Assembly (NCBI GenBank): GCA_024639515.1 | Contig: JAHEIG010000009.1 | Location: 1-55,829, forward strand | Direction of reading: 5' to 3' | Source: Rhodobiaceae bacterium | GTDB lineage: Bacteria; Pseudomonadota; Alphaproteobacteria; RS24 | DNA: 55,829 bases | In this document: positions 1 to 55,829 of the stretch, one piece after another | Layout of the letters: each line of letters starts with the position of its first letter | How positions within the stretch are numbered: position 1 is the stretch's first letter | Program-made: the position numbers and the translations under genes | The notes under the pieces: generated by a model | The model's database searches: none | Told to the model about the DNA's origin: nothing | Seen by the model: only the letters and a program-made list of their open reading frames with translations

Positions 1-201
1 TTGGTTTTCTCTGGCCTGCGGGTGGTGTCGCCCGCCGTGTTTGACACCACGCCGGAGGGGGCTTTTTCGTTCAATGAGATTTTCGACCAAGCCGAGCACC
101 GCCGCCGCCTGTTTGGCATCAAGCTGGATGGCCAATGGATGCATGTCGGCACACCGGAAGGGCGCGTTGCGGCGCAAGCACTTATCAACGCTTCATCTTA
201 A
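1..201 (+). CDS. Nucleotidyltransferase family protein, C-terminal part (MurNAc-1-P uridylyltransferase/MurU-like), 5' truncated by window
   Basis: C-terminal sequence ...FDTTPEGAFSFNEIFDQAEHRRRLFGIKLDGQWMHVGTPEGRVAAQ; located directly upstream of addB as is common in alphaproteobacteria. Confidence 0.7.
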   Translation: MVFSGLRVVSPAVFDTTPEGAFSFNEIFDQAEHRRRLFGIKLDGQWMHVGTPEGRVAAQALINASS

Positions 202-243
202 GTGGTTTCTGCCATTTGCAATGGCTCGTGGTACACTTAACCC

Positions 244-3200
244 ATGTCCGATTCTCCGCGCCTAAAAATATATAATATCGCCGCCGGTCAGCCATTCCTT
301 GTCGCGCTGGCGCAAAGCCTAGGCGATGGCGCGCAACGCCGTGCGCTGTTTGGCGAGGTGGCGCTTGAGGATGTCACCATTTTGCTGCCAACCCGACGGG
401 CGGCGCGCGAGTTGGCCCGCCTGTTGCTGGCGGTGGCTGAGGAAAACGGTCAGTCAGCCGTGCTGTTGCCGCAAATCAGCACGCTGGGCGACCTTGACGA
501 CAATGAATTTGAAGCCGGTTTGTTGGCTGGCACGGCGTCTGCTGCGCTGTTTTTGCCGCCGGCCATTGATGCGCGGGCGCGGCATTTTTTGTTTTTACAA
601 TTCATCCGCAAATGGGCCGAGCTCAACGAGCAGCATCTCAGCGCTGTTGGCCTGTCGGCGCTGGCCAGCGATTTGGAGCGGTTTCTCGATCAGGCGCATA
701 ATGAACAAATTGACTGGTCACGCCTGCCGCATTTGGTGCCCGATGAATTGGCCGCCAATTGGCAGCAGACGCTGGAATTTTTGAAAATCATCACCGCCAC
801 ATGGCCAAATTATCTGCACGACACCGGCCAGCTTGACCCGGTTGAGCGGCGCAATCTACTTTTGAAAGCGCAAATTGAAAAATGGCGCTCGCACCCGCCT
901 TCTGGCCCAGTGATTGCGGCTGGTTCGACCGGTAGTATTCGCGCCACCGCCGATTTGCTGGAGGTGATTGCCGGTCTGCCGCAAGGTGCGGTTATTCTGC
1001 CGGGATTGGATATGCAGGCCGATGATGCGTGTTGGCAGGCGATTGAAAACGACCCGGCGCATCCGCAAATGTCGATGGCGGCTTTGCTGAATCTATTGGG
1101 CGTTGACCGGCGCGATGTGCTGCCATGGCCGGGCAGTGCGGCGGCCTCTGACATGGCGCAGTTGATTAATCAGGCGCTGGTGCCGGTGCCGCAAACCGCC
1201 CATTGGGCGCATGGCGCCCGTCCTGATGCGGCCGATGCAGCCGATGCGCTGCCCGATGATACCTCAAAACTGACCCATTGCAGCCTGATTGAGGCGCCCG
1301 ACCAGCGCAGCGAAGCGGGCGCTGTCGCCTTGGCGATGCGCGAAGCCTATGAGACGCCGGGACAGACGGCGGCGCTGGTGACCCGCGATCGTAAATTGGC
1401 CCGGCGCGTGGCCGCCGAATTGCGGCGTTGGCATATTGATGTCGATGACTCGGCCGGCCAGCCCTTGGGGCAGACAGCGGCGGCGGCTTTATTGCGGCTC
1501 ATGTTGCAATGCCACACACAAGACTTTGCGCCAGTGCCGCTGCTGGCCGTCTTGAAACACCCAATGGTGGCGCTCGGGCAATCGCGCGGTGCCCATTTGG
1601 CGGCGGTTCGGCAATTCGAAAAACAAGTCTTGCGCGGCCCCAGACCAGCCCATGGGCTGGCTGGATTGCGGCAAGCTCTGCGCGTCGAGGGCGAGAGTGA
1701 AAGCCCGCTGGTGGACCGCGTCGAAGCGGCTTTTGCCAGCCTCAGCGAGCTGCCAAAAGCGGCGTCGCTGAGCGCCATTGTACCGGCCATGCTGGCCTGC
1801 GCCGAGGCGCTGATGGCCAATGATAAAGGCGACCAGCTAGAATTATTTGACCACGGCGATGATGGCCGCGCCCTGCAACCGTTCTTCGACAGCTTGATGC
1901 GTCACGCCGAACATGCCGCCGATATTCCACTGGCTGAGTGGCCCGACTTATTTGATTTGTGGTTGTCGCAAGCCTCTTTGCGTCGTCTGCCACGGGCGAC
2001 GCCGCGGCTGTTTATCTGGGGCCCGCTGGAAGCGCGTCTGATGCAAACCGATGTGATGATTTTGGGCGGCTTGAACGAGGCTAGCTGGCCGCCCTTGCCA
2101 GAAACCGGCCCGTGGTTGTCGCGCCCGATGCGGCAAGAAATAGGCATGAGCCTGCCCGAGCGCCAGATTGGTTTGGCGGCGCATGACTTTGCCCAAGGGG
2201 CCAGTGCGCCGCGTGTGTTTCTCTCGCGGGCGATGAAAATCGACGGCTCGCCGAGCGTTGCGGCCCGTTGGTTGCGGCGTCTCGAGACGCTTTGCCACGG
2301 CCTGCCGCGCGCCCAAGGCGACCGCTTGCTGGCTTGGTGGTCGGCGCTGGATGGCGCCCCCGATGAGGTGAAAAAAGGCGCCGCCAGCATGCGGCCGCAT
2401 CCATGCCCGCCGGTGGCGGCACGGCCGACGCAATTATCGGTGACGCAGATTGAGAAGCTTCTGTCTGACCCGTATGAAATTTACGCCCGCAAGATCCTTG
2501 ATCTAAGAGAATTGGAACAAGTCGACACCCCCGCCGCTGGCCGCCATCGGGGCACGTTTTTGCACGCCCTATTTGAAAGATTGGTCACACAGGGGCGCCA
2601 TTTGGACGACACCATTGCGGCAGATTTATTGGCCTATGCAGAGGAGATGCAGGCCAATCTGCCGGGCGGCGATTCGGTGATGCAATTCTGGCAAGCGCGG
2701 CTCAGTGCCATTGCCGATTGGTTTGCTGATTATGAATATCAGCGGCGCGACCGGCTGAGCACCAGTGTGGTGGAGGAGGTCGGCCAGATGACCATTAAGG
2801 TCGGCGGCCAGGACTTCACCATTACCGGCAAAGCCGACCGCATCGACCGGTTGCAAGATGGCAGCTATACCATCATTGATTATAAAACCGGCGAGGCACC
2901 GAGCAGAAAAGACGTCAACACGCATTTCGCGCCGCAATTGACCTTGGAAGCGGCGATTGTTCAGGCTGGTGGGTTTGCCGATAAAGGCCTGCCCGCAGGC
3001 TGGGTGAGGGAGCTGGCTTATTTGCAACTGACGGGCCGCACACCGGCCGGTAAAATCACCGCCATTGAAGCAAATGCCGAGCTGGTCGACGGGGCGGTCA
3101 ATATGGTGCACGACTTGATTGCCAGCTATCTAAACCAAGACCAGCCCTATAGCTCGCACATTCGCCCGCGCCAGCAGCATTTCAGCTCAGCCTATGACCA

Positions 3201-3258
3201 TTTGGCGCGTCTGGCCGAGTGGCGCACGGCCCTAGACCTAGAGGCCAGCGATGAGTGA
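244..3258 (+). CDS. addB: Double-strand break repair protein AddB
   Basis: 1004 aa ORF, C-terminal PD-(D/E)XK nuclease region (GKADRIDRLQDGSYTIIDYKTGEAPS), overlaps addA by 8 nt. Confidence 0.93.
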   Translation: MSDSPRLKIYNIAAGQPFLVALAQSLGDGAQRRALFGEVALEDVTILLPTRRAARELARLLLAVAEENGQSAVLLPQISTLGDLDDNEFEAGLLAGTASAALFLPPAIDARARHFLFLQFIRKWAELNEQHLSAVGLSALASDLERFLDQAHNEQIDWSRLPHLVPDELAANWQQTLEFLKIITATWPNYLHDTGQLDPVERRNLLLKAQIEKWRSHPPSGPVIAAGSTGSIRATADLLEVIAGLPQGAVILPGLDMQADDACWQAIENDPAHPQMSMAALLNLLGVDRRDVLPWPGSAAASDMAQLINQALVPVPQTAHWAHGARPDAADAADALPDDTSKLTHCSLIEAPDQRSEAGAVALAMREAYETPGQTAALVTRDRKLARRVAAELRRWHIDVDDSAGQPLGQTAAAALLRLMLQCHTQDFAPVPLLAVLKHPMVALGQSRGAHLAAVRQFEKQVLRGPRPAHGLAGLRQALRVEGESESPLVDRVEAAFASLSELPKAASLSAIVPAMLACAEALMANDKGDQLELFDHGDDGRALQPFFDSLMRHAEHAADIPLAEWPDLFDLWLSQASLRRLPRATPRLFIWGPLEARLMQTDVMILGGLNEASWPPLPETGPWLSRPMRQEIGMSLPERQIGLAAHDFAQGASAPRVFLSRAMKIDGSPSVAARWLRRLETLCHGLPRAQGDRLLAWWSALDGAPDEVKKGAASMRPHPCPPVAARPTQLSVTQIEKLLSDPYEIYARKILDLRELEQVDTPAAGRHRGTFLHALFERLVTQGRHLDDTIAADLLAYAEEMQANLPGGDSVMQFWQARLSAIADWFADYEYQRRDRLSTSVVEEVGQMTIKVGGQDFTITGKADRIDRLQDGSYTIIDYKTGEAPSRKDVNTHFAPQLTLEAAIVQAGGFADKGLPAGWVRELAYLQLTGRTPAGKITAIEANAELVDGAVNMVHDLIASYLNQDQPYSSHIRPRQQHFSSAYDHLARLAEWRTALDLEASDE

Positions 3259-6200
3259 AAGCCAAAACATTATGGGCCAAGCCGTCAGCCAAGCCTCTCT
3301 GGCGGCAGATCCGCAAAATTCGGCATGGGTGGCGGCCAATGCTGGCTCTGGTAAGACCTATATTCTCATCACCCGTCTGGTGCGCTTGATGCTATCGGGC
3401 GTGGTACCGGAAAAACTGCTGTGCCTGACCTACACACGCAGCGCCGCCGCAGAAATGCAGGACAGGCTGTTTTCGCTTCTGGCAGAATGGGCCTTGCTTG
3501 ATGACGAGGCGTTGCAGGAGGCGATTGACGAACGCCTCGGCACATTGGGGGCGCCACATGATTTGGCTTTGGCGCGTATGTTGTTTGCCCGCGCACTAGA
3601 GACCCCGGGCGGCTTGCGGGTGCAGACCATCCACTCATTTTGCGAGAGTTTGTTAAAGCGGTTTCCGTTGGAGGCGGGCTTGTCGCCGCAATTTGACCTG
3701 CTTGACGAGCACGAGGCGCGGGCCATGCAGACGCAGATTATTCGCGGCCTGCTGATGCGCCATGACGACCCCGATTTACGCGCCGCCCTTGATGCTCTGA
3801 CGCGGCAAATCAGCGAGCGTGACCTCAATGGCATGGCGCGCTCAATTTTGTCGCAACGCGACCGCTTTACCGCCACCGATGCAGCGCAGCAGTTGAATGC
3901 CTTGGCGGACAGGCTTGATCTCAGCGATATGCCGGAGGCGGCGCGTCACCCCCTGCAGGTGGCGCAAAGCCATATCGACGCCTATCAGGATAAAGCCGCC
4001 GGCTTGGCCCAATGGCTCGGCCAGTCGAGCAGTGTTAACGACGGCAAACAGGCGGCACATTTGGCGCGCTTTCATGCCCATGCGAAAGACGGCAAAATTG
4101 CTGAGGCGTGGGATAGCCTCGATTTGGTTTTCTTCAAACGCGAGGGCGGCGCAAAAACCTCACTCGTGACCAAAAAATATGGTGCCGCCGAGCCTGCTCA
4201 TCTCGCCGTCTTTAATCAATGGGCGGCGGCGTTCGAAGATGCTTTCCGCCAGAGCCGCGCCTGCCATAGCTATCAGCTTACCAAAGCGGTGCATTTATTT
4301 GCCCGCCATTTGCTAGACCAATATGCGCTGCTCAAAGAACAGCGCGGCTTGCTCGACTATGATGATTTGATTGAGCGCACCAATGACATGCTGGCCCGGA
4401 AGCAAGCGGCGGCATGGGTGCTGTTCAAGATTGATAGCGGGCTTGAGCATATTCTGGTCGATGAAGCGCAAGACACCAGCCCGGCGCAATGGCGGGTTAT
4501 CCGGGCGCTTGCCAATGAGTTTTTCGCCGGTGAAACGGCCCAGCAAACCACCCGCACAATTTTCGCTGTGGGCGATGAAAAGCAATCAATTTTCAGCTTT
4601 CAAGGGGCTGACCCGGCCGGTTTTGACGCGCAATTCCGCCATTTTTCGCAGATGATTGAGCAAATTGGCGGACAGGTGAATTATGTGCCTTTGAAAATGT
4701 CATGGCGCTCGGCACCAGAGATTTTGCAGCTTGTCGACAAAGTATTTGAAAGCAGCGCGGCGGCCCGTGGCCTGAGTGCGTGGGGCGAGAAAACCGAGCA
4801 TTTGGCGCAACGCCAAAAAGCCACTGGCTATGTCGCGCTATGGCAGGCCGAAACACCGCCAGAGTCCAGCGATGTGGTGCCTGCCAACCAAGTGCCAAGC
4901 GATGGTTTGCAGGAAACCGCACGACAGAAACTGGCGCGCCGCATTGCCGATAAAATCGACCAGTGGATGGGTGACCCGTCATCTGATATTCGGGCCGGTG
5001 ATATTCTTATTTTGGTGCGCAAGCGCGATGACTTTGTCGAAGACATGATCCGCGCCCTAAAACGCCGCCAGATTAATGTCGCCGGAGCCGACCGCATGGT
5101 GCTGTTAGAGCAAATCGCCATTATGGATCTCATGGCGGCGGCCGATTTCGCCCTGCATCCGGAAGATGATTTGTCCTTGGCTTGCGTGCTGCGCTCGCCG
5201 CTTGGCGGGCTCAGTGATGACCAGCTATTTGATTTGGCGCATGGGCGGTCGGGCAGTTTGTGGGCCGCTTTGAGCGTGGCGAAGGCCGATGATCCGGCGC
5301 TTGGCCCAGTGCATCAGCGCCTGACATGGCTGCTCGATAATATCGATTATTTGCGGCCTTATAATTACTTCGCCGAATTATTGAGCGGGCAAAATGGCCA
5401 CGCCTTACTGCGCGCCCGGCTTGGCTTTGAAATTGATGATGCGATTGGCGAGTTCTTGCGCCTTGCTTTGGCTTTTGAAAGCCAGAACATCGCCTCCATG
5501 CAAGGGTTTTTGAATTTCGTCCGGCAAGGCGAGCAGGTGATTAAGCGCGATATGGAAAACCGCCAAGACGCGGTGCGGATTATGACGGTGCATGGCGCCA
5601 AAGGCTTGGAAGCACCGGTTGTGTTTTTGCCCGACACATGCGGCAGCCCGACCAGCAGCACCCAGCAACGCGGCTCGCTGCATATGAGCGGGGCGGCAGA
5701 AATTATGTGGCGGGCCAATAAGAAAATGCGCGAACCATATAGCCAAAGCCGGGAAGAACAGGCGCACGAAGCCGAAATCGCCGAGTCCAAGCGGCTGCTC
5801 TATGTGGCGCTGACGCGGGCCCGCGACCGGCTGTATATTGGTGGCTACTTAAATCGCCGACCGCCAAATCCGGCCAAAGGCTCGTGGTATGAAATGCTCG
5901 CTGAGGTGATGCAAAAAGACGCTTTCAAAGCCGAGGTCGATGGCGAGACGCTGTGGCATTTCGGCGATGAGGCGGCGGCTTTGCCCGAGCGCGACAAAGA
6001 AGCCCCGGCCTATGAAGTGCCGCCCGCCCCCGATTGGGTGTCTGAAAAAATATCCGCCACACAGGCGCGCCAGCACATTCAGGCGGAGAAAATATTCGCC
6101 CCGTCGCTGCTCGGTGAGGCGCGCGGCGGCCATGATGCGGATGGCTTAAAGGCCGATGATATAACCGCCAATGCCGCCAGCGCGGCCGGCGACAGCCAGA

Positions 6201-6721
6201 AAATGCAGGCGGCGGCGTTGCGCGGGACGCTGTCTCACGCCCTGTTTGAGCATTTACCGGCCTTGCCAAAAACCGACCAGCGATCAGCGGCCGAGACCTA
6301 TCTGGCCCGTCATGCAGCTGATTTGCCGGAGACCAACCGGCAGCAAATGATTGACGATGTGCTGGCGGTGTTAAGCGATCCGTCAATGGCCGATTTATTT
6401 GCTCCGCAAAGCCGCGCCGAAGCGCCGATTGCCGGTCACATCAAGCTCGATAATGGCGAGCGCTTGCAGTTTAGCGGCCAGATTGACCGCTATGTAGAAA
6501 CCCCCGATGGGCTGTATCTGGTCGATTTCAAAACCGGTCGGGTGCCGGAAACCGTGCCGCTGGCGTATTTGCGGCAAATGGCGGTTTACCGTGCCCTGAT
6601 GCAGGCCGTGCATCCTGATAAACCCGTGCATTGCGGCCTGGTGTGGACGCAAGCCTGCCGCACCGACTGGTTGGCCAGTGACGATCTCGACGCCGCCTTG
6701 GCCAGCCTGACCAGCATTTAA
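3251..6721 (+). CDS. addA: Double-strand break repair helicase AddA
   Basis: UvrD-like motifs WVAANAGSGKT, ILVDEAQDTSPAQW, VMTVHGAKGLEAPVVFLPD-like, C-terminal nuclease YLVDFKTGR. Confidence 0.95.
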   Translation: MSESQNIMGQAVSQASLAADPQNSAWVAANAGSGKTYILITRLVRLMLSGVVPEKLLCLTYTRSAAAEMQDRLFSLLAEWALLDDEALQEAIDERLGTLGAPHDLALARMLFARALETPGGLRVQTIHSFCESLLKRFPLEAGLSPQFDLLDEHEARAMQTQIIRGLLMRHDDPDLRAALDALTRQISERDLNGMARSILSQRDRFTATDAAQQLNALADRLDLSDMPEAARHPLQVAQSHIDAYQDKAAGLAQWLGQSSSVNDGKQAAHLARFHAHAKDGKIAEAWDSLDLVFFKREGGAKTSLVTKKYGAAEPAHLAVFNQWAAAFEDAFRQSRACHSYQLTKAVHLFARHLLDQYALLKEQRGLLDYDDLIERTNDMLARKQAAAWVLFKIDSGLEHILVDEAQDTSPAQWRVIRALANEFFAGETAQQTTRTIFAVGDEKQSIFSFQGADPAGFDAQFRHFSQMIEQIGGQVNYVPLKMSWRSAPEILQLVDKVFESSAAARGLSAWGEKTEHLAQRQKATGYVALWQAETPPESSDVVPANQVPSDGLQETARQKLARRIADKIDQWMGDPSSDIRAGDILILVRKRDDFVEDMIRALKRRQINVAGADRMVLLEQIAIMDLMAAADFALHPEDDLSLACVLRSPLGGLSDDQLFDLAHGRSGSLWAALSVAKADDPALGPVHQRLTWLLDNIDYLRPYNYFAELLSGQNGHALLRARLGFEIDDAIGEFLRLALAFESQNIASMQGFLNFVRQGEQVIKRDMENRQDAVRIMTVHGAKGLEAPVVFLPDTCGSPTSSTQQRGSLHMSGAAEIMWRANKKMREPYSQSREEQAHEAEIAESKRLLYVALTRARDRLYIGGYLNRRPPNPAKGSWYEMLAEVMQKDAFKAEVDGETLWHFGDEAAALPERDKEAPAYEVPPAPDWVSEKISATQARQHIQAEKIFAPSLLGEARGGHDADGLKADDITANAASAAGDSQKMQAAALRGTLSHALFEHLPALPKTDQRSAAETYLARHAADLPETNRQQMIDDVLAVLSDPSMADLFAPQSRAEAPIAGHIKLDNGERLQFSGQIDRYVETPDGLYLVDFKTGRVPETVPLAYLRQMAVYRALMQAVHPDKPVHCGLVWTQACRTDWLASDDLDAALASLTSI

Positions 6722-6820
6722 GAAGCTGTTGAGAGCCTCTTGCGAGAGCGTCTGCGCGCTTGATTATCGGCCCCCCAGTTCCTAGATTACAGGTAATGAT
6801 TCTTTTCACAGGAGAGCCCA

Positions 6821-7141
6821 ATGGCAGTCAAACATATCGAGGATGGTGATTTCGAAACCCAAGTGTTGAACGCGGACGGACCGGTTCTGGTCGATTTTTG
6901 GGCTGAATGGTGTGGGCCGTGCAAGCAAATTGCCCCTGCGCTCGACGAATTATCTGACGAATATGCTGGCAAAGTGTCGATCATCAAAATCAACATTGAT
7001 GAAAACCCAGAAGCCCCGACGACTTATGGCGTGCGCTCTATTCCAACGATGATGATTTTCCAAGACGGGCAGGCCAGTGCGACGAAAGTCGGCGCCGCGC
7101 CAAAAAGCCAAATCAAAGAGTGGATCGACGAAACCCTGTAA
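6821..7141 (+). CDS. trxA: Thioredoxin
   Basis: WCGPCK active site, 106 aa, downstream of addA. Confidence 0.97.
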   Translation: MAVKHIEDGDFETQVLNADGPVLVDFWAEWCGPCKQIAPALDELSDEYAGKVSIIKINIDENPEAPTTYGVRSIPTMMIFQDGQASATKVGAAPKSQIKEWIDETL

Positions 7142-7144
7142 CGG

Positions 7145-8440
7145 TTACGATTGATTAACCCGCAACACATCGCCAGCCAGATATAACGAGCCGGCGATGA
7201 GGATAAGCGCATGGGCGTCTGATATGGCGGCCAGCGCCGCCTCGAAATGTTCATGGCATTGGCTGTCGAGCCCGAGCCGCTTGGCGGCTTGCTGAAGCTC
7301 CTGCGGTGGCGTCGCATTATCGCTCGACGCAATCGGCACAAAATGCAGATTGAGCCGCCCCTCCAAGCCGTCAGCCTGTAACAGTTCAGCCAAATAATTA
7401 TCCTGCGCCTTGCTGGTCAACAGACCGATAATCATATGCAGTGGGCGGCCCTGTTGGCTGTTGAGCCAGTCGGCCAGCATTCGCGCCGCCGCCTGATTAT
7501 GCCCGCCATCGAGCCATAATTCGCTGCCCTTGTCGGTTAGGGGGGCACCCAATTTACCGCTGGTTAATTTTTGCAGGCGGGCCGGCCATTGCGCGGTTTC
7601 CAGCCCTTGGCCAATCTCTGCCGCGCCCAGTCCTAACTGGCGGGCGATGGCGATGGCGGTGCCGGCATTGATTATCTGATGGCGCCCAATCAGTGCTGGG
7701 TGTGGCAAATCCAGCAGGCCATTTTCGTCTTGATAGACCAGCCGCCCATGTTCTTCCCAGACCTGCCAGTCTTGCCCAGCCCGTGCTATGGGGGCACCCT
7801 GTGCTTGGGCTGTTTGTTCAATAATATCAGCCGCTTCTGGCACTTGCGGCGCGACAATCACCGGCCTATTGGGCTGAATAATACCGGCTTTTTCGGCCGC
7901 GATACCGGCAATTGAGGAGCCGAGAAAATCTTCATGGTCGAGGCCGACAGGGGTGATGGCGGTGACCAATGGATCGACCAGATTGGTCGCATCAAGACGC
8001 CCGCCCAAGCCTACTTCTAGTAGTAAGAAATCGGCTTCATGCTCGGCAAAGGCGCAAAACGCCGCCGCCGTGGTGATCTCAAAAAATGTAATGTCACGGC
8101 CCTGATTGGCGTCTTCGCAACGGGCCAGATAATGCGCCAGCTGTTGCTCGCTAATCTGCTGACTGGCGAGGGTGATGCGTTCGTGAAACGCCACCAAATG
8201 CGGCGAGCTATAAGCGTGCACGCGATGGCCTGCCGCCTCTAACATGGCGCGCACAAAAGCCAGCGTCGAGCCTTTGCCATTGGTGCCGGCGAAGTGGATG
8301 ATGGGCGGGCATTTGTCTTGCGGGTTGTCGAGCGCGGCCAGCAGGCGTTGCATCCGGCCCAGCGACAAGTCGATCAGTTTTGGGTGTAAATCAAGAAGGC
8401 GCGCTAACAGCGTGTCGCTGTTGTCAGGCGAGGCACTCAT
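7145..8440 (-). CDS. folC: Bifunctional folylpolyglutamate synthase/dihydrofolate synthase
   Basis: HFAGTNGKGSTLAFVRAMLEAAGHRVHAYSSPHL motif. Confidence 0.94.
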   Translation of the reverse strand: MSASPDNSDTLLARLLDLHPKLIDLSLGRMQRLLAALDNPQDKCPPIIHFAGTNGKGSTLAFVRAMLEAAGHRVHAYSSPHLVAFHERITLASQQISEQQLAHYLARCEDANQGRDITFFEITTAAAFCAFAEHEADFLLLEVGLGGRLDATNLVDPLVTAITPVGLDHEDFLGSSIAGIAAEKAGIIQPNRPVIVAPQVPEAADIIEQTAQAQGAPIARAGQDWQVWEEHGRLVYQDENGLLDLPHPALIGRHQIINAGTAIAIARQLGLGAAEIGQGLETAQWPARLQKLTSGKLGAPLTDKGSELWLDGGHNQAAARMLADWLNSQQGRPLHMIIGLLTSKAQDNYLAELLQADGLEGRLNLHFVPIASSDNATPPQELQQAAKRLGLDSQCHEHFEAALAAISDAHALILIAGSLYLAGDVLRVNQS

Positions 8441-8443
8441 TGT

Positions 8444-9322
8444 TTATTCGGCGGGGAGCGCGTCAGGGGCTTTGCCGCCCATCAGCAAATCAATCACATT
8501 GGCCAGCGTGTCACGCATTTTGTGACGGTGCACCACCATATCAATCATCCCATGTTCGAGCAGATATTCGGCCCGTTGGAAGCCATCTGGCAGACGCTCT
8601 TTAATGGTGTCTTGAATAACCCGAGGGCCAGCAAAACCGATCAGCGCGTTAGGCTCGGCAATATGGATGTCGCCCAGCATACCGTATGAGGCGGTGACGC
8701 CGCCGGTTGTTGGGTCGGTGAGAATAACAATATAGGGCAGGCCGCGCTCGCGCAGTTGTTGCACGATGACCGTGGTGCGCGGCATTTGCATGAGCGATAA
8801 AATACCCTCCTGCATACGCGCGCCACCAGCGGCGGCGACCATAATCAGCGGCGCGTTATGTTCCAGCGCGGTTTGACCGGCTGTCACAACCGCTTCACCA
8901 GCCGCCATGCCCAAGGACCCGCCCATGAAGTGGAAGTCTTGCACAGCGACGACGCTGGTTTTGTCTTTGATTTTACCAAGGCCGATTTGCACAGCGTCTT
9001 TTTCGCCGGTTTTCAGGCGGGCATCTTTCAGCCGCTCGGCATATTTCTTTTGGTCTTTGAATTTCAGCGGGTCATGCGGCACGTCGGGCACGGTGATGCG
9101 GTTAAATTTGCCATCATCAAATAGTGCTTCAAAACGCTCCGGCGCGCCAATGCGCATATGGTGGTCACAGCCCGGGCAGACTTTTTGCAGGGCCACCAAA
9201 TCGCGGTGAAAAATCATCTCACCGCATTTTTTGCAGTTTTCCCAAAGATTATCAGGCGTCTCATCGCGATCATTAAAGACGCTTGGAAAGCGCGGGCGGA
9301 CGAAGTTCTTAATCCAATTCAC
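8444..9322 (-). CDS. accD: Acetyl-CoA carboxylase carboxyltransferase subunit beta
   Basis: Zn-ribbon [13 protein letters not shown]...[10 protein letters not shown] and carboxyltransferase GGARMQEG. Confidence 0.96.
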
Positions 9323-9368
9323 GTCGCTGACTCCAATCTGGCCTTTTTTGCCAGTTGTTTCAATCTAG

Positions 9369-10199
9369 CTACTTTTTTACACCCGAAGCCAGTTGCGATG
9401 CAAGCAAAAGCACGTTTTTTATGCAATCGGGCTGGGCTTTGCCGTCGGCGTCGAGATTGTCGGCAATCGTCTCAACCAGCACTGAGCCCACGACTGCGCC
9501 GTCTGCGATGCTGGCAATATCATGCGCTTGCTCGGGTGTGCGAATACCAAATCCAACCACCACCGGCAGCTCGGTTTGGCCTTTAATGCGCGCAACATTG
9601 CTGGCCACGGCATTTTGTTCCGGCGCCGCCGAACCGGTGATGCCGGCAATCGAGACATAATACAGAAAGCCAGATGTATTGGTGAGGATGCTGGGCAGGC
9701 GTTTGTCGTCGGTTGTTGGGGTCGCCAAGCGGATGAAGTTCAGGCCGCCACGCAGGGCTGGCAGACACAATTCTTCGTCTTCTTCGGCCGGTAAATCGAC
9801 AATAATCAGCCCATCGACACCGGCCTGTTTGGCTTCGGCGACGAATTTTTCCGGCCCGTAGTGATAAATCGGGTTGTAATAGCCCATCAGCACAATCGGC
9901 GTGGTGTCATTATCGGCACGAAACGCGCGTACCATGTCGAGCGTGCCAACCACTGTTTGACCAGCTTTCAGGGCCCGTTGCGAGGCCACTTGAATGGCCG
10001 GGCCATCGGCCATTGGGTCGGTGAATGGCATGCCGATTTCAATCACATCGGCACCGGCTTCGGGCAGGCCAGCAAGAATGGCTTGCGAGGTTTCACGGTC
10101 GGGGTCGCCGGCTGTCACAAAGGCGACAAAGGCTTTTTCATTACGCGCCGCCAATTCGGCAAAGCGTGTGTCGAGGCGTGTTTGAGTGGTATCAGCCAT
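9369..10199 (-). CDS. trpA: Tryptophan synthase alpha chain (start taken at MADTTQTRL)
   Basis: [38 protein letters not shown] motifs. Confidence 0.95.
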
Positions 10200-10206
10200 G
10201 GTCATC

Positions 10207-11427
10207 CTATAGTTCCACGTCGAGATGCTCGGCAACGGAGAACACGTCTTTGTCGCCACGCCCGCACATATTCATCACTAGCAAATGGTCGGACGGCAAG
10301 TCAGGGGCAATTTTACTGACATGGGCCAGCGCGTGAGACGGCTCCAACGCCGGAATAATACCTTCGAGACGGGTGATTAACTGGAACGCTTCCAGCGCTT
10401 CGGCATCTGTGGCCGAGACATAATTGACCCGCCCGCTATCGCGCAAGAAGGCGTGTTCGGGGCCAATGCCGGGATAGTCTAGTCCGGCAGAGATTGAATG
10501 GCCTTCGATAATCTGGCCGTCATCATCCTGCAGCAAATAGGTCCGGTTGCCGTGCAACACGCCCGGCTCGCCGCCAGCCAAAGAGGCCGCGTGATCGGGC
10601 GTATCCAGCCCCAAGCCACCAGCTTCAACACCGATAATATTGACCTCGGCATCGTCGAGGAAAGGATGGAACAGACCCATGGCATTTGAGCCGCCGCCAA
10701 TGCAGGCGACCAGAGAGTCCGGCAAGCGGCCCTCGCGCTCGAGCATTTGGGTTTTGGTTTCTTTACCGATAATCGACTGGAAATCGCGCACCATGGCCGG
10801 ATAAGGATGCGGGCCAGCGACGGTGCCGATGATGTAGAAAGTATCGTCCACATTGGCCACCCAGTCGCGCAAGGCTTCGTTCATCGCGTCTTTCAGCGTA
10901 CCGGCACCTGCCGTGACAGCGCGAATATCAGCCCCCAGCAGTTTCATCCGGAAAACATTGGGCTTTTGCCGCTCAATATCAGTGGCCCCCATAAACACCG
11001 TGCAGGGCAGGCCAAAGCGCGCCGCCACCGTGGCCACAGCCACGCCGTGCTGACCGGCGCCGGTTTCGGCGATGATGCGGGTTTTGCCCATCCGTTTGGC
11101 CAATAGAATTTGCCCGAGGCAATTATTGATTTTGTGCGAGCCGGTATGGTTCAGCTCGTCGCGTTTCAAATAGATTTTGGCGCCGCCATAATGTTCAGTC
11201 AGGCGCTCAGCAAAATAAAGCGGGCTTGGGCGACCGACATAATGGGTTTGCAGGTCAATCAATTCGTCTTCAAAAGCCGGGTCTTGCTGGGCCGCGCCAT
11301 AGGCTTTCTCGAGATCGAGAATAAGCGGCATCAGGGTTTCAGCCACAAAGCGTCCGCCGTATAAACCGAAGCGGCCATTTTCGTCTGGGCCTGCGCTATA
11401 TGAATTTTTCTTGTCCACGATTTCCAA
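10207..11427 (-). CDS. trpB: Tryptophan synthase beta chain
   Basis: [40 protein letters not shown] motifs. Confidence 0.97.
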
Positions 11428-11435
11428 CCTATTTC

Positions 11436-12074
11436 CTAAACAGTGCGTACAGATTCAACAAAGCGGGTCATCAGCCCCGCATCTTTTTGCCCGGGCGCCG
11501 TTTCCACACCGCTCGACAGATCGACCATTGGTGCATTGCTGGCGCGAATGGCCTCGGCCACATTATCTGGGTTCAGACCACCAGCCAGCAAATATGGCTG
11601 TTTCCCGTCATAAGCCTTTAGCAACGTCCAGTCAAAAGCTTCTCCATTGCCGCCGGGCATGCCGCCTTCGGGTGGCTTGGCGTCAAACAAAAACCAGTCG
11701 GCCAGACCTTCATAGTCTTTGGTGCGGGCGAAGTCTTCGGCACTGCCAATCGACACGGCCTTAATAATCGCGCTATGCGAACGCCGCTTAATATCGGCGA
11801 CGCGCTCAGGGCTTTCTGAGCCGCTTAACTGAATGCGATGCGGGCTGACAGAGGCCAGCGCGGCTTCCAGCATTTCCTCATCCGGGTCGGCCAAAACCGA
11901 TATGCGCTCGACATTGGGATTGCATTTTGAGGCCAGAATGGAGGCTTGCTCGGCGGTCAAATGGCGCGGCGAGGGTTTGTAAAACATAAAGCCGACCATT
12001 TCGATGCCGAGGGCGTTGACGGTGTCGATGTCTTCGGGCCGCGTCAGGCCGCACATTTTAATCTTGGCAGACAT
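11436..12074 (-). CDS. trpF: Phosphoribosylanthranilate isomerase
   Basis: [11 protein letters not shown] and [21 protein letters not shown] overlap with pyrF. Confidence 0.95.
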
Positions 12075-12805
12075 TAGGCATCACCGGCGCGCAGGCTGGC
12101 GGCAATATCTTGCGCCGCCTGAGCAGGGTTTTGGTGGCTGGTAATCGGGCGGCCAATGACCAGAATATCAGCCCCAGCGGTTTGCGCTTCGACCGGTGTC
12201 ATAATGCGCTTTTGGTCATTAACGGCGCTTCCGGCGGGGCGAATACCGGGCACGATGAGTTTGAAGGCCGGCCCCATTTCTTGCCGCAGGGCGATGATTT
12301 CATGGGCTGAGCAGACGACACCGTCCATGCCATTGGCGCGCGCCAAGCTGGCCAGCCGCAACACTTGATCACGCGGACTGCCGGAGACGCCTATATTGTG
12401 CAAATCGGCTTCCGATAAGCTGGTCAGAACCGTCACCGCCAACATGGTTGGGGCATCGTTACCGGCTTCTTTGGCGGCGTCACTGGCCGCTTTCATCATT
12501 GCTGCGCCGCCGCCGCCATGCACATTTAGCAGGGCTGGCTTCAGCGGGGCCAAGGCGCGCACCGCGCTGGCCACTGTGTTGGGGATGTCATGCAGTTTCA
12601 AATCGAGAAAGATCGGCGCACCATGGGCGGCCAAAGCCTGATAGCCCGTCACACCTTGGGCATAGAAAAATTCCAGGCCGATTTTTAGCCCGTCGACAGC
12701 GCCAGCCACTTGTTTGGCCATGGCTTCGGCATGGGCTAAATCGGGCGTGTCGAGGGGGCAATAAACCTCGGCGCGCGACGCGGTATGGGCAGTGTTTTGG
12801 CTCAT
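12074..12805 (-). CDS. pyrF: Orotidine-5'-phosphate decarboxylase
   Basis: GLKIGLEFFYAQG, FLDLKLHDIPNTV, VPGIRPAG, ILVIGRPIT motifs. Confidence 0.95.
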   Translation of the reverse strand: MSQNTAHTASRAEVYCPLDTPDLAHAEAMAKQVAGAVDGLKIGLEFFYAQGVTGYQALAAHGAPIFLDLKLHDIPNTVASAVRALAPLKPALLNVHGGGGAAMMKAASDAAKEAGNDAPTMLAVTVLTSLSEADLHNIGVSGSPRDQVLRLASLARANGMDGVVCSAHEIIALRQEMGPAFKLIVPGIRPAGSAVNDQKRIMTPVEAQTAGADILVIGRPITSHQNPAQAAQDIAASLRAGDA

Positions 12806-12825
12806 GCAGACGGCTTCCTCAGCTT

Positions 12826-13170
12826 CTATTTGACGGTGCGATCTTCTAGCATGATGGCTTCCTCAGGTAAATGGTCGGCGGCGTTTGACTGGCTGTGCTG
12901 GCGGAGCGCGGCGCGGTTCTGGCTGAGTTGGTTTTTCCAGCGCAGCAGCGCGCTCATCCACCAGCCGGCGATAAAGCCAACCGCTAGGGCCACCGCAATA
13001 ATAACAAATAGCGGCAGCTCAACGCCTTGGCTGGGTTGCTCATAGATCCAAGCCAGCACATTGAGGTCGAGATTTACAGCTTGTCGGTTCAGCGCGGCAA
13101 GCGGCACCAGCACAATGGCCAGCCCGATAAAGCCAAGACGGCTCAGTAATTTGCCGAGGAAAGCCCTCAC
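12826..13170 (-). CDS. LapA-domain small inner-membrane protein
   Basis: Two TM segments (GFIGLAIVLVPLAALN; LPLFVIIAVALAVGFIAGWWMS); conserved position next to ihfB. Confidence 0.7.
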   Translation of the reverse strand: MRAFLGKLLSRLGFIGLAIVLVPLAALNRQAVNLDLNVLAWIYEQPSQGVELPLFVIIAVALAVGFIAGWWMSALLRWKNQLSQNRAALRQHSQSNAADHLPEEAIMLEDRTVK

Positions 13171-13173
13171 AGG

Positions 13174-13464
13174 CTATTTTCCGGAATCGGCATTGAGCCG
13201 ATTGCGCAGTTCTTTTCCGGTTTTGAAGAAGGGGGCGTTTTTGCGGGCGACGGCGACCGATTCACCGGTTCTTGGATTGCGGCCAATGCGCGCCTCACGA
13301 TGTTTGACTGAAAAAGCACCAAAGCCACGCAACTCAACGCGGTCGCCACGACCCATCGCATCACCAATTTCATCGAGCAGACGATTTACAATCGCTTCGA
13401 CGTCTCGTTGATAGAGATGCGGGTAAAGTTCTGCTATGCGGCTGACGAGCTCTGACTTAATCAT
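13174..13464 (-). CDS. ihfB: Integration host factor subunit beta
   Basis: [33 protein letters not shown]...[26 protein letters not shown]. Confidence 0.94.
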
Positions 13465-13535
13465 GACTGACCTTCTCACTAATCGAATATTAAACTGCCA
13501 AAGGCGTTGCTACCCGTCAAGCAGAAGAATCAAAA

Positions 13536-13566
13536 AAAACGGCCCGGACAATGCCGAGCCGTTTTA
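13536..13566 (-). terminator. Rho-independent terminator downstream of rpsA
   Basis: aaaacggcccggacaatgccgagccgtttt stem with A/T tails, just after the rpsA stop. Confidence 0.8.
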
Positions 13567-13585
13567 ATTTTGGGACGAGAATTTT

Positions 13586-15292
13586 TTACTCGTCGTCGGC
13601 TTTCAGAGCAGCACCGAGGATATCACCCAGTGATGCGCCACTGTCTGACGAACCATATTGGGCCACGGCTTCTTTCTCTTCAGCAATTTCCAATGCTTTG
13701 ATGGACAGACCAACGCGACGGTCGCGCTTGTCGAGATTTGTCACCATGGCATCGAGTTTATCGCCAACATTGAAGCGCTCTGGACGCTGGTCTTCACGGT
13801 CGCGAGACAGGTCTGAGCGGCGGATAAAGGCTGATACATCGCCTTCGCCGACTGACACTTCCAGACCACCATCGGTCACGGCAGTTACTTCGCAAGTGAT
13901 GGTGTCACCACGGCGCAATGTGCCGAGGCTTTCAAATGGGTCGCCGTCAAGCTGCTTGATACCCAAGCTGACGCGCTCTTTTTCCTGATCAACATCAAGA
14001 ACAACCGCTTCAACCGTATCACCTTTGGTGAATTTGGCCAGCGCCTCATCACCAGATGCGTTCCAGTCGAGATCAGAAATATGCACCATGCCGTCAATTT
14101 CATCTTCCAGACCAACAAACAGACCAAACTCGGTGATGTTCTTGATCTCGCCAGAAACTTTCGTGCCTGATGGATATTTGCCTGAGAAATCGGCCCATGG
14201 GTTTTCAACACATTGCTTGAGACCCAGTGAGATACGACGTTTTTCGGAATCGACTTCCAAAATCATCACTTCGACTTCTTGCGAGGTTGAAACGATTTTG
14301 CCCGGATGGACGTTTTTCTTCACCCAGCTCATTTCTGAGACGTGGACAAGGCCTTCAATGCCTGAGCCAAGCTCAACAAATGCACCATAATCGGTGATGT
14401 TGGTCACTTGACCTTTGACTTTGCTTTCCAGTGGGAAGCGGTTTGACACATCATCCCATGGGTCGCTTTCAAGCTGTTTCATGCCAAGGCTGATACGTTG
14501 TGTTTCAGCGTTGATTTTAACAACTTGCACTTTTACCGTTTCGCCAACAGTCAGCACTTCTGACGGATGGTTGACGCGGCGCCATGCAATGTCAGTGACG
14601 TGCAACAGGCCGTCAACACCGCCCAGATCAACAAACGCACCATAATCAGTGATGTTTTTCACAACACCTTCGACGGTTTGACCTTCGACCAGATTCTGCA
14701 CGATTTCACTGCGTGCTTCGGCGCGGGTTTCTTCCATAATGGCGCGGCGTGACACAACGATGTTGCCACGGCGGCGGTCCATTTTCAGGATTTGGAAAGG
14801 TTGCGGCGTGTTCATCAATGGGGTGATGTCGCGCACGGGGCGGATATCGACCTGACTGCCTGGCAAGAATGCTGTGGCACCATCGAGATCAACGGTGAAG
14901 CCACCTTTGACACGACCAAATATAACGCCTTCGACGCGCTCTTCGGCTTCGAATGACTTTTCGAGTTTGACCCAGCTTTCCTCACGACGGGCTTTGTCGC
15001 GAGACAGAACAGCCTCACCCATAGCGTTTTCGATACGATCGACGAAAACTTCAACTTCATCGCCAACATTAATGTCAGCGGCTTTGCCAGCCATCGCGAA
15101 TTCGCGAAGCGGCACGCGGCCCTCGGTTTTCAGACCAACGTCAATAATCGCCAAATCATTTTCGACGGCGGTGACGCGACCTTTGACAACACTACCCTCA
15201 ATCGAGGAATCAGCGGCAAAGCTCTCTTCTAATAGGGCTGCAAAATCTTCTGTTGTCGGGTTCATTTCCGACGGGTTATTGGTTTCGGACAC
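13586..15292 (-). CDS. rpsA: 30S ribosomal protein S1
   Basis: Repeated S1 domains (VEGVVKNITDYGAFVDLGGVDGLLHVTDIAW etc.), next to cmk and ihfB. Confidence 0.97.
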   Translation of the reverse strand: MSETNNPSEMNPTTEDFAALLEESFAADSSIEGSVVKGRVTAVENDLAIIDVGLKTEGRVPLREFAMAGKAADINVGDEVEVFVDRIENAMGEAVLSRDKARREESWVKLEKSFEAEERVEGVIFGRVKGGFTVDLDGATAFLPGSQVDIRPVRDITPLMNTPQPFQILKMDRRRGNIVVSRRAIMEETRAEARSEIVQNLVEGQTVEGVVKNITDYGAFVDLGGVDGLLHVTDIAWRRVNHPSEVLTVGETVKVQVVKINAETQRISLGMKQLESDPWDDVSNRFPLESKVKGQVTNITDYGAFVELGSGIEGLVHVSEMSWVKKNVHPGKIVSTSQEVEVMILEVDSEKRRISLGLKQCVENPWADFSGKYPSGTKVSGEIKNITEFGLFVGLEDEIDGMVHISDLDWNASGDEALAKFTKGDTVEAVVLDVDQEKERVSLGIKQLDGDPFESLGTLRRGDTITCEVTAVTDGGLEVSVGEGDVSAFIRRSDLSRDREDQRPERFNVGDKLDAMVTNLDKRDRRVGLSIKALEIAEEKEAVAQYGSSDSGASLGDILGAALKADDE

Positions 15293-15447
15293 GTTTGTGT
15301 CTCCTAAAAAATATGCCGACCGTTTTAATCACGGCGGACTTCCCAACATGCTTCATCTGTTCTCAAAGACGCAGACAAAACAAGGCCACAAAAAGGGCTT
15401 ACGGGCAGTGATGAAAAAAACGCTGAGGGCGGTTTGGATTTCAGGCT

Positions 15448-16110
15448 TTATCTCGCGATATAGGCCAGAGCCGCTTCAACGGCCTCTTCTATAGACAAAT
15501 CTGAGGTGTCTAGCAAGTGCGCATCTCCGGCTTGCTTCATTGGCGCTGTGTCGCGGTTGGCGTCGCGCGCGTCGCGGTCTTTGATGTCGCGCAAGACTTC
15601 GTCGATTGTGAGCTGGTCATTATCGCGCCGTAACTCGAGAAAACGACGCTCAGCGCGGACTTCAGCGCTTGCGGTGACGAATAATTTATGCGCCGCTGTC
15701 GGGCAGACAATGGTGCCAATGTCGCGGCCATCCAAAATCGCGCCGGTTTTGCCAGCAGGTGGGTGCAGCGCAAAATCTCGCTGGGCTTGCAGGATACAAG
15801 CCCGCACTTGCGGTTTTGCCGCCACATGAGACGCCGCGATGCCGGCCTCCGCCGTGCGCAAAGTGGCTTGCGTGTCGGCCTCATTCAATGCTTCTAGCTG
15901 TAGGGCTTGGGCGGCGGCGAGGGCGTCGGCGTCGTCTTGCGGGTCGCCACCAGCATTGAGCACGGCCACGCCAACAGCGCGGTAAAGCGCGCCGGTGTCG
16001 AGATAGGCATAATCAAATTTTTCGGCCAGACGCCGCGCCAGCGTGCCCTTGCCGGAGGCGGCCGGGCCATCAACCGCAATAATGGTTGGCTTAGCGCTCA
16101 AACTGCACAC
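15448..16110 (-). CDS. cmk: Cytidylate kinase
   Basis: [38 protein letters not shown]. Confidence 0.96.
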
Positions 16111-17434
16111 CCAGCGTTTGCATCAGGCTGAAAAAAGTCGGGAAACTGGTTTCAATCATTGTCGTGTCGTCAACACTGACCGGATTTTTGGCAAATAGGC
16201 CGAGCACCAGAAACGACATGGCGATGCGGTGGTCGTGGCGGGTTTCAATCAGCCCGCCGCCTTCAACGCCAGCCTCGCCGGCGCCGATAATCAGCAAATC
16301 ATCGTCGCCCTCGGTCAGCTCGACGCCATTGGCTTTCAAGCCATCGGCAATGGCTGACAGGCGATCGCTTTCTTTGACCCGTAATTCATGCAGGCCATGC
16401 ATATGGGTTGGCCCTGTGGCGCAGGCCGCCGCCATCGCCAAGGCCGGATATTCGTCAATCATTGAGGCGGCAATCGCGCCGCTGACCTCGACCCCTTTAA
16501 GGGCGCTATGGCGCACCCGCAAATCGGCGACGCGCTCACCGGCTTGCTGGCGCTCATCAATGATGGTGATGTCGCCGCCCATATCCTGCAACACGCGGAT
16601 CAGACCATCGCGTTGCCGGTTGAGCATAATATTTTCCAACACCACGTCAGAGCCGGGCACGCATAAGGCGGCGACCATCGGAAACGCCGCCGAAGACGGA
16701 TCGCCGGGCACGGCAATATCAGTGGCTTGCAGCTGCGCTTCGCCGGTGATCGTGACGATATGTTGGGCGCCGTCGCTGTGGCGTTCAATCTCGGCCCCGA
16801 ACAGGGTCAGCATATTCTCGCTATGGTCGCGGGTGATTGGGGCTTCGCGCACTGTGGTTTTGCCTGGCGCGTTGAGGCCAGCCAGCAAAATCGCCGACTT
16901 CACCTGTGCCGAGGCAACCGGTGAGAGATAATCAATCGGCATGGCGGTGGGCGGGCCAGCCAGATGCAGCGGCAGGGTGACTTTATCAGCGCTGGCGGCA
17001 GAGACTTGCGCCCCCATCAGCGATAGCGGGTCGGTGACGCGGGCCATCGGGCGGCTCGAGAGCGACGCATCGCCAATAAACTCGGCGCCAATGCCAGCCC
17101 CCGCAACAACCCCCATCACCAATCGCGCGCCGGTGCCGGAATTGCCAAAATCAAGCGCTGCCTCAGGGGCGCGCAAGCCGCCTGTGCCGACGCCGGTGAC
17201 TTGCCAGTGGCCATCGCCGAGGCGGGTCATCTGGGCACCCATTTGCTGCATGGCTTGGGCGGTGGCTAGCACATCCGTGCCTTCCAGCAAGCCGGTTATG
17301 GTGCTGGTGCCGGTGGCCATGGCGGAGAGGATCAGCGCCCGGTGGGAGATTGATTTATCGCCAGCCATGCTGACGCGCCCGCTAAGCGGGGCGGTCGATA
17401 AACTGGCACGGGCAGGCTGAGTGGTTGTGGTCAT
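16091..17434 (-). CDS. aroA: 3-phosphoshikimate 1-carboxyvinyltransferase (EPSP synthase)
   Basis: [48 protein letters not shown]. Confidence 0.97.
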
Positions 17435-17581
17435 GACATGGTTTTCGACAATTTGTCGAAGCGCGTCAAGGCGTTGGTGACGGCTCGATGTACAAAAAAA
17501 GATTTTTTGGTTTTGACAGACAGGTCACTTCATGGCAAGCAAACAGGCATTAAAGATTCATGCTTGCTTATAGGATGTATT

Positions 17582-17941
17582 ATGGTCGACCCAAAACTTG
17601 GTACCAAGCGTACTTGTGAGGCCTGTGAGGCGAAGTTCTACGATTTGAATAAAGTTCCTGCCATTTGCCCCAAATGTAATCACTCATTTGATCCCAACGC
17701 CGCCGCGGTTGCCGCGACCCCTCGTAAAATTGAACCTGAGGCAGCGCCTGAGGTCGAAGAAGATGAGGATGAGCTGGAAGAAGATGAGGACGCCATCAGT
17801 CTTGAAACACTTGGGTCTGACGATGACGGCGATGATGACGAAGCCAGCTTGCCTGACTTCGAGGAAGACGCTGACGATAAAACCTTGCTCGACGACGAAG
17901 ATGAAGACGACGAGGACAGCTATCTCGAAGACGAAGACTAG
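17582..17941 (+). CDS. TIGR02300-type small protein with N-terminal Cys pairs and acidic C-terminal tail
   Basis: MVDPKLGTKRTCEACEAKFYDLNKVPAICPKCNHSFDP followed by a long Asp/Glu-rich tail; internal ATG in the listed ORF. Confidence 0.8.
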   Translation: MVDPKLGTKRTCEACEAKFYDLNKVPAICPKCNHSFDPNAAAVAATPRKIEPEAAPEVEEDEDELEEDEDAISLETLGSDDDGDDDEASLPDFEEDADDKTLLDDEDEDDEDSYLEDED

Positions 17942-18064
17942 AAATAAGACGCGAATTAAGACTAGGCGGATATTTTTTCCGGCACGCATTATTTTTGTTG
18001 ATTAGCGCGGCGTGTTGGATTAGCTTCCGCCTCGCTGATGCAAATTAATCTTTGCGCGGCATAA

Positions 18065-18140
<76 letters not shown>

Positions 18141-18283
18141 AATTTTCTCTTAAAATTGGCACTAAATGGCTTGCTCCGCTTGCCTTGGCCGCGTTTTTTG
18201 GTTTAGGCTCAAAGCTGTATCGACACGTCATCGATAGCCTTATTTGTCTTTTTACCCTGCGGGTTTCGACCACATTTTGCATC

Positions 18284-19573
18284 ATGACCACTGAAGCGTC
18301 TCTTGATCCTGTAAAGAAAGTTCTGATTGCCGGCGGCGGCATTGGCGGGCTGACGGCGGCGCTGGCCTGCCTGCATCACGGCCATGAAGTTGTGGTGCTT
18401 GAACAAGCCGCAGAATTGAGCCAGGTCGGCGCCGGTATCCAAATTCCCCCTAATGCGATGAAAGTGCTGCAAGCGCTGAAGCTCGACGCTGAGATTATTC
18501 AGCGCGGGTTTTCGCCGCTGGCCTTGGAAGCGCGTATGGGCACAACCGGCTTGCGCTTGTTCCAAATTGATGTCGGCGCCGCCATAGCCGATACCGGCTG
18601 CTGGGGCGCGCCTTATGTGCAAATTCACCGGGCCGATTATGTCGATGTGCTGGCCACCGCTTTGGCGGCCCGCGCGCCTGAGGCTTTGGTGACCAATGCC
18701 TCGGTCAATAGTTTCACCCAAAACGGTAAAGGCGTCAGCGTGATATTGAACGATGGTCGCCGGTTTGACGGCGATGTGCTGATTGGCGCCGACGGTATTC
18801 ATTCGGTTGTGCGGCGCCAATTATTTGGCGCCGACCATGCGGTGTTTACCGGCAATTCGGCGTGGCGGGCCACTGTGCCGATTGAAAAACTCGGCGATTA
18901 CGCGCCGCCCCCAACCGCGTGTGTGTGGATGGGGCGGGGGCGCCATTGTGTCACCTATCGGCTGCGCGGCAGCCAGTTGGTCAATTTCGTTGGCGTCGTC
19001 GAGCATAATAATTGGCCCAATGATTTCCACGTCGCCAGCCTGCAAGATGAGGCGTGGAGCCGACAGGGCAGCAAGCAAGAGATGCAGGCCGACTTTGCCG
19101 GTTGGCACAAAACCATCACCCACTTGATTGAGCAAGTTGAGACGCCGCACCAATGGGCCTTATTCGACCGCCAGCCGATGAAAAACTGGGTGCAGGGGCG
19201 GGTGGCTTTGCTCGGCGATGCGGCCCATCCTATGTTGCCGTTTATGGCGCAAGGCGCGGCGATGGCGGTTGAAGATGGCTGGTCGCTGGCCGCCGCTCTG
19301 GCCTCGGTGACGCCCAACACAGTGACGGTGATGCAAGACGGTGATGATGTGCGTGTGGCCTTGGCGCGCTATCAACGACACCGGCTGAAGCGGGCGCATC
19401 GTGCCCAAGCCGCCTCCCGCGATAATGCGCAAACTTTCCACCAGCGCTCGCTTTGGGGGCAGGTTAAAACCTATGCGCCGATGTGGCTGGGTGGCAAAGT
19501 GGCGCCGAATGCAGTGCGGGCGCGCCTCGACTGGCTGTATGAATATGACGTGACGCGGTTCCAGCACAATTAG
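18284..19573 (+). CDS. FAD-dependent aromatic monooxygenase (salicylate/3-hydroxybenzoate hydroxylase-like)
   Basis: VLIAGGGIGGLTAALACLHHGHEVVVLEQ, GADGIHSVVR, ALLGDAAHPMLPFMAQGAAMAVEDG. Confidence 0.85.
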   Translation: MTTEASLDPVKKVLIAGGGIGGLTAALACLHHGHEVVVLEQAAELSQVGAGIQIPPNAMKVLQALKLDAEIIQRGFSPLALEARMGTTGLRLFQIDVGAAIADTGCWGAPYVQIHRADYVDVLATALAARAPEALVTNASVNSFTQNGKGVSVILNDGRRFDGDVLIGADGIHSVVRRQLFGADHAVFTGNSAWRATVPIEKLGDYAPPPTACVWMGRGRHCVTYRLRGSQLVNFVGVVEHNNWPNDFHVASLQDEAWSRQGSKQEMQADFAGWHKTITHLIEQVETPHQWALFDRQPMKNWVQGRVALLGDAAHPMLPFMAQGAAMAVEDGWSLAAALASVTPNTVTVMQDGDDVRVALARYQRHRLKRAHRAQAASRDNAQTFHQRSLWGQVKTYAPMWLGGKVAPNAVRARLDWLYEYDVTRFQHN

Positions 19574-19586
19574 GCTGGCGCGACAG

Positions 19587-21074
19587 CTAGGCCGAGGTTA
19601 CCCCCCATTTTTCTTGCGCGACCTTCAAGCCAGCATAACGCGGCTGATGAATGGTCAAGCGTTCCAGCGCTTGCAGGCGCAAATGCGTCAGCAGGCTGGG
19701 GGCTGCCAAATCTATCTCGCCAGCATAAAGCGCATCGCATAGGCCGTCATGGGTCAGGTCCAGCGCCGCCAAGCGCGCTGCTTGGGCTTTGCTAAAATGC
19801 GGGCCGTAATCACTCATCCGTTGGACAATCGACAGCGTGTTGCCAGCCACTCGGGCATTGAATAAATCGCTACCGGTTTGGCGCGGAATCAGGTCGTCTT
19901 TTATCCATGCCGTCATCGCCGTCAATAGCTCGCCGGCTTCCGGCTCGGCTGAGCGCCTCTCGGTCTCGGGCAAGCTCAAATCTGTATCGAGCGGCGCCGA
20001 GATGCCGGCTTGCTGCTCCAGCATCATCAGCAAATCAATCTCGACTTCTGAGCTGCGCGTGCCAATCAGCGCCCGTTCGACCGAGCGATCGAGACCAGTG
20101 CGCCAAATTTGCGTCATCCGCAAGGTCATGGCACCCCAATTCAACGAGGCGTAGATTAGCCAGAAATGAAACCGAGCGCGGTCAATCTGGCGTCCGCTGG
20201 CGGCTTCATAGGCGGTCAGAAAATCTTCGATCTGGCCGACCCCGCCGACCGGCTGATGGTAGTTGCCAAACCGCCATGACGGCATGCACAGCCATGCCAG
20301 ATCTTCCGCCGGATCGCCAATATGCGCCAGCTCCCAATCGAGGACGGCAGAAATCCCCGTCGCGTCAATCAACAGATTGCCCATGCGGAAATCACCATGC
20401 AGAAATTGTTGCGGCGCCTCGGCTGGCAGATTGTTCTCTAGCCAGTTTAGGGCCAGCGCAAAGACCGGCGATTTGGCGCCCATAGTATCCAGTAGGGTTT
20501 TCAAATTGGCGACGCTCTCCGCCGCCTTGGTGGCGCGTAAAGCGACATTGGCCTCGGCCAGTCTGTCGACCGGCATGGCGTGAATTTTGGCCAATTGTTC
20601 GGCGCAGTGTTGGGTAAACACCGCCAAGGCCGGTTGATAGCTCGGGTCTTTGAATAATTTATACGGCAGCGCTTCGCCTTCGGCGCGGGCCATCACAAAA
20701 CCAGTGCCCAAACCGTCTTCATCCAATAGGCGGCCAATCACTTGCGGCGCCCGCACACCATGTTCGAAAGCCAAATCGACAATGCTGGCCTCGTCATCGA
20801 GGGACATTCCACCGGCCTGTTTATCCGGCGCGATGCCGCCCGGGTGACGCCGCAAGATGAGCTTTTGCGGGCCACAATCAAACGCCCAAATTTCCATATT
20901 GGCGCCCGCAGTCAGGCGTTTTAGCCCATCCACCGGGTCGGAAAAATGCCGCTGGCAAAACCGTGTAAGCCCTTGCTGGATGCTGTCATGTGAGGTGGCT
21001 GTGGCCGCTTTGTCAGCCTGTGATTGAGCTTGAGTCATGGCAGCATCATAGGCGGCTGTGAGGGCAGCGGTCAA
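19587..21074 (-). CDS. Phosphotransferase family protein (APH/ACAD10-like N-terminal kinase fold)
   Basis: FLHGDFRMGNLLIDATGISAVLDWELAHIGDPAEDLAWL. Confidence 0.85.
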   Translation of the reverse strand: MTAALTAAYDAAMTQAQSQADKAATATSHDSIQQGLTRFCQRHFSDPVDGLKRLTAGANMEIWAFDCGPQKLILRRHPGGIAPDKQAGGMSLDDEASIVDLAFEHGVRAPQVIGRLLDEDGLGTGFVMARAEGEALPYKLFKDPSYQPALAVFTQHCAEQLAKIHAMPVDRLAEANVALRATKAAESVANLKTLLDTMGAKSPVFALALNWLENNLPAEAPQQFLHGDFRMGNLLIDATGISAVLDWELAHIGDPAEDLAWLCMPSWRFGNYHQPVGGVGQIEDFLTAYEAASGRQIDRARFHFWLIYASLNWGAMTLRMTQIWRTGLDRSVERALIGTRSSEVEIDLLMMLEQQAGISAPLDTDLSLPETERRSAEPEAGELLTAMTAWIKDDLIPRQTGSDLFNARVAGNTLSIVQRMSDYGPHFSKAQAARLAALDLTHDGLCDALYAGEIDLAAPSLLTHLRLQALERLTIHQPRYAGLKVAQEKWGVTSA

Positions 21075-21196
21075 ACATCATTCAGTCGGTCGGCGCTGTG
21101 TTGTGATGTGTCGTGGCGCGGCCAAGGTTTCAAAGTTAGGGCTTGCAACGGCGCAGAGGGTTAGCCTAACTTTGGGCTAATTATCAGGAGGAAACA

Positions 21197-22048
21197 ATGA
21201 GTGAAACAGCTTATAAACCGGCGAAAATATGGGAGTGGAACACCAAAAATGGTGGTCGCTTTGCCAATATTAATCGCCCGATTGCGGGGCCAACATCGGA
21301 AAAAGAATTGCCAGTCGGCGAACATCCGTTCCAACTCTATTCTTTGGGCACACCCAATGGCGTGAAGGTCACGGTGATGCTCGAGGAGCTTTTGGAGCTT
21401 GGCCATAAAGGGGCTGAATATGATGCGTGGCTGACCAATATTGGCGATGGCGACCAGTTCACCAGCGGCTTTGTCGAGGTTAATCCGAACTCGAAAATTC
21501 CAGCCATGATGGATCGCAGCGAAGCACAATCGCGTCGGGTGTTTGAGTCGGGCGCCATGCTGATGCATTTGGCGGAAAAATTTGGTGCCTTTTTGCCGGA
21601 AGACGGCCCAGCACGCACCGAAACCCTATCTTGGTTGTTCTGGCAAATGGGCAGCGCCCCGTATCTCGGTGGCGGCTTTGGGCATTTTTATGCCTACGCT
21701 CCCGAGCCGATTGAATATTGCATTGACCGCTTCGCCATGGAGGTGAAACGCCAGCTCGATGTGCTCGACCGCCACCTTGCCGACAATGAATATATGGCCG
21801 GTGATCAATACACCATTGCCGATATCGCCATCTGGCCGTGGTATGGCTCAATGGCCAAAGGCATTTTGTATGAAGCGGGCGAGTTTCTGCAGGTTCACGA
21901 ATACACCAATCTGGTGCGCTGGACAGACATGATTGCCCTGCGGCCAGCGGTAAAACGCGGACGTTTGGTCAATAAGGTCTGGGGTGATGAGAAGAACCAA
22001 TTGCTGGAACGCCATAATGCCAGCGATTTTGACGGTCTCGACGTTTAA
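21197..22048 (+). CDS. yghU: Glutathione-dependent disulfide-bond oxidoreductase (YghU-like GST)
   Basis: GKRPFQLYSLGTPNGVKVTVMLEELLELGHKGAEYDAWLTNIGDGDQFTSGFVEVNPNSKIPAM-type sequence. Confidence 0.85.
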   Translation: MSETAYKPAKIWEWNTKNGGRFANINRPIAGPTSEKELPVGEHPFQLYSLGTPNGVKVTVMLEELLELGHKGAEYDAWLTNIGDGDQFTSGFVEVNPNSKIPAMMDRSEAQSRRVFESGAMLMHLAEKFGAFLPEDGPARTETLSWLFWQMGSAPYLGGGFGHFYAYAPEPIEYCIDRFAMEVKRQLDVLDRHLADNEYMAGDQYTIADIAIWPWYGSMAKGILYEAGEFLQVHEYTNLVRWTDMIALRPAVKRGRLVNKVWGDEKNQLLERHNASDFDGLDV

Positions 22049-22095
22049 TCTCGGCGGCTGATTAAAATCAGGCAAAATAGCTCAAAAATAAAGGG

Positions 22096-22125
22096 TGGTG
22101 GAGTTGTCTCCACCAACCTTTTTCT
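22096..22125 (+). terminator. Rho-independent terminator after the yghU-like gene
   Basis: tggtggag-ttgt-ctccacca followed by acctttttc. Confidence 0.75.
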
Positions 22126-22144
22126 TGTTTGGTGTGGGCGCCGC

Positions 22145-22720
22145 TTAGGCCGCGTCGTTTGATTCCAGTTCCAGCCAACCAATATTCTGGTCGCCGCGTC
22201 GGTACACCATATTCAACCGGTTTTGCGATTGGGTGCGGAACAACACAAACTCAGACTCGCCAACTTCCAATTGCATCACGGCTTCGCTGACACTCAAGCG
22301 CGGAATGACTTTGTGGTTTTCGGCAACCACCACTGGCACGAAATCCTCCGGCGCTTCATCGGTTTCGCCTTCTGGCTGAAGGATTTTTTCCGGTGCGCTG
22401 GGCACTGCGTCATTGAGGCGCTGGTCGTGGTGGTTTTTCAGGCGCCGTTTATAGCGGCGCAATTGTTTCTCGATTTTGGCGACCGATTGGTCAAAGCATT
22501 GATAGACATCACTATCACTGCCCGATGCGTGCAAATAAAGCCCGCTATCGAGATGCAGCGAACAGGCGGCTTCAAAATTATGGCCTTGTTTGGAGAAGGT
22601 GACATTTACATCGGCCGGTCGCTCAAAATATTTGCTGACCGCGTCGTGAAAGCGTGCCTCAACATGGGTGCGAAGCGCATCTCCAGTTTCCATATGCCGT
22701 CCTGTAATGTGAATGTTCAT
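22145..22720 (-). CDS. hpf: Ribosome hibernation-promoting factor, long form
   Basis: MNIHITGRHMETGDALRTHVEARFHDAVSKYFERPADVNVTFSK; C-terminal domain VYRRGDQNIGWLE. Confidence 0.92.
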   Translation of the reverse strand: MNIHITGRHMETGDALRTHVEARFHDAVSKYFERPADVNVTFSKQGHNFEAACSLHLDSGLYLHASGSDSDVYQCFDQSVAKIEKQLRRYKRRLKNHHDQRLNDAVPSAPEKILQPEGETDEAPEDFVPVVVAENHKVIPRLSVSEAVMQLEVGESEFVLFRTQSQNRLNMVYRRGDQNIGWLELESNDAA

Positions 22721-22909
22721 GTGTTTCTCCTTTCCTATGACCCTGCGCTTGATTGCAGTCAGTCATCTGCGTGCGAATAAGCGCCACAGCAGGCGGAGAT
22801 GTCTCAGGCTCACGCCTGTAAGTGACTCATGCCTCATCAATAAGACACACCAAAACTGTGCCCGATTATCGGCGCCGAGTCTAGCGTCAAACAGGTGAGG
22901 GGAAGCCGA

Positions 22910-23695
22910 TTAAAGTTCGAAATCTTGTCCGAGATAGGTGGCGCGGACATCTGGATGGGCGACAATTTCCTCGGCTGTGCCTTGCATCAGCACATGGCCG
23001 TCATGGATAATCACCGCGCGGTCAATAATGCCCAATGTCTCGCGCACATTGTGATCGGTAATCAAAACCCCGAGGCCGCGTTGCTTGAGCTTGGCGACCA
23101 ATTCGCGAATGTCGCTAATGGCAATCGGGTCAATGCCGGCGAAGGGTTCATCGAGCAGAATAAAGCTCGGGTCGCTGGCCAGCGCACGGGCAATTTCGGC
23201 GCGGCGGCGCTCGCCACCTGACAGCGCTTGGCCTTGCGTGTGGCGGACATGGCCAATGGCAAAATCATCGAGCAGCTCTTCCAGCCGCGCCATGCGGGCG
23301 TCTTTATCCGGTTCCAAGGTTTCGAGAATGGCGAGGATGTTTTGCTCAACGCTCAGGCTGCGGAAAATGGACGCCTCTTGCGGTAGATAACCAATCCCCA
23401 TGCGGGCGCGCCGATACATCGGCAGCAGCGAGACATCATGCCCGTCAATCATCACCCGACCGCTATCGGGGCGGATGAGACCGGTAATCATATAAAAGGT
23501 GGTGGTTTTGCCGGCCCCATTTGGCCCCAACAGGCCGATGGTTTCGCGTCGGTCAAAGGTCAGCGAAACATCTTTCACGACGGTGCGATTGCCGAATTTT
23601 TTGGTCAGAGACTCAGCACGAAGACCACCGCGCGGGCCGTCTGTGTGTTCATCTGTCGACGTTGTGTCGGCGGCCTGTGATGCTTTGCTTGTCAT
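22910..23695 (-). CDS. lptB: LPS export ABC transporter ATP-binding protein
   Basis: [55 protein letters not shown]. Confidence 0.96.
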
Positions 23696-23760
23696 GAGGT
23701 TCCCAGAAAATTAACGCGACCACCCTAAACCAAACGCCGCCATCTGCAAAGGCGCCGGCT

Positions 23761-24285
23761 TCATGGTTTTAATTCAATCCGCACACGCGGAGTTGGCGTG
23801 CCAGAGTCTGATGGCTGCGCCGCCATGGTGCTGATGCCGGTGCGCATATCGACGACCAGTCGCTGGCCGGTCATATTGCGGAATTGATTGTCGCTGTCAG
23901 GGTCGTCGCTATGCGGATTTTCAACCCGGACATTGCCCTGCATCACCAATTGTTCTTTTTGTAAATGGAAATGGGCGTTATCGGCGTGGCTGGTTTGGCC
24001 GAGCTTGTCGATGAGCACGACATTGCCTTTGGCGAAAATCTCGCGCGCGGCACCGCTCGGGGCCACATCAAACAGCACCCGCATGCTATCGGCGGCGAGG
24101 CTCAGCTCACCTTGCTTCATCGTCGCCGCGCCTTGCAGAAGCGCGCGATTTTCACCTTGGTCGACGGTGATGGTTTTGCCGGTCAGCTCAATCGGCGCAT
24201 CCGGTGAGGTGGCAAAGCGCAGGCTGTTATCCTGCCCCAAGGCCGGTGCGGTGAACATCATCAAGGCTAACAACCAGTGTCGCAT
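23761..24285 (-). CDS. lptA: LptA-family LPS transport periplasmic protein
   Basis: OstA-like repeats with signal peptide, between lptB and lptC. Confidence 0.85.
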   Translation of the reverse strand: MRHWLLALMMFTAPALGQDNSLRFATSPDAPIELTGKTITVDQGENRALLQGAATMKQGELSLAADSMRVLFDVAPSGAAREIFAKGNVVLIDKLGQTSHADNAHFHLQKEQLVMQGNVRVENPHSDDPDSDNQFRNMTGQRLVVDMRTGISTMAAQPSDSGTPTPRVRIELKP

Positions 24286-24881
24286 TATTGCCCTCCTTTG
24301 GGCCGTAGGGTCATCAGCGCGTCGGTGAATATTTGTTTGTCATCCTCGGCCTGCCATATCAAATGCGCGGCGTTGATGGTCCCCGATGGGCCGGTCGCCT
24401 TGACTGGGCCTTGGGCTTCCAAGTCACCGCTTTTGGTGTTGAAGATAATCAGCGGTGCGGCAATGTCATTGCCCTCATCATCAATAATGTGTCCATTATC
24501 GCGCAGCGTGGCGATGTCTTTGGCCTGCTCAAGCACGCCCGAGTCGCCAGTGGCGCGCAAATTGCCGCGATGGGCGGCAAGCTGGAGGCGCGGCTGCTGC
24601 ATGGTGATGTGCTGGGCCGGGTCATTGGCGTCGGGCTGGCTTTGCACCATGGTTTCGGCACGCAATGTATAGGGGCGGCCTTTGTCATCGGTGCCGCGTA
24701 TCAGCGAGCCGACAATGTGGACGCCGGTATCATCGGCGGTGATGCTGGTTAGTTGCTTGGTGAAAAGCGATTTTGTATCTGACCAGAATACCACTACGGC
24801 AACCAAAGCTAGGGCCATGGCAAGGGCCAATCTGCGATACATCGCGACCCGGCGCGAGTGGCTATAAGGATCCGTGGTCAT
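24285..24881 (-). CDS. lptC: LPS export ABC transporter periplasmic protein LptC
   Basis: Single N-terminal TM and OstA-like repeats; order lptC-lptA-lptB. Confidence 0.82.
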   Translation of the reverse strand: MTTDPYSHSRRVAMYRRLALAMALALVAVVVFWSDTKSLFTKQLTSITADDTGVHIVGSLIRGTDDKGRPYTLRAETMVQSQPDANDPAQHITMQQPRLQLAAHRGNLRATGDSGVLEQAKDIATLRDNGHIIDDEGNDIAAPLIIFNTKSGDLEAQGPVKATGPSGTINAAHLIWQAEDDKQIFTDALMTLRPKGGQ

Positions 24882-24896
24882 GCGATTAAGATGACC

Positions 24897-25508
24897 CTAA
24901 TGGGCGAAAATATCAATATCTTCCCAGCCAGCAAGGTCCATCGCCGAGCGCACAAGCACGAAGTCGAAGCAGGCTTCGGCCATTGGGCGGCGGCCCTCAC
25001 GGTCGAGCATGGTTTCGAGGCGCTCTTTCAAAGCGTGCAGATGCAAGACATCTGAGGCGGCATAATTGAGCTGGGTGTCGGACAAATCAGTGGCGCCCCA
25101 ATCAGAACTTTGCTGGGCTTTCGACAAATCAACCGACAACAGCTCGCGGCACAAATCTTTTAGGCCGTGGCGATCGGTATAGGTGCGGACCAATTTCGAA
25201 GCAATCTTGGTGCACCATAGAGGCGCTGCATGCACTTCGAGATATTGCGCAATCACTGCCAAATCGAAACGGGCGAAATGGAAAATCTTGACCAGCGACC
25301 GGTCGGACAACATGGCTTTCAAATTCGGTGCTTCATAATTGCCCATTTCAAACTGAACAATGTGAACTTCGCCATCGCCAGCAGAAATTTGCACTAAGCA
25401 AAGACGGTCGCGCGACGGCTTCAGGCCGAGGGTTTCTGTATCGATTGCCACCGAGCCGGTGAATTTGACGTCATCGGGAAGGTCGTTTTTGTGCAGATGA
25501 ATGGCCAT
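24897..25508 (-). CDS. rnd: Ribonuclease D-like 3'-5' exonuclease (start taken at MAIHLHKND)
   Basis: VAIDTETLGLKPSRDRLCLVQIS, KIFHFARFDLAVI, TDLSDTQLNYAASDVLHLHAL. Confidence 0.88.
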   Translation of the reverse strand: MAIHLHKNDLPDDVKFTGSVAIDTETLGLKPSRDRLCLVQISAGDGEVHIVQFEMGNYEAPNLKAMLSDRSLVKIFHFARFDLAVIAQYLEVHAAPLWCTKIASKLVRTYTDRHGLKDLCRELLSVDLSKAQQSSDWGATDLSDTQLNYAASDVLHLHALKERLETMLDREGRRPMAEACFDFVLVRSAMDLAGWEDIDIFAH

Positions 25509-25756
25509 GAGTTCTCCAATTTTATCGCGCCGCAAGTGTCTCGCTTTCAACGCCCAGATGAAGCGGGCGCCCGCATCGGCCGTTGTATTGCCTTTAAGTC
25601 TCATAGTCGTGGTTCGGTGTCAATATTGACCGGTGCCAATGCCAGGTGAACGTTTTTTAACTTGCCAGCCAAATTTTGACCCTTGATAAGCCGCGAACAT
25701 TGGTCACAATTTTTGGTCTTATCTTGCTCTCGTAAAAGGTGAAGTTGTAGTCGACT

Positions 25757-26146
25757 ATGAAAAAAATAGATACTGCTAAGCTAGAGCGATACCTTGCCAT
25801 CACTGAGAGCTATCTGAATTTTGTGAGTCGAAACCCCGTTGGCGAAAGAAAAGACGCGTGGCTTGCAACTTGGATTCTGCAAAGCCGCATCAATCGGGAC
25901 CTGCTGGTTTTGCTTTTACAGGCCAAACTGAAGGGCCAATCATTTTCCTATTCCGAGCTGCAAGAGGCAGCAAATATTTCGCGCAATACGGTCAAAAGCG
26001 CCATACGCCAGGCCAGTGATTTGGGGCTTGTCGATATTGCATACACCGCCAGTAAGGCAGAAATAAGGGCGACTGACCAAACCTTGGAAGATTGCATCCA
26101 ATGGCTCGATCAGAATTTCGAAAGCTTATCTTCGCTGAAAAGCTAG
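25757..26146 (+). CDS. Small winged-HTH (MarR-like) regulator
   Basis: FSYSELQEAANISRNTVKSAIRQASDLGLVDI reads as wHTH. Confidence 0.55.
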   Translation: MKKIDTAKLERYLAITESYLNFVSRNPVGERKDAWLATWILQSRINRDLLVLLLQAKLKGQSFSYSELQEAANISRNTVKSAIRQASDLGLVDIAYTASKAEIRATDQTLEDCIQWLDQNFESLSSLKS

Positions 26147-26548
26147 CCGGATAAGGCAGGGCAAAACACCGAGCGCGGTTTTTTTGTCATTCAACAAGGG
26201 CCAGTTTTGAACGGCTTATCCACAAACTCAAAAGGCGCGATGGGCGTTTGACGCGGCCTTAATGAGGCTATGACGAAGCGATGGCGAGGCGATGGCGAGG
26301 CGTTTGTCAGCGTGCCTTAAAGCCGTTTTGGCCCGCGACGGCCAGCGCATTTAGTCTCATTTTTAGACCCTTAGAAAAAGTGTTAAAAAATCGTTAAGCG
26401 CGGCCTTGGTTTGACATTCAAACTACTTCAGTGTATCCAAATGGGCAAATCACTGCTTTTCCGCGAGGAAAAGTTTAGTTTTCAAAGTCGCATACCGGTG
26501 CTGTTGTGTCTGTGTTCGGCGATTAAGGGTAAATCTGGGGGTAATTCA

Positions 26549-29542
26549 ATGTCTAAATCGCGCTTATTAAAAGGTGCTTCAATCTCTACGCTGATCTTGT
26601 CAATGTCAGCGGCGGCTTATGGCCAAGGAGCGATTGACGAAGTTGTTGTTACCGCGCGGAAGAAAGCCGAGAGCTTGCAGGATGTGCCGATCGCCGTTAG
26701 TGCGCTGGGCGAAGAAAAGCTCGATGAATTGGGCATTGACGTGTTCACCGATTATCTGGTGCAGATGCCGGGCGTGACCGCCGGTGGTTCTGGCCCAGGC
26801 CAAAACACCATTTATATTCGCGGCGTTGCCTCGACCACCCCGAACCTGACAACCGCTGGCGTTGCTGGCTTGGCACCAAATGTGGCGCTGTATCTCGACG
26901 AGCAGCCATTGACCCAACCGGGCCGTAACCTCGACGTTTATGCCGTCGATCTGGAACGGGTTGAGGTTCTGGCCGGCCCGCAAGGTACCTTGTTCGGTGC
27001 CAGCTCGCAAGCCGGTGTGGTGCGCTTGATCACCAATAAGCCGAAACTTGACGAGGAGCAGTACACGGTAAACGCCGATGTCGGCTTCACCAAGCACGGC
27101 GAGGGTAGCCGTAAAGTTGAAATGATTTTCAACCAACCAATTAGCGACACGCTGGCCATTCGCGGTGTCATCTTCAACGATTTCCAAGGCGGTTACATCG
27201 ACAATGTGGCTGGCACGATTGATGCCAGCGAGTCGGCACGTTTCCGTGAAGCTGGAACGGTACGCTCAAATGGCGTACCGGTGAGCGAGGCGCGGGCTGG
27301 CATGCAAAGCCGAAGCGGTATTCTCGCAGCACGCGCGCGGGGCGACTACACACCAGATCCGCTGCCAGAGGGTGCAATTAATCTGTTTGGCCTCGGTTCA
27401 GGTGACCGCACGCTGCCAGATGTCGGCTCGACCTTCAAAGAGAGTTTCCCAGATGTTGAGTTCCGCGAGGCCGACAATGCGGCTTTGGTGGAGCAAGATT
27501 TTAACGACGCAACATATAGCGGCTTCCGCATTGGTGTGTTGAAAGAGTTCGACAATGATTGGTCGTTGAACGTCAACCACATGCAACAAAGCGTCGAGTC
27601 GGATGGTGTTTTCTTCACCGACCCTGAGCTTGGCGAGTTGCAAGTGCAGCGTTATGAAGAAGATACGCTGAATGATGACTTCCACAACACCAACTGGACC
27701 CTTGAAGGGCGCTTGGCTGCTTTGGATGTTCTGTATACAGGTGCTTTCACAAAACGTGAGACAGACCAGCGGGTTGATTACACAGATTATCTGTTTGTCG
27801 GTCAGTATCTGCCTTATTACATTTGCGATACATCGGTGACCTATCCAGAATATAACTATTCTTCTACTTCCTATAATACGGATGGAGTCGACATTGAGCC
27901 GAACCCAATTGTGCCAGCTGGCGGATACACGCAAGGCACACCATTTGGGGTTTGCCATGCACCGAATTTGTTTGTGACCTCTGACTCAGAGACCGAAGTA
28001 TGGTCGCATGAATTCCGTGTGCAAACAGATCAAGATTTGCGCTTGCGCGGTACAGCTGGCGTCTTCACCAGCAAAACCGAGTTGAAAGAGCGCGTGGACT
28101 TTACCTATCCGGGGTCAGAATTTGCTCACATCATGCCGCATTTTGAGCGTGATATCGCCAATGCCGCCGTGCCCGGTTTCCATGATAATGGCTATGACGA
28201 AACAGTCGGCTTCCGTACCGGATCCGAGCCGTTTCCGACTGGCGTGATTTTCCGCAATGACGTGAAGCGCACCGACGAGCAGTTCGGTGTGTTTGGTGAA
28301 GCCAGCTACGATATTCTGCCGGATATGCTGACCTTCTCATTGGGCGCGCGCCGCTATGATGTTGAAGTTGATATGGAAGGCAGTGCCAGCTCGTCTTTCG
28401 GTAATGGTTTCCACCGTTCAACCGAAGCCATTGGCGACAAAAACGCTTTTGGTACGAATATCTCTGACCTTTATGATGGCGATGGTAAATACACTTTCAT
28501 CAATGACACAAAAACAGCCACCCACATTACCTTTGTTCGTTCTGATGTGACGGCCGGGGCCGGTGAGGTTCAGCTTGACGCAGACCGCGCGACGGCAATT
28601 CAGCAAATCAAAAATGCGTTGGAAGCTGCTGACGGGTGGAGCACCACCATACGCGGTTTCAATGGTCTCAATCTGTGTCTGCCAAACGCTATTTGTGATG
28701 CGGAAGTTGACGCCATTTACAACGCCGTTCACGCGCCAGATAAAGCCGAAACCGACGGCACCATCATGCGGGCTAATCTGACCTATACGCCGAATGATGA
28801 TTTGATGTTCTATGCGACATATTCGGAAGGTTTCCGTCCCGGTCTGTTGAATCGTCCAGGTGGCGCGTCAGGGCCAAACGGCTACACTGTCCCGTTCGAG
28901 TTGATGACCGATGAGGTCGAAAACTATGAACTGGGTTGGAAAACCACACTGTTGGATGGCCATCTGCGCTTCAATGGTAACGCTTTCTTCGTCAATATCG
29001 AAAACCTGCAAACGACGATTTTCGACCCAAGTATTGTCAATCTGTTCTTCTCTGACAATGCGGCCGACGCTGAAATCTCCGGTGTTGAGGGCGACTTCAT
29101 TTATGCCGTGCCAGAAGTTGATGGACTGCAGCTTTCAGGGGCGTTCTCGTTCCTCGACTCGGAAATCACCGAGGTGCATATCCCAACCAGTGATGTGATT
29201 GCTGGCAAAGAATTGGCCTTCGCGCCAGAATTCTCAGCCAATCTGTCAGCCCGTTATGAGTGGCCAACAGCCAATGGCGCGACCGCCCATGTGTTTGGCC
29301 AAGCCGCCTATACAGGCTCATCACGCTCCGACATTATTGAGATGAATGCTGGCGATATCGATTCGTCGACTGTGCTGAATGTATCGGCTGGTATCTCGAC
29401 CGAACAATGGTCGGTTGCTGTCTATGCCGATAACCTCACAGACGAACGGGCTGAATTGGCCAATAATTATGTCAATGACCGTGACCGTGTTACGGTTATG
29501 CGTCCGCTAACTGTGGGGCTTCGTCTCGGCCGTAATTTCTAA
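26549..29542 (+). CDS. TonB-dependent receptor (start taken at MSKSRLLKG)
   Basis: Signal peptide, IDEVVVTARKKAESLQDVPIAVSALGEEKL TonB box/plug, C-terminal VTVMRPLTVGLRLGRNF. Confidence 0.93.
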   Translation: MSKSRLLKGASISTLILSMSAAAYGQGAIDEVVVTARKKAESLQDVPIAVSALGEEKLDELGIDVFTDYLVQMPGVTAGGSGPGQNTIYIRGVASTTPNLTTAGVAGLAPNVALYLDEQPLTQPGRNLDVYAVDLERVEVLAGPQGTLFGASSQAGVVRLITNKPKLDEEQYTVNADVGFTKHGEGSRKVEMIFNQPISDTLAIRGVIFNDFQGGYIDNVAGTIDASESARFREAGTVRSNGVPVSEARAGMQSRSGILAARARGDYTPDPLPEGAINLFGLGSGDRTLPDVGSTFKESFPDVEFREADNAALVEQDFNDATYSGFRIGVLKEFDNDWSLNVNHMQQSVESDGVFFTDPELGELQVQRYEEDTLNDDFHNTNWTLEGRLAALDVLYTGAFTKRETDQRVDYTDYLFVGQYLPYYICDTSVTYPEYNYSSTSYNTDGVDIEPNPIVPAGGYTQGTPFGVCHAPNLFVTSDSETEVWSHEFRVQTDQDLRLRGTAGVFTSKTELKERVDFTYPGSEFAHIMPHFERDIANAAVPGFHDNGYDETVGFRTGSEPFPTGVIFRNDVKRTDEQFGVFGEASYDILPDMLTFSLGARRYDVEVDMEGSASSSFGNGFHRSTEAIGDKNAFGTNISDLYDGDGKYTFINDTKTATHITFVRSDVTAGAGEVQLDADRATAIQQIKNALEAADGWSTTIRGFNGLNLCLPNAICDAEVDAIYNAVHAPDKAETDGTIMRANLTYTPNDDLMFYATYSEGFRPGLLNRPGGASGPNGYTVPFELMTDEVENYELGWKTTLLDGHLRFNGNAFFVNIENLQTTIFDPSIVNLFFSDNAADAEISGVEGDFIYAVPEVDGLQLSGAFSFLDSEITEVHIPTSDVIAGKELAFAPEFSANLSARYEWPTANGATAHVFGQAAYTGSSRSDIIEMNAGDIDSSTVLNVSAGISTEQWSVAVYADNLTDERAELANNYVNDRDRVTVMRPLTVGLRLGRNF

Positions 29543-29613
29543 GGTTCAGATGCCCGTCATAAGCTGTTTGAGGGTTCTCGGGATTCTGCCTTTAGCGCAA
29601 AGGAACGATAGCT

Positions 29614-31596
29614 TTGGCAGAAAATAGCGACAACAGTCTGAAAGCGGTGCAAGCCGCCATGCAGAACAACGCCTTTGCTGAGGCGAAAGAGCTGTTGGGC
29701 GAGATTTTGGCCGATAAGCCAGATTTGTTCGACGCCCATTACATGGCGGCAGTTTGTGAGCGCTATCTCGATGAGGGCGCGCAGGCGCAAATCCACATTG
29801 ACCGGATGAAACAGCTGTCGCCGGATTTTGGCCGCATCTATCAAGAAGAAGGCCATCTCTACGCCACCACCGACCCTGAGCGGGCTCTGCGGGCCTATCA
29901 ATTCGCTTGTCGTCAAAACCCGTCTCTGTTGGCCAGCTGGCGGGGTCAGGCGCACTTATTACAAGCCCAAGGCAAAATCGCTGCGGCTGAACGGGCGCTG
30001 GCCAGCGGCAAAAGCGTCGCCGCTCAGCCACAAGCCCTGCAGGCGGCGATGAACCACATGTATGAAGGCCGGTTGGGCCGCGCCGAGGAGATGTGTCGAG
30101 CGTTTCTCGCCAAACAAAAACACCATGTCGAAGGCATGCGCTTATTGGCGCAATTGGCCTTTCGTCTTGGTGAAAACGATCAGGCGGAATTTCTGCTCGA
30201 GTCGATTTTAGAGTTTCACCCGAGCTTGGATGATATTCGCCGCGAATATATCGAGGTGTTGAAAAACCGGCAGAAGTTTGAGCAAGCCGAAGCGCAATCG
30301 GCGATGTTGATTGAGCAAACCCCTGACAAAATACAAAACCTGTCGATTCATGGGATTAATCTGATGCAAGCAGGGCGCTATGACGAGGCGCTGGGGTTTT
30401 TCGATAAAATTCTAGACCGTGTGCCCGATGATTCGGTGACTTGGACGTCGAAAGGCCACGCGCTGAAAACCTTGGGCCGCGAGGCCGAAGCAATTCAGGC
30501 ATATCGCGCCGCCGTCGCCGCCCAGCCCCATCATGGCGATGGTTATTACAGTCTGGCGAATTTGAAGACCTATCAGTTCGAGCCGGCCGAGATTGATCAG
30601 ATGCAGGCGCAGATGCAAAGCGGCAATCTGTTTCCCGCCGATCGCGTGCATGTGTCTTTCGCGCTGGCCAAGGCATTTGAAGATCGCGGCGATTACCAGC
30701 AGGCGTTTGACAATTATCAGGCCGGCAATCAGCTAAAACGCCATCAAACCGGCTACACGGCCGAGGCCATGCATGATGAGTTGCAGCGCCAGAAAGATAT
30801 TTGCACCGCCGACTTATTCGCCGCCCAAAGCGGCAAGGGCCATGACGCGCCCGACCCGATTTTTATTGTCGGCTTGCCGCGCGCTGGCTCGACCCTGATT
30901 GAGCAGATATTGGCCTCGCATTCGCAGATTGAGGGAACGCTGGAACTGCCGAATATTTTGAGCCTGTCGCATAAATTGCGCGGCCGCCAATTAGACCATG
31001 AGGAGGTTGCGTATCCGCAAATCCTGCATGATCTATCAGCCGAGCAACTGGTTGATTATGGCCGCAGCTTTATCGACGACACGCAAATGCACCGCCAAGG
31101 CTCGCCGTTCTTTACCGATAAAATGCCGAATAATTTCCGTCATATCGGCCTCATCCATTTGATTTTGCCAAATGCTAAAATCATCGACGCGCGGCGCAAT
31201 CCGATGGATTGCTGCTTTTCCTGCTTCAAACAATTATTCGCCCAAGGCCAAGAGTTTACCTATGGGCTAGAGGATATTGGTCGCTATTACGCCGATTATG
31301 TGTCGTTGATGGCGCATTGGCATGAGGTGCTACCGGGCAAGATATTGCATGTGCAGCACGAAGATGTGCTGGACGATTTGGAAGGCCAAGTGCGCCGCAT
31401 GTTGGATTATCTCGGCCTGCCTTTTGAACCCGCCTGCCTCGATTTCCACAATACGGAGCGCGCCGTGCGCACCGCCAGCTCGGCGCAGGTGCGCCAACCC
31501 ATTAACCGAAAAGGAGTCGATGTGTGGCGGCCTTTTGAAGCTTATCTCGCCCCCCTTAAGGATGCGCTTGGGGCGCATTTTCAACCGGATAAATAG
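29614..31596 (+). CDS. TPR-repeat protein with C-terminal sulfotransferase domain (TTG start)
   Basis: TPR repeats then PIFIVGLPRAGSTLIEQILASHSQIEGTLELPNI ... KIIDARRNPMDCCFSCFKQLFAQGQEFTYGLEDIGRYYADY. Confidence 0.88.
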   Translation: MAENSDNSLKAVQAAMQNNAFAEAKELLGEILADKPDLFDAHYMAAVCERYLDEGAQAQIHIDRMKQLSPDFGRIYQEEGHLYATTDPERALRAYQFACRQNPSLLASWRGQAHLLQAQGKIAAAERALASGKSVAAQPQALQAAMNHMYEGRLGRAEEMCRAFLAKQKHHVEGMRLLAQLAFRLGENDQAEFLLESILEFHPSLDDIRREYIEVLKNRQKFEQAEAQSAMLIEQTPDKIQNLSIHGINLMQAGRYDEALGFFDKILDRVPDDSVTWTSKGHALKTLGREAEAIQAYRAAVAAQPHHGDGYYSLANLKTYQFEPAEIDQMQAQMQSGNLFPADRVHVSFALAKAFEDRGDYQQAFDNYQAGNQLKRHQTGYTAEAMHDELQRQKDICTADLFAAQSGKGHDAPDPIFIVGLPRAGSTLIEQILASHSQIEGTLELPNILSLSHKLRGRQLDHEEVAYPQILHDLSAEQLVDYGRSFIDDTQMHRQGSPFFTDKMPNNFRHIGLIHLILPNAKIIDARRNPMDCCFSCFKQLFAQGQEFTYGLEDIGRYYADYVSLMAHWHEVLPGKILHVQHEDVLDDLEGQVRRMLDYLGLPFEPACLDFHNTERAVRTASSAQVRQPINRKGVDVWRPFEAYLAPLKDALGAHFQPDK

Positions 31597-31604
31597 GACA
31601 TCTG

Positions 31605-33212
31605 ATGCGTAATATAGACAGCACTGACGAGTACAGCCCGGGGCAAGATAATGTCCGCCTATCGATTTTCGACTTTCATCATCCGGTGTTTCCCATCAGT
31701 GCCGCCATTGCCGTGGTGGTGTCGGGGCTTGTGCTGTCAATGCCGGGGCCAGCTTCGGAATTTCTGTTGTCGCTGCGCAATCAGTTGATGGACAGCTTTG
31801 ATTGGTTTTTCTCGCTGGCGGTGAGCTTGATCACGATTTTTATTCTCGGCCTATGCGTGTCGCCCTTGGGGCGGATAAAATTGGGCGGTCAGGCGGCGAC
31901 GCCTGAGTTCGGTTATGTCTCATGGATTTGCATGCTGTTTTCTGCCGGTGTCGGCATTGGCATGACGTTTTATGGCGCGGCGGAGCCACTGGCTTATTAC
32001 ACTGGCTGGTATGGCACGCCGTTTAATGTCGAGGCCAACACGGCGGCGGCTGAAAACTTGGCGCTTGGCGCCACTTTGTTCAATTGGGGCATCGGCCCTT
32101 GGTCGGTCTATGCGTTGGTCGGCTTGGGGATTGCTTATTTCACCCTCAATCGCGGTCTGCCAATGGCCCCGCGCAGTGTGCTGCATCCGGTGCTGGGCCG
32201 CCATACATGGGGCTGGCCGGGCCATATTGTCGATGCGCTGGCGATTTTGGCGACAGTGTTTGGGCTTGCCACCTCGCTCGGTCTAGGCGCCCGCCAAGCG
32301 GCATCAGGGCTGAGTTTCTTGTTCGGCATGGATAGCGGTTTGGTGACCCAAATCGGCTTTATCATTATCATCGCCATTGTCACCGTCGCCTCTGTGGTGC
32401 GCGGGCTAGATCGCGGGATTCGGGTGTTGAGCAATTTCACCATGGCACTGGCAGCGATTTTGCTGGCGTATATTTTGTTGGTCGGCCCGACGCAGAGCAT
32501 TTTGCTGAGCTATGGCGACGCGGTGGCGCAATATATCGGCGCTTATCTGCCGCTGAGTAATTTCATTGGCCGCGACGATGAAACCTATTTCCACGGCTGG
32601 ACAATTTTCTATTGGGCCTGGTGGGTTAGCTGGTCGCCATTTGTTGGCCTGTTTCTGGCGCGGATTTCGCGCGGTCGCACAGTGCGCGAATTTATCACCG
32701 TCACGCTGATTGCGCCGTTTATCATCGCTTTGGTGTGGTTCTCGTCATTTGGTACGGCGGCGATTCATCAGGCGAAAAACAATATTGGGTCGCTCGGCGA
32801 CGGCATTGGCGATGTGTCGCTGGTGCTGTTCCAACTGTTTGAAACCCTGCCCATGGGGGCACTGGCCAGTGTTGTCGGGCTGCTTCTGCTGATGGTGTTT
32901 TTTGTCACCTCGTCAGATAGCGGCGCCTTGGTCATCGACTCGGTGGCAGCCGGCGGTAAGGCCGAAACACCGGTTGTGCAACGGATATTCTGGGCCCTGA
33001 TTATATCGCTTTTCGCCACTGTCTTGCTGGTCGGCGGCGGGGCCAAAGCTTTGGACGGCCTGCAAGCATGGACGCTGACAGCGGCGCTGCCGTTCACATT
33101 TGTTTTGTTTGTCACGGCTTTCTCGCTTATAAAATCTATGCGTGACGAGTATCGTACCGTTTTTGGACCCATTGAGCAGGATATCAACGACAATGACGCA
33201 CCGCGCGGATGA
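31605..33212 (+). CDS. BCCT-family transporter (betaine/choline/carnitine type)
   Basis: FGYVSWICMLFSAGVGIGMTFYGAAEPLAYY, FYWAWWVSWSPFVGLFLARISRGRTVREF. Confidence 0.94.
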   Translation: MRNIDSTDEYSPGQDNVRLSIFDFHHPVFPISAAIAVVVSGLVLSMPGPASEFLLSLRNQLMDSFDWFFSLAVSLITIFILGLCVSPLGRIKLGGQAATPEFGYVSWICMLFSAGVGIGMTFYGAAEPLAYYTGWYGTPFNVEANTAAAENLALGATLFNWGIGPWSVYALVGLGIAYFTLNRGLPMAPRSVLHPVLGRHTWGWPGHIVDALAILATVFGLATSLGLGARQAASGLSFLFGMDSGLVTQIGFIIIIAIVTVASVVRGLDRGIRVLSNFTMALAAILLAYILLVGPTQSILLSYGDAVAQYIGAYLPLSNFIGRDDETYFHGWTIFYWAWWVSWSPFVGLFLARISRGRTVREFITVTLIAPFIIALVWFSSFGTAAIHQAKNNIGSLGDGIGDVSLVLFQLFETLPMGALASVVGLLLLMVFFVTSSDSGALVIDSVAAGGKAETPVVQRIFWALIISLFATVLLVGGGAKALDGLQAWTLTAALPFTFVLFVTAFSLIKSMRDEYRTVFGPIEQDINDNDAPRG

Positions 33213-33663
33213 CGCCCTAATTGCCTTACGCCAGATTTCCAACGCGACCTCATCTGGCTCGCGTAAATTGGCCAAAGCCTCTGATGTTTCGGTTTCGCAG
33301 TTTATTGCCCTGCAAGAGATTAACCGCGCCAGCTTGCTCAGCCCGTCGCAATTGGCCGAGCGCATGTCTTTGTCGCGCGGCACCATCACCCTATTGATGC
33401 GTAAATTAGAAGGCCGCGGCTTGGTCTCTCGCGTGCCAGACACCGTCGATAAGCGGCGGCATTTCTTCTCGCTCACCGATAATGGCAAGAGCGTGCTGAA
33501 TAATGCGCCAGAATTATTGCACGAAAAATTCACCCGCGCCTTTGGTCAGTTGGAAGCTTGGGAGCAATCGTCGATTGTCGCCGCCCTCGAACGCGTCGCC
33601 TCGCTCATCGACGCCGATGAAATCGAAGCCGCACCGATTCTGGAAGTCGGCGATTTGACCTAA
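33193..33663 (+). CDS. MarR-family transcriptional regulator (start at MTHRADD)
   Basis: LLSPSQLAERMSLSRGTITLLMRKLEGRGLVSRVPDTVDKRRHFFSLT. Confidence 0.85.
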   Translation: MTHRADDALIALRQISNATSSGSRKLAKASDVSVSQFIALQEINRASLLSPSQLAERMSLSRGTITLLMRKLEGRGLVSRVPDTVDKRRHFFSLTDNGKSVLNNAPELLHEKFTRAFGQLEAWEQSSIVAALERVASLIDADEIEAAPILEVGDLT

Positions 33664-33695
33664 TGGGCGCAGAAATTTTATTTCAGGAGTTCACA

Positions 33696-34715
33696 ATGAG
33701 CATTAACCGACAATGGCTGTTAGCGGCCCGCCCCGATGGCATGATTGGCCCGCAAAATTTCACTTATGCCGAGACCGAAATACCTGACATTGGTGATGAA
33801 GAAATCTTGGTGAAAAACCTCATGGTGTCTTTTGACCCGACGCAGCGCAATTGGATGGTCGACCGCCCGGGCTATTTGCCGCCGGTTGAAATCGGTGCGC
33901 CTATGCGCGCCGGTTCCGTGTCGCAAGTCGTGCAATCCAACCACCCGGATTTTGCCATTGGCGAATTGGTGCAAACGACCGGTTGCTGGCAAGACTATGC
34001 CGTTGTGACACCGGGCAAAGGACCAATGGGCGTGAATAAATTGCCACCCGGCGTCTCGCCTGAAATGATGTTATCCATTCTCGGCATTACCGGCATGACG
34101 GCCTATTTCGGCCTGATGGATATCGGCATGCCGCAAGAAGGCGAAACCGTTCTGGTGTCCGGTGCTGCAGGTGCTACAGGCTCGGTTGTCGGGCAGATTG
34201 CCAAGCTGAAAGGCTGCCGCGTTGTCGGCATTGCCGGTGGCGAAGAAAAATGCCGTTGGCTGACCGAAAAAGCCGGTTTCGACGCTGTTATTGATTATAA
34301 ATCTGAAGATGTTGCGGCCCAAATCGCCCATCATTGCCCTGATAAATGGGACATATTCTTCGATAATGTTGGCGGGCCGATACTGGAAGCCGCGCTCAAT
34401 CATATCAATCTTTTTGGGCGCGTTGTCTTATGCGGCTCCATTTCTACCTATAATGCCACCCAGCCCGAGCCTGGGCCCAACAATTTAATGGCGCTGGTGA
34501 CCAATCGCGGGCGTATGCAGGGATTTATTATTCTCGACTATCTTCCGCGCGCCATGGAGGCCATTGAACAGCTTATGGGCTGGGTTGCCTCGGGCGATAT
34601 TGTCTATGAAGTGGATATGGCGGAAGGCTTTGACAATATTCCGGCCACCATTCAACGGCTCTATACGGGGCAAAATTTCGGCAAGCAATTATTGAAAATC
34701 GCCGATCCGGAATAA
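33696..34715 (+). CDS. NADP-dependent oxidoreductase (MDR superfamily, PTGR/LTB4DH-like)
   Basis: ETVLVSGAAGATGSVVGQIAKLKGCRVVGIAGGEEKC; DPTQRNWM. Confidence 0.9.
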   Translation: MSINRQWLLAARPDGMIGPQNFTYAETEIPDIGDEEILVKNLMVSFDPTQRNWMVDRPGYLPPVEIGAPMRAGSVSQVVQSNHPDFAIGELVQTTGCWQDYAVVTPGKGPMGVNKLPPGVSPEMMLSILGITGMTAYFGLMDIGMPQEGETVLVSGAAGATGSVVGQIAKLKGCRVVGIAGGEEKCRWLTEKAGFDAVIDYKSEDVAAQIAHHCPDKWDIFFDNVGGPILEAALNHINLFGRVVLCGSISTYNATQPEPGPNNLMALVTNRGRMQGFIILDYLPRAMEAIEQLMGWVASGDIVYEVDMAEGFDNIPATIQRLYTGQNFGKQLLKIADPE

Positions 34716-34804
34716 GTTTCGTCTCTCCCCTCTAGAGATGGCATTCCCTTTGATGACCCTGATACCAGTAAAATGGGGGCTTTTCGGCCACCTATTTACA
34801 TATG

Positions 34805-34950
34805 AACACACAAAAAGCATATAAAAGGTAACATTTTGTGTCGCTGTGCTGATAATTTTTGGAAAGTTTAATAATTCATAGAAGGTAATTAAAACTTAAC
34901 CAAACTACCAGCACAGCAACACTGCTAGAAGAGCTCTCGACGATACACTG
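34805..34950 (-). repeat. Inverted copy (X) of the primase 3' end plus downstream structured element found at 37915-38060 (Y)
   Basis: Reverse complement gtgtatcgtcgagagctcttctagcagtgttgctgtgctg...cagcacagcgacacaaaatgttaccttttatatgctttt aligns with 37917-38054 with scattered substitutions. Confidence 0.88.
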
Positions 34951-35056
34951 CTTGCCCCTGGCAAGCACGCGCTATCCTAAAATCTGAATAAACACCCCGC
35001 CGCCTGGTCAGGTATGTCGCATTTTGGTCTACCATCTGGTCTACCATAACAGCCAT
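34925..35056 (-). pseudogene. Fused remnant: integrase N-terminus joined in frame to primase C-terminus (43 codons)
   Basis: Minus strand reads MAVMVDQMVDQNATYLTRRRGV|YSDFRIARACQGQAVYRRELF*; first part matches integrase MVDHMVDQNATYLTRRRGV, second matches primase PDFRMARTNRGLEVYRRELF*. Confidence 0.88.
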
Positions 35057-35319
35057 GATCTCTGCTCCTCAAACAAATATGCTTGAAGATCAATGGCTTG
35101 GACCGTGAAACACGGTGCTTGAAACTTGAAAATGGTGCCCAGGAGATGGGTTCGATGCCTTTCCTAGGCTCCTAGCAAGCCCTGACCTTCAATAATATCA
35201 ATAGGTTAGCACTTTTGGGGGCTCGTGCAAATCCTATTTGTGGTCATCCATATGGTCTACCAAGCAAAGACCCGAGTTCCGGGTCACACGGGCCGTGAAA
35301 CATGGGTAATTGGGGGTTA
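35020..35319 (+). repeat. att-like unit A: full attP-like site (int-side arm, tRNA-Leu 3' core at 35133-35146, distal arm)
   Basis: Shares int 5' end/leader/core with unit D and int 5'/leader/core/distal arm with unit B (inverted); 35117-35319 identical to reverse complement of 44389-44591. Confidence 0.9.
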
Positions 35320-35624
35320 CTGAAGCAGGGGTCGGAATGGGTTCGGGTGTTAATTGCCCCCCCCCACCCCCAATAGTTTACGGGCGGCGGCTCGGAACAT
35401 GGGGCTTGATTCATGGATCGGTGGAAGCGGCGCGCGCAAATACCAAATCTGAATGCTTTTCTTATCGTTCCTCAGGGGCAATGACCCAGAGGGCTATGCT
35501 GGTTGAAAAAATAGAGAGAATCAGGAAAAAATACAATTTAACTAAAACCTGCGGGGCAGAGTTTTGGGCAATAATAAAATTCAGTAGGGTTACATTCGAG
35601 GCCCTAGATTCACCCCTGCCTTCG

Positions 35625-35665
35625 AAATTTATCGCATCCGTCCGCACAAGCGGACCGATAAATTT
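35625..35665 (+). promoter_or_regulatory. Strong bipartite hairpin/cruciform 14 nt upstream of the primase start
   Basis: AAATTTATCG-catcc-GTCCGC-ACAA-GCGGAC-CGATAAATTT: 10 bp outer and 6 bp inner perfect stems. Confidence 0.75.
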
Positions 35666-35678
35666 TATAGGCACAAAA

Positions 35679-37940
35679 ATGACTCTGAAAAAGTTGAAAA
35701 TTAGTTTCGGTGATAGCGCCGAGAAACTCGTCGACAATGGCTATGAACCGCTTCCGCTTGCTATTGCCGCGAAACGCCCAATCATCAAAGACTGGACCAA
35801 CCAAGATCTCTGCGATCCCAAAGTTATCGAGCATCTAATGAAAACCTACCCAACGGCTGGCGTTGGCGTGAGATGCGGAAATTTGATTGTGACCGATATC
35901 GATGTGAGAGACCAAGCCGCAAGTCACGCGATCCGAGAACTGGCGATCGAGCACTTTGGCGAGACACCTCTTATCCGCTTTGGGAACAGGCCAAAACAGG
36001 TACTCTTGTTTCGACGAAAAGGAGCTGCCTTTTCAAAGAAGACAACAGCAGCCCTCAGCCTCATGAATACAAAAGCACAAGTTGAGGTCCTTGCAGGCGG
36101 CAGTCAAATGGTGGCTTTCAATATCCACCCTGACACGGGGCAACCCTATGAGTGGGAAGACGAAAGTCCATTGGACGTCCCGCTCGAGGATCTCACCGAA
36201 GTATCCGAAGGGGACATTGACGCCTTTTTGTTGGAGGCTGAGCAGCTGCTTATTTCGGAATTCGGTGCGATTAAGTTAGTCGGTTCAGAAAACAGTTCTA
36301 AAGCAACTAGCGCCTCTACAGGACAGCCACAAAAGCTTGACCTAGCTATGGCGGAAAGTGCCCTGTTAGTGCTCGACCCACAGGATCGTGAAACATGGAT
36401 TAAGGTTGGACACGCGCTAAAAGCAACAGGCAATCCGGCTGCGTTCGAGCTATTCGCCAGTTGGTCGAAGAAAAGGCCGGACGGTTCAGTGCCGCATAAT
36501 TTCCTCTCTGATGAAGACGTGCAGCAAACTTGGGAAGGCATGAAGCCAAATAGAACGGGCATTTCTGCCATTTATGCCGAGGCGAGGCGTCAAGGTTGGG
36601 AGGGCGGCCCTTACCGCCTATCGTCGACCACTCATACCGCTATTGCCCGTTATATTCTTGAGGTCAGCAAAGCAGATGGAACGGGCTATATTTTTGATGA
36701 AGGACATTTATATCAATACGTCGGAAGTCATTGGGAAGAGATAGGCCATAATGAGCAACGCAGAATAGTTCATGAACTAGATGGCCTGCGGGTAGGTAAC
36801 AAAACAATTTCCGCCAATAAACCTTTTATAAATGGTGTGCTCACTGAGCTAGCAGCAATGGCTGAGCAGAAAGGCTTCTTTGAGTGCGCACCGAGGGGTG
36901 TAAATGCCAGAAATGGTTTTGTAGCGATCAACCAAGTCGGTGAGGTAAACTTCCGTCCGCACGACCCCAAGCTGGCCCAGCGCGCCACCCTTGAGATTTC
37001 TTGGAATGGCGGCGATGTAATAGAGCCAATTGGTATTCTGAAGAGCTACCTTGATACAACATTTGGAGACGTTAGCGAAGGCAAGCAGCGTCTTGCTTTG
37101 CAGGTGTTGGGGGTTGCTGCTATGGGAGCCTCTACGATACTCCCTGCCGCAAAGGCCTTTATTCTTCATGGCCCATCAGCTTCCAACGGCAAATCACAGT
37201 TTCTTGAACTGGTCAGAGGTATGGTTCCATCAAGGGTCGTTGGTAACGTGCCCCCTGCAGATTTTAGCAAGGAGCAGGCAGTCGCCGAATTAGTTGGCAA
37301 GCTAGTAAATGTTTGCGACGAGCTTGATGCAGGAAAATCACTCGGCTCAGACCGGTTCAAGGCTCTTGTGACTGGCGATCCTGTCTCGGCGAAAATCGTC
37401 TACCAGAGAGTGTTTAGCTTTGTGCCAAAAGCGTTACACATCTTCGCGACAAATCAGCTTCCGAACTTTTCAGGTGGAGTTGATCCGGGAGTAAAGCGTC
37501 GTTTGATTTCGATCAATTTCGAAAACTCCATCCCAAAGCAGAAACGGATACCTCACATTGCTCAGAAGATTTTAAAGGAACACGGCGAAGACCTTCTAGC
37601 CCTTGCAATTACAGCTGCTGCTGATGTTTTCTCGAATGGTGGCTATTCAATACCTGAAAGCGTAATGAAAGACACGGAAACTTGGTTCTTTGAGGCTGAC
37701 CTTGTTCTTTGGTGGATTGAGGAAGGCGGCCTAGATCGAAATGTTTTTCAAAATGGAATATCGGCGCTAACGCTCTTTGCCGTCTTTAAAGAAGACACTT
37801 CTGACTTAGCAGACCCGAGATACCCCATCAGTCACAGAAGTTTCACCGGTAGACTGAGACAAGCTTTAGCGGGGAATCCAGACTTCAGGATGGCTCGCAC
37901 AAATCGAGGACTAGAAGTGTATCGTCGCGAGCTGTTCTAG
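35679..37940 (+). CDS. Bifunctional DNA primase-polymerase / PriCT-2 / D5-family (P4-type) helicase
   Basis: Prim-pol YEPLPLAIAAKRPIIKDW...VGVRCGNLIVTDIDVRD; PriCT-2 DRETWIKVGHALKATGNPAAFELFASWSKK; SF3 helicase FILHGPSASNGKSQFLELVRG and KALHIFATNQLPNFSGGVDPGVKRRLISINF. Upstream 123 codons of the listed ORF look non-coding. Confidence 0.92.
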   Translation: MTLKKLKISFGDSAEKLVDNGYEPLPLAIAAKRPIIKDWTNQDLCDPKVIEHLMKTYPTAGVGVRCGNLIVTDIDVRDQAASHAIRELAIEHFGETPLIRFGNRPKQVLLFRRKGAAFSKKTTAALSLMNTKAQVEVLAGGSQMVAFNIHPDTGQPYEWEDESPLDVPLEDLTEVSEGDIDAFLLEAEQLLISEFGAIKLVGSENSSKATSASTGQPQKLDLAMAESALLVLDPQDRETWIKVGHALKATGNPAAFELFASWSKKRPDGSVPHNFLSDEDVQQTWEGMKPNRTGISAIYAEARRQGWEGGPYRLSSTTHTAIARYILEVSKADGTGYIFDEGHLYQYVGSHWEEIGHNEQRRIVHELDGLRVGNKTISANKPFINGVLTELAAMAEQKGFFECAPRGVNARNGFVAINQVGEVNFRPHDPKLAQRATLEISWNGGDVIEPIGILKSYLDTTFGDVSEGKQRLALQVLGVAAMGASTILPAAKAFILHGPSASNGKSQFLELVRGMVPSRVVGNVPPADFSKEQAVAELVGKLVNVCDELDAGKSLGSDRFKALVTGDPVSAKIVYQRVFSFVPKALHIFATNQLPNFSGGVDPGVKRRLISINFENSIPKQKRIPHIAQKILKEHGEDLLALAITAAADVFSNGGYSIPESVMKDTETWFFEADLVLWWIEEGGLDRNVFQNGISALTLFAVFKEDTSDLADPRYPISHRSFTGRLRQALAGNPDFRMARTNRGLEVYRRELF

Positions 37941-37942
37941 CA

Positions 37943-38027
37943 GTGTTGCTGTGTTGGCAGTTGGGGTAGGTTTTAATTGCCGTCTATGAATTATTAAACT
38001 TTTCAAAAATTATCAGCACAGCAACAC
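37943..38027 (+). repeat. 85-bp element (Y) with 14-bp terminal inverted repeats, immediately after the primase stop
   Basis: GTGTTGCTGTGTTG ... CAGCACAGCAACAC; second copy of identical length at 34838-34922. Confidence 0.8.
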
Positions 38028-38054
38028 AAAGCATTACCTTTTGTATGCTTTTTT
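38028..38054 (+). terminator. Probable intrinsic terminator of the primase transcript
   Basis: AAAGCAT-taccttttgt-ATGCTTT followed by ttt. Confidence 0.6.
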
Positions 38055-38073
38055 AGCGTTCAAATAAAAGTAA

Positions 38074-38094
38074 GGGTGCCTTAAGGCGCCCTTT
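38074..38094. terminator. Second hairpin terminator candidate
   Basis: GGGTGCC-TTAA-GGCGCCC followed by ttt. Confidence 0.55.
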
Positions 38095-38282
38095 GCTCGG
38101 AAGCCTGTCCAAAGCGTGCCTTAATTACCCCTTGGCAGGCAGTATTCCGATACATTTTGGTCTAGAGTTAGGACACAAGGATCTATTTTTCTGCAATTAT
38201 GGTGCAAGTCTATACTCAGTTATCGAGAGGTTTAAATTCACAAAGCCTAGTTTAGGTCTGGACTTTAGAAATTCAGATTTCA

Positions 38283-39776
38283 TTAATCTACCGCCAAATC
38301 AGCCATTGGCGCTTTCCGCTCTGCACCGCCAAATTCATCGGGGTCCAACATCACACGCCACAAAGGTATGCTGGTAGATGGACCAATCGGTGAGCTGGTC
38401 AAAAGTGCATGCAACCTTTCAACGACATCTGATCTTTCCGACGCAAGGTCGCGACTTTCAGTTTCGTCCTGCTTAATATCGTAGAGCTGCAGCGCGCCAT
38501 TATTTCGTTCGATGAGCTTCCATCGTCCGCTGAAGAGTGCCTTGCCGTCCATGCCCATCGTCACGAAATCTGAAGGCACAATCTCCCTTGCTTCGGCCAA
38601 TGCCGACCACATGCTCTTGCCATCGGTCAATTGACCGGTTTTTGCACTGCCGGTCGCGGCTTCCATCAGGGTCGGCAACAAATCAGTGACGTGCAGGCGA
38701 CCGTCATAGTCTGCATCCGTTAATTTGCCCGGCCAATTAATGATGGCGGGGACACGAATGCCGCCCTCTAAAACCGAGTTTTTGCCGCCGCGTAATGGGC
38801 CGTTATCGGCGGCGCCGTCAAACATGTTGGTGCGCATGAATTCCAGAAATCGACCGGGAATGGGAGTGCCGAACAGGCTTTCCAGACCACCTATAAGGTG
38901 ATAGGCAAAATTCGGTAGCAAACGATGCTCGGTTAGGCCGCCATTATCGCTCATGAAAAAGATGAGTGTATCTTCGCGAATCCCTTGCGCGTCAAGCTCA
39001 TCCATCAATTTGCCGATGGCGACATCCATTTCACTGACCATTGCGGCATGCGCTCGCCGTTTTCCCGAAGCAATATGAGCATATTGAGCCAGTGCTTCTG
39101 CCGGTGCCTCATTGGGCAAATGCGGGGCGCCGAGCGCAAGATACAGGAAGAACGGTTTTTCCTTATTGCGATTGCGGACGACACGCACGGCTTCAGCAGC
39201 AAGCAATTGCGTTGTATAGCCTTCATCGCGCGCTGTTATGCCGTCGCGCTGCCAGTCATAATGGCCGCCATGCACATGGTCCCAATAGCCGACACCGCCA
39301 GTCAAATGGCCGTAAAAACTGTCAAACCCGCGCGCATTCGGCAAATGAGCTTTTTTGCGCGGCCCTAAATGCCATTTCCCGGCTAATGCGGTTTGATAGC
39401 CATGTTGTTTCAAAAATTCCGGCAATAATTTGCGATCCAGCGGCAAGCCGTTTGGATTGAGTTTGGAATAGGGGCGCGTCACGCCAAGGCGCAGCGCAGA
39501 TTGACCGGTCAGCAATGAAGCGCGGGTTGGACTGCAAGTCGGGTGGGCGTAAAAGCGCGTTAAACGTTTTCCGGTCGCGGCCAGCCGATCAAGATTTGGG
39601 GTTTTGATTTCACTGCCATTAAATCCGACATCGCGCCAACCCAAATCATCGGCCAAAATGACGATGATATTCGGCTTGGCAAGTGCCGGACTTACCGATA
39701 AGGCAATCAGAAAAATTAATATAAACCGCATGATAAATGCCTCCTTTTGAGTAAAGGGAAGGTTAATTCCTGACAT
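38283..39776 (-). CDS. Secreted arylsulfatase (S1-type), Cys-type formylglycine site; start may be internal at MRFILIF
   Basis: Signal peptide MRFILIFLIALSVSPALA; PNIIVILADDLGWRDVGFNG; CSPTRASLLTGQ active-site motif. Confidence 0.92.
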   Translation of the reverse strand: MSGINLPFTQKEAFIMRFILIFLIALSVSPALAKPNIIVILADDLGWRDVGFNGSEIKTPNLDRLAATGKRLTRFYAHPTCSPTRASLLTGQSALRLGVTRPYSKLNPNGLPLDRKLLPEFLKQHGYQTALAGKWHLGPRKKAHLPNARGFDSFYGHLTGGVGYWDHVHGGHYDWQRDGITARDEGYTTQLLAAEAVRVVRNRNKEKPFFLYLALGAPHLPNEAPAEALAQYAHIASGKRRAHAAMVSEMDVAIGKLMDELDAQGIREDTLIFFMSDNGGLTEHRLLPNFAYHLIGGLESLFGTPIPGRFLEFMRTNMFDGAADNGPLRGGKNSVLEGGIRVPAIINWPGKLTDADYDGRLHVTDLLPTLMEAATGSAKTGQLTDGKSMWSALAEAREIVPSDFVTMGMDGKALFSGRWKLIERNNGALQLYDIKQDETESRDLASERSDVVERLHALLTSSPIGPSTSIPLWRVMLDPDEFGGAERKAPMADLAVD

Positions 39777-39803
39777 TTGTCAATTAATTATTGACAAATG
39801 TCA
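39771..39803. promoter_or_regulatory. Tandem TetR-type operators between sulfatase and tetR
   Basis: TGACATTTGTCAAT-taatt-ATTGACAAATGTCA; each half is itself a TGACA(TT/AA)TGTCA palindrome, centres 21 bp apart. Confidence 0.75.
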
Positions 39804-39824
39804 ATTACGACTTTTAATAAAGGC

Positions 39825-40469
39825 ATGGAAAAAGCCATCGCAAAATTATCTGCCAGTCAAAAGCCAACAAAAGGCGAGAAAGCCGTTACATCGTTAATGG
39901 ATGCTGCACTCGCCTTGCTGGGCGCAAACCAATCAAGTGAGTTAACCCCCGGTCTTATTTGTCAGCAAGCGGGTATGAAGCGACCCAGCTTCTATACTTA
40001 TTTCAACTCAGTGGATGAGCTTTTGGATAGTTTATGTGCTCGCGAAGTCGACAATTTCGAGGCAACTTATTTGCGCCATCATGCCGAAAATGACAGTCCT
40101 TTATCGCGGATTGTACGAATACCGCTTTATATTTACGCCCGCGCGCAGCTAGAAATAGGTTGGTTTAAGGTCATCAGTCATTCCGTGACATGGAAAAGAG
40201 AGCAGCGCGAAAAGCGCTTGACGCATTTGCATGCCGATGTGAGAGCAGCTATCGCTTCCGGCCAATTGAAAATGAGCGATGGTCAAATAGATGGGTTTAT
40301 TTTTCTCTATCTGGCGGCAATCTCGCTGCTCGTCGATAGCCAAAATGAGCGGGCGGTCGCAGACGGGCCGTCGACCGAAGCCCTCAAATTGCTTTTCAAA
40401 GGCTCCGGTGCGGATATGGAAACGGTTGAACGCTTGCTGGCTGCCCCGCTTGAGGAGCTTCTAGAATGA
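39825..40469 (+). CDS. TetR/AcrR-family regulator (ORF opens at 39798; start at 39825 keeps the operator outside the CDS)
   Basis: KAVTSLMDAALALLGANQSSELTPGLICQQAGMKRPSFYTYFNSVDELL. Confidence 0.82.
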   Translation: MEKAIAKLSASQKPTKGEKAVTSLMDAALALLGANQSSELTPGLICQQAGMKRPSFYTYFNSVDELLDSLCAREVDNFEATYLRHHAENDSPLSRIVRIPLYIYARAQLEIGWFKVISHSVTWKREQREKRLTHLHADVRAAIASGQLKMSDGQIDGFIFLYLAAISLLVDSQNERAVADGPSTEALKLLFKGSGADMETVERLLAAPLEELLE

Positions 40470-42085
40470 GTGATGTCATTATCGTCGGCGGCGGCCCAAG
40501 CGGTATGATGGCTGCCTTACTTTTGGGCAAGCACGGCCTGACCAGCCATATTGTTGAGCGGCGCGAAACGATTTTGCAGGCTCCGCGCGCCCATGCGGTA
40601 AACGGCAAAACCATAGAAGTTTGCAGTTCGGCGGGCATTGCGGCAGATGAGATATATGCCGCAGGCATGCCGCCATCGCGCGGGGGCATGGTCAATTTCT
40701 GGTCGACCCTTTCGGGCACTTATTTGGGCGGACTGCCTTATGAGCGCCAAGACGCGGCAGTGCTTGATCTGGTGTCATACAGGCTGGTCAACATTTCGCA
40801 GCCGCAATTTGAAGCCATATTAGAGCGCCATGTCGAGGCCAATGACATGATTACCCTGTCGCGCGGCGTAACGGCGGGGGAACTTGTTGAAAATGATGAT
40901 GGCATTACGCTGGCAATTGAAGGCGCCGATACGAACCGGCTTCAGGCCGATTATTTGATTGCGGCTGATGGTGCCGGGTCCAGTCTGCGCCGTCAAATGG
41001 GCATTGAAATGGAAGGGCCTGACGCGCTTCAGCATTTCATCACAGTTCATTTTCACGCCGATTTATCGGAGCTTATCGGTGACAAGCCGGGGATTTTGCA
41101 TTGGATTATGGAGCCGTCCGCCAGCGGCACCCTGATTTCTTATGATGACGGTCAAAATTGGGTTTTGATGCATGGCTGTCCGCCCGGCCAGGAAGACCCG
41201 AAACTCTATGATGAGGCGCGTTGTATGGCTTTGATTAACGCAGCACTCGGCCGCGATGATATTGAGGTCGCGATGAAAAATGTTAGCCCGTGGGTGATGA
41301 CCGCTCAGGTCGCTGCCCGTTACCGTCACGGGCGCGCTTTTTTACTGGGCGATGCGGCACATCGTTTTCCGCCGGCCGGTGGACTTGGGCTCAATACAGG
41401 CATGGGGGACGCACAAAACCTCGCCTGGAAATTGGCCATGGTCAAAAACGGCATGGCCGATGACTGCTTGCTCGACAGCTATGGGAGTGAGCGCAAGGCC
41501 GTGGCCGAAACCAATAGCGCGCAAAGCATGGAAAACGCCATGCGCATGTTTGAATTGATTGGTTTTTTGCTAGGGCCTGAACCGGAAAATATGCAAGCGC
41601 ATTTCGATGAGATTTGTTCTAATGCTGCCAATTCCCCTGAACTGGCCGCCGCAATAGCCGCGCAAAAAGCCCATTTTGACAGCCTACGCCTGCAGGTCGG
41701 CTATAGCTATGGCAACCATGATGATACGGGCTTGGGCATTGACGATTACCGTCCACTTTTCCGCATTGGCGATTGTGTGCCGCACCACAGAATAGCAATA
41801 AATGGCACTGATATTTCGCTCACCGAATATCTGCAAGGGACGCAGTTTACCCTTTTGGTCAGCCGACATCATCAGCCCCCAAAAGGCGAAATCGCGCAAT
41901 TAAGAATATTGCATGACGGCACGGATTTCACCGGTGATTGGTCGGCCGGACTTGCGGAATATGATGCGGATTTGGCCGCACTGATGGTACGCCCTGACGG
42001 ACATATTGCGGCGCATTTCCATGCTGCTGATTTATCGCAAGATAATGTTGCGCAGGCATTAGAGAAAAATTTGCGAGGGGCATAG
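40466..42085 (+). CDS. FAD-dependent monooxygenase (PCP/MhpA-like aromatic hydroxylase)
   Basis: VIIVGGGPSGMMAALLLGKHGLTSHIVERR; GADGAGSSLRRQ-like; AFLLGDAAHRFPPAGGLGLNTGMGDAQNLAWKLA. Confidence 0.9.
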   Translation: MSDVIIVGGGPSGMMAALLLGKHGLTSHIVERRETILQAPRAHAVNGKTIEVCSSAGIAADEIYAAGMPPSRGGMVNFWSTLSGTYLGGLPYERQDAAVLDLVSYRLVNISQPQFEAILERHVEANDMITLSRGVTAGELVENDDGITLAIEGADTNRLQADYLIAADGAGSSLRRQMGIEMEGPDALQHFITVHFHADLSELIGDKPGILHWIMEPSASGTLISYDDGQNWVLMHGCPPGQEDPKLYDEARCMALINAALGRDDIEVAMKNVSPWVMTAQVAARYRHGRAFLLGDAAHRFPPAGGLGLNTGMGDAQNLAWKLAMVKNGMADDCLLDSYGSERKAVAETNSAQSMENAMRMFELIGFLLGPEPENMQAHFDEICSNAANSPELAAAIAAQKAHFDSLRLQVGYSYGNHDDTGLGIDDYRPLFRIGDCVPHHRIAINGTDISLTEYLQGTQFTLLVSRHHQPPKGEIAQLRILHDGTDFTGDWSAGLAEYDADLAALMVRPDGHIAAHFHAADLSQDNVAQALEKNLRGA

Positions 42086-42094
42086 GAGAGAATT

Positions 42095-42874
42095 ATGGAT
42101 TTGGGACTGAAAGGGAAGAAGGCCATTATTTGCGCTTCATCACGCGGACTTGGCTTTGCGTGCGCCACGGCTTTGGCGCGAGAAGGGTCGGATGTAATCA
42201 TTAACGGGCGCGATGTCGAGGCTCTAAAAGCGGCAGAAGCGGAGATCGCAGAGCTGCAAGGCGGCAGTGTCACCTCCGTCATTGGTGACCTCAATACACA
42301 AACTGGCCGTGATGCAATTTTGCAGGCTTGCGAGGCGCCTGATATTCTTGTCACTAATAATAATGGCCCATCGCCCGGCACTTATGACCAATGGGATGAA
42401 GCCATGTGGCAGGAGGCTTTCGCCGCCAATATGATTGCCCCCGCACTGCTCATTCGCGCCGTCATTGACGGCATGCGTGCCCGCAAATTTGGCCGTATTG
42501 TCAATATCACTTCGGCCATGGTCAAATCCCCGCATCCCAATATGGGGCTTTCCACATCCGCCCGCTCGGCACTGACGGCGTTTTCCAAAGGGCTGTCGAA
42601 GGAAGTCGCGAAGGATAATGTAACGATAAACAATATGCTGCCCGAACGTTTCGACACGCAGCGTCAGCATCAAATGGCCGAACTGGCTATGGCATTAAAA
42701 AATATAACTTACGAAGAGGCGCGCGCTGAAATGGAAGCGACCATCGCAGCCGGTCGCCTTGGCCGACCGGATGAGTTTGGTGACGCATGTGCTTTTCTAT
42801 GCAGTGAACAGGCCGGTTTTATTTCCGGCCAGAATTTACAATTGGATGGCGGCTCTTATGTCGGCCTGATTTAG
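42095..42874 (+). CDS. SDR-family oxidoreductase
   Basis: KKAIICASSRGLGFACATALAREGSDVIINGR; VNITSAMVKSPHPNMGLSTSARSALTAFSKGLSKE; ISGQNLQLDGG. Confidence 0.9.
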   Translation: MDLGLKGKKAIICASSRGLGFACATALAREGSDVIINGRDVEALKAAEAEIAELQGGSVTSVIGDLNTQTGRDAILQACEAPDILVTNNNGPSPGTYDQWDEAMWQEAFAANMIAPALLIRAVIDGMRARKFGRIVNITSAMVKSPHPNMGLSTSARSALTAFSKGLSKEVAKDNVTINNMLPERFDTQRQHQMAELAMALKNITYEEARAEMEATIAAGRLGRPDEFGDACAFLCSEQAGFISGQNLQLDGGSYVGLI

Positions 42875-42884
42875 CGAGGAGAAA

Positions 42885-43301
42885 ATGTATACGAATTTGA
42901 TTGCCCATATATTGGTCAGCGTGGTGGCCGTAATGATTATGATTGGCCCGATGGTAGCTGATTTCAACCGAACGCATGCGACCAATCCGCTGTGGACGCC
43001 GCATGCACGCTTTCACGTTGTTTGGCAGGTTTTGACCAATTCGACTTTGGCTTTACTCACGCTTTACTTCATTTGGGGCTCAGGCCATCTCATGCTCGGC
43101 GCGCTGATGAATTACATCTGGATTGCCACTTTTTTTGCGACACTCGCCGCCATGCCGATGTTTGAGGGCGCGCTGGCCGATGAAAACGGCATTAAGCCAT
43201 TTATCTGGAAGTTCGGCGATAAGATGGTGAAAGTCGATACCAACCTTTTCGGCGCTTGCATGATGACTGTATTGAATACAGCTGCATTGGTCATCAGTTA
43301 G
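42885..43301 (+). CDS. Small membrane protein, DUF6640-like
   Basis: Four hydrophobic segments, FNRTHATNPLWTPHARFHVVWQV. Confidence 0.6.
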   Translation: MYTNLIAHILVSVVAVMIMIGPMVADFNRTHATNPLWTPHARFHVVWQVLTNSTLALLTLYFIWGSGHLMLGALMNYIWIATFFATLAAMPMFEGALADENGIKPFIWKFGDKMVKVDTNLFGACMMTVLNTAALVIS

Positions 43302-43306
43302 AGGCA

Positions 43307-44359
43307 ATGAAAATGGTTCTGCAAATTATCGGCCTTGCTTTCGGTGCTCTCATAATTGTTTTTGTGGCGCGCAGCTTTTACGTTTCACAACCGCTTTTTA
43401 AGGAGAAAATAAGGCAAGCCCCCGACAGTGCTTTTTCCTTGGCTCCGGTTGAGCAAGCGCTGAGTTTTGCGCGAACGAAAAACGGCAAGAGCCTGCTGGT
43501 GGTGGCAATGAATCGCGAAGGCGTGCGCGCCATTGACCTTGCCGCAGCAACAGCGTCTCAAGGCAGCGAGCCGTTGGATTTTTTACGCTCTTTGGGCGAT
43601 GAAAAATTGCGCGCGGTGATGAACAGCGACGCGACGATTTACAATTGGCGGGATCTGGATGTGCCGTTTGATTCGCAAAGCGGCATTATTGCGGCGGGGG
43701 TTAATTTTAAGGCCCATGCGGAAGAGACCGGCCTCGAAGACGGGCCGTTTCTGTTCCCGAAACTGTCAACGCCGAGCGCTTGGCAGGCGCCGGTCAAAAA
43801 ACGCACAAGGCTCGATTATGAGGTCGAGCTCTGCGCTGTAGCCATTGAGGATATTGCGCTCGGCAAAAGCGGGCGCTTCGCTTTTGTGCTGTGTAATGAT
43901 TTGACCGACAGATGGGCGCTGTTGCGTCATATTAATCTTAAAAAGCCAATGGGGCGCACCGGTTTTCCTGAGGGCAAGGGCGGCGATGGCATGCTGCCAG
44001 TCGGTGCCATTCTCATCGTGCCGCGCAAACCGGATTTTTACCAACAGATTGAATTGGGGCTGGCGGTCAATAATCGACTGCGCCAGCGCGACAGTGCCGG
44101 CATGATGATTTGGGATGCGCCATCAATCGGGCAAAAAGCTCTAGCGCTTTGCGATAAAGATTTTTATCTGCATGGCGAGGTTATTAGGCTGGCAGAATGT
44201 GGCGATTTAAAAAAAGGCACAGCCATATTGCTTGGCACACCAGAGGGCGTGGCCTTTCAAATGCCTAACATATGGATGCCGTGGGCTTACTTGCGCCAAG
44301 GTGATGCGGTAATGGCTTTCGCCTCGCATTTGGGTGTTTTGGAAACCCAAGTAGAATAA
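43307..44359 (+). CDS. Fumarylacetoacetate hydrolase-family protein with N-terminal membrane anchor
   Basis: TM MVLQIIGLAFGALIIVFVARSFYV; AAGVNFKAHAEETG, TRLDYEVELCAVAI, ILLGTPEGVAFQ. Confidence 0.82.
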   Translation: MKMVLQIIGLAFGALIIVFVARSFYVSQPLFKEKIRQAPDSAFSLAPVEQALSFARTKNGKSLLVVAMNREGVRAIDLAAATASQGSEPLDFLRSLGDEKLRAVMNSDATIYNWRDLDVPFDSQSGIIAAGVNFKAHAEETGLEDGPFLFPKLSTPSAWQAPVKKRTRLDYEVELCAVAIEDIALGKSGRFAFVLCNDLTDRWALLRHINLKKPMGRTGFPEGKGGDGMLPVGAILIVPRKPDFYQQIELGLAVNNRLRQRDSAGMMIWDAPSIGQKALALCDKDFYLHGEVIRLAECGDLKKGTAILLGTPEGVAFQMPNIWMPWAYLRQGDAVMAFASHLGVLETQVE

Positions 44360-44388
44360 TGAAACTTGCGCGCTGGGAGATATACCAC

Positions 44389-44689
44389 TAACCCCCAATT
44401 ACCCATGTTTCACGGCCCGTGTGACCCGGAACTCGGGTCTTTGCTTGGTAGACCATATGGATGACCACAAATAGGATTTGCACGAGCCCCCAAAAGTGCT
44501 AACCTATTGATATTATTGAAGGTCAGGGCTTGCTAGGAGCCTAGGAAAGGCATCGAACCCATCTCCTGGGCACCATTTTCAAGTTTCAAGCGCCGTGTTT
44601 CACGGGACAAGCCATTGATCTTCAGACATATTTGTTTGAGGAGCTGAGATTATGGTTTCATGGTAGACCAGATGGTAGACCAAAATGCG
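44389..44689 (-). repeat. att-like unit B: full attP-like site, inverted relative to A
   Basis: 44389-44591 is identical to reverse complement of 35117-35319; then leader and int 5' remnant atggtagaccagatggtagaccaaaatgcga. Confidence 0.9.
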
Positions 44690-44690
44690 A

Positions 44691-44963
44691 TTATGAGATC
44701 AAAAAAACCAAAATGCATGAGATGGCTATGAGCCATAGCAGAAAGCCATATCGCAAAAAGGCCGGGGCAAGCTTCAATTCCATAAACTGATAGCCGATAA
44801 CCCAAATTTTGACACCGGCCGTTAGCAAAATTGCCGTGGTGGTGGCGTCGGCCATTTTCTGCTCACCCTCGGCGAGCCACCAGGCCAAGATGGTTACCGC
44901 AACCAGCAGAAACCATGCCCATGTCATCAAACTTAATCCAATAATTTGTTTTGAATCGTTCAT
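44691..44963 (-). CDS. Cytochrome c oxidase subunit IV-like/NorF-like small membrane protein
   Basis: MNDSKQIIGLSLMTWAWFLLVAVTILAWWLAEGEQKMADATTTAILLTAGVKIWVIGYQFMEL. Confidence 0.65.
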   Translation of the reverse strand: MNDSKQIIGLSLMTWAWFLLVAVTILAWWLAEGEQKMADATTTAILLTAGVKIWVIGYQFMELKLAPAFLRYGFLLWLIAISCILVFLIS

Positions 44964-44968
44964 AAAAC

Positions 44969-45538
44969 TCACACCAGATAGAACAGGGCAAACAGCATGA
45001 TCCACAGCAAATCGACCAAGTGCCAAAAAATGGCCCCACTTTCCAGCCCGCGTTGTGTTTCCGGGGTGAACGGGGCTTGCGATTTCTTGAACAGAAAGCT
45101 GAGTATGACAACGCCGACAAACACATGAATTGCGTGAATGGCCGTGAACACGAAGTAATACATGAAAAAATCATTGGTCATCGGGGTCATCCCGTCAGAG
45201 ACCTTGGCATTCCACTCAAAGACTTTGTTTATGAGAAATATAACACCGGACAAAATCGCCAGCCGGAACCAAATGCGATTATCTCGGCCATCGTCTAATC
45301 GAAAACGTTCAACACCGATCGCCACGAAAAAAGAGCCGGTGAGCAGAAGCAGTGTATTAGCAAGGCCGAACCTCAAATCAAGCGTGCCGCGCGCGCTTGA
45401 AAACACGCCTCCCTGTTCCTGATTGCCAATGGCAATCAGAATGAAAAACAGGGAAAAGACCAGCAAGTCCCCTGTTACAAAGGCCCAGATACCGGGTTCC
45501 CCCGGTATCCGGCTTTGCGCTTGGCTTTTCTCATTCAC
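44969..45538 (-). CDS. Heme-copper oxidase subunit III-like (NorE-like) protein
   Basis: PGEPGIWAFVTGDLLVFSLFFILIA ... FVFTAIHAIHVFVGVVIL ... GAIFWHLVDLLWIMLFALFYL. Confidence 0.82.
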   Translation of the reverse strand: MNEKSQAQSRIPGEPGIWAFVTGDLLVFSLFFILIAIGNQEQGGVFSSARGTLDLRFGLANTLLLLTGSFFVAIGVERFRLDDGRDNRIWFRLAILSGVIFLINKVFEWNAKVSDGMTPMTNDFFMYYFVFTAIHAIHVFVGVVILSFLFKKSQAPFTPETQRGLESGAIFWHLVDLLWIMLFALFYLV

Positions 45539-45561
45539 AGGATAAACAGCCTTTATAAGCT

Positions 45562-46290
45562 CTAGCTATTTTCGTCATTGGCGATCTTGATCATCACCCA
45601 GGACATAATGGCTATCCAAGCAAAGAATGCGATGAAGGGCAGATACATGGCAACAATGCCGTGCCAGGAAAACGGCCCGTCTTTGAAAAATATGACCATT
45701 TGGCCCGGCGCGAAGAGCAAAGCCGCCCATAAGTTTACATAAGCCACCCAGCGCGGAAATGGTTCTCTTCCCGGCTCGGAGAAAAAGATAGGCAGGGCTA
45801 TTAACACGCACCAGCCGCCAAATAAGGGCACAGAGAAAACTGCCAAAAAGTAGGCAAAATCAGCCCACATGAGCAATATAGATGGTGCGTAGGTATCCGG
45901 TCGGAAAACCATCAGCGACCAAGCAAAGGCCACCAGCAAAGCGATGGTGGTGCCACCTGCTGTAAATACGAGTTGCACGTACGAAAACACCGGGCTTGTT
46001 TCGAAGCGCCGGGTTTGCGCTGCAATACCTGCGCCGAATGTGCCGAAAAGGGCAAAAGAGGCGATCATGAAAATCGAGCCTACCCGCATATTGAGCAGGT
46101 TTTCATTGACCTTTGCGACGACCTCAGAAGGTGTGTCACTGGCATTCAGGAGCGGCGGCAACATGCCCCCTAACCAAACGCCGCCTATAATAAATAGGAT
46201 AATTGCCGCATATCCGGTGTAGCCGCAAAATGCCAAGGATTTCCTCGACAGGCTATCTTGCGCCAATATGTTGCTCGTTATTTCACTCAT
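45562..46290 (-). CDS. Polytopic membrane protein of unknown function (242 aa)
   Basis: Multiple TM segments; transcribed with the oxidase-like genes. Confidence 0.6.
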   Translation of the reverse strand: MSEITSNILAQDSLSRKSLAFCGYTGYAAIILFIIGGVWLGGMLPPLLNASDTPSEVVAKVNENLLNMRVGSIFMIASFALFGTFGAGIAAQTRRFETSPVFSYVQLVFTAGGTTIALLVAFAWSLMVFRPDTYAPSILLMWADFAYFLAVFSVPLFGGWCVLIALPIFFSEPGREPFPRWVAYVNLWAALLFAPGQMVIFFKDGPFSWHGIVAMYLPFIAFFAWIAIMSWVMIKIANDENS

Positions 46291-46321
46291 TTTTTTCTCC
46301 CCTAGTAAGAATGGTGATTTT

Positions 46322-47650
46322 CTAAAATTCCTCCGCCCGATATCGGAGCAAATTCATTGCCGCTCTCTCGCCACTATTTACAGCGGCCTCTACTCCGGCT
46401 TGGGAGAAATAATCTCCCGCCAGTTTTATGCCTTCCGGTAATAGAGAATGAACCTTGTCGAGCATTTTGTAGTGACCCGGTTTGGCTATGGTCAGCCCGT
46501 TTTTGTAACGGAACAAATGAACAAAGCTTGGCTTTTGTGCCTGGCCAAAAGCGGCATTTACCTGTTTGACCGATTCCTCTTTTATGTCGTCATCGCTCAT
46601 ATCATTAAGTGCTGGCGTGTTGAAATAGACCCCAACCATTTGCGCCCCCTTCGGGACCGATGCCGGCAAGCGCCGTCCATGCAAAACCATAGCCCCAACA
46701 TTGCGAACGCCACCTTCGCCAACGGGCAACACAATATCTGTTGGATAATCGGGCCATGGGTCCTCGTCATACCCCACGGCAACATGGGCATATTCGGTGT
46801 AATGCGTACTCATGAGCCGATGATAGGCATCCTCCGACACATGCTCTTTCAAAAGGTCGGCAGCAATAAAGGCTTCCGTCGCAATGATAATGCTGTCGAC
46901 CAGAACACTGCCGCCCGTATAAGAAACGCGCCACATTTGACCTTCTCGCGTCAAACCTTCAACCGGGGTCGAGACATGAATCTTGTCGGAAGAAACATTG
47001 TCCAAAAACCATTCATTGATTTGCCCAATGCCACCCTCCGGTGATGACAATGCGATTTTGTGCCCCTGCTTCATCAGTGCCTTGGGAAAGGGAGTTGATA
47101 ATTCGCGTAATGGCACTGCATAAAGAAAATCCATAATCGGGCGCATGACATATTCAAATGCCTTGTCACCCAAGTTTGCACGCGACCAATCTTCCAAATT
47201 TTCATCACCGTCATATCTGGCAAGCTGCGATCCGTCGAACGGGTTGCGCGCGCTCGGCGTAAAAAGCAAGCGCAGTCCGGTCACGATTATGCGGAGTTTG
47301 TCTCGCAGCCTTAGCGTTGGAACCTTTAGAAAGCTAAAAAACGAACCAAGCCGAACCGGGTATCTGGACCTATCATCATCCATAAGCTCAGATGCACCGG
47401 TCCAGGGCACCAATTGTTTTTTTCGTCCCATTTCTCGCAGCAAGGCCATGGTGCGCGGATAGATGCCTCCCATAAGAAACAGAGCTCCAGTTCCCAGATT
47501 GTAACCGTCATCTCGATGGAGCTGTTTTGTACGCCCTCCAACTTTCTCGGCCGCCTCAAACAGGTCAAAATCAATTTTGTTTTTCTGCAAGGTATAGGCA
47601 GCTGCACAACCTGCAGGCCCGCCCCCGATGATTGCCACCTTCATGCTCAA
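46322..47650 (-). CDS. FAD-dependent amine oxidase/protoporphyrinogen oxidase-like oxidoreductase
   Basis: MKVAIIGGGPAGCAAAYTLQKNKIDFDLFEAAEKVGGRTKQ; C-terminal KLAGDYFSQAGVEAAVNSGERAAMNLL. Confidence 0.85.
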   Translation of the reverse strand: MSMKVAIIGGGPAGCAAAYTLQKNKIDFDLFEAAEKVGGRTKQLHRDDGYNLGTGALFLMGGIYPRTMALLREMGRKKQLVPWTGASELMDDDRSRYPVRLGSFFSFLKVPTLRLRDKLRIIVTGLRLLFTPSARNPFDGSQLARYDGDENLEDWSRANLGDKAFEYVMRPIMDFLYAVPLRELSTPFPKALMKQGHKIALSSPEGGIGQINEWFLDNVSSDKIHVSTPVEGLTREGQMWRVSYTGGSVLVDSIIIATEAFIAADLLKEHVSEDAYHRLMSTHYTEYAHVAVGYDEDPWPDYPTDIVLPVGEGGVRNVGAMVLHGRRLPASVPKGAQMVGVYFNTPALNDMSDDDIKEESVKQVNAAFGQAQKPSFVHLFRYKNGLTIAKPGHYKMLDKVHSLLPEGIKLAGDYFSQAGVEAAVNSGERAAMNLLRYRAEEF

Positions 47651-48291
47651 ATTCCGTTCTTAGAAATTGCTTTTGTTTGCAAGGCTCCTGCAACGAGTTG
47701 ATGGAGAAAAACCTCAATATCTATAGCTGCCGGAGTGGTAAGCTTCATTTGCGCCGCCATTTGTCCACCGCCGATGATGATATACGCGGCAATTTCTGGA
47801 TCTAAATCTGGCGATAGTTCTCCGCTTTTTTGGCCAACGCTAATGATTTCACAAAACAAATTTGCAACTCTGCTTTGCAAGTCTTCGTAAAGCGTCCAAG
47901 TGGCATTCTCGAAAGCTGTGCTCCAATCCAGCCAAATTTTCATGATTGCAGAATCTAGCTCGACGGTGTTTGAAAATGCTCGCGCCACATTCAATATTTT
48001 ATCAAAAGCAAGTTCATCCTCAGCGGCGGCGTTCCAAACAATTTCCGTTATACGGGTATCGACCAGTTCGAGTACCGCCTCCGTCAGGCTCTCTCGTGTA
48101 TCGAAATATGCATAAACGGTTGGAACGGAAACACCGGCCTTGAGAGCAACGTGTGAGCGACGTGCGCCTTCAATGCCGTGATTTACATATATTTCTATTG
48201 CACAGTCGATGAGTTGTTCACGTCTTTTTTCTGGCGAAAGTTTCGGAGCTCTCTTGGGTCGATTGGTAATTTTCAGGTTTTGCTGGCTCAC
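47647..48291 (-). CDS. TetR-family transcriptional regulator
   Basis: SPEKRREQLIDCAIEIYVNHGIEGARRSHVALKAGVSVPTVYAYFDTRESL. Confidence 0.88.
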   Translation of the reverse strand: MSQQNLKITNRPKRAPKLSPEKRREQLIDCAIEIYVNHGIEGARRSHVALKAGVSVPTVYAYFDTRESLTEAVLELVDTRITEIVWNAAAEDELAFDKILNVARAFSNTVELDSAIMKIWLDWSTAFENATWTLYEDLQSRVANLFCEIISVGQKSGELSPDLDPEIAAYIIIGGGQMAAQMKLTTPAAIDIEVFLHQLVAGALQTKAISKNGI

Positions 48292-48391
48292 AATAACTTC
48301 CTTGATTGAGTTGCATTATACTGATACTAATATCACTGAAGAAAGTTCATCACAACCGGAATTTTCGCCAAAATAAACGATTGGAGGGAGG

Positions 48392-49435
48392 ATGCTCGAG
48401 GTTCTAGATTCTGAAAAGCAGTCACGTTGGTGGGTTGAGGAAAAAATAAAATCTTACGACCCGGAAACTGAGTATTCAGAAATTGTGTCGCTTATGGCGC
48501 AGTATCAGTTGGATGAGTTTACGCTCAATTTTTTGGTTACCATTCTGACAAGCTATACTCTTAAGCCGTCGCATATGGCTGAGACCCTTTCCATAACAAA
48601 CAAAGGATTGCGTCGGCCCAATCAACGTATGCAGGACACTTTGGATTTTTTCTGGATTTGGCACGTGTTTGGCCCTGACGCAGAGGAGACCAAAAAATCT
48701 CTTTCGAGATTGAACAGATTGCACGCAGGGGTCGCCCGCATGTTGCCAGGACATTTTGAGAATGGTGACGATTTCATATATGTGCTTGGTCGGCTATTTG
48801 TGCTGCAAGATCGATTGCTCAAGAACCTGAACATAGTTGGCATGAATCCCCATATAAAGGCGGCGCTGTTCAATTTCGCCAGAGCATTGTCCAAACATTT
48901 TCTAACTGAAGGCGACAAGCCGGTTGAGGGATTTCCGGACACTCCGGAAGCGCTTGAGGCATTTGTTGATGACTGGGAAAGCAAAAATCACGGCTTTTCG
49001 CCGGTGAGTCGCGACATCGTGAACTCTTTTGTTCACGCTTTTGGAGACAGATGGTTTTCGCACCCATTCAAGCCAATCGGAAGGTGGGTTTGCATCGAGG
49101 CACTTGAGGACAGTTTTTTAGAGCATGTTCGCATTAAGCCCCTAAAGGGTATTCGTAAATGGTTGGCGCGCGGCGCTCTCAAAAGTCTGTTTTTCTATAA
49201 AACAAGAATTGCTGCAGATAGAAAAACATCGGCCTATGACGAGCGGGTATTATTGAGCAAAAAAGAATGTGCGGAGATGGATGAGCGCGCCGTTAGGCGC
49301 GTGAGCGAGTTTGGCTGGACAAAGGGAGGAAAGGATTCCGTGGGCCTAGGAGATGGACCGAGCTTGGCTGGAAAATGCCCTGTCATGAGCCATACCCAAA
49401 CATCAAGCGAGGTCAAACGCCCAGTTTCCAACTAA
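48392..49435 (+). CDS. Possible MpaB/DUF2236-like oxygenase (tentative)
   Basis: LNRLHAGVARMLPGHFENGDDFIYVLGRLFVLQDRLL ... IGRWVCIEALEDSFLEHV; divergent from TetR; family assignment by resemblance only. Confidence 0.4.
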   Translation: MLEVLDSEKQSRWWVEEKIKSYDPETEYSEIVSLMAQYQLDEFTLNFLVTILTSYTLKPSHMAETLSITNKGLRRPNQRMQDTLDFFWIWHVFGPDAEETKKSLSRLNRLHAGVARMLPGHFENGDDFIYVLGRLFVLQDRLLKNLNIVGMNPHIKAALFNFARALSKHFLTEGDKPVEGFPDTPEALEAFVDDWESKNHGFSPVSRDIVNSFVHAFGDRWFSHPFKPIGRWVCIEALEDSFLEHVRIKPLKGIRKWLARGALKSLFFYKTRIAADRKTSAYDERVLLSKKECAEMDERAVRRVSEFGWTKGGKDSVGLGDGPSLAGKCPVMSHTQTSSEVKRPVSN

Positions 49436-49502
49436 TATGGGCCGGCAATGCCGATGACCGCGACTGAATAGCTATAAGAAGGCTTGCTAGGGGCCTGGGG
49501 TC

Positions 49503-49583
49503 GGCATCGAACCCATCTCCTGGGCACCATTTTCAAGTTTCAAGCGCCGTGTTTCACGGGACAAGCCATTGATCTTCAAGCAT
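49503..49583 (-). repeat. att-like unit C: core plus int-side leader only, inverted relative to D
   Basis: ggcatcgaacccatctcctgggcaccattttcaagtttcaagcgccgtgtttcacgggacaagccattgatcttca shared with unit B; abuts the integrase 3' end. Confidence 0.85.
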
Positions 49584-49601
49584 CTCGGAACTTGGGGCTT
49601 C

Positions 49602-50759
49602 CTAAATTATAATTTTCTGAAGCCACTTTTGCTTCATGGCAAGGTCATACCCATCGCCATATGAGTGGCCTATGCCGGAAGTGCTCCAACCACCTATGGC
49701 ATCAGAAATGTCTGACGGACACTCAACCGCTCTTAAACGATCACGCAGAGCATGCCGGAATGAATGAACCACGCAACCTTCAGGAACTCTGGGCTTCAGC
49801 CATTTGTTAAGCGCAGCGCTTGCTGAGTTGGCATTGCATTTAGACGCACTGGTGTAATTCGGGAAGGCAAATCGCCCCTCAATCTGTACGATCCGTTCCG
49901 CAGCCCAATAGCTGTATCCGATAAGTGGCACGAGCCTTTCGCTTGATGTGGTCTTAAGCTTGCGCCATGGGTGCTCATGAATGATCAAGTGGGGTATTTC
50001 AGTATCAAGAACGATATCCTCTTTTATCAAACCCAGTGCTTCTGAGAGGCGGAGACCCGTATCGCTGATTAGAGCAAGTAGATGGCGGTTTGGATCGTCC
50101 ATCGCTTCACATTCCGCCTGCAATATTTTGATTGTTTTTACCGGCATGGTTGGCCGGGTTTTTGCCCTGTCATCGGCAGGAATGAATATTTTTGCGAATG
50201 GATTGGTGTTTGGCAGTCCGTGTTCTTGGATGGCCAAGGAGACAATAGATCGTATTGAAGCGAAACACCTCTTTACCGAAGAAGAGGCAAGGCCTCTTTG
50301 AATCAAATGATCCCGGAAACTTGCCCCATCGGCAGAAGTCAGCTCACTGATAGAGACATCGCCGCTCAAAACCATCAATTGCTCAATGTTACGCCGCGCA
50401 GTCCGCTCAAACGTTTCCCCCTTCCCTTTGCCCTTAAGACGCAGGTAGAGGTCGAGAGCTTCGGATAATGTAATCGATGCGGCCGGTTGAGCTGGGCTCT
50501 CCAGCGTCATCGAATGTTGTGAAATTATCTCTTCGAGCTTCATACCGTTCCAGAAGCTCTCCAGCTTTTCTGACAAAACAATTGCCGAAGCGATAGCCTT
50601 GCGGCGCGACTTCGTTTTAAGCGACACGACAATTCGCTCTTTGCCCAGTCGCTTTTGAAGTTCCTTCGGAATACGCCGCGTATAGTAGTAATGCACACCC
50701 CGACGCCTGGTTAGGTATGTCGCATTTTGGTCTACCATATGGTCTACCATAGAAACCAT
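49602..50759 (-). CDS. Tyrosine-type site-specific integrase
   Basis: DUF6538-like N-terminus YLTRRRGVHYYYTRRIPKELQKRLG; catalytic region DTGLRLSEALGL ... HSFRHALRDRLR ... SYGDGY; adjacent to tRNA-Leu. Confidence 0.92.
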   Translation of the reverse strand: MVSMVDHMVDQNATYLTRRRGVHYYYTRRIPKELQKRLGKERIVVSLKTKSRRKAIASAIVLSEKLESFWNGMKLEEIISQHSMTLESPAQPAASITLSEALDLYLRLKGKGKGETFERTARRNIEQLMVLSGDVSISELTSADGASFRDHLIQRGLASSSVKRCFASIRSIVSLAIQEHGLPNTNPFAKIFIPADDRAKTRPTMPVKTIKILQAECEAMDDPNRHLLALISDTGLRLSEALGLIKEDIVLDTEIPHLIIHEHPWRKLKTTSSERLVPLIGYSYWAAERIVQIEGRFAFPNYTSASKCNANSASAALNKWLKPRVPEGCVVHSFRHALRDRLRAVECPSDISDAIGGWSTSGIGHSYGDGYDLAMKQKWLQKIII

Positions 50760-50850
50760 GATCTCTGCTCCTCAAACAAATATGCTTGAAGATCAATGGC
50801 TTGGACCGTGAAACACGGTGCTTGAAACTTGGGAATGGTGCCCAGGAGAA
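50721..50850 (+). repeat. att-like unit D: int-side arm, leader and core at the intact tRNA-Leu 3' end
   Basis: cattttggtctaccatatggtctaccatag...ttgaagatcaatggcttggaccgtgaaacacggtgcttgaaacttgggaatggtgcccaggaga matches unit A up to the core and then diverges into tRNA. Confidence 0.9.
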
Positions 50851-50922
50851 GACTCGAACTTCCACACCCTTGCGAGTACTAGCACCTGAAGCTAGCGCGT
50901 CTACCAATTCCGCCACCTGGGC
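50836..50922 (-). tRNA. tRNA-Leu(CAG), island integration target
   Basis: Minus strand GCCCAGGTGGCGGAATTGGTAGACGCGCTAGCTTCAGGTGCTAGTACTCGCAAGGGTGTGGAAGTTCGAGTCTTCTCCTGGGCACCA; loop TTCAGGT. Confidence 0.97.
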
Positions 50923-51075
50923 CCAAGGCGATGGTTTAAGCGCCATTGCGCGGCTTGTCAATTGGCAATCAAGGGGGCCGTTAAGCAGGCAGTTAAGACT
51001 TCACCCAAAGCCCGCTTTGTTCTATGTAAGGCACAGAGAAAGCCCGCCCGTCAGACAGCTCAGGCGGGTCGGTAG

Positions 51076-52041
51076 ATGGAGAAGAAAATGACATCACTTA
51101 CAGGACGTTTAACACAAGATGATCTGGTTGTGGTTTTTGGCGGTTCAGGTTTTGTTGGCCGCCATATTGTACGCCACTTGGCCAAAACCGGATGCCGCGT
51201 GCGCATCGCCGTGCGCCGCCCCAATGAAGCCCTGTTTTTGAAAACCGCCGGACGCGTCGGCCAGATTGAAATCGTCGCCGCCAATGTGCGCGATGAGGCA
51301 AGTGTCTCCGCCGCCCTTAGCCAAGCCGATGCGGTGGTCAATGCGGTGGGTATTTTATTCGAAAGCGGCAAGCAGAAATTCGCCAGCGTGCAAGCCGAAG
51401 GTGCGGCGCGTATCGCCCAACTGGCGGCCCAGCAGGGCATTGAGAAATTCGTGCAGCTTTCCGCCATTGGTGCCGATATCGGTTCAGACAGCGTCTATGC
51501 CAGCACCAAAGGGCAGGCTGAGGCCGCCGTCGTTGAGGCGATTGCCGGTGCCCATATTGTGCGCCCGTCTATTGTTGTCGGCCCCGAGGATGATTTCTTC
51601 AACCGCTTCGCCGCCATGGCGCAAATCGCGCCAGCCCTGCCGCTGGTCGGCGGTGGCCACACTTTGTATCAGCCAGTGACTGTGTTTGATGTGGCACAAG
51701 CCGTGCGGGCCTGCCTTGAGGGTGCTCCGTCAGGGATTTATGAGCTGGGCGGGCCAGAGGTCTATGGCTTCAAGCAATTGCTGGAAATGATGCTCTGGCA
51801 AATTGGCCGCAAGCGCCTTTTGTTGCCGCTGCCATTTGGTGTCGCGCGGGTGATTGCGACGCTGGCGCAAATCATGCCGAAACCGCTGCTCACGCCCGAT
51901 CAGGTGATCTTGCTGAAATCAGATAATATTGTCAGGGAGGGTGCTCAAGACTTGTCTGAGCTGGGTGTTACGCCGACGCCGATTGAGACGATTTTGCCGG
52001 ATTATCTGGCCCGCTTTAGGCCGTCCGGCAAAGCTAGCTAA
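51076..52041 (+). CDS. Complex I NDUFA9-like NAD(P)H-binding protein
   Basis: VVFGGSGFVGRHIVRHLAKTGCRVRIAVRRPNEA ... YELGGPEVYGFKQLLEMM. Confidence 0.88.
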   Translation: MEKKMTSLTGRLTQDDLVVVFGGSGFVGRHIVRHLAKTGCRVRIAVRRPNEALFLKTAGRVGQIEIVAANVRDEASVSAALSQADAVVNAVGILFESGKQKFASVQAEGAARIAQLAAQQGIEKFVQLSAIGADIGSDSVYASTKGQAEAAVVEAIAGAHIVRPSIVVGPEDDFFNRFAAMAQIAPALPLVGGGHTLYQPVTVFDVAQAVRACLEGAPSGIYELGGPEVYGFKQLLEMMLWQIGRKRLLLPLPFGVARVIATLAQIMPKPLLTPDQVILLKSDNIVREGAQDLSELGVTPTPIETILPDYLARFRPSGKAS

Positions 52042-52831
52042 TCAGCACCAGCAAGCCGATGCCGAGCGCCAAGCGATACAGCACGAACGGCAATAGCGAT
52101 ATATGCCGCGTCATGCGGATGAAAATATCAATCGTCAAAAACGCAAAACCAGCCGCCAGCGCCGCGCCGATGAAGGCGTCGGCCAGCGCCGTGATATCGC
52201 CCTGCAAGATTAATTCGATAAGCCCAAGCGAGGCAAAGCAGAAAATCACCGGCATTGATAACAGCATGGAAAAGCGCGCCGCTTGCTCGCGCTCCATGCC
52301 GAGCCAACGCGCCGCCATAATGGTTACGCCAGCGCGGCTGGCCCCGGGGATTAGCGCCAGCATTTGCGCCAAGCCGATAAGCAGTGCTGGGCGGGCTGTC
52401 AGCTTTTCAATCTGTAGATGGCTGGCGCCGAAGCGGTCGGCTAGATAAAGCGGCACGGCAAAAATAATGCTCGCCCATGCCACCACTTCGGCGGTGCGCA
52501 ACTGCCCCATTATGCCACTGGTCACAACAAGCGTTGCCGCTAGCAGAACCGGAACGGTCGCGATGATGAGTATTTTGGCGGCGGTGGCATTTTCGCTGGC
52601 GCGCAGGCGCATCACATCGACGCCGCCCCGAATGAGCTGTCCGGTTTGCTGGCGGAAATACACCATCACCGCCATCAGCGTGCCGCCATGCAAGGCGACA
52701 TCCATACCGACACCTTGGTCAGACAGGCGGGTCAGCAAATGGGCGATGTTCAAATGCCCCGATGACGAGACGGGAATGAATTCGGTAATGCCTTGAATTG
52801 CCGCCAGAAGCAAAATCTGTGAAAAAGCCAT
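52034..52831 (-). CDS. uppP: Undecaprenyl-diphosphatase (start at MAFSQILLL)
   Basis: AAIQGITEFIPVSSSGHLNIAHLL; ALIPGASRAGVTIMAARWLGMER. Confidence 0.95.
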   Translation of the reverse strand: MAFSQILLLAAIQGITEFIPVSSSGHLNIAHLLTRLSDQGVGMDVALHGGTLMAVMVYFRQQTGQLIRGGVDVMRLRASENATAAKILIIATVPVLLAATLVVTSGIMGQLRTAEVVAWASIIFAVPLYLADRFGASHLQIEKLTARPALLIGLAQMLALIPGASRAGVTIMAARWLGMEREQAARFSMLLSMPVIFCFASLGLIELILQGDITALADAFIGAALAAGFAFLTIDIFIRMTRHISLLPFVLYRLALGIGLLVLIS

Positions 52832-52963
52832 AAAGCAACTTAAAGCGCTGCTGGAAGCGAAACAAGGAATACCTGCTGCACGGGCTTGATAAGTCATTGT
52901 TACTGTGTGAAGAAGTGCCAACATCCCCTTGCCCCGACACGAGTCTCAGCGTAGATTTCACCC

Positions 52964-53641
52964 ATGCCTAGTCTGTTTCATCAACCCGTCTGTCCGTTTT
53001 CCCGCAAAGTGCGCCTGATGCTTGGCGAGAAGAAGTTCGCTGTCGAATATGTCGAGGAGCGGCCTTGGGAAAGACGGCTGGATTTTTTAATGCTGAACCC
53101 GTCTGGCGAAGTGCCGGTTTTGGTCGGCGAAGCGGGCACGATTTCCGGCCATTATGCGATTAGCGAATGGCTCGAAGAAAAGGGCGGGGCGGTGCCGTTA
53201 ATGCCGTCCAGTGGCCTCGCGCGGGCCGAAACCCGGCGCATCACGGCATGGTTTGACGACAAGTTTTATAATGAAGTGGGCCGCCTGATTACTTATGAGA
53301 AAATCGACCGCCGCTTCAAAGGCGATAGCGATGGCGGCGGTGGGCCGGATATGGCGACCGTGCGGGTGGGCCTGCACAATCTCAATTTACACATGGAATA
53401 TCTCAGCCATTTGCTCGACCAGCGCGTGTGGCTGGCCGGCAATGATTTGACGATGGCCGATTTGACCGCCGCAGCGCATTTGTCGTGCCTTGATTTCACC
53501 GGCGATGTGCCATGGAAAAACTGGCCTTTGGTGCGCGATTGGTATGCCAAATTGAAATCGCGCCCGAGTTTCCGGCCGCTTTTGGCCGATCACGTCGCCG
53601 GCATGCGGCCGCCACCTTATTATACTGATCTGGATTTTTAG
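52964..53641 (+). CDS. Glutathione S-transferase family protein
   Basis: LFHQPVCPFSRKVRLMLGEKKFAVEYVEERPWERRLDFLMLNPSGEVPVLV. Confidence 0.92.
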   Translation: MPSLFHQPVCPFSRKVRLMLGEKKFAVEYVEERPWERRLDFLMLNPSGEVPVLVGEAGTISGHYAISEWLEEKGGAVPLMPSSGLARAETRRITAWFDDKFYNEVGRLITYEKIDRRFKGDSDGGGGPDMATVRVGLHNLNLHMEYLSHLLDQRVWLAGNDLTMADLTAAAHLSCLDFTGDVPWKNWPLVRDWYAKLKSRPSFRPLLADHVAGMRPPPYYTDLDF

Positions 53642-53646
53642 GGCGC

Positions 53647-54774
53647 GTGGCCGTGCTGGAGATTAAACAGCAATTGGTCGAACGGGCTCGCGATGAGGGC
53701 TTTGAACTGTGTCGGGTCACCAAGCCGGACGCCATCCCCGAAGCCGCCGCGCGCTTGAAACATTTTCTCCAACAAGGCTATCACGGCGATATGGGCTGGA
53801 TGGCCGAGCACGAAATGCGCCGCTCTAGCCCGCAAAATATCTGGCCCGAGGCACAAAGCGTCGTCATGCTGGCGATGAATTATGGGCCGGAGGACAATCC
53901 ATTAGATGGCTTAGCGCAGGAAAAATCTGGCCTGATTTCAGTCTATGCCCAGCGCCGCGACTACCATGATGTGATGAAAAAGAAGCTGCGGCGTCTGGCC
54001 AGCTGGTTGGCTGAAATCGGAGAGGCGGAGGTGAAACTGTTTGTCGACACCGCTCCCGTCATGGAAAAGCCGCTGGCCGCCGCCGCCGGGCTTGGCTGGC
54101 AGGGCAAACACACTAATCTGGTGTCGCGCGATTTCGGCTCTTGGCTGTTTTTGGGCAGTATCTTCACCACGCTAGATTTACCAACTGACGCGCCCGAGCA
54201 AGACCATTGCGGGCAATGCACCGCTTGTTTGGAGGCGTGCCCGACCAATGCTTTCCCAGCCCCTTATCAGCTCGATGCGCGGCGCTGTATTTCTTATCTG
54301 ACGATTGAGCATAAGGGCGTCATAGAGGCAGACTTGCGGCGCGGCATGGGCAATCATATTTATGGTTGCGATGATTGTCTGGCGGTGTGCCCGTGGAATA
54401 AATTTGCCAAACTCGGGCAAGAGGCCAAGCTGGCCATGCGGGACGAGCTATTGCTGCCGGATTTGATTATGCTGTCGCAACTCGACGATGACGGGTTTCG
54501 TAGCTTCTTCGCCGGTTTGCCGATTAAACGCACAGGCCGTGATCGCTTTGTGCGCAATGTGATGATTGCCTTGGGCAATATCAGCCAACCAAATGAGGCC
54601 GACAAACAGGCGGTGCTGGCGCGTCTCGACGATGTCTCGCCGCTGGTGCGGGGCATGGCGGTGTGGGCGTTGGGCCAGCTTGACCCAACCCAAGCGCGGG
54701 CTGAAGGGCAAGCCCGCCAGCCGCAAGAGCAAGATGAAGATGTACAGGCCGAATGGCAGGCGGTGATGGCATGA
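53647..54774 (+). CDS. queG: Epoxyqueuosine reductase (GTG start)
   Basis: Two 4Fe-4S motifs CGQCTACLEACPTNAF and CDDCLAVCPWNKFA; HEAT-like C-terminus. Confidence 0.95.
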   Translation: MAVLEIKQQLVERARDEGFELCRVTKPDAIPEAAARLKHFLQQGYHGDMGWMAEHEMRRSSPQNIWPEAQSVVMLAMNYGPEDNPLDGLAQEKSGLISVYAQRRDYHDVMKKKLRRLASWLAEIGEAEVKLFVDTAPVMEKPLAAAAGLGWQGKHTNLVSRDFGSWLFLGSIFTTLDLPTDAPEQDHCGQCTACLEACPTNAFPAPYQLDARRCISYLTIEHKGVIEADLRRGMGNHIYGCDDCLAVCPWNKFAKLGQEAKLAMRDELLLPDLIMLSQLDDDGFRSFFAGLPIKRTGRDRFVRNVMIALGNISQPNEADKQAVLARLDDVSPLVRGMAVWALGQLDPTQARAEGQARQPQEQDEDVQAEWQAVMA

Positions 54775-55643
54775 CGCATATGGTATTTTTCGGCTATGGA
54801 TTTTGCGCCGCCGCGCTGGCCCCGCTATTGCAAGCGCGCGGCTGGCGCTTATCGGCCACCACACGCGATGCCGACAAAGCCGAAGCGATGCAGGCGCAGG
54901 GCATCACCACGATTTTATGGCCCTGTGATGAGGCGCCGCTGGCCGCTTCGGCATTAGACGGCATCACCCACGGGCTGCTGTCAGCCGCCCCGACGGAACA
55001 GGGCGACCCGATTTTGCGTCAAGCCGGTGCCGCGCTGGCGGCGCATAGCCGGTCTTTGCAATGGCTCGGTTATTTATCGACTACCGGTGTTTATGGCGAC
55101 CACCAAGGCGCCTGGGTCGATGAGGACACACCAGCCGGGCCGATTGGCCGACGCGGCATGGCTCGCGTCGCCGCCGAAGCCGAATGGCAGGCCTTTGCCG
55201 AGGCCCGTAACGTGCCGGTGATGATGTTCCGGCTGGCCGGTATTTATGGCCCGTATCGCAATCAACTGCGCAGTGTCAGCAATGGCACGGCGCGGCGTAT
55301 CGACAAGCCCGGGCAGGTGTTTTCGCGTATTCATGTCGACGATATTGCGCAGACTTTGACCGCCTCGATTGACCGCCCCAAGGCCGGGCGGGCTTATAGC
55401 GTGTGCGATGACGAACCGGCGGCACCTGAAGCGGTGGTGCGCTTTGCGGCTGAGCTGCTGGGGGTTGAGCCGCCGCCGCTGGTGCCGTTTGCTGAGGCCG
55501 AACTGTCGCCCATGGGGCGCAGTTTCTACGCCGATAATAAACGCCTGCACAATCAGCGGATCAAACAGGAATTGGGCGTCACATTGGCTTATCCGAGCTA
55601 TCGCGAAGGGCTGACGGCCTTGTTTAACGCCAAAGCTTATTGA
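54753..55643 (+). CDS. SDR-family NAD(P)-dependent epimerase-like protein
   Basis: VFFGYGFCAAALAPLLQARGWRLSATTRD ... YLSTTGVYGDHQGAWVDE ... FRLAGIYGPYRN. Confidence 0.87.
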   Translation: MAGGDGMTHMVFFGYGFCAAALAPLLQARGWRLSATTRDADKAEAMQAQGITTILWPCDEAPLAASALDGITHGLLSAAPTEQGDPILRQAGAALAAHSRSLQWLGYLSTTGVYGDHQGAWVDEDTPAGPIGRRGMARVAAEAEWQAFAEARNVPVMMFRLAGIYGPYRNQLRSVSNGTARRIDKPGQVFSRIHVDDIAQTLTASIDRPKAGRAYSVCDDEPAAPEAVVRFAAELLGVEPPPLVPFAEAELSPMGRSFYADNKRLHNQRIKQELGVTLAYPSYREGLTALFNAKAY

Positions 55644-55649
55644 GGCTTA

Positions 55650-55829
55650 TTAGGCGGGTAGCACATCCTCAATCAACTGTATCAGCGTCTTAATCTGGCT
55701 TTCGGACGACAGCCGGTGGTCGCCATCCTTGATGAAATGCAATTCAATGTCTTCGCTGGTCAGGGCGTCTGCCAGCTCCAGCGACAATTGCCACGGCACG
55801 GCGTCGTCGCGTTGGCCATGCAACACCCG
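55650..55829 (-). CDS. Alpha/beta hydrolase, C-terminal part (truncated by window end)
   Basis: Minus strand RVLHGQRDDAVPWQLSLELADALTSEDIELHFIKDGDHRLSSESQIKTLIQLIEDVLPA*. Confidence 0.75.
   Translation of the reverse strand, partial: RVLHGQRDDAVPWQLSLELADALTSEDIELHFIKDGDHRLSSESQIKTLIQLIEDVLPA

Follow-up and report, generated by a model that had tools for sequence, protein, structure and literature searches.

A short integrase-primase fusion frame as the probable left-end scar of integrase-less cargo islands in relatives of the marine PS1 clade

What does a minus-strand reading frame of 43 amino acids record, if the start of an integrase gene (int) runs directly into the end of a primase gene? 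The frame lies at positions 34925-35056(-) of a stretch of 55,829 nucleotides (hereafter the window) from G000, a MAG of 1.72 Mb in 136 contigs, the host of which is a relative of the marine PS1 clade, to which the isolate IMCC14465 belongs. The comparison set consisted of 28 genomes of the same family (an order-level search gave the same 28), mostly fragmented MAGs with contigs that break at att repeats. Twenty regions were mapped for modules, and motif scans covered both strands of 433 kb of loci, those of G000 included. DNA of the left end (LE) or right end (RE) of the elements described below was present in 16 of the 28 genomes, and scanning genome contigs with int gave matches only at loci of PS1-clade type.

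The frame encodes MAVMVDQMVDQNATYLTRRRGVYSDFRIARACQGQAVYRRELF, with coordinates and peptide as quoted in a preliminary description of this DNA, and joins int codons 1 to approximately 23 to the last approximately 20 codons of primase. It is part of a scar region (34788-35146(-)) in which a copy of the tRNA-Leu 3' end, the integrase upstream arm and the int start are joined to the primase end and downstream DNA. The int half (34992-35146) matched 50695-50849, where the tRNA-Leu 3' end, the upstream arm and the first part of the resident int lie, over 155 nt at 95% identity (E=6.6e-65); inside int the match covers nt 1-70, with 62 of 70 positions identical. The primase half (34800-34952) matched 37913-38065, comprising the primase 3' end plus the DNA behind it, over 153 nt at 87% identity (E=1.6e-47). 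By gapped alignment the primase part begins 71 nt before the end of the stop codon, with a score of 244 relative to 32 for the best of 200 shuffles. At the protein level, SDFRIARACQGQAVYRRELF and PDFRMARTNRGLEVYRRELF are identical at 13 of 20 positions (BLOSUM62 score 63), the runner-up among the 62,081 stop-free 20-mers of the window scoring 36. Since the matches of both halves extend far beyond the ORF, they reflect DNA homology and no chance resemblance of peptides. The derivation of the two halves from the integrase N-terminus and the primase C-terminus, as first proposed, was thus borne out, homology beyond chance having been found for both. Also supported was the proposed ancestral order att-int-...-primase with both genes on one strand; the resident primase lies on the plus strand, opposite to both the fused primase fragment and the resident int. 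The scar, referred to as copy A, consists on the minus strand of an LE copy at 34992..35146 (tRNA core, arm and int nt 1-65), with the att core TCTCCTGGGCACC, a copy of the tRNA-Leu 3' end, at 35134..35146 and a candidate arm repeat within the int codons (TGGTAGACCAGATGGTAGACCA) at 35025..35046, followed by the primase 3' end (last ~71 nt) and downstream DNA at 34788..34995, with an inner hairpin inside.

The junction itself is shared with relatives. The junction motif ATYCRGATTTTA occurred six times in the 433 kb (both strands), in G000, G006, G022, G023, G026 and G013, each time 54-67 nt past the int start of an int-less copy and nowhere else; these six genomes represent two genera, the sites are at tRNA-Leu and tRNA-Arg, and the cargo behind the junction differs. 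An alignment of twelve int-less LEs with full int genes, made without the motif, placed the junction in register in copy A, G006, G026, G023 and G022. Copy A and G006 share long primase homology with an identical start base (-71), while the primase stretch of G022, G023, G026 and G013 is too short to be significant by itself, and the shared junction is the sole tie to copy A. In two genomes, G006 (tRNA-Leu) and G022 (tRNA-Arg), the fused end forms the left end of an element directly on the tRNA. The fusion had been attributed to a local deletion within a full int-to-primase element once located at this spot, and such an element would account for the two halves in the expected order and for the presence of both resident genes in the same window. 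The recurrence of the same junction at the homologous site of five further genomes (G006, G013, G022, G023 and G026), with different cargo behind it and in two of them tRNA-anchored, nevertheless makes a local deletion improbable: the same junction with different cargo in several genomes indicates an inherited left end and not a deletion made at the window locus, and its presence at tRNA-anchored left ends elsewhere indicates that the fused end is older than its arrival in the window, and has travelled. A misjoining of contigs at repeats of 100-300 bp during assembly of this MAG would be in line with its 136 contigs, with the inverted repeats described below and with the breaks in relatives' contigs at the same repeats. 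It is very improbable, however, as the junction recurs in independent assemblies, including that of G006, a genome of three contigs. From these comparisons we infer that a whole lineage of cargo islands without integrase has this fusion as its left end.

Int-less elements were found in the mapped regions of relatives at both tRNA-Leu(CAG) and tRNA-Arg(ACG), with attR-type cores of Leu type (TCTCCTGGGCACC) or Arg type (CCCCGGTGCGCC) following the target tRNA, and the int remnant in the 12 int-less LE copies ranged from 14 to 185 nt. A complete int-less element is present in G006, where tRNA-Leu is followed by the LE, 48 nt of int, the primase 3' end, 3.7 kb of cargo (sulfate permease, a sulfur dioxygenase-like MBL protein and two Sulf_transp-type proteins), an RE and the core as a direct repeat. 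Separately, a cargo-free, miniature-like unit of ~300 bp, made up of LE, primase-downstream block and part of an RE, was observed at tRNA-Arg in G001 (L048 6957-7255).

The fusion being 'in frame', a point made in the preliminary description, holds for copy A, where the frame is open, and carries no weight, because sister copies contain stops or frameshifts or lack a start codon. That the 43 codons encode a small protein with a function, such as a leader peptide or a decoy Int N-terminus, might be suggested by the open frame, the Shine-Dalgarno-like GAGGAG of int upstream and a frame of 39 aa in G013/G026 whose first part is the same. The frame is broken in G006, G010, copy B (described below) and others, however (B is frameshifted, G006 has no ATG and a stop, and G010 has a TAG), the C-terminal half varies between copies, and the peptide has no Pfam match. 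On account of the broken frames in sister copies a functional protein was rejected as extremely improbable, and the ORF is best described as a non-functional scar.

Retention of the int start in these copies probably has its reason in the DNA. Int codons 4-11 (MVDQMVDQ) are encoded by ATGGTAGACCAK ATGGTAGACCAA, a 22-bp tandem DNA repeat, and the RE carries the same motif (TGGTAGACCATATGGATGACCA); the int start would have been kept because of this shared repeat. Within the 433 kb the arm repeat was found only at LEs, REs and int starts, and the window contains six matches, one the reverse of another, relative to 0.01 expected. In sister integrases (47% identical) located at tRNA-Leu(GAG) and tRNA-Leu(CAA), the repeat straddles the ATG, with the first unit upstream, and is therefore hard to account for as a protein motif. 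In 10 of the 12 int-less copies, identity of the repeat to that of the resident int is 0.86 or higher; the mean for the same 12-copy alignment is 0.52 for int nt 51-70 and 0.42 for nt 71-120. Copies in G001 and G022 (Arg) have lost the repeat entirely or by half and may for this reason be dead, and mini copies in G019 and G022 (Leu) resemble deletions that extend between the repeats of LE and RE. The repeat is probably a cis-acting, arm-type binding site for Int, a candidate function that gives a testable reason for int-less islands retaining the first int codons.

The remainder of the window shows in which setting the scar is found. The resident int (49602..50759(-)) encodes a tyrosine recombinase of 385 aa (DUF6538 and Phage_integrase), with the candidate arm repeat within its coding sequence at 50728..50749(-), and starts beside the target tRNA-Leu(CAG) (50836..50922(-), core 50837-50849). 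A search for solved structures gave none close to it (best E 0.029), and no mention of DUF6538 was found in the literature searched. The resident primase (35679..37940(+)) is of P4 type, with Prim-Pol, PriCT_2, D5_N and DUF5906 domains. Other Prim-Pol genes of the family (near tRNA-Met in G004/G014, near tRNA-Val in G008, near tRNA-Ser in G025 and in a phage-like region in G010) belong to unrelated elements, the nearest being 36% identical over part of the protein.

Four exact copies of the core TCTCCTGGGCACC are present in the window, at 35134 (-), 44562 (+), 49516 (+) and 50837 (-), so that several units are separated by copies of the tRNA end. Junction A is formed by the scar and an RE at 35149..35325(-), with a candidate arm repeat at 35241-35262. 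Cargo X (38283..44359; sulfatase, TetR, FAD hydroxylase, SDR, DUF6640 and FAA hydrolase) is followed by junction B (44386..44690(+)), of opposite orientation to A, which comprises an RE (44386-44559), a core (44562-44574) and an LE with 40 nt of int. Cargo Y (44691..49435; COX3-like, hypothetical, amine oxidase-like, TetR and MpaB-like) extends to junction C (49481..49583(+)), made up of 33 nt of RE, a core (49516-49528) and LE 1-70, an inverted copy placed just after the int stop codon. Junctions A, B and C all have the form RE-core-LE that is expected of internal junctions in stacked elements. The cores of B and C, in direct orientation and 4954 bp apart, bound cargo Y, and the block of primase and cargo X (35.3-44.4 kb) sits between the facing RE copies of A and B, which are 99.4% identical. 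A and B are inverted repeats of 306 bp at 96% identity; 270-bp inverted repeats (35053-35322 and 44386-44655, 97% complementary) flank the 9 kb with primase and cargo X, and an inversion or misassembly of this segment is possible. Of the stacked integration at this tRNA inferred earlier, repeated integration at tRNA-Leu(CAG) stands, whereas the fusion does not itself adjoin the tRNA, which is located 15.8 kb from the ORF; only the copy of its 3' end (core 35134-35146) does. The 'second, deleted element' was an understatement, the window comprising four att-type junctions, two cargo units oriented against int and an inverted att behind int.

No RE or core that could serve as the right end of the copy-A island was found at 25.6-34.7 kb, nor any RE left of 34788, and the island may therefore be truncated. 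The cargo linked to it (26.4-34.7 kb) is 52-76% identical to a cluster beside an RE in G015; its assignment to the copy-A island is less certain.

The inverted LE copy approximately 18 nt after the int stop codon is found in all three genomes for which the int 3' end is available (G000, window 49481-49583; G026, L052 14945-14990; G004, L055 5-74), with a core in two of the three. In G000 and G004 the core of junction C agrees with the one preceding that int; the G026 copy has lost its core side. Junction C could have been the integration site of the cargo units that face against int in the window and in G013/G026. We tentatively put forward a broader scheme, which may well prove wrong, in which a single int-less, primase-less derivative founded the family of cargo islands with the scar end (the int start serving as arm-type site), and in which an int module between two inverted att sites, with a core corresponding to the local target (Leu in G000, a different, Arg-like core in G004), lets cargo accrete in either orientation. 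The G004 element (L055 1-3955) was also observed to lie on an apparent tRNA-Arg 3' fragment, behind an integrase-like gene beside tRNA-Arg(CCG), and looks like two element families stacked at one tRNA.

Not only the int start but also the primase side of the scar might have been kept for a function. The block consisting of the primase 3' end and downstream DNA (37913..38245(+) in the window) is retained in copy A, in G010 (L047 15864-16180; 100% identical to copy A over 145 nt), in G001 and partly in G006, and a hairpin behind the primase 3' end (window 34840-34930) has a DNA fold z=-7.2 in copy A, the resident copy being weaker (z=-2.7). If the block were a replication origin, the derivative would keep two cis sites, arm and origin. 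Beyond the junction, however, the block is absent from copy B, G013, G022, G023, G026 and the mini copies, and the outer hairpin arm is missing in G001 and G006; this addition to the preferred reading is thus rather unlikely.

Cargo X is 85-96% identical at the protein level to its counterpart in G023, which belongs to another genus, and cargo Y 86-95% to that in G015, of a third genus. The corresponding values for five host genes next to tRNA-Leu, each against its best relative, are 61-84%. This difference between cargo and host genes across genera gives indirect support for movement of the cargo between genera. A divergent cargo X (sulfatase, TetR, FAD hydroxylase and FAA hydrolase) was also observed directly behind tRNA-Leu(CAG) in G010 (C81, L105 821-8065), with only about 20 nt of LE kept. 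In G023, contig C187 (L050) opens inside an FAA hydrolase gene (1-356) and closes at the 3' end of the same gene (10941-10982), followed by an inward RE-core-LE; these ends would fit a unit of about 11.7 kb, either circular or in tandem, in which there is a gap. Genes for an arsenate reductase-like LMWP, an MIP channel, an LpxH/PlcP-like phosphoesterase, a GT4 glycosyltransferase and a DAG kinase (L051 6786-10208, L050 7184-10606) look like a phosphate-starvation lipid-remodelling set. Taken with the sulfur and aromatic oxidation genes, the arsenate reductase-like, aquaporin-like and lipid-remodelling-like cargo suggests that such passengers carry nutrient and redox traits between genera.

The ORF is thus probably a non-coding left-end scar of an integrase-less cargo island, belonging to a lineage moved by an Int encoded elsewhere, with the int start kept as an arm site. 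This reading, in which we have fairly high confidence, builds on what was observed: the homologies, the junction common to several genomes, the ends of the elements, direct repeats of the core that agree with the tRNA targets, and cargo in common. The parental element would have had the order [tRNA core]-arm-int-...-primase-downstream-...-right end, and a deletion in an ancestor would have brought int nt ~1-70 up against the final ~71 nt of primase. The shortened element would have retained its ends, acquired varied cargo and entered tRNA-Leu(CAG) and tRNA-Arg(ACG) sites across PS1-clade genomes, presumably mobilised by Int from elsewhere, which acted either in trans or, where an int-bearing element was stacked next to it, in cis. 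Int codons 4-11, with the tandem repeat common to the RE, would have been retained as a probable arm-type Int site. In the window, the scarred element would share its stack on tRNA-Leu with a complete int module and with two more cargo blocks bounded by att sites. The short ORF could serve as a molecular tag for tracking these passenger islands as a lineage through the genera of a streamlined clade of marine bacteria.

Judged from sequence, the units are best classed as CIME/tycheposon-like accreted islands in the marine PS1 clade. CIMEs of the Streptococcus ICESt1 family have lost integration and transfer genes, keep attL and attR, and are stacked with int-bearing elements (PMC5704250). The islands described here resemble them in the loss of integration and transfer genes (a Pfam scan of the G006 and G022 cargo gave metabolic genes only), in the kept att sites and in stacking at one site; attL and attR with matching cores were found in G006 (the tRNA-Leu core equals the RE-flanked core), the set being incomplete for copy A. 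They differ from CIMEs in that no conjugation genes were seen, a shared int/primase scar marks one int-less lineage, and units occur in both orientations. The ssrA islands of Dehalococcoides are metabolic islands arranged in tandem, in which the end of an RNA gene is directly repeated, approximately half of them lacking an integration module (PMC3146451), and share this tandem design, but involve a serine recombinase and the tmRNA gene instead of a tyrosine recombinase and tRNA genes. Small modules of int and P4-type primase, as in the window, are known from PICMI and P4-like satellites (PMC10803314), which differ in site and are packaged satellites instead of cargo islands; AlpA-like regulator or packaging genes were not found among the large ORFs scanned by Pfam. 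Tycheposons and VEIMEs are tRNA-anchored, have a tyrosine recombinase and nutrient-related cargo, and are found in marine hosts (PMC10872708, PMC10803314). The PS1-clade islands, as tRNA-anchored cargo elements with a tyrosine recombinase in marine bacteria, are alike in all these respects, a likeness of design; no sign of capsids or vesicles was seen for them. The arm repeat and int were absent from viral contigs in IMG/VR, and no relative could be confirmed there when int, primase and the two arm motifs were used as queries. As in KplE1, in which attL overlaps the int promoter region (PMC2951348), int starts beside the tRNA with its start region overlapping attL, but in the PS1-clade islands the candidate arm repeat falls inside the coding sequence of int, and derivatives without int have retained it. 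Relative to these known systems, the distinctive points are the scarred LE, which tags the lineage, the location of the repeat within int and the presence of a second, inverted att.

Follow-up and report, generated by a model that had tools for sequence, protein, structure and literature searches.

In Dehalococcoides, islands inserted at ssrA lie in tandem at one RNA gene and carry metabolic cargo; their recombinase, DsiB, is of the serine type and their direct repeat is 20 bp long, and 15 islands without an integration module have been termed possible CIMEs (PMC3146451). Tycheposons, cargo elements with a tRNA border, occur in marine bacteria such as Prochlorococcus (PMC10872708, PMC11389934), and CALINs are arrays of cassettes without an integrase (PMC11389934). 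In the KplE1 prophage, the intS/attL region combines arm-type sites with IHF, and an arm of attL overlaps the promoter or start of the integrase gene beside a tRNA gene (PMC2951348).

The locus described here lies in a window of 55,829 nucleotides (contig JAHEIG010000009.1), the whole of the stretch that was analyzed, from the draft genome of an alphaproteobacterium in the same family as the PS1-clade strain IMCC14465. We consider it likely that the window holds a tandem array of CIME-like elements that lack an integrase gene (int) and are recognized by one integrase lineage, and that two repeated units, A and B, are attP-like sites at the junctions of these elements. As in CIMEs and accretion in ICE and IME biology, blocks bounded by attL and attR and devoid of integration genes lie in tandem beside related elements. 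In contrast to CIMEs, no conjugative ICE or IME partner was seen (none of the ORFs examined was a conjugation gene), the helper int occupies a unit of its own, and both arms of the site, with their IHF-like sequences, are retained at the junctions. Tandem int-less islands with metabolic cargo at one RNA gene are common to this locus and the Dehalococcoides ssrA islands, but here there are a tyrosine integrase with arm sites and several tRNA genes. Tycheposons, compared by description, are similar in the tRNA border, the tyrosine recombinase, the nutrient or metabolic cargo and the streamlined marine hosts. The arrays fit the known general kind represented by the possible CIMEs of Dehalococcoides and by tycheposons. 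Arm-type sites with IHF, and an arm lying over the start of int, which predicts autoregulation, are features shared with KplE1 intS/attL and lambda attP, whereas the integrase here comprises DUF6538 and Phage_integrase domains and has its own iteron, TGGTCTACCA. The likeness to integrons and CALINs is one of functional idea, integrase-free cargo arrays mobilized in trans; the sites here are large, asymmetric and attP-like with tRNA cores, and the blocks contain several genes. For phage satellites (P4-like or PICI), the viral collections gave no counterpart: neither pattern of the iteron pair was present in 2.9 million viral contigs, scans of viral contigs gave no match for the integrase, and phages contain only distant relatives of it.

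The att unit has four copies, A, B, C and T, all within the window and with no others elsewhere in the assembly (Table 1). Units A and B are 96.4% identical over an alignment of 306 bp. The 22-bp iteron pair occurs five times in the window as compared with none in 200 Markov shuffles of it, and a search of 28 genomes of the family that allowed up to two mismatches gave 36 matches versus one for a reversed-pattern control. An Rfam search gave no match other than the tRNA. The array at tRNA-Leu(CAG) spans about 25.6–50.8 kb. Outward from the tRNA gene, it reads core-P (unit T), int, partial P-core-partial P' (unit C), the block from mpaB to COX3, and P-core-P' (unit B). Beyond B are the block from FAA hydrolase to sulfatase, a hairpin, the primase gene, P'-core-P (unit A), a 5' remnant of int, a 3' remnant of the primase gene and a second hairpin, and beyond the second hairpin are ADH, BCCT, TPR-sulfotransferase and TonB receptor genes followed by host genes; the region from 16.7 to 25.5 kb matches the host sequence flanking this tRNA gene in the related genome G006. 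Unit C has lost the P' iterons, and the FAA-sulfatase element has no recognizable P end at 38.1–38.3 kb. Two simpler partitions of the array were rejected. The segment from A to B is not one transposon with terminal inverted repeats, since its cores are tRNA-derived and its two blocks occur separately elsewhere; that from T to A is not one simple element, since B and C lie inside it in the opposite orientation.

Table 1. Positions of the att units, their parts and the neighboring genes in the window
Feature	Position	Strand	Remark
Inverted second copy of primase 3' end and hairpin	34800-34952	-	87% identical
Unit A, complete attP-like site (P arm - core - P' arm), two-element junction	35017-35322	+	
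P-arm iteron pair TGGTCTACCA-N2-TGGTCTACCA, 12-bp period	35025-35046	+	Within int 5' remnant 34988-35056
IHF-like site GATCAATGGCTTG, P arm	35088-35100	+	One mismatch to WATCAANNNNTTR
Semi-palindromic motif CCGTGAAACACGG adjoining core; possible accessory or core-proximal site	35103-35115	+	
Core TGGTGCCCAGGAGA, 14 bp, tRNA-Leu(CAG) 3' end	35133-35146	+	
Exact IHF consensus TATCAATAGGTTA, P' arm	35196-35208	+	Sequence match
P'-arm iteron pair TGGTCATCCA-N2-TGGTCTACCA, located outside int	35241-35262	+	
Semi-palindromic motif, second copy CCGTGAAACATGG, distal in P' arm	35293-35305	+	
Primase/helicase-type replication protein (Prim-Pol, PriCT_2, D5_N, DUF5906), adjoins P' arm of A	35310-37940	+	
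Primase 3' end and ~130-bp hairpin sequence (origin-like or terminator-like)	37913-38065	+	
Int-less cargo: sulfatase, TetR, FAD monooxygenase, SDR, DUF6640, FAA hydrolase	38283-44359	.	
Unit B, complete attP-like site	44386-44690	-	P arm: COX3-mpaB element; P' arm: FAA-sulfatase element
Int-less cargo between B and C: COX3-like, ORF, amine oxidase, TetR, mpaB-like	44972-49435	.	
Unit C, partial att (P arm from position 70, core, P' arm start)	49481-49583	-	
int, tyrosine integrase, DUF6538 + Phage_integrase	49602-50759	-	5' end overlaps T iterons
Unit T, tRNA-proximal end: P arm fused to tRNA-Leu 3' end	50695-50849	+	
tRNA-Leu(CAG), integration target	50836-50922	-	

From P to P', the site comprises the iteron pair, the IHF-like GATCAATGGCTTG, CCGTGAAACACGG, GAAACTTG and the 14-bp core, and then, on the P' side, TGGGTTCGATGCC, the exact IHF consensus TATCAATAGGTTA, the iterons TGGTCATCCA/TGGTCTACCA and a second CCGTGAAACAtGG. 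In unit A, TGGTCTACCA is at 35025-35034, 35037-35046 and 35253-35262, and TGGTCATCCA is at 35241-35250. Units A, B, C and T all have a core identical to the tRNA-Leu 3' end. An earlier note on this DNA had described units A and B as an attP layout with paired iterons of 12-bp period on both sides of a core, and all of the motifs that it named were found in place; units C and T and the two IHF-like sites come in addition to those. The iteron pairs are present on both arms of A and B and are conserved in relatives, the second motif is on both arms of A, and the whole set recurs inverted in B, with the P' iterons at 44446-44467, the P iterons at 44661-44682 and the second motif at 44403-44415 and 44593-44605. 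The separation of iterons and core, put at about 100–120 bp, holds for the outer edges of the pairs (108 and 116 bp) but not for the inner edges (86 and 94 bp). A conserved small palindrome, GACCCGAGTTCCGGGTC, lies in the P' arm at 35268-35284, between the iterons and the distal motif.

At the level of sequence, both arms have an IHF-like site placed between the core and the arm iterons. The numbers expected by chance per 306 bp of the window are 0.03 for an exact IHF match and 0.31 for one with no more than one mismatch. The N4 positions of the P-arm site differ among relatives, and the genome encodes three PF00216 (IHF/HU-family) genes. In the close family, conservation of the P-arm iterons (0.86 and 0.93) barely exceeds that of the remaining arm sequence (0.85), and because the iterons overlap the 5' end of int, coding constraint contributes to the conservation of this arm. 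The same iterons also stand in the P' arm, outside int, and this speaks for a function at the DNA level; the case for the iterons rests on the P' arm and on distant relatives. Arms, core and integrase gene fit the proposed attP layout, as does the conservation of the arms beside several tRNA genes in relatives, and A and B fit the attP-like sites of an arm-binding (lambda-type) tyrosine integrase.

The int gene is the only one of its kind in the assembly. Its product has DUF6538 as the N-terminal domain, for which no paper was found in the open-licence literature. AlphaFold modelled the protein poorly as a whole (pLDDT 51); residues 14–70 are modelled as strand-strand-helix-strand-helix with a pLDDT of ~70, and comparison of the integrase with solved structures gave no match. 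No excisionase gene was identified. The gene sits between two inverted cores, that of T at the tRNA gene and that of C behind the stop codon, with unit C beginning 18 bp past the stop codon. The same 18-bp arrangement of int and an inverted partial att is found in genome G026, where the core is lost, and in IMCC14465, where the int frame is interrupted by one stop (TAA). In IMCC14465 (L038 1204-1390), the int unit abuts the 3' half of tRNA-Arg(CCG), and the full tRNA lies 2.5 kb away. Beyond int, in the window and in G026, blocks run from P' to P outward from the tRNA gene, the reverse of the int-less loci in G006 and G022. With these two informative cases, the reversed orientation could reflect entry at C or one inversion in a common ancestor. 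It is tempting to compare the int unit with attI, as a fixed capture platform at which int-less blocks would enter at C in a set orientation like cassettes, but we regard this analogy as unlikely to hold.

Several tRNA genes are bordered by the same arms in PS1-clade relatives, most of which are metagenome-assembled genomes with contigs that break at these repeats; no paper on islands of the PS1 clade was found in the open-licence literature. The same pairing of iterons was sought and found in these genomes, including beside tRNA-Leu(CAG), where the same P arm abuts the core TGGTGCCCAGGAGA. The same P arm also abuts tRNA-Arg(ACG) with the core TGGCGCACCGGGGA and tRNA-Arg(CCG) with the core TGGCGCACCCGAGA, and a diverged P arm abuts tRNA-Leu(GAG) with the core TGGTGCGGTCGAGA. 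Between loci with different cores, the arms are 75–99% identical. At loci of known host flank, the P' ends carry the core of the local tRNA, some of them differing from it by one or two changes. The iteron pair is also retained beside tRNA-Leu(GAG) and tRNA-Leu(CAA) by a second int subfamily, 47% identical, whose P arm has otherwise diverged, and a third int, in another family, has the iteron pair beside tRNA-Thr. In the genome that contains the window, another P arm, related to that of the window and accompanied by a 5' remnant of int, lies at tRNA-Leu(GAG) (G000:C10:7025-7046; L099, L125). A variant pair, TGGTCTACCCTTTGGTCTACCC, is present in G122 and G186, from two other alphaproteobacterial families, partly near contig ends. 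Exact iterons are retained on both arms of complete stacked junctions (the int-less B, L042 and L051), and iterons have decayed in several relatives, for example at L036, L041 and L052. Fused P/P' iteron scars adjoin tRNA-Leu at L035 (6626-6917), L048 (5372-5539) and G023:C142, as if an element had been lost via recombination between its two arms.

The two blocks that flank B are found separately in other genomes, and B is, judged by its sequence, the junction of two int-less elements with metabolic genes, as had been proposed. Proteins of the COX3-mpaB block are 86–95% identical to those of a block in G015 that adjoins a P' end, and proteins of the FAA-sulfatase block are 85–96% identical to those of a block in G023. 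Of five host genes beside tRNA-Leu, four are 59–68% identical and one is 83–84% identical. We take an identity of 85–96% for cargo blocks across genera, against 59–84% for host genes, as a sign that blocks without an integrase have moved recently. In G006, a 3-contig genome with no match to the integrase at E<=1e-10, there is a 4.2-kb int-less element with the P arm and tRNA-Leu at one end and the P' arm and core at the other; its cargo comprises a sulfate permease (SulP), an MBL-fold protein and a YeeE-like transporter. A block in G022, between P' plus core and P plus tRNA-Arg, contains genes for an LMW phosphatase, an aquaporin, a metallophosphoesterase, a glycosyltransferase and a diacylglycerol kinase (DgkA), and recurs in G023 with 90% identity over 3.56 kb, adjoining a complete site. 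Integrase and transfer genes are absent between the half-sites of the COX3-mpaB, SulP and LMW phosphatase-aquaporin-DgkA blocks, and the arms of the half-sites are the same as those of T beside int. The same blocks occur at loci with Leu or Arg cores. Stacked elements had been foreseen in the earlier note, but not that they would have no integrase and that the only intact int would occupy a separate unit flanked by T and C. The presence of near-identical int-less blocks in other genera suggests that a recombinase encoded outside the blocks can move them.

Unit A likewise joins two elements, but the orientation of its ends requires a later event. The sulfatase end at A bears P', whereas its counterparts at L044 and L052 bear P; the c5/BCCT end at A bears P, whereas its counterpart at L047 bears P'. 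If the segment flanked by the two hairpin copies, which are inverted relative to each other, were flipped back, both mismatches would be repaired and A, B and C would have the same orientation. From these three comparisons, A is probably a junction similar to B that was later inverted between the hairpin copies. The strong ~130-bp hairpin, in which the inverted repeats GTGTTGCTGTG/CACAGCAACAC flank an A+T-rich stretch, may be a replication origin kept in cis or a terminator, and similar copies lie near the P end of elements in G001, G006 and G010. Primase and int are both in the island with other blocks intervening, and no member of the family has a close primase.

From the site anatomy, tRNA-derived cores, stacking, int-less elements and recent spread of blocks that are apparent in the DNA, a mechanism can be proposed. 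A junction site would consist of the P' arm of one element, the shared core from the tRNA 3' end and the P arm of the next, in an array of several elements that have metabolic cargo and half-sites and no integrase. Units A and B would persist because each closes one element and opens the next, rather than being the leftover of a single integration. One arm-binding tyrosine integrase would bind the iterons on both arms, IHF would bend the arms, and the integrase would cut and recombine in the core, so inserting, excising or stacking int-less elements in trans. Because the 5' end of int lies within the T arm, as for KplE1 intS (PMC2951348), int would also be autoregulated.

The likeness of arms at loci of different cores raises the question of how far the integrase itself moves the blocks. 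Shared arms of ~120 bp (P) and ~165 bp (P') are available for homologous recombination, and cargo could spread mainly in this way, resident contents being swapped with the local core kept, while an integrase that made the sites no longer moves blocks. Pure integrase exchange does not easily give the same blocks at Leu- and Arg-core loci, and the fused scars at L035 and L048 show arm-arm recombination; on these two grounds, arm-mediated homologous recombination probably contributes. As the main route, we judge it somewhat unlikely, because integrase-mediated stacking would be expected to yield directly such complete stacked junctions as B, L042 and L051, and because there are still intact int genes in which the catalytic-domain motifs are conserved.

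A different history, in which the elements are immobile wrecks of once complete int-primase elements that lost int after integration in each lineage and have no movement in trans today, would account for the int 5' remnants in A, L039 and L040, the primase 3' remnants in the second hairpin copy and L033, and the decay of iterons at several loci. This appears rather improbable given that the same int-less blocks in other genera, at identities far above those of host genes, must have moved after the loss of int or without it, and that exact iterons remain on both arms of the int-less junctions. Units of 306 bp with sharp ends and inverted copies might also be MITE-like transposable repeats, or repeats with a regulatory role, whose likeness to attP is accidental. 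This is a very remote prospect and already disfavored: the cores match the 3' end of the local tRNA, the arms are asymmetric, and they abut tRNA 3' ends or duplicates thereof and overlap the int gene.

Stacked int-less elements recognized by one integrase lineage accordingly remain the preferred reading of the array. Within the open-licence literature, the complete two-arm junction sites, the iteron that several tRNA targets have in common and the int unit standing on its own are new. The arms allow blocks to be recognized in genomes where island finders that seek integrases detect nothing, and the arrays make trans-mobilization by a single integrase, and the tolerance of one integrase lineage for several tRNA cores, directly testable. 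Metabolic blocks may move among streamlined marine bacteria without an integrase of their own, by a concrete and testable route, and the cargo at stake includes putative lipid remodelling, sulfatase and aromatic catabolism, and sulfur transport.
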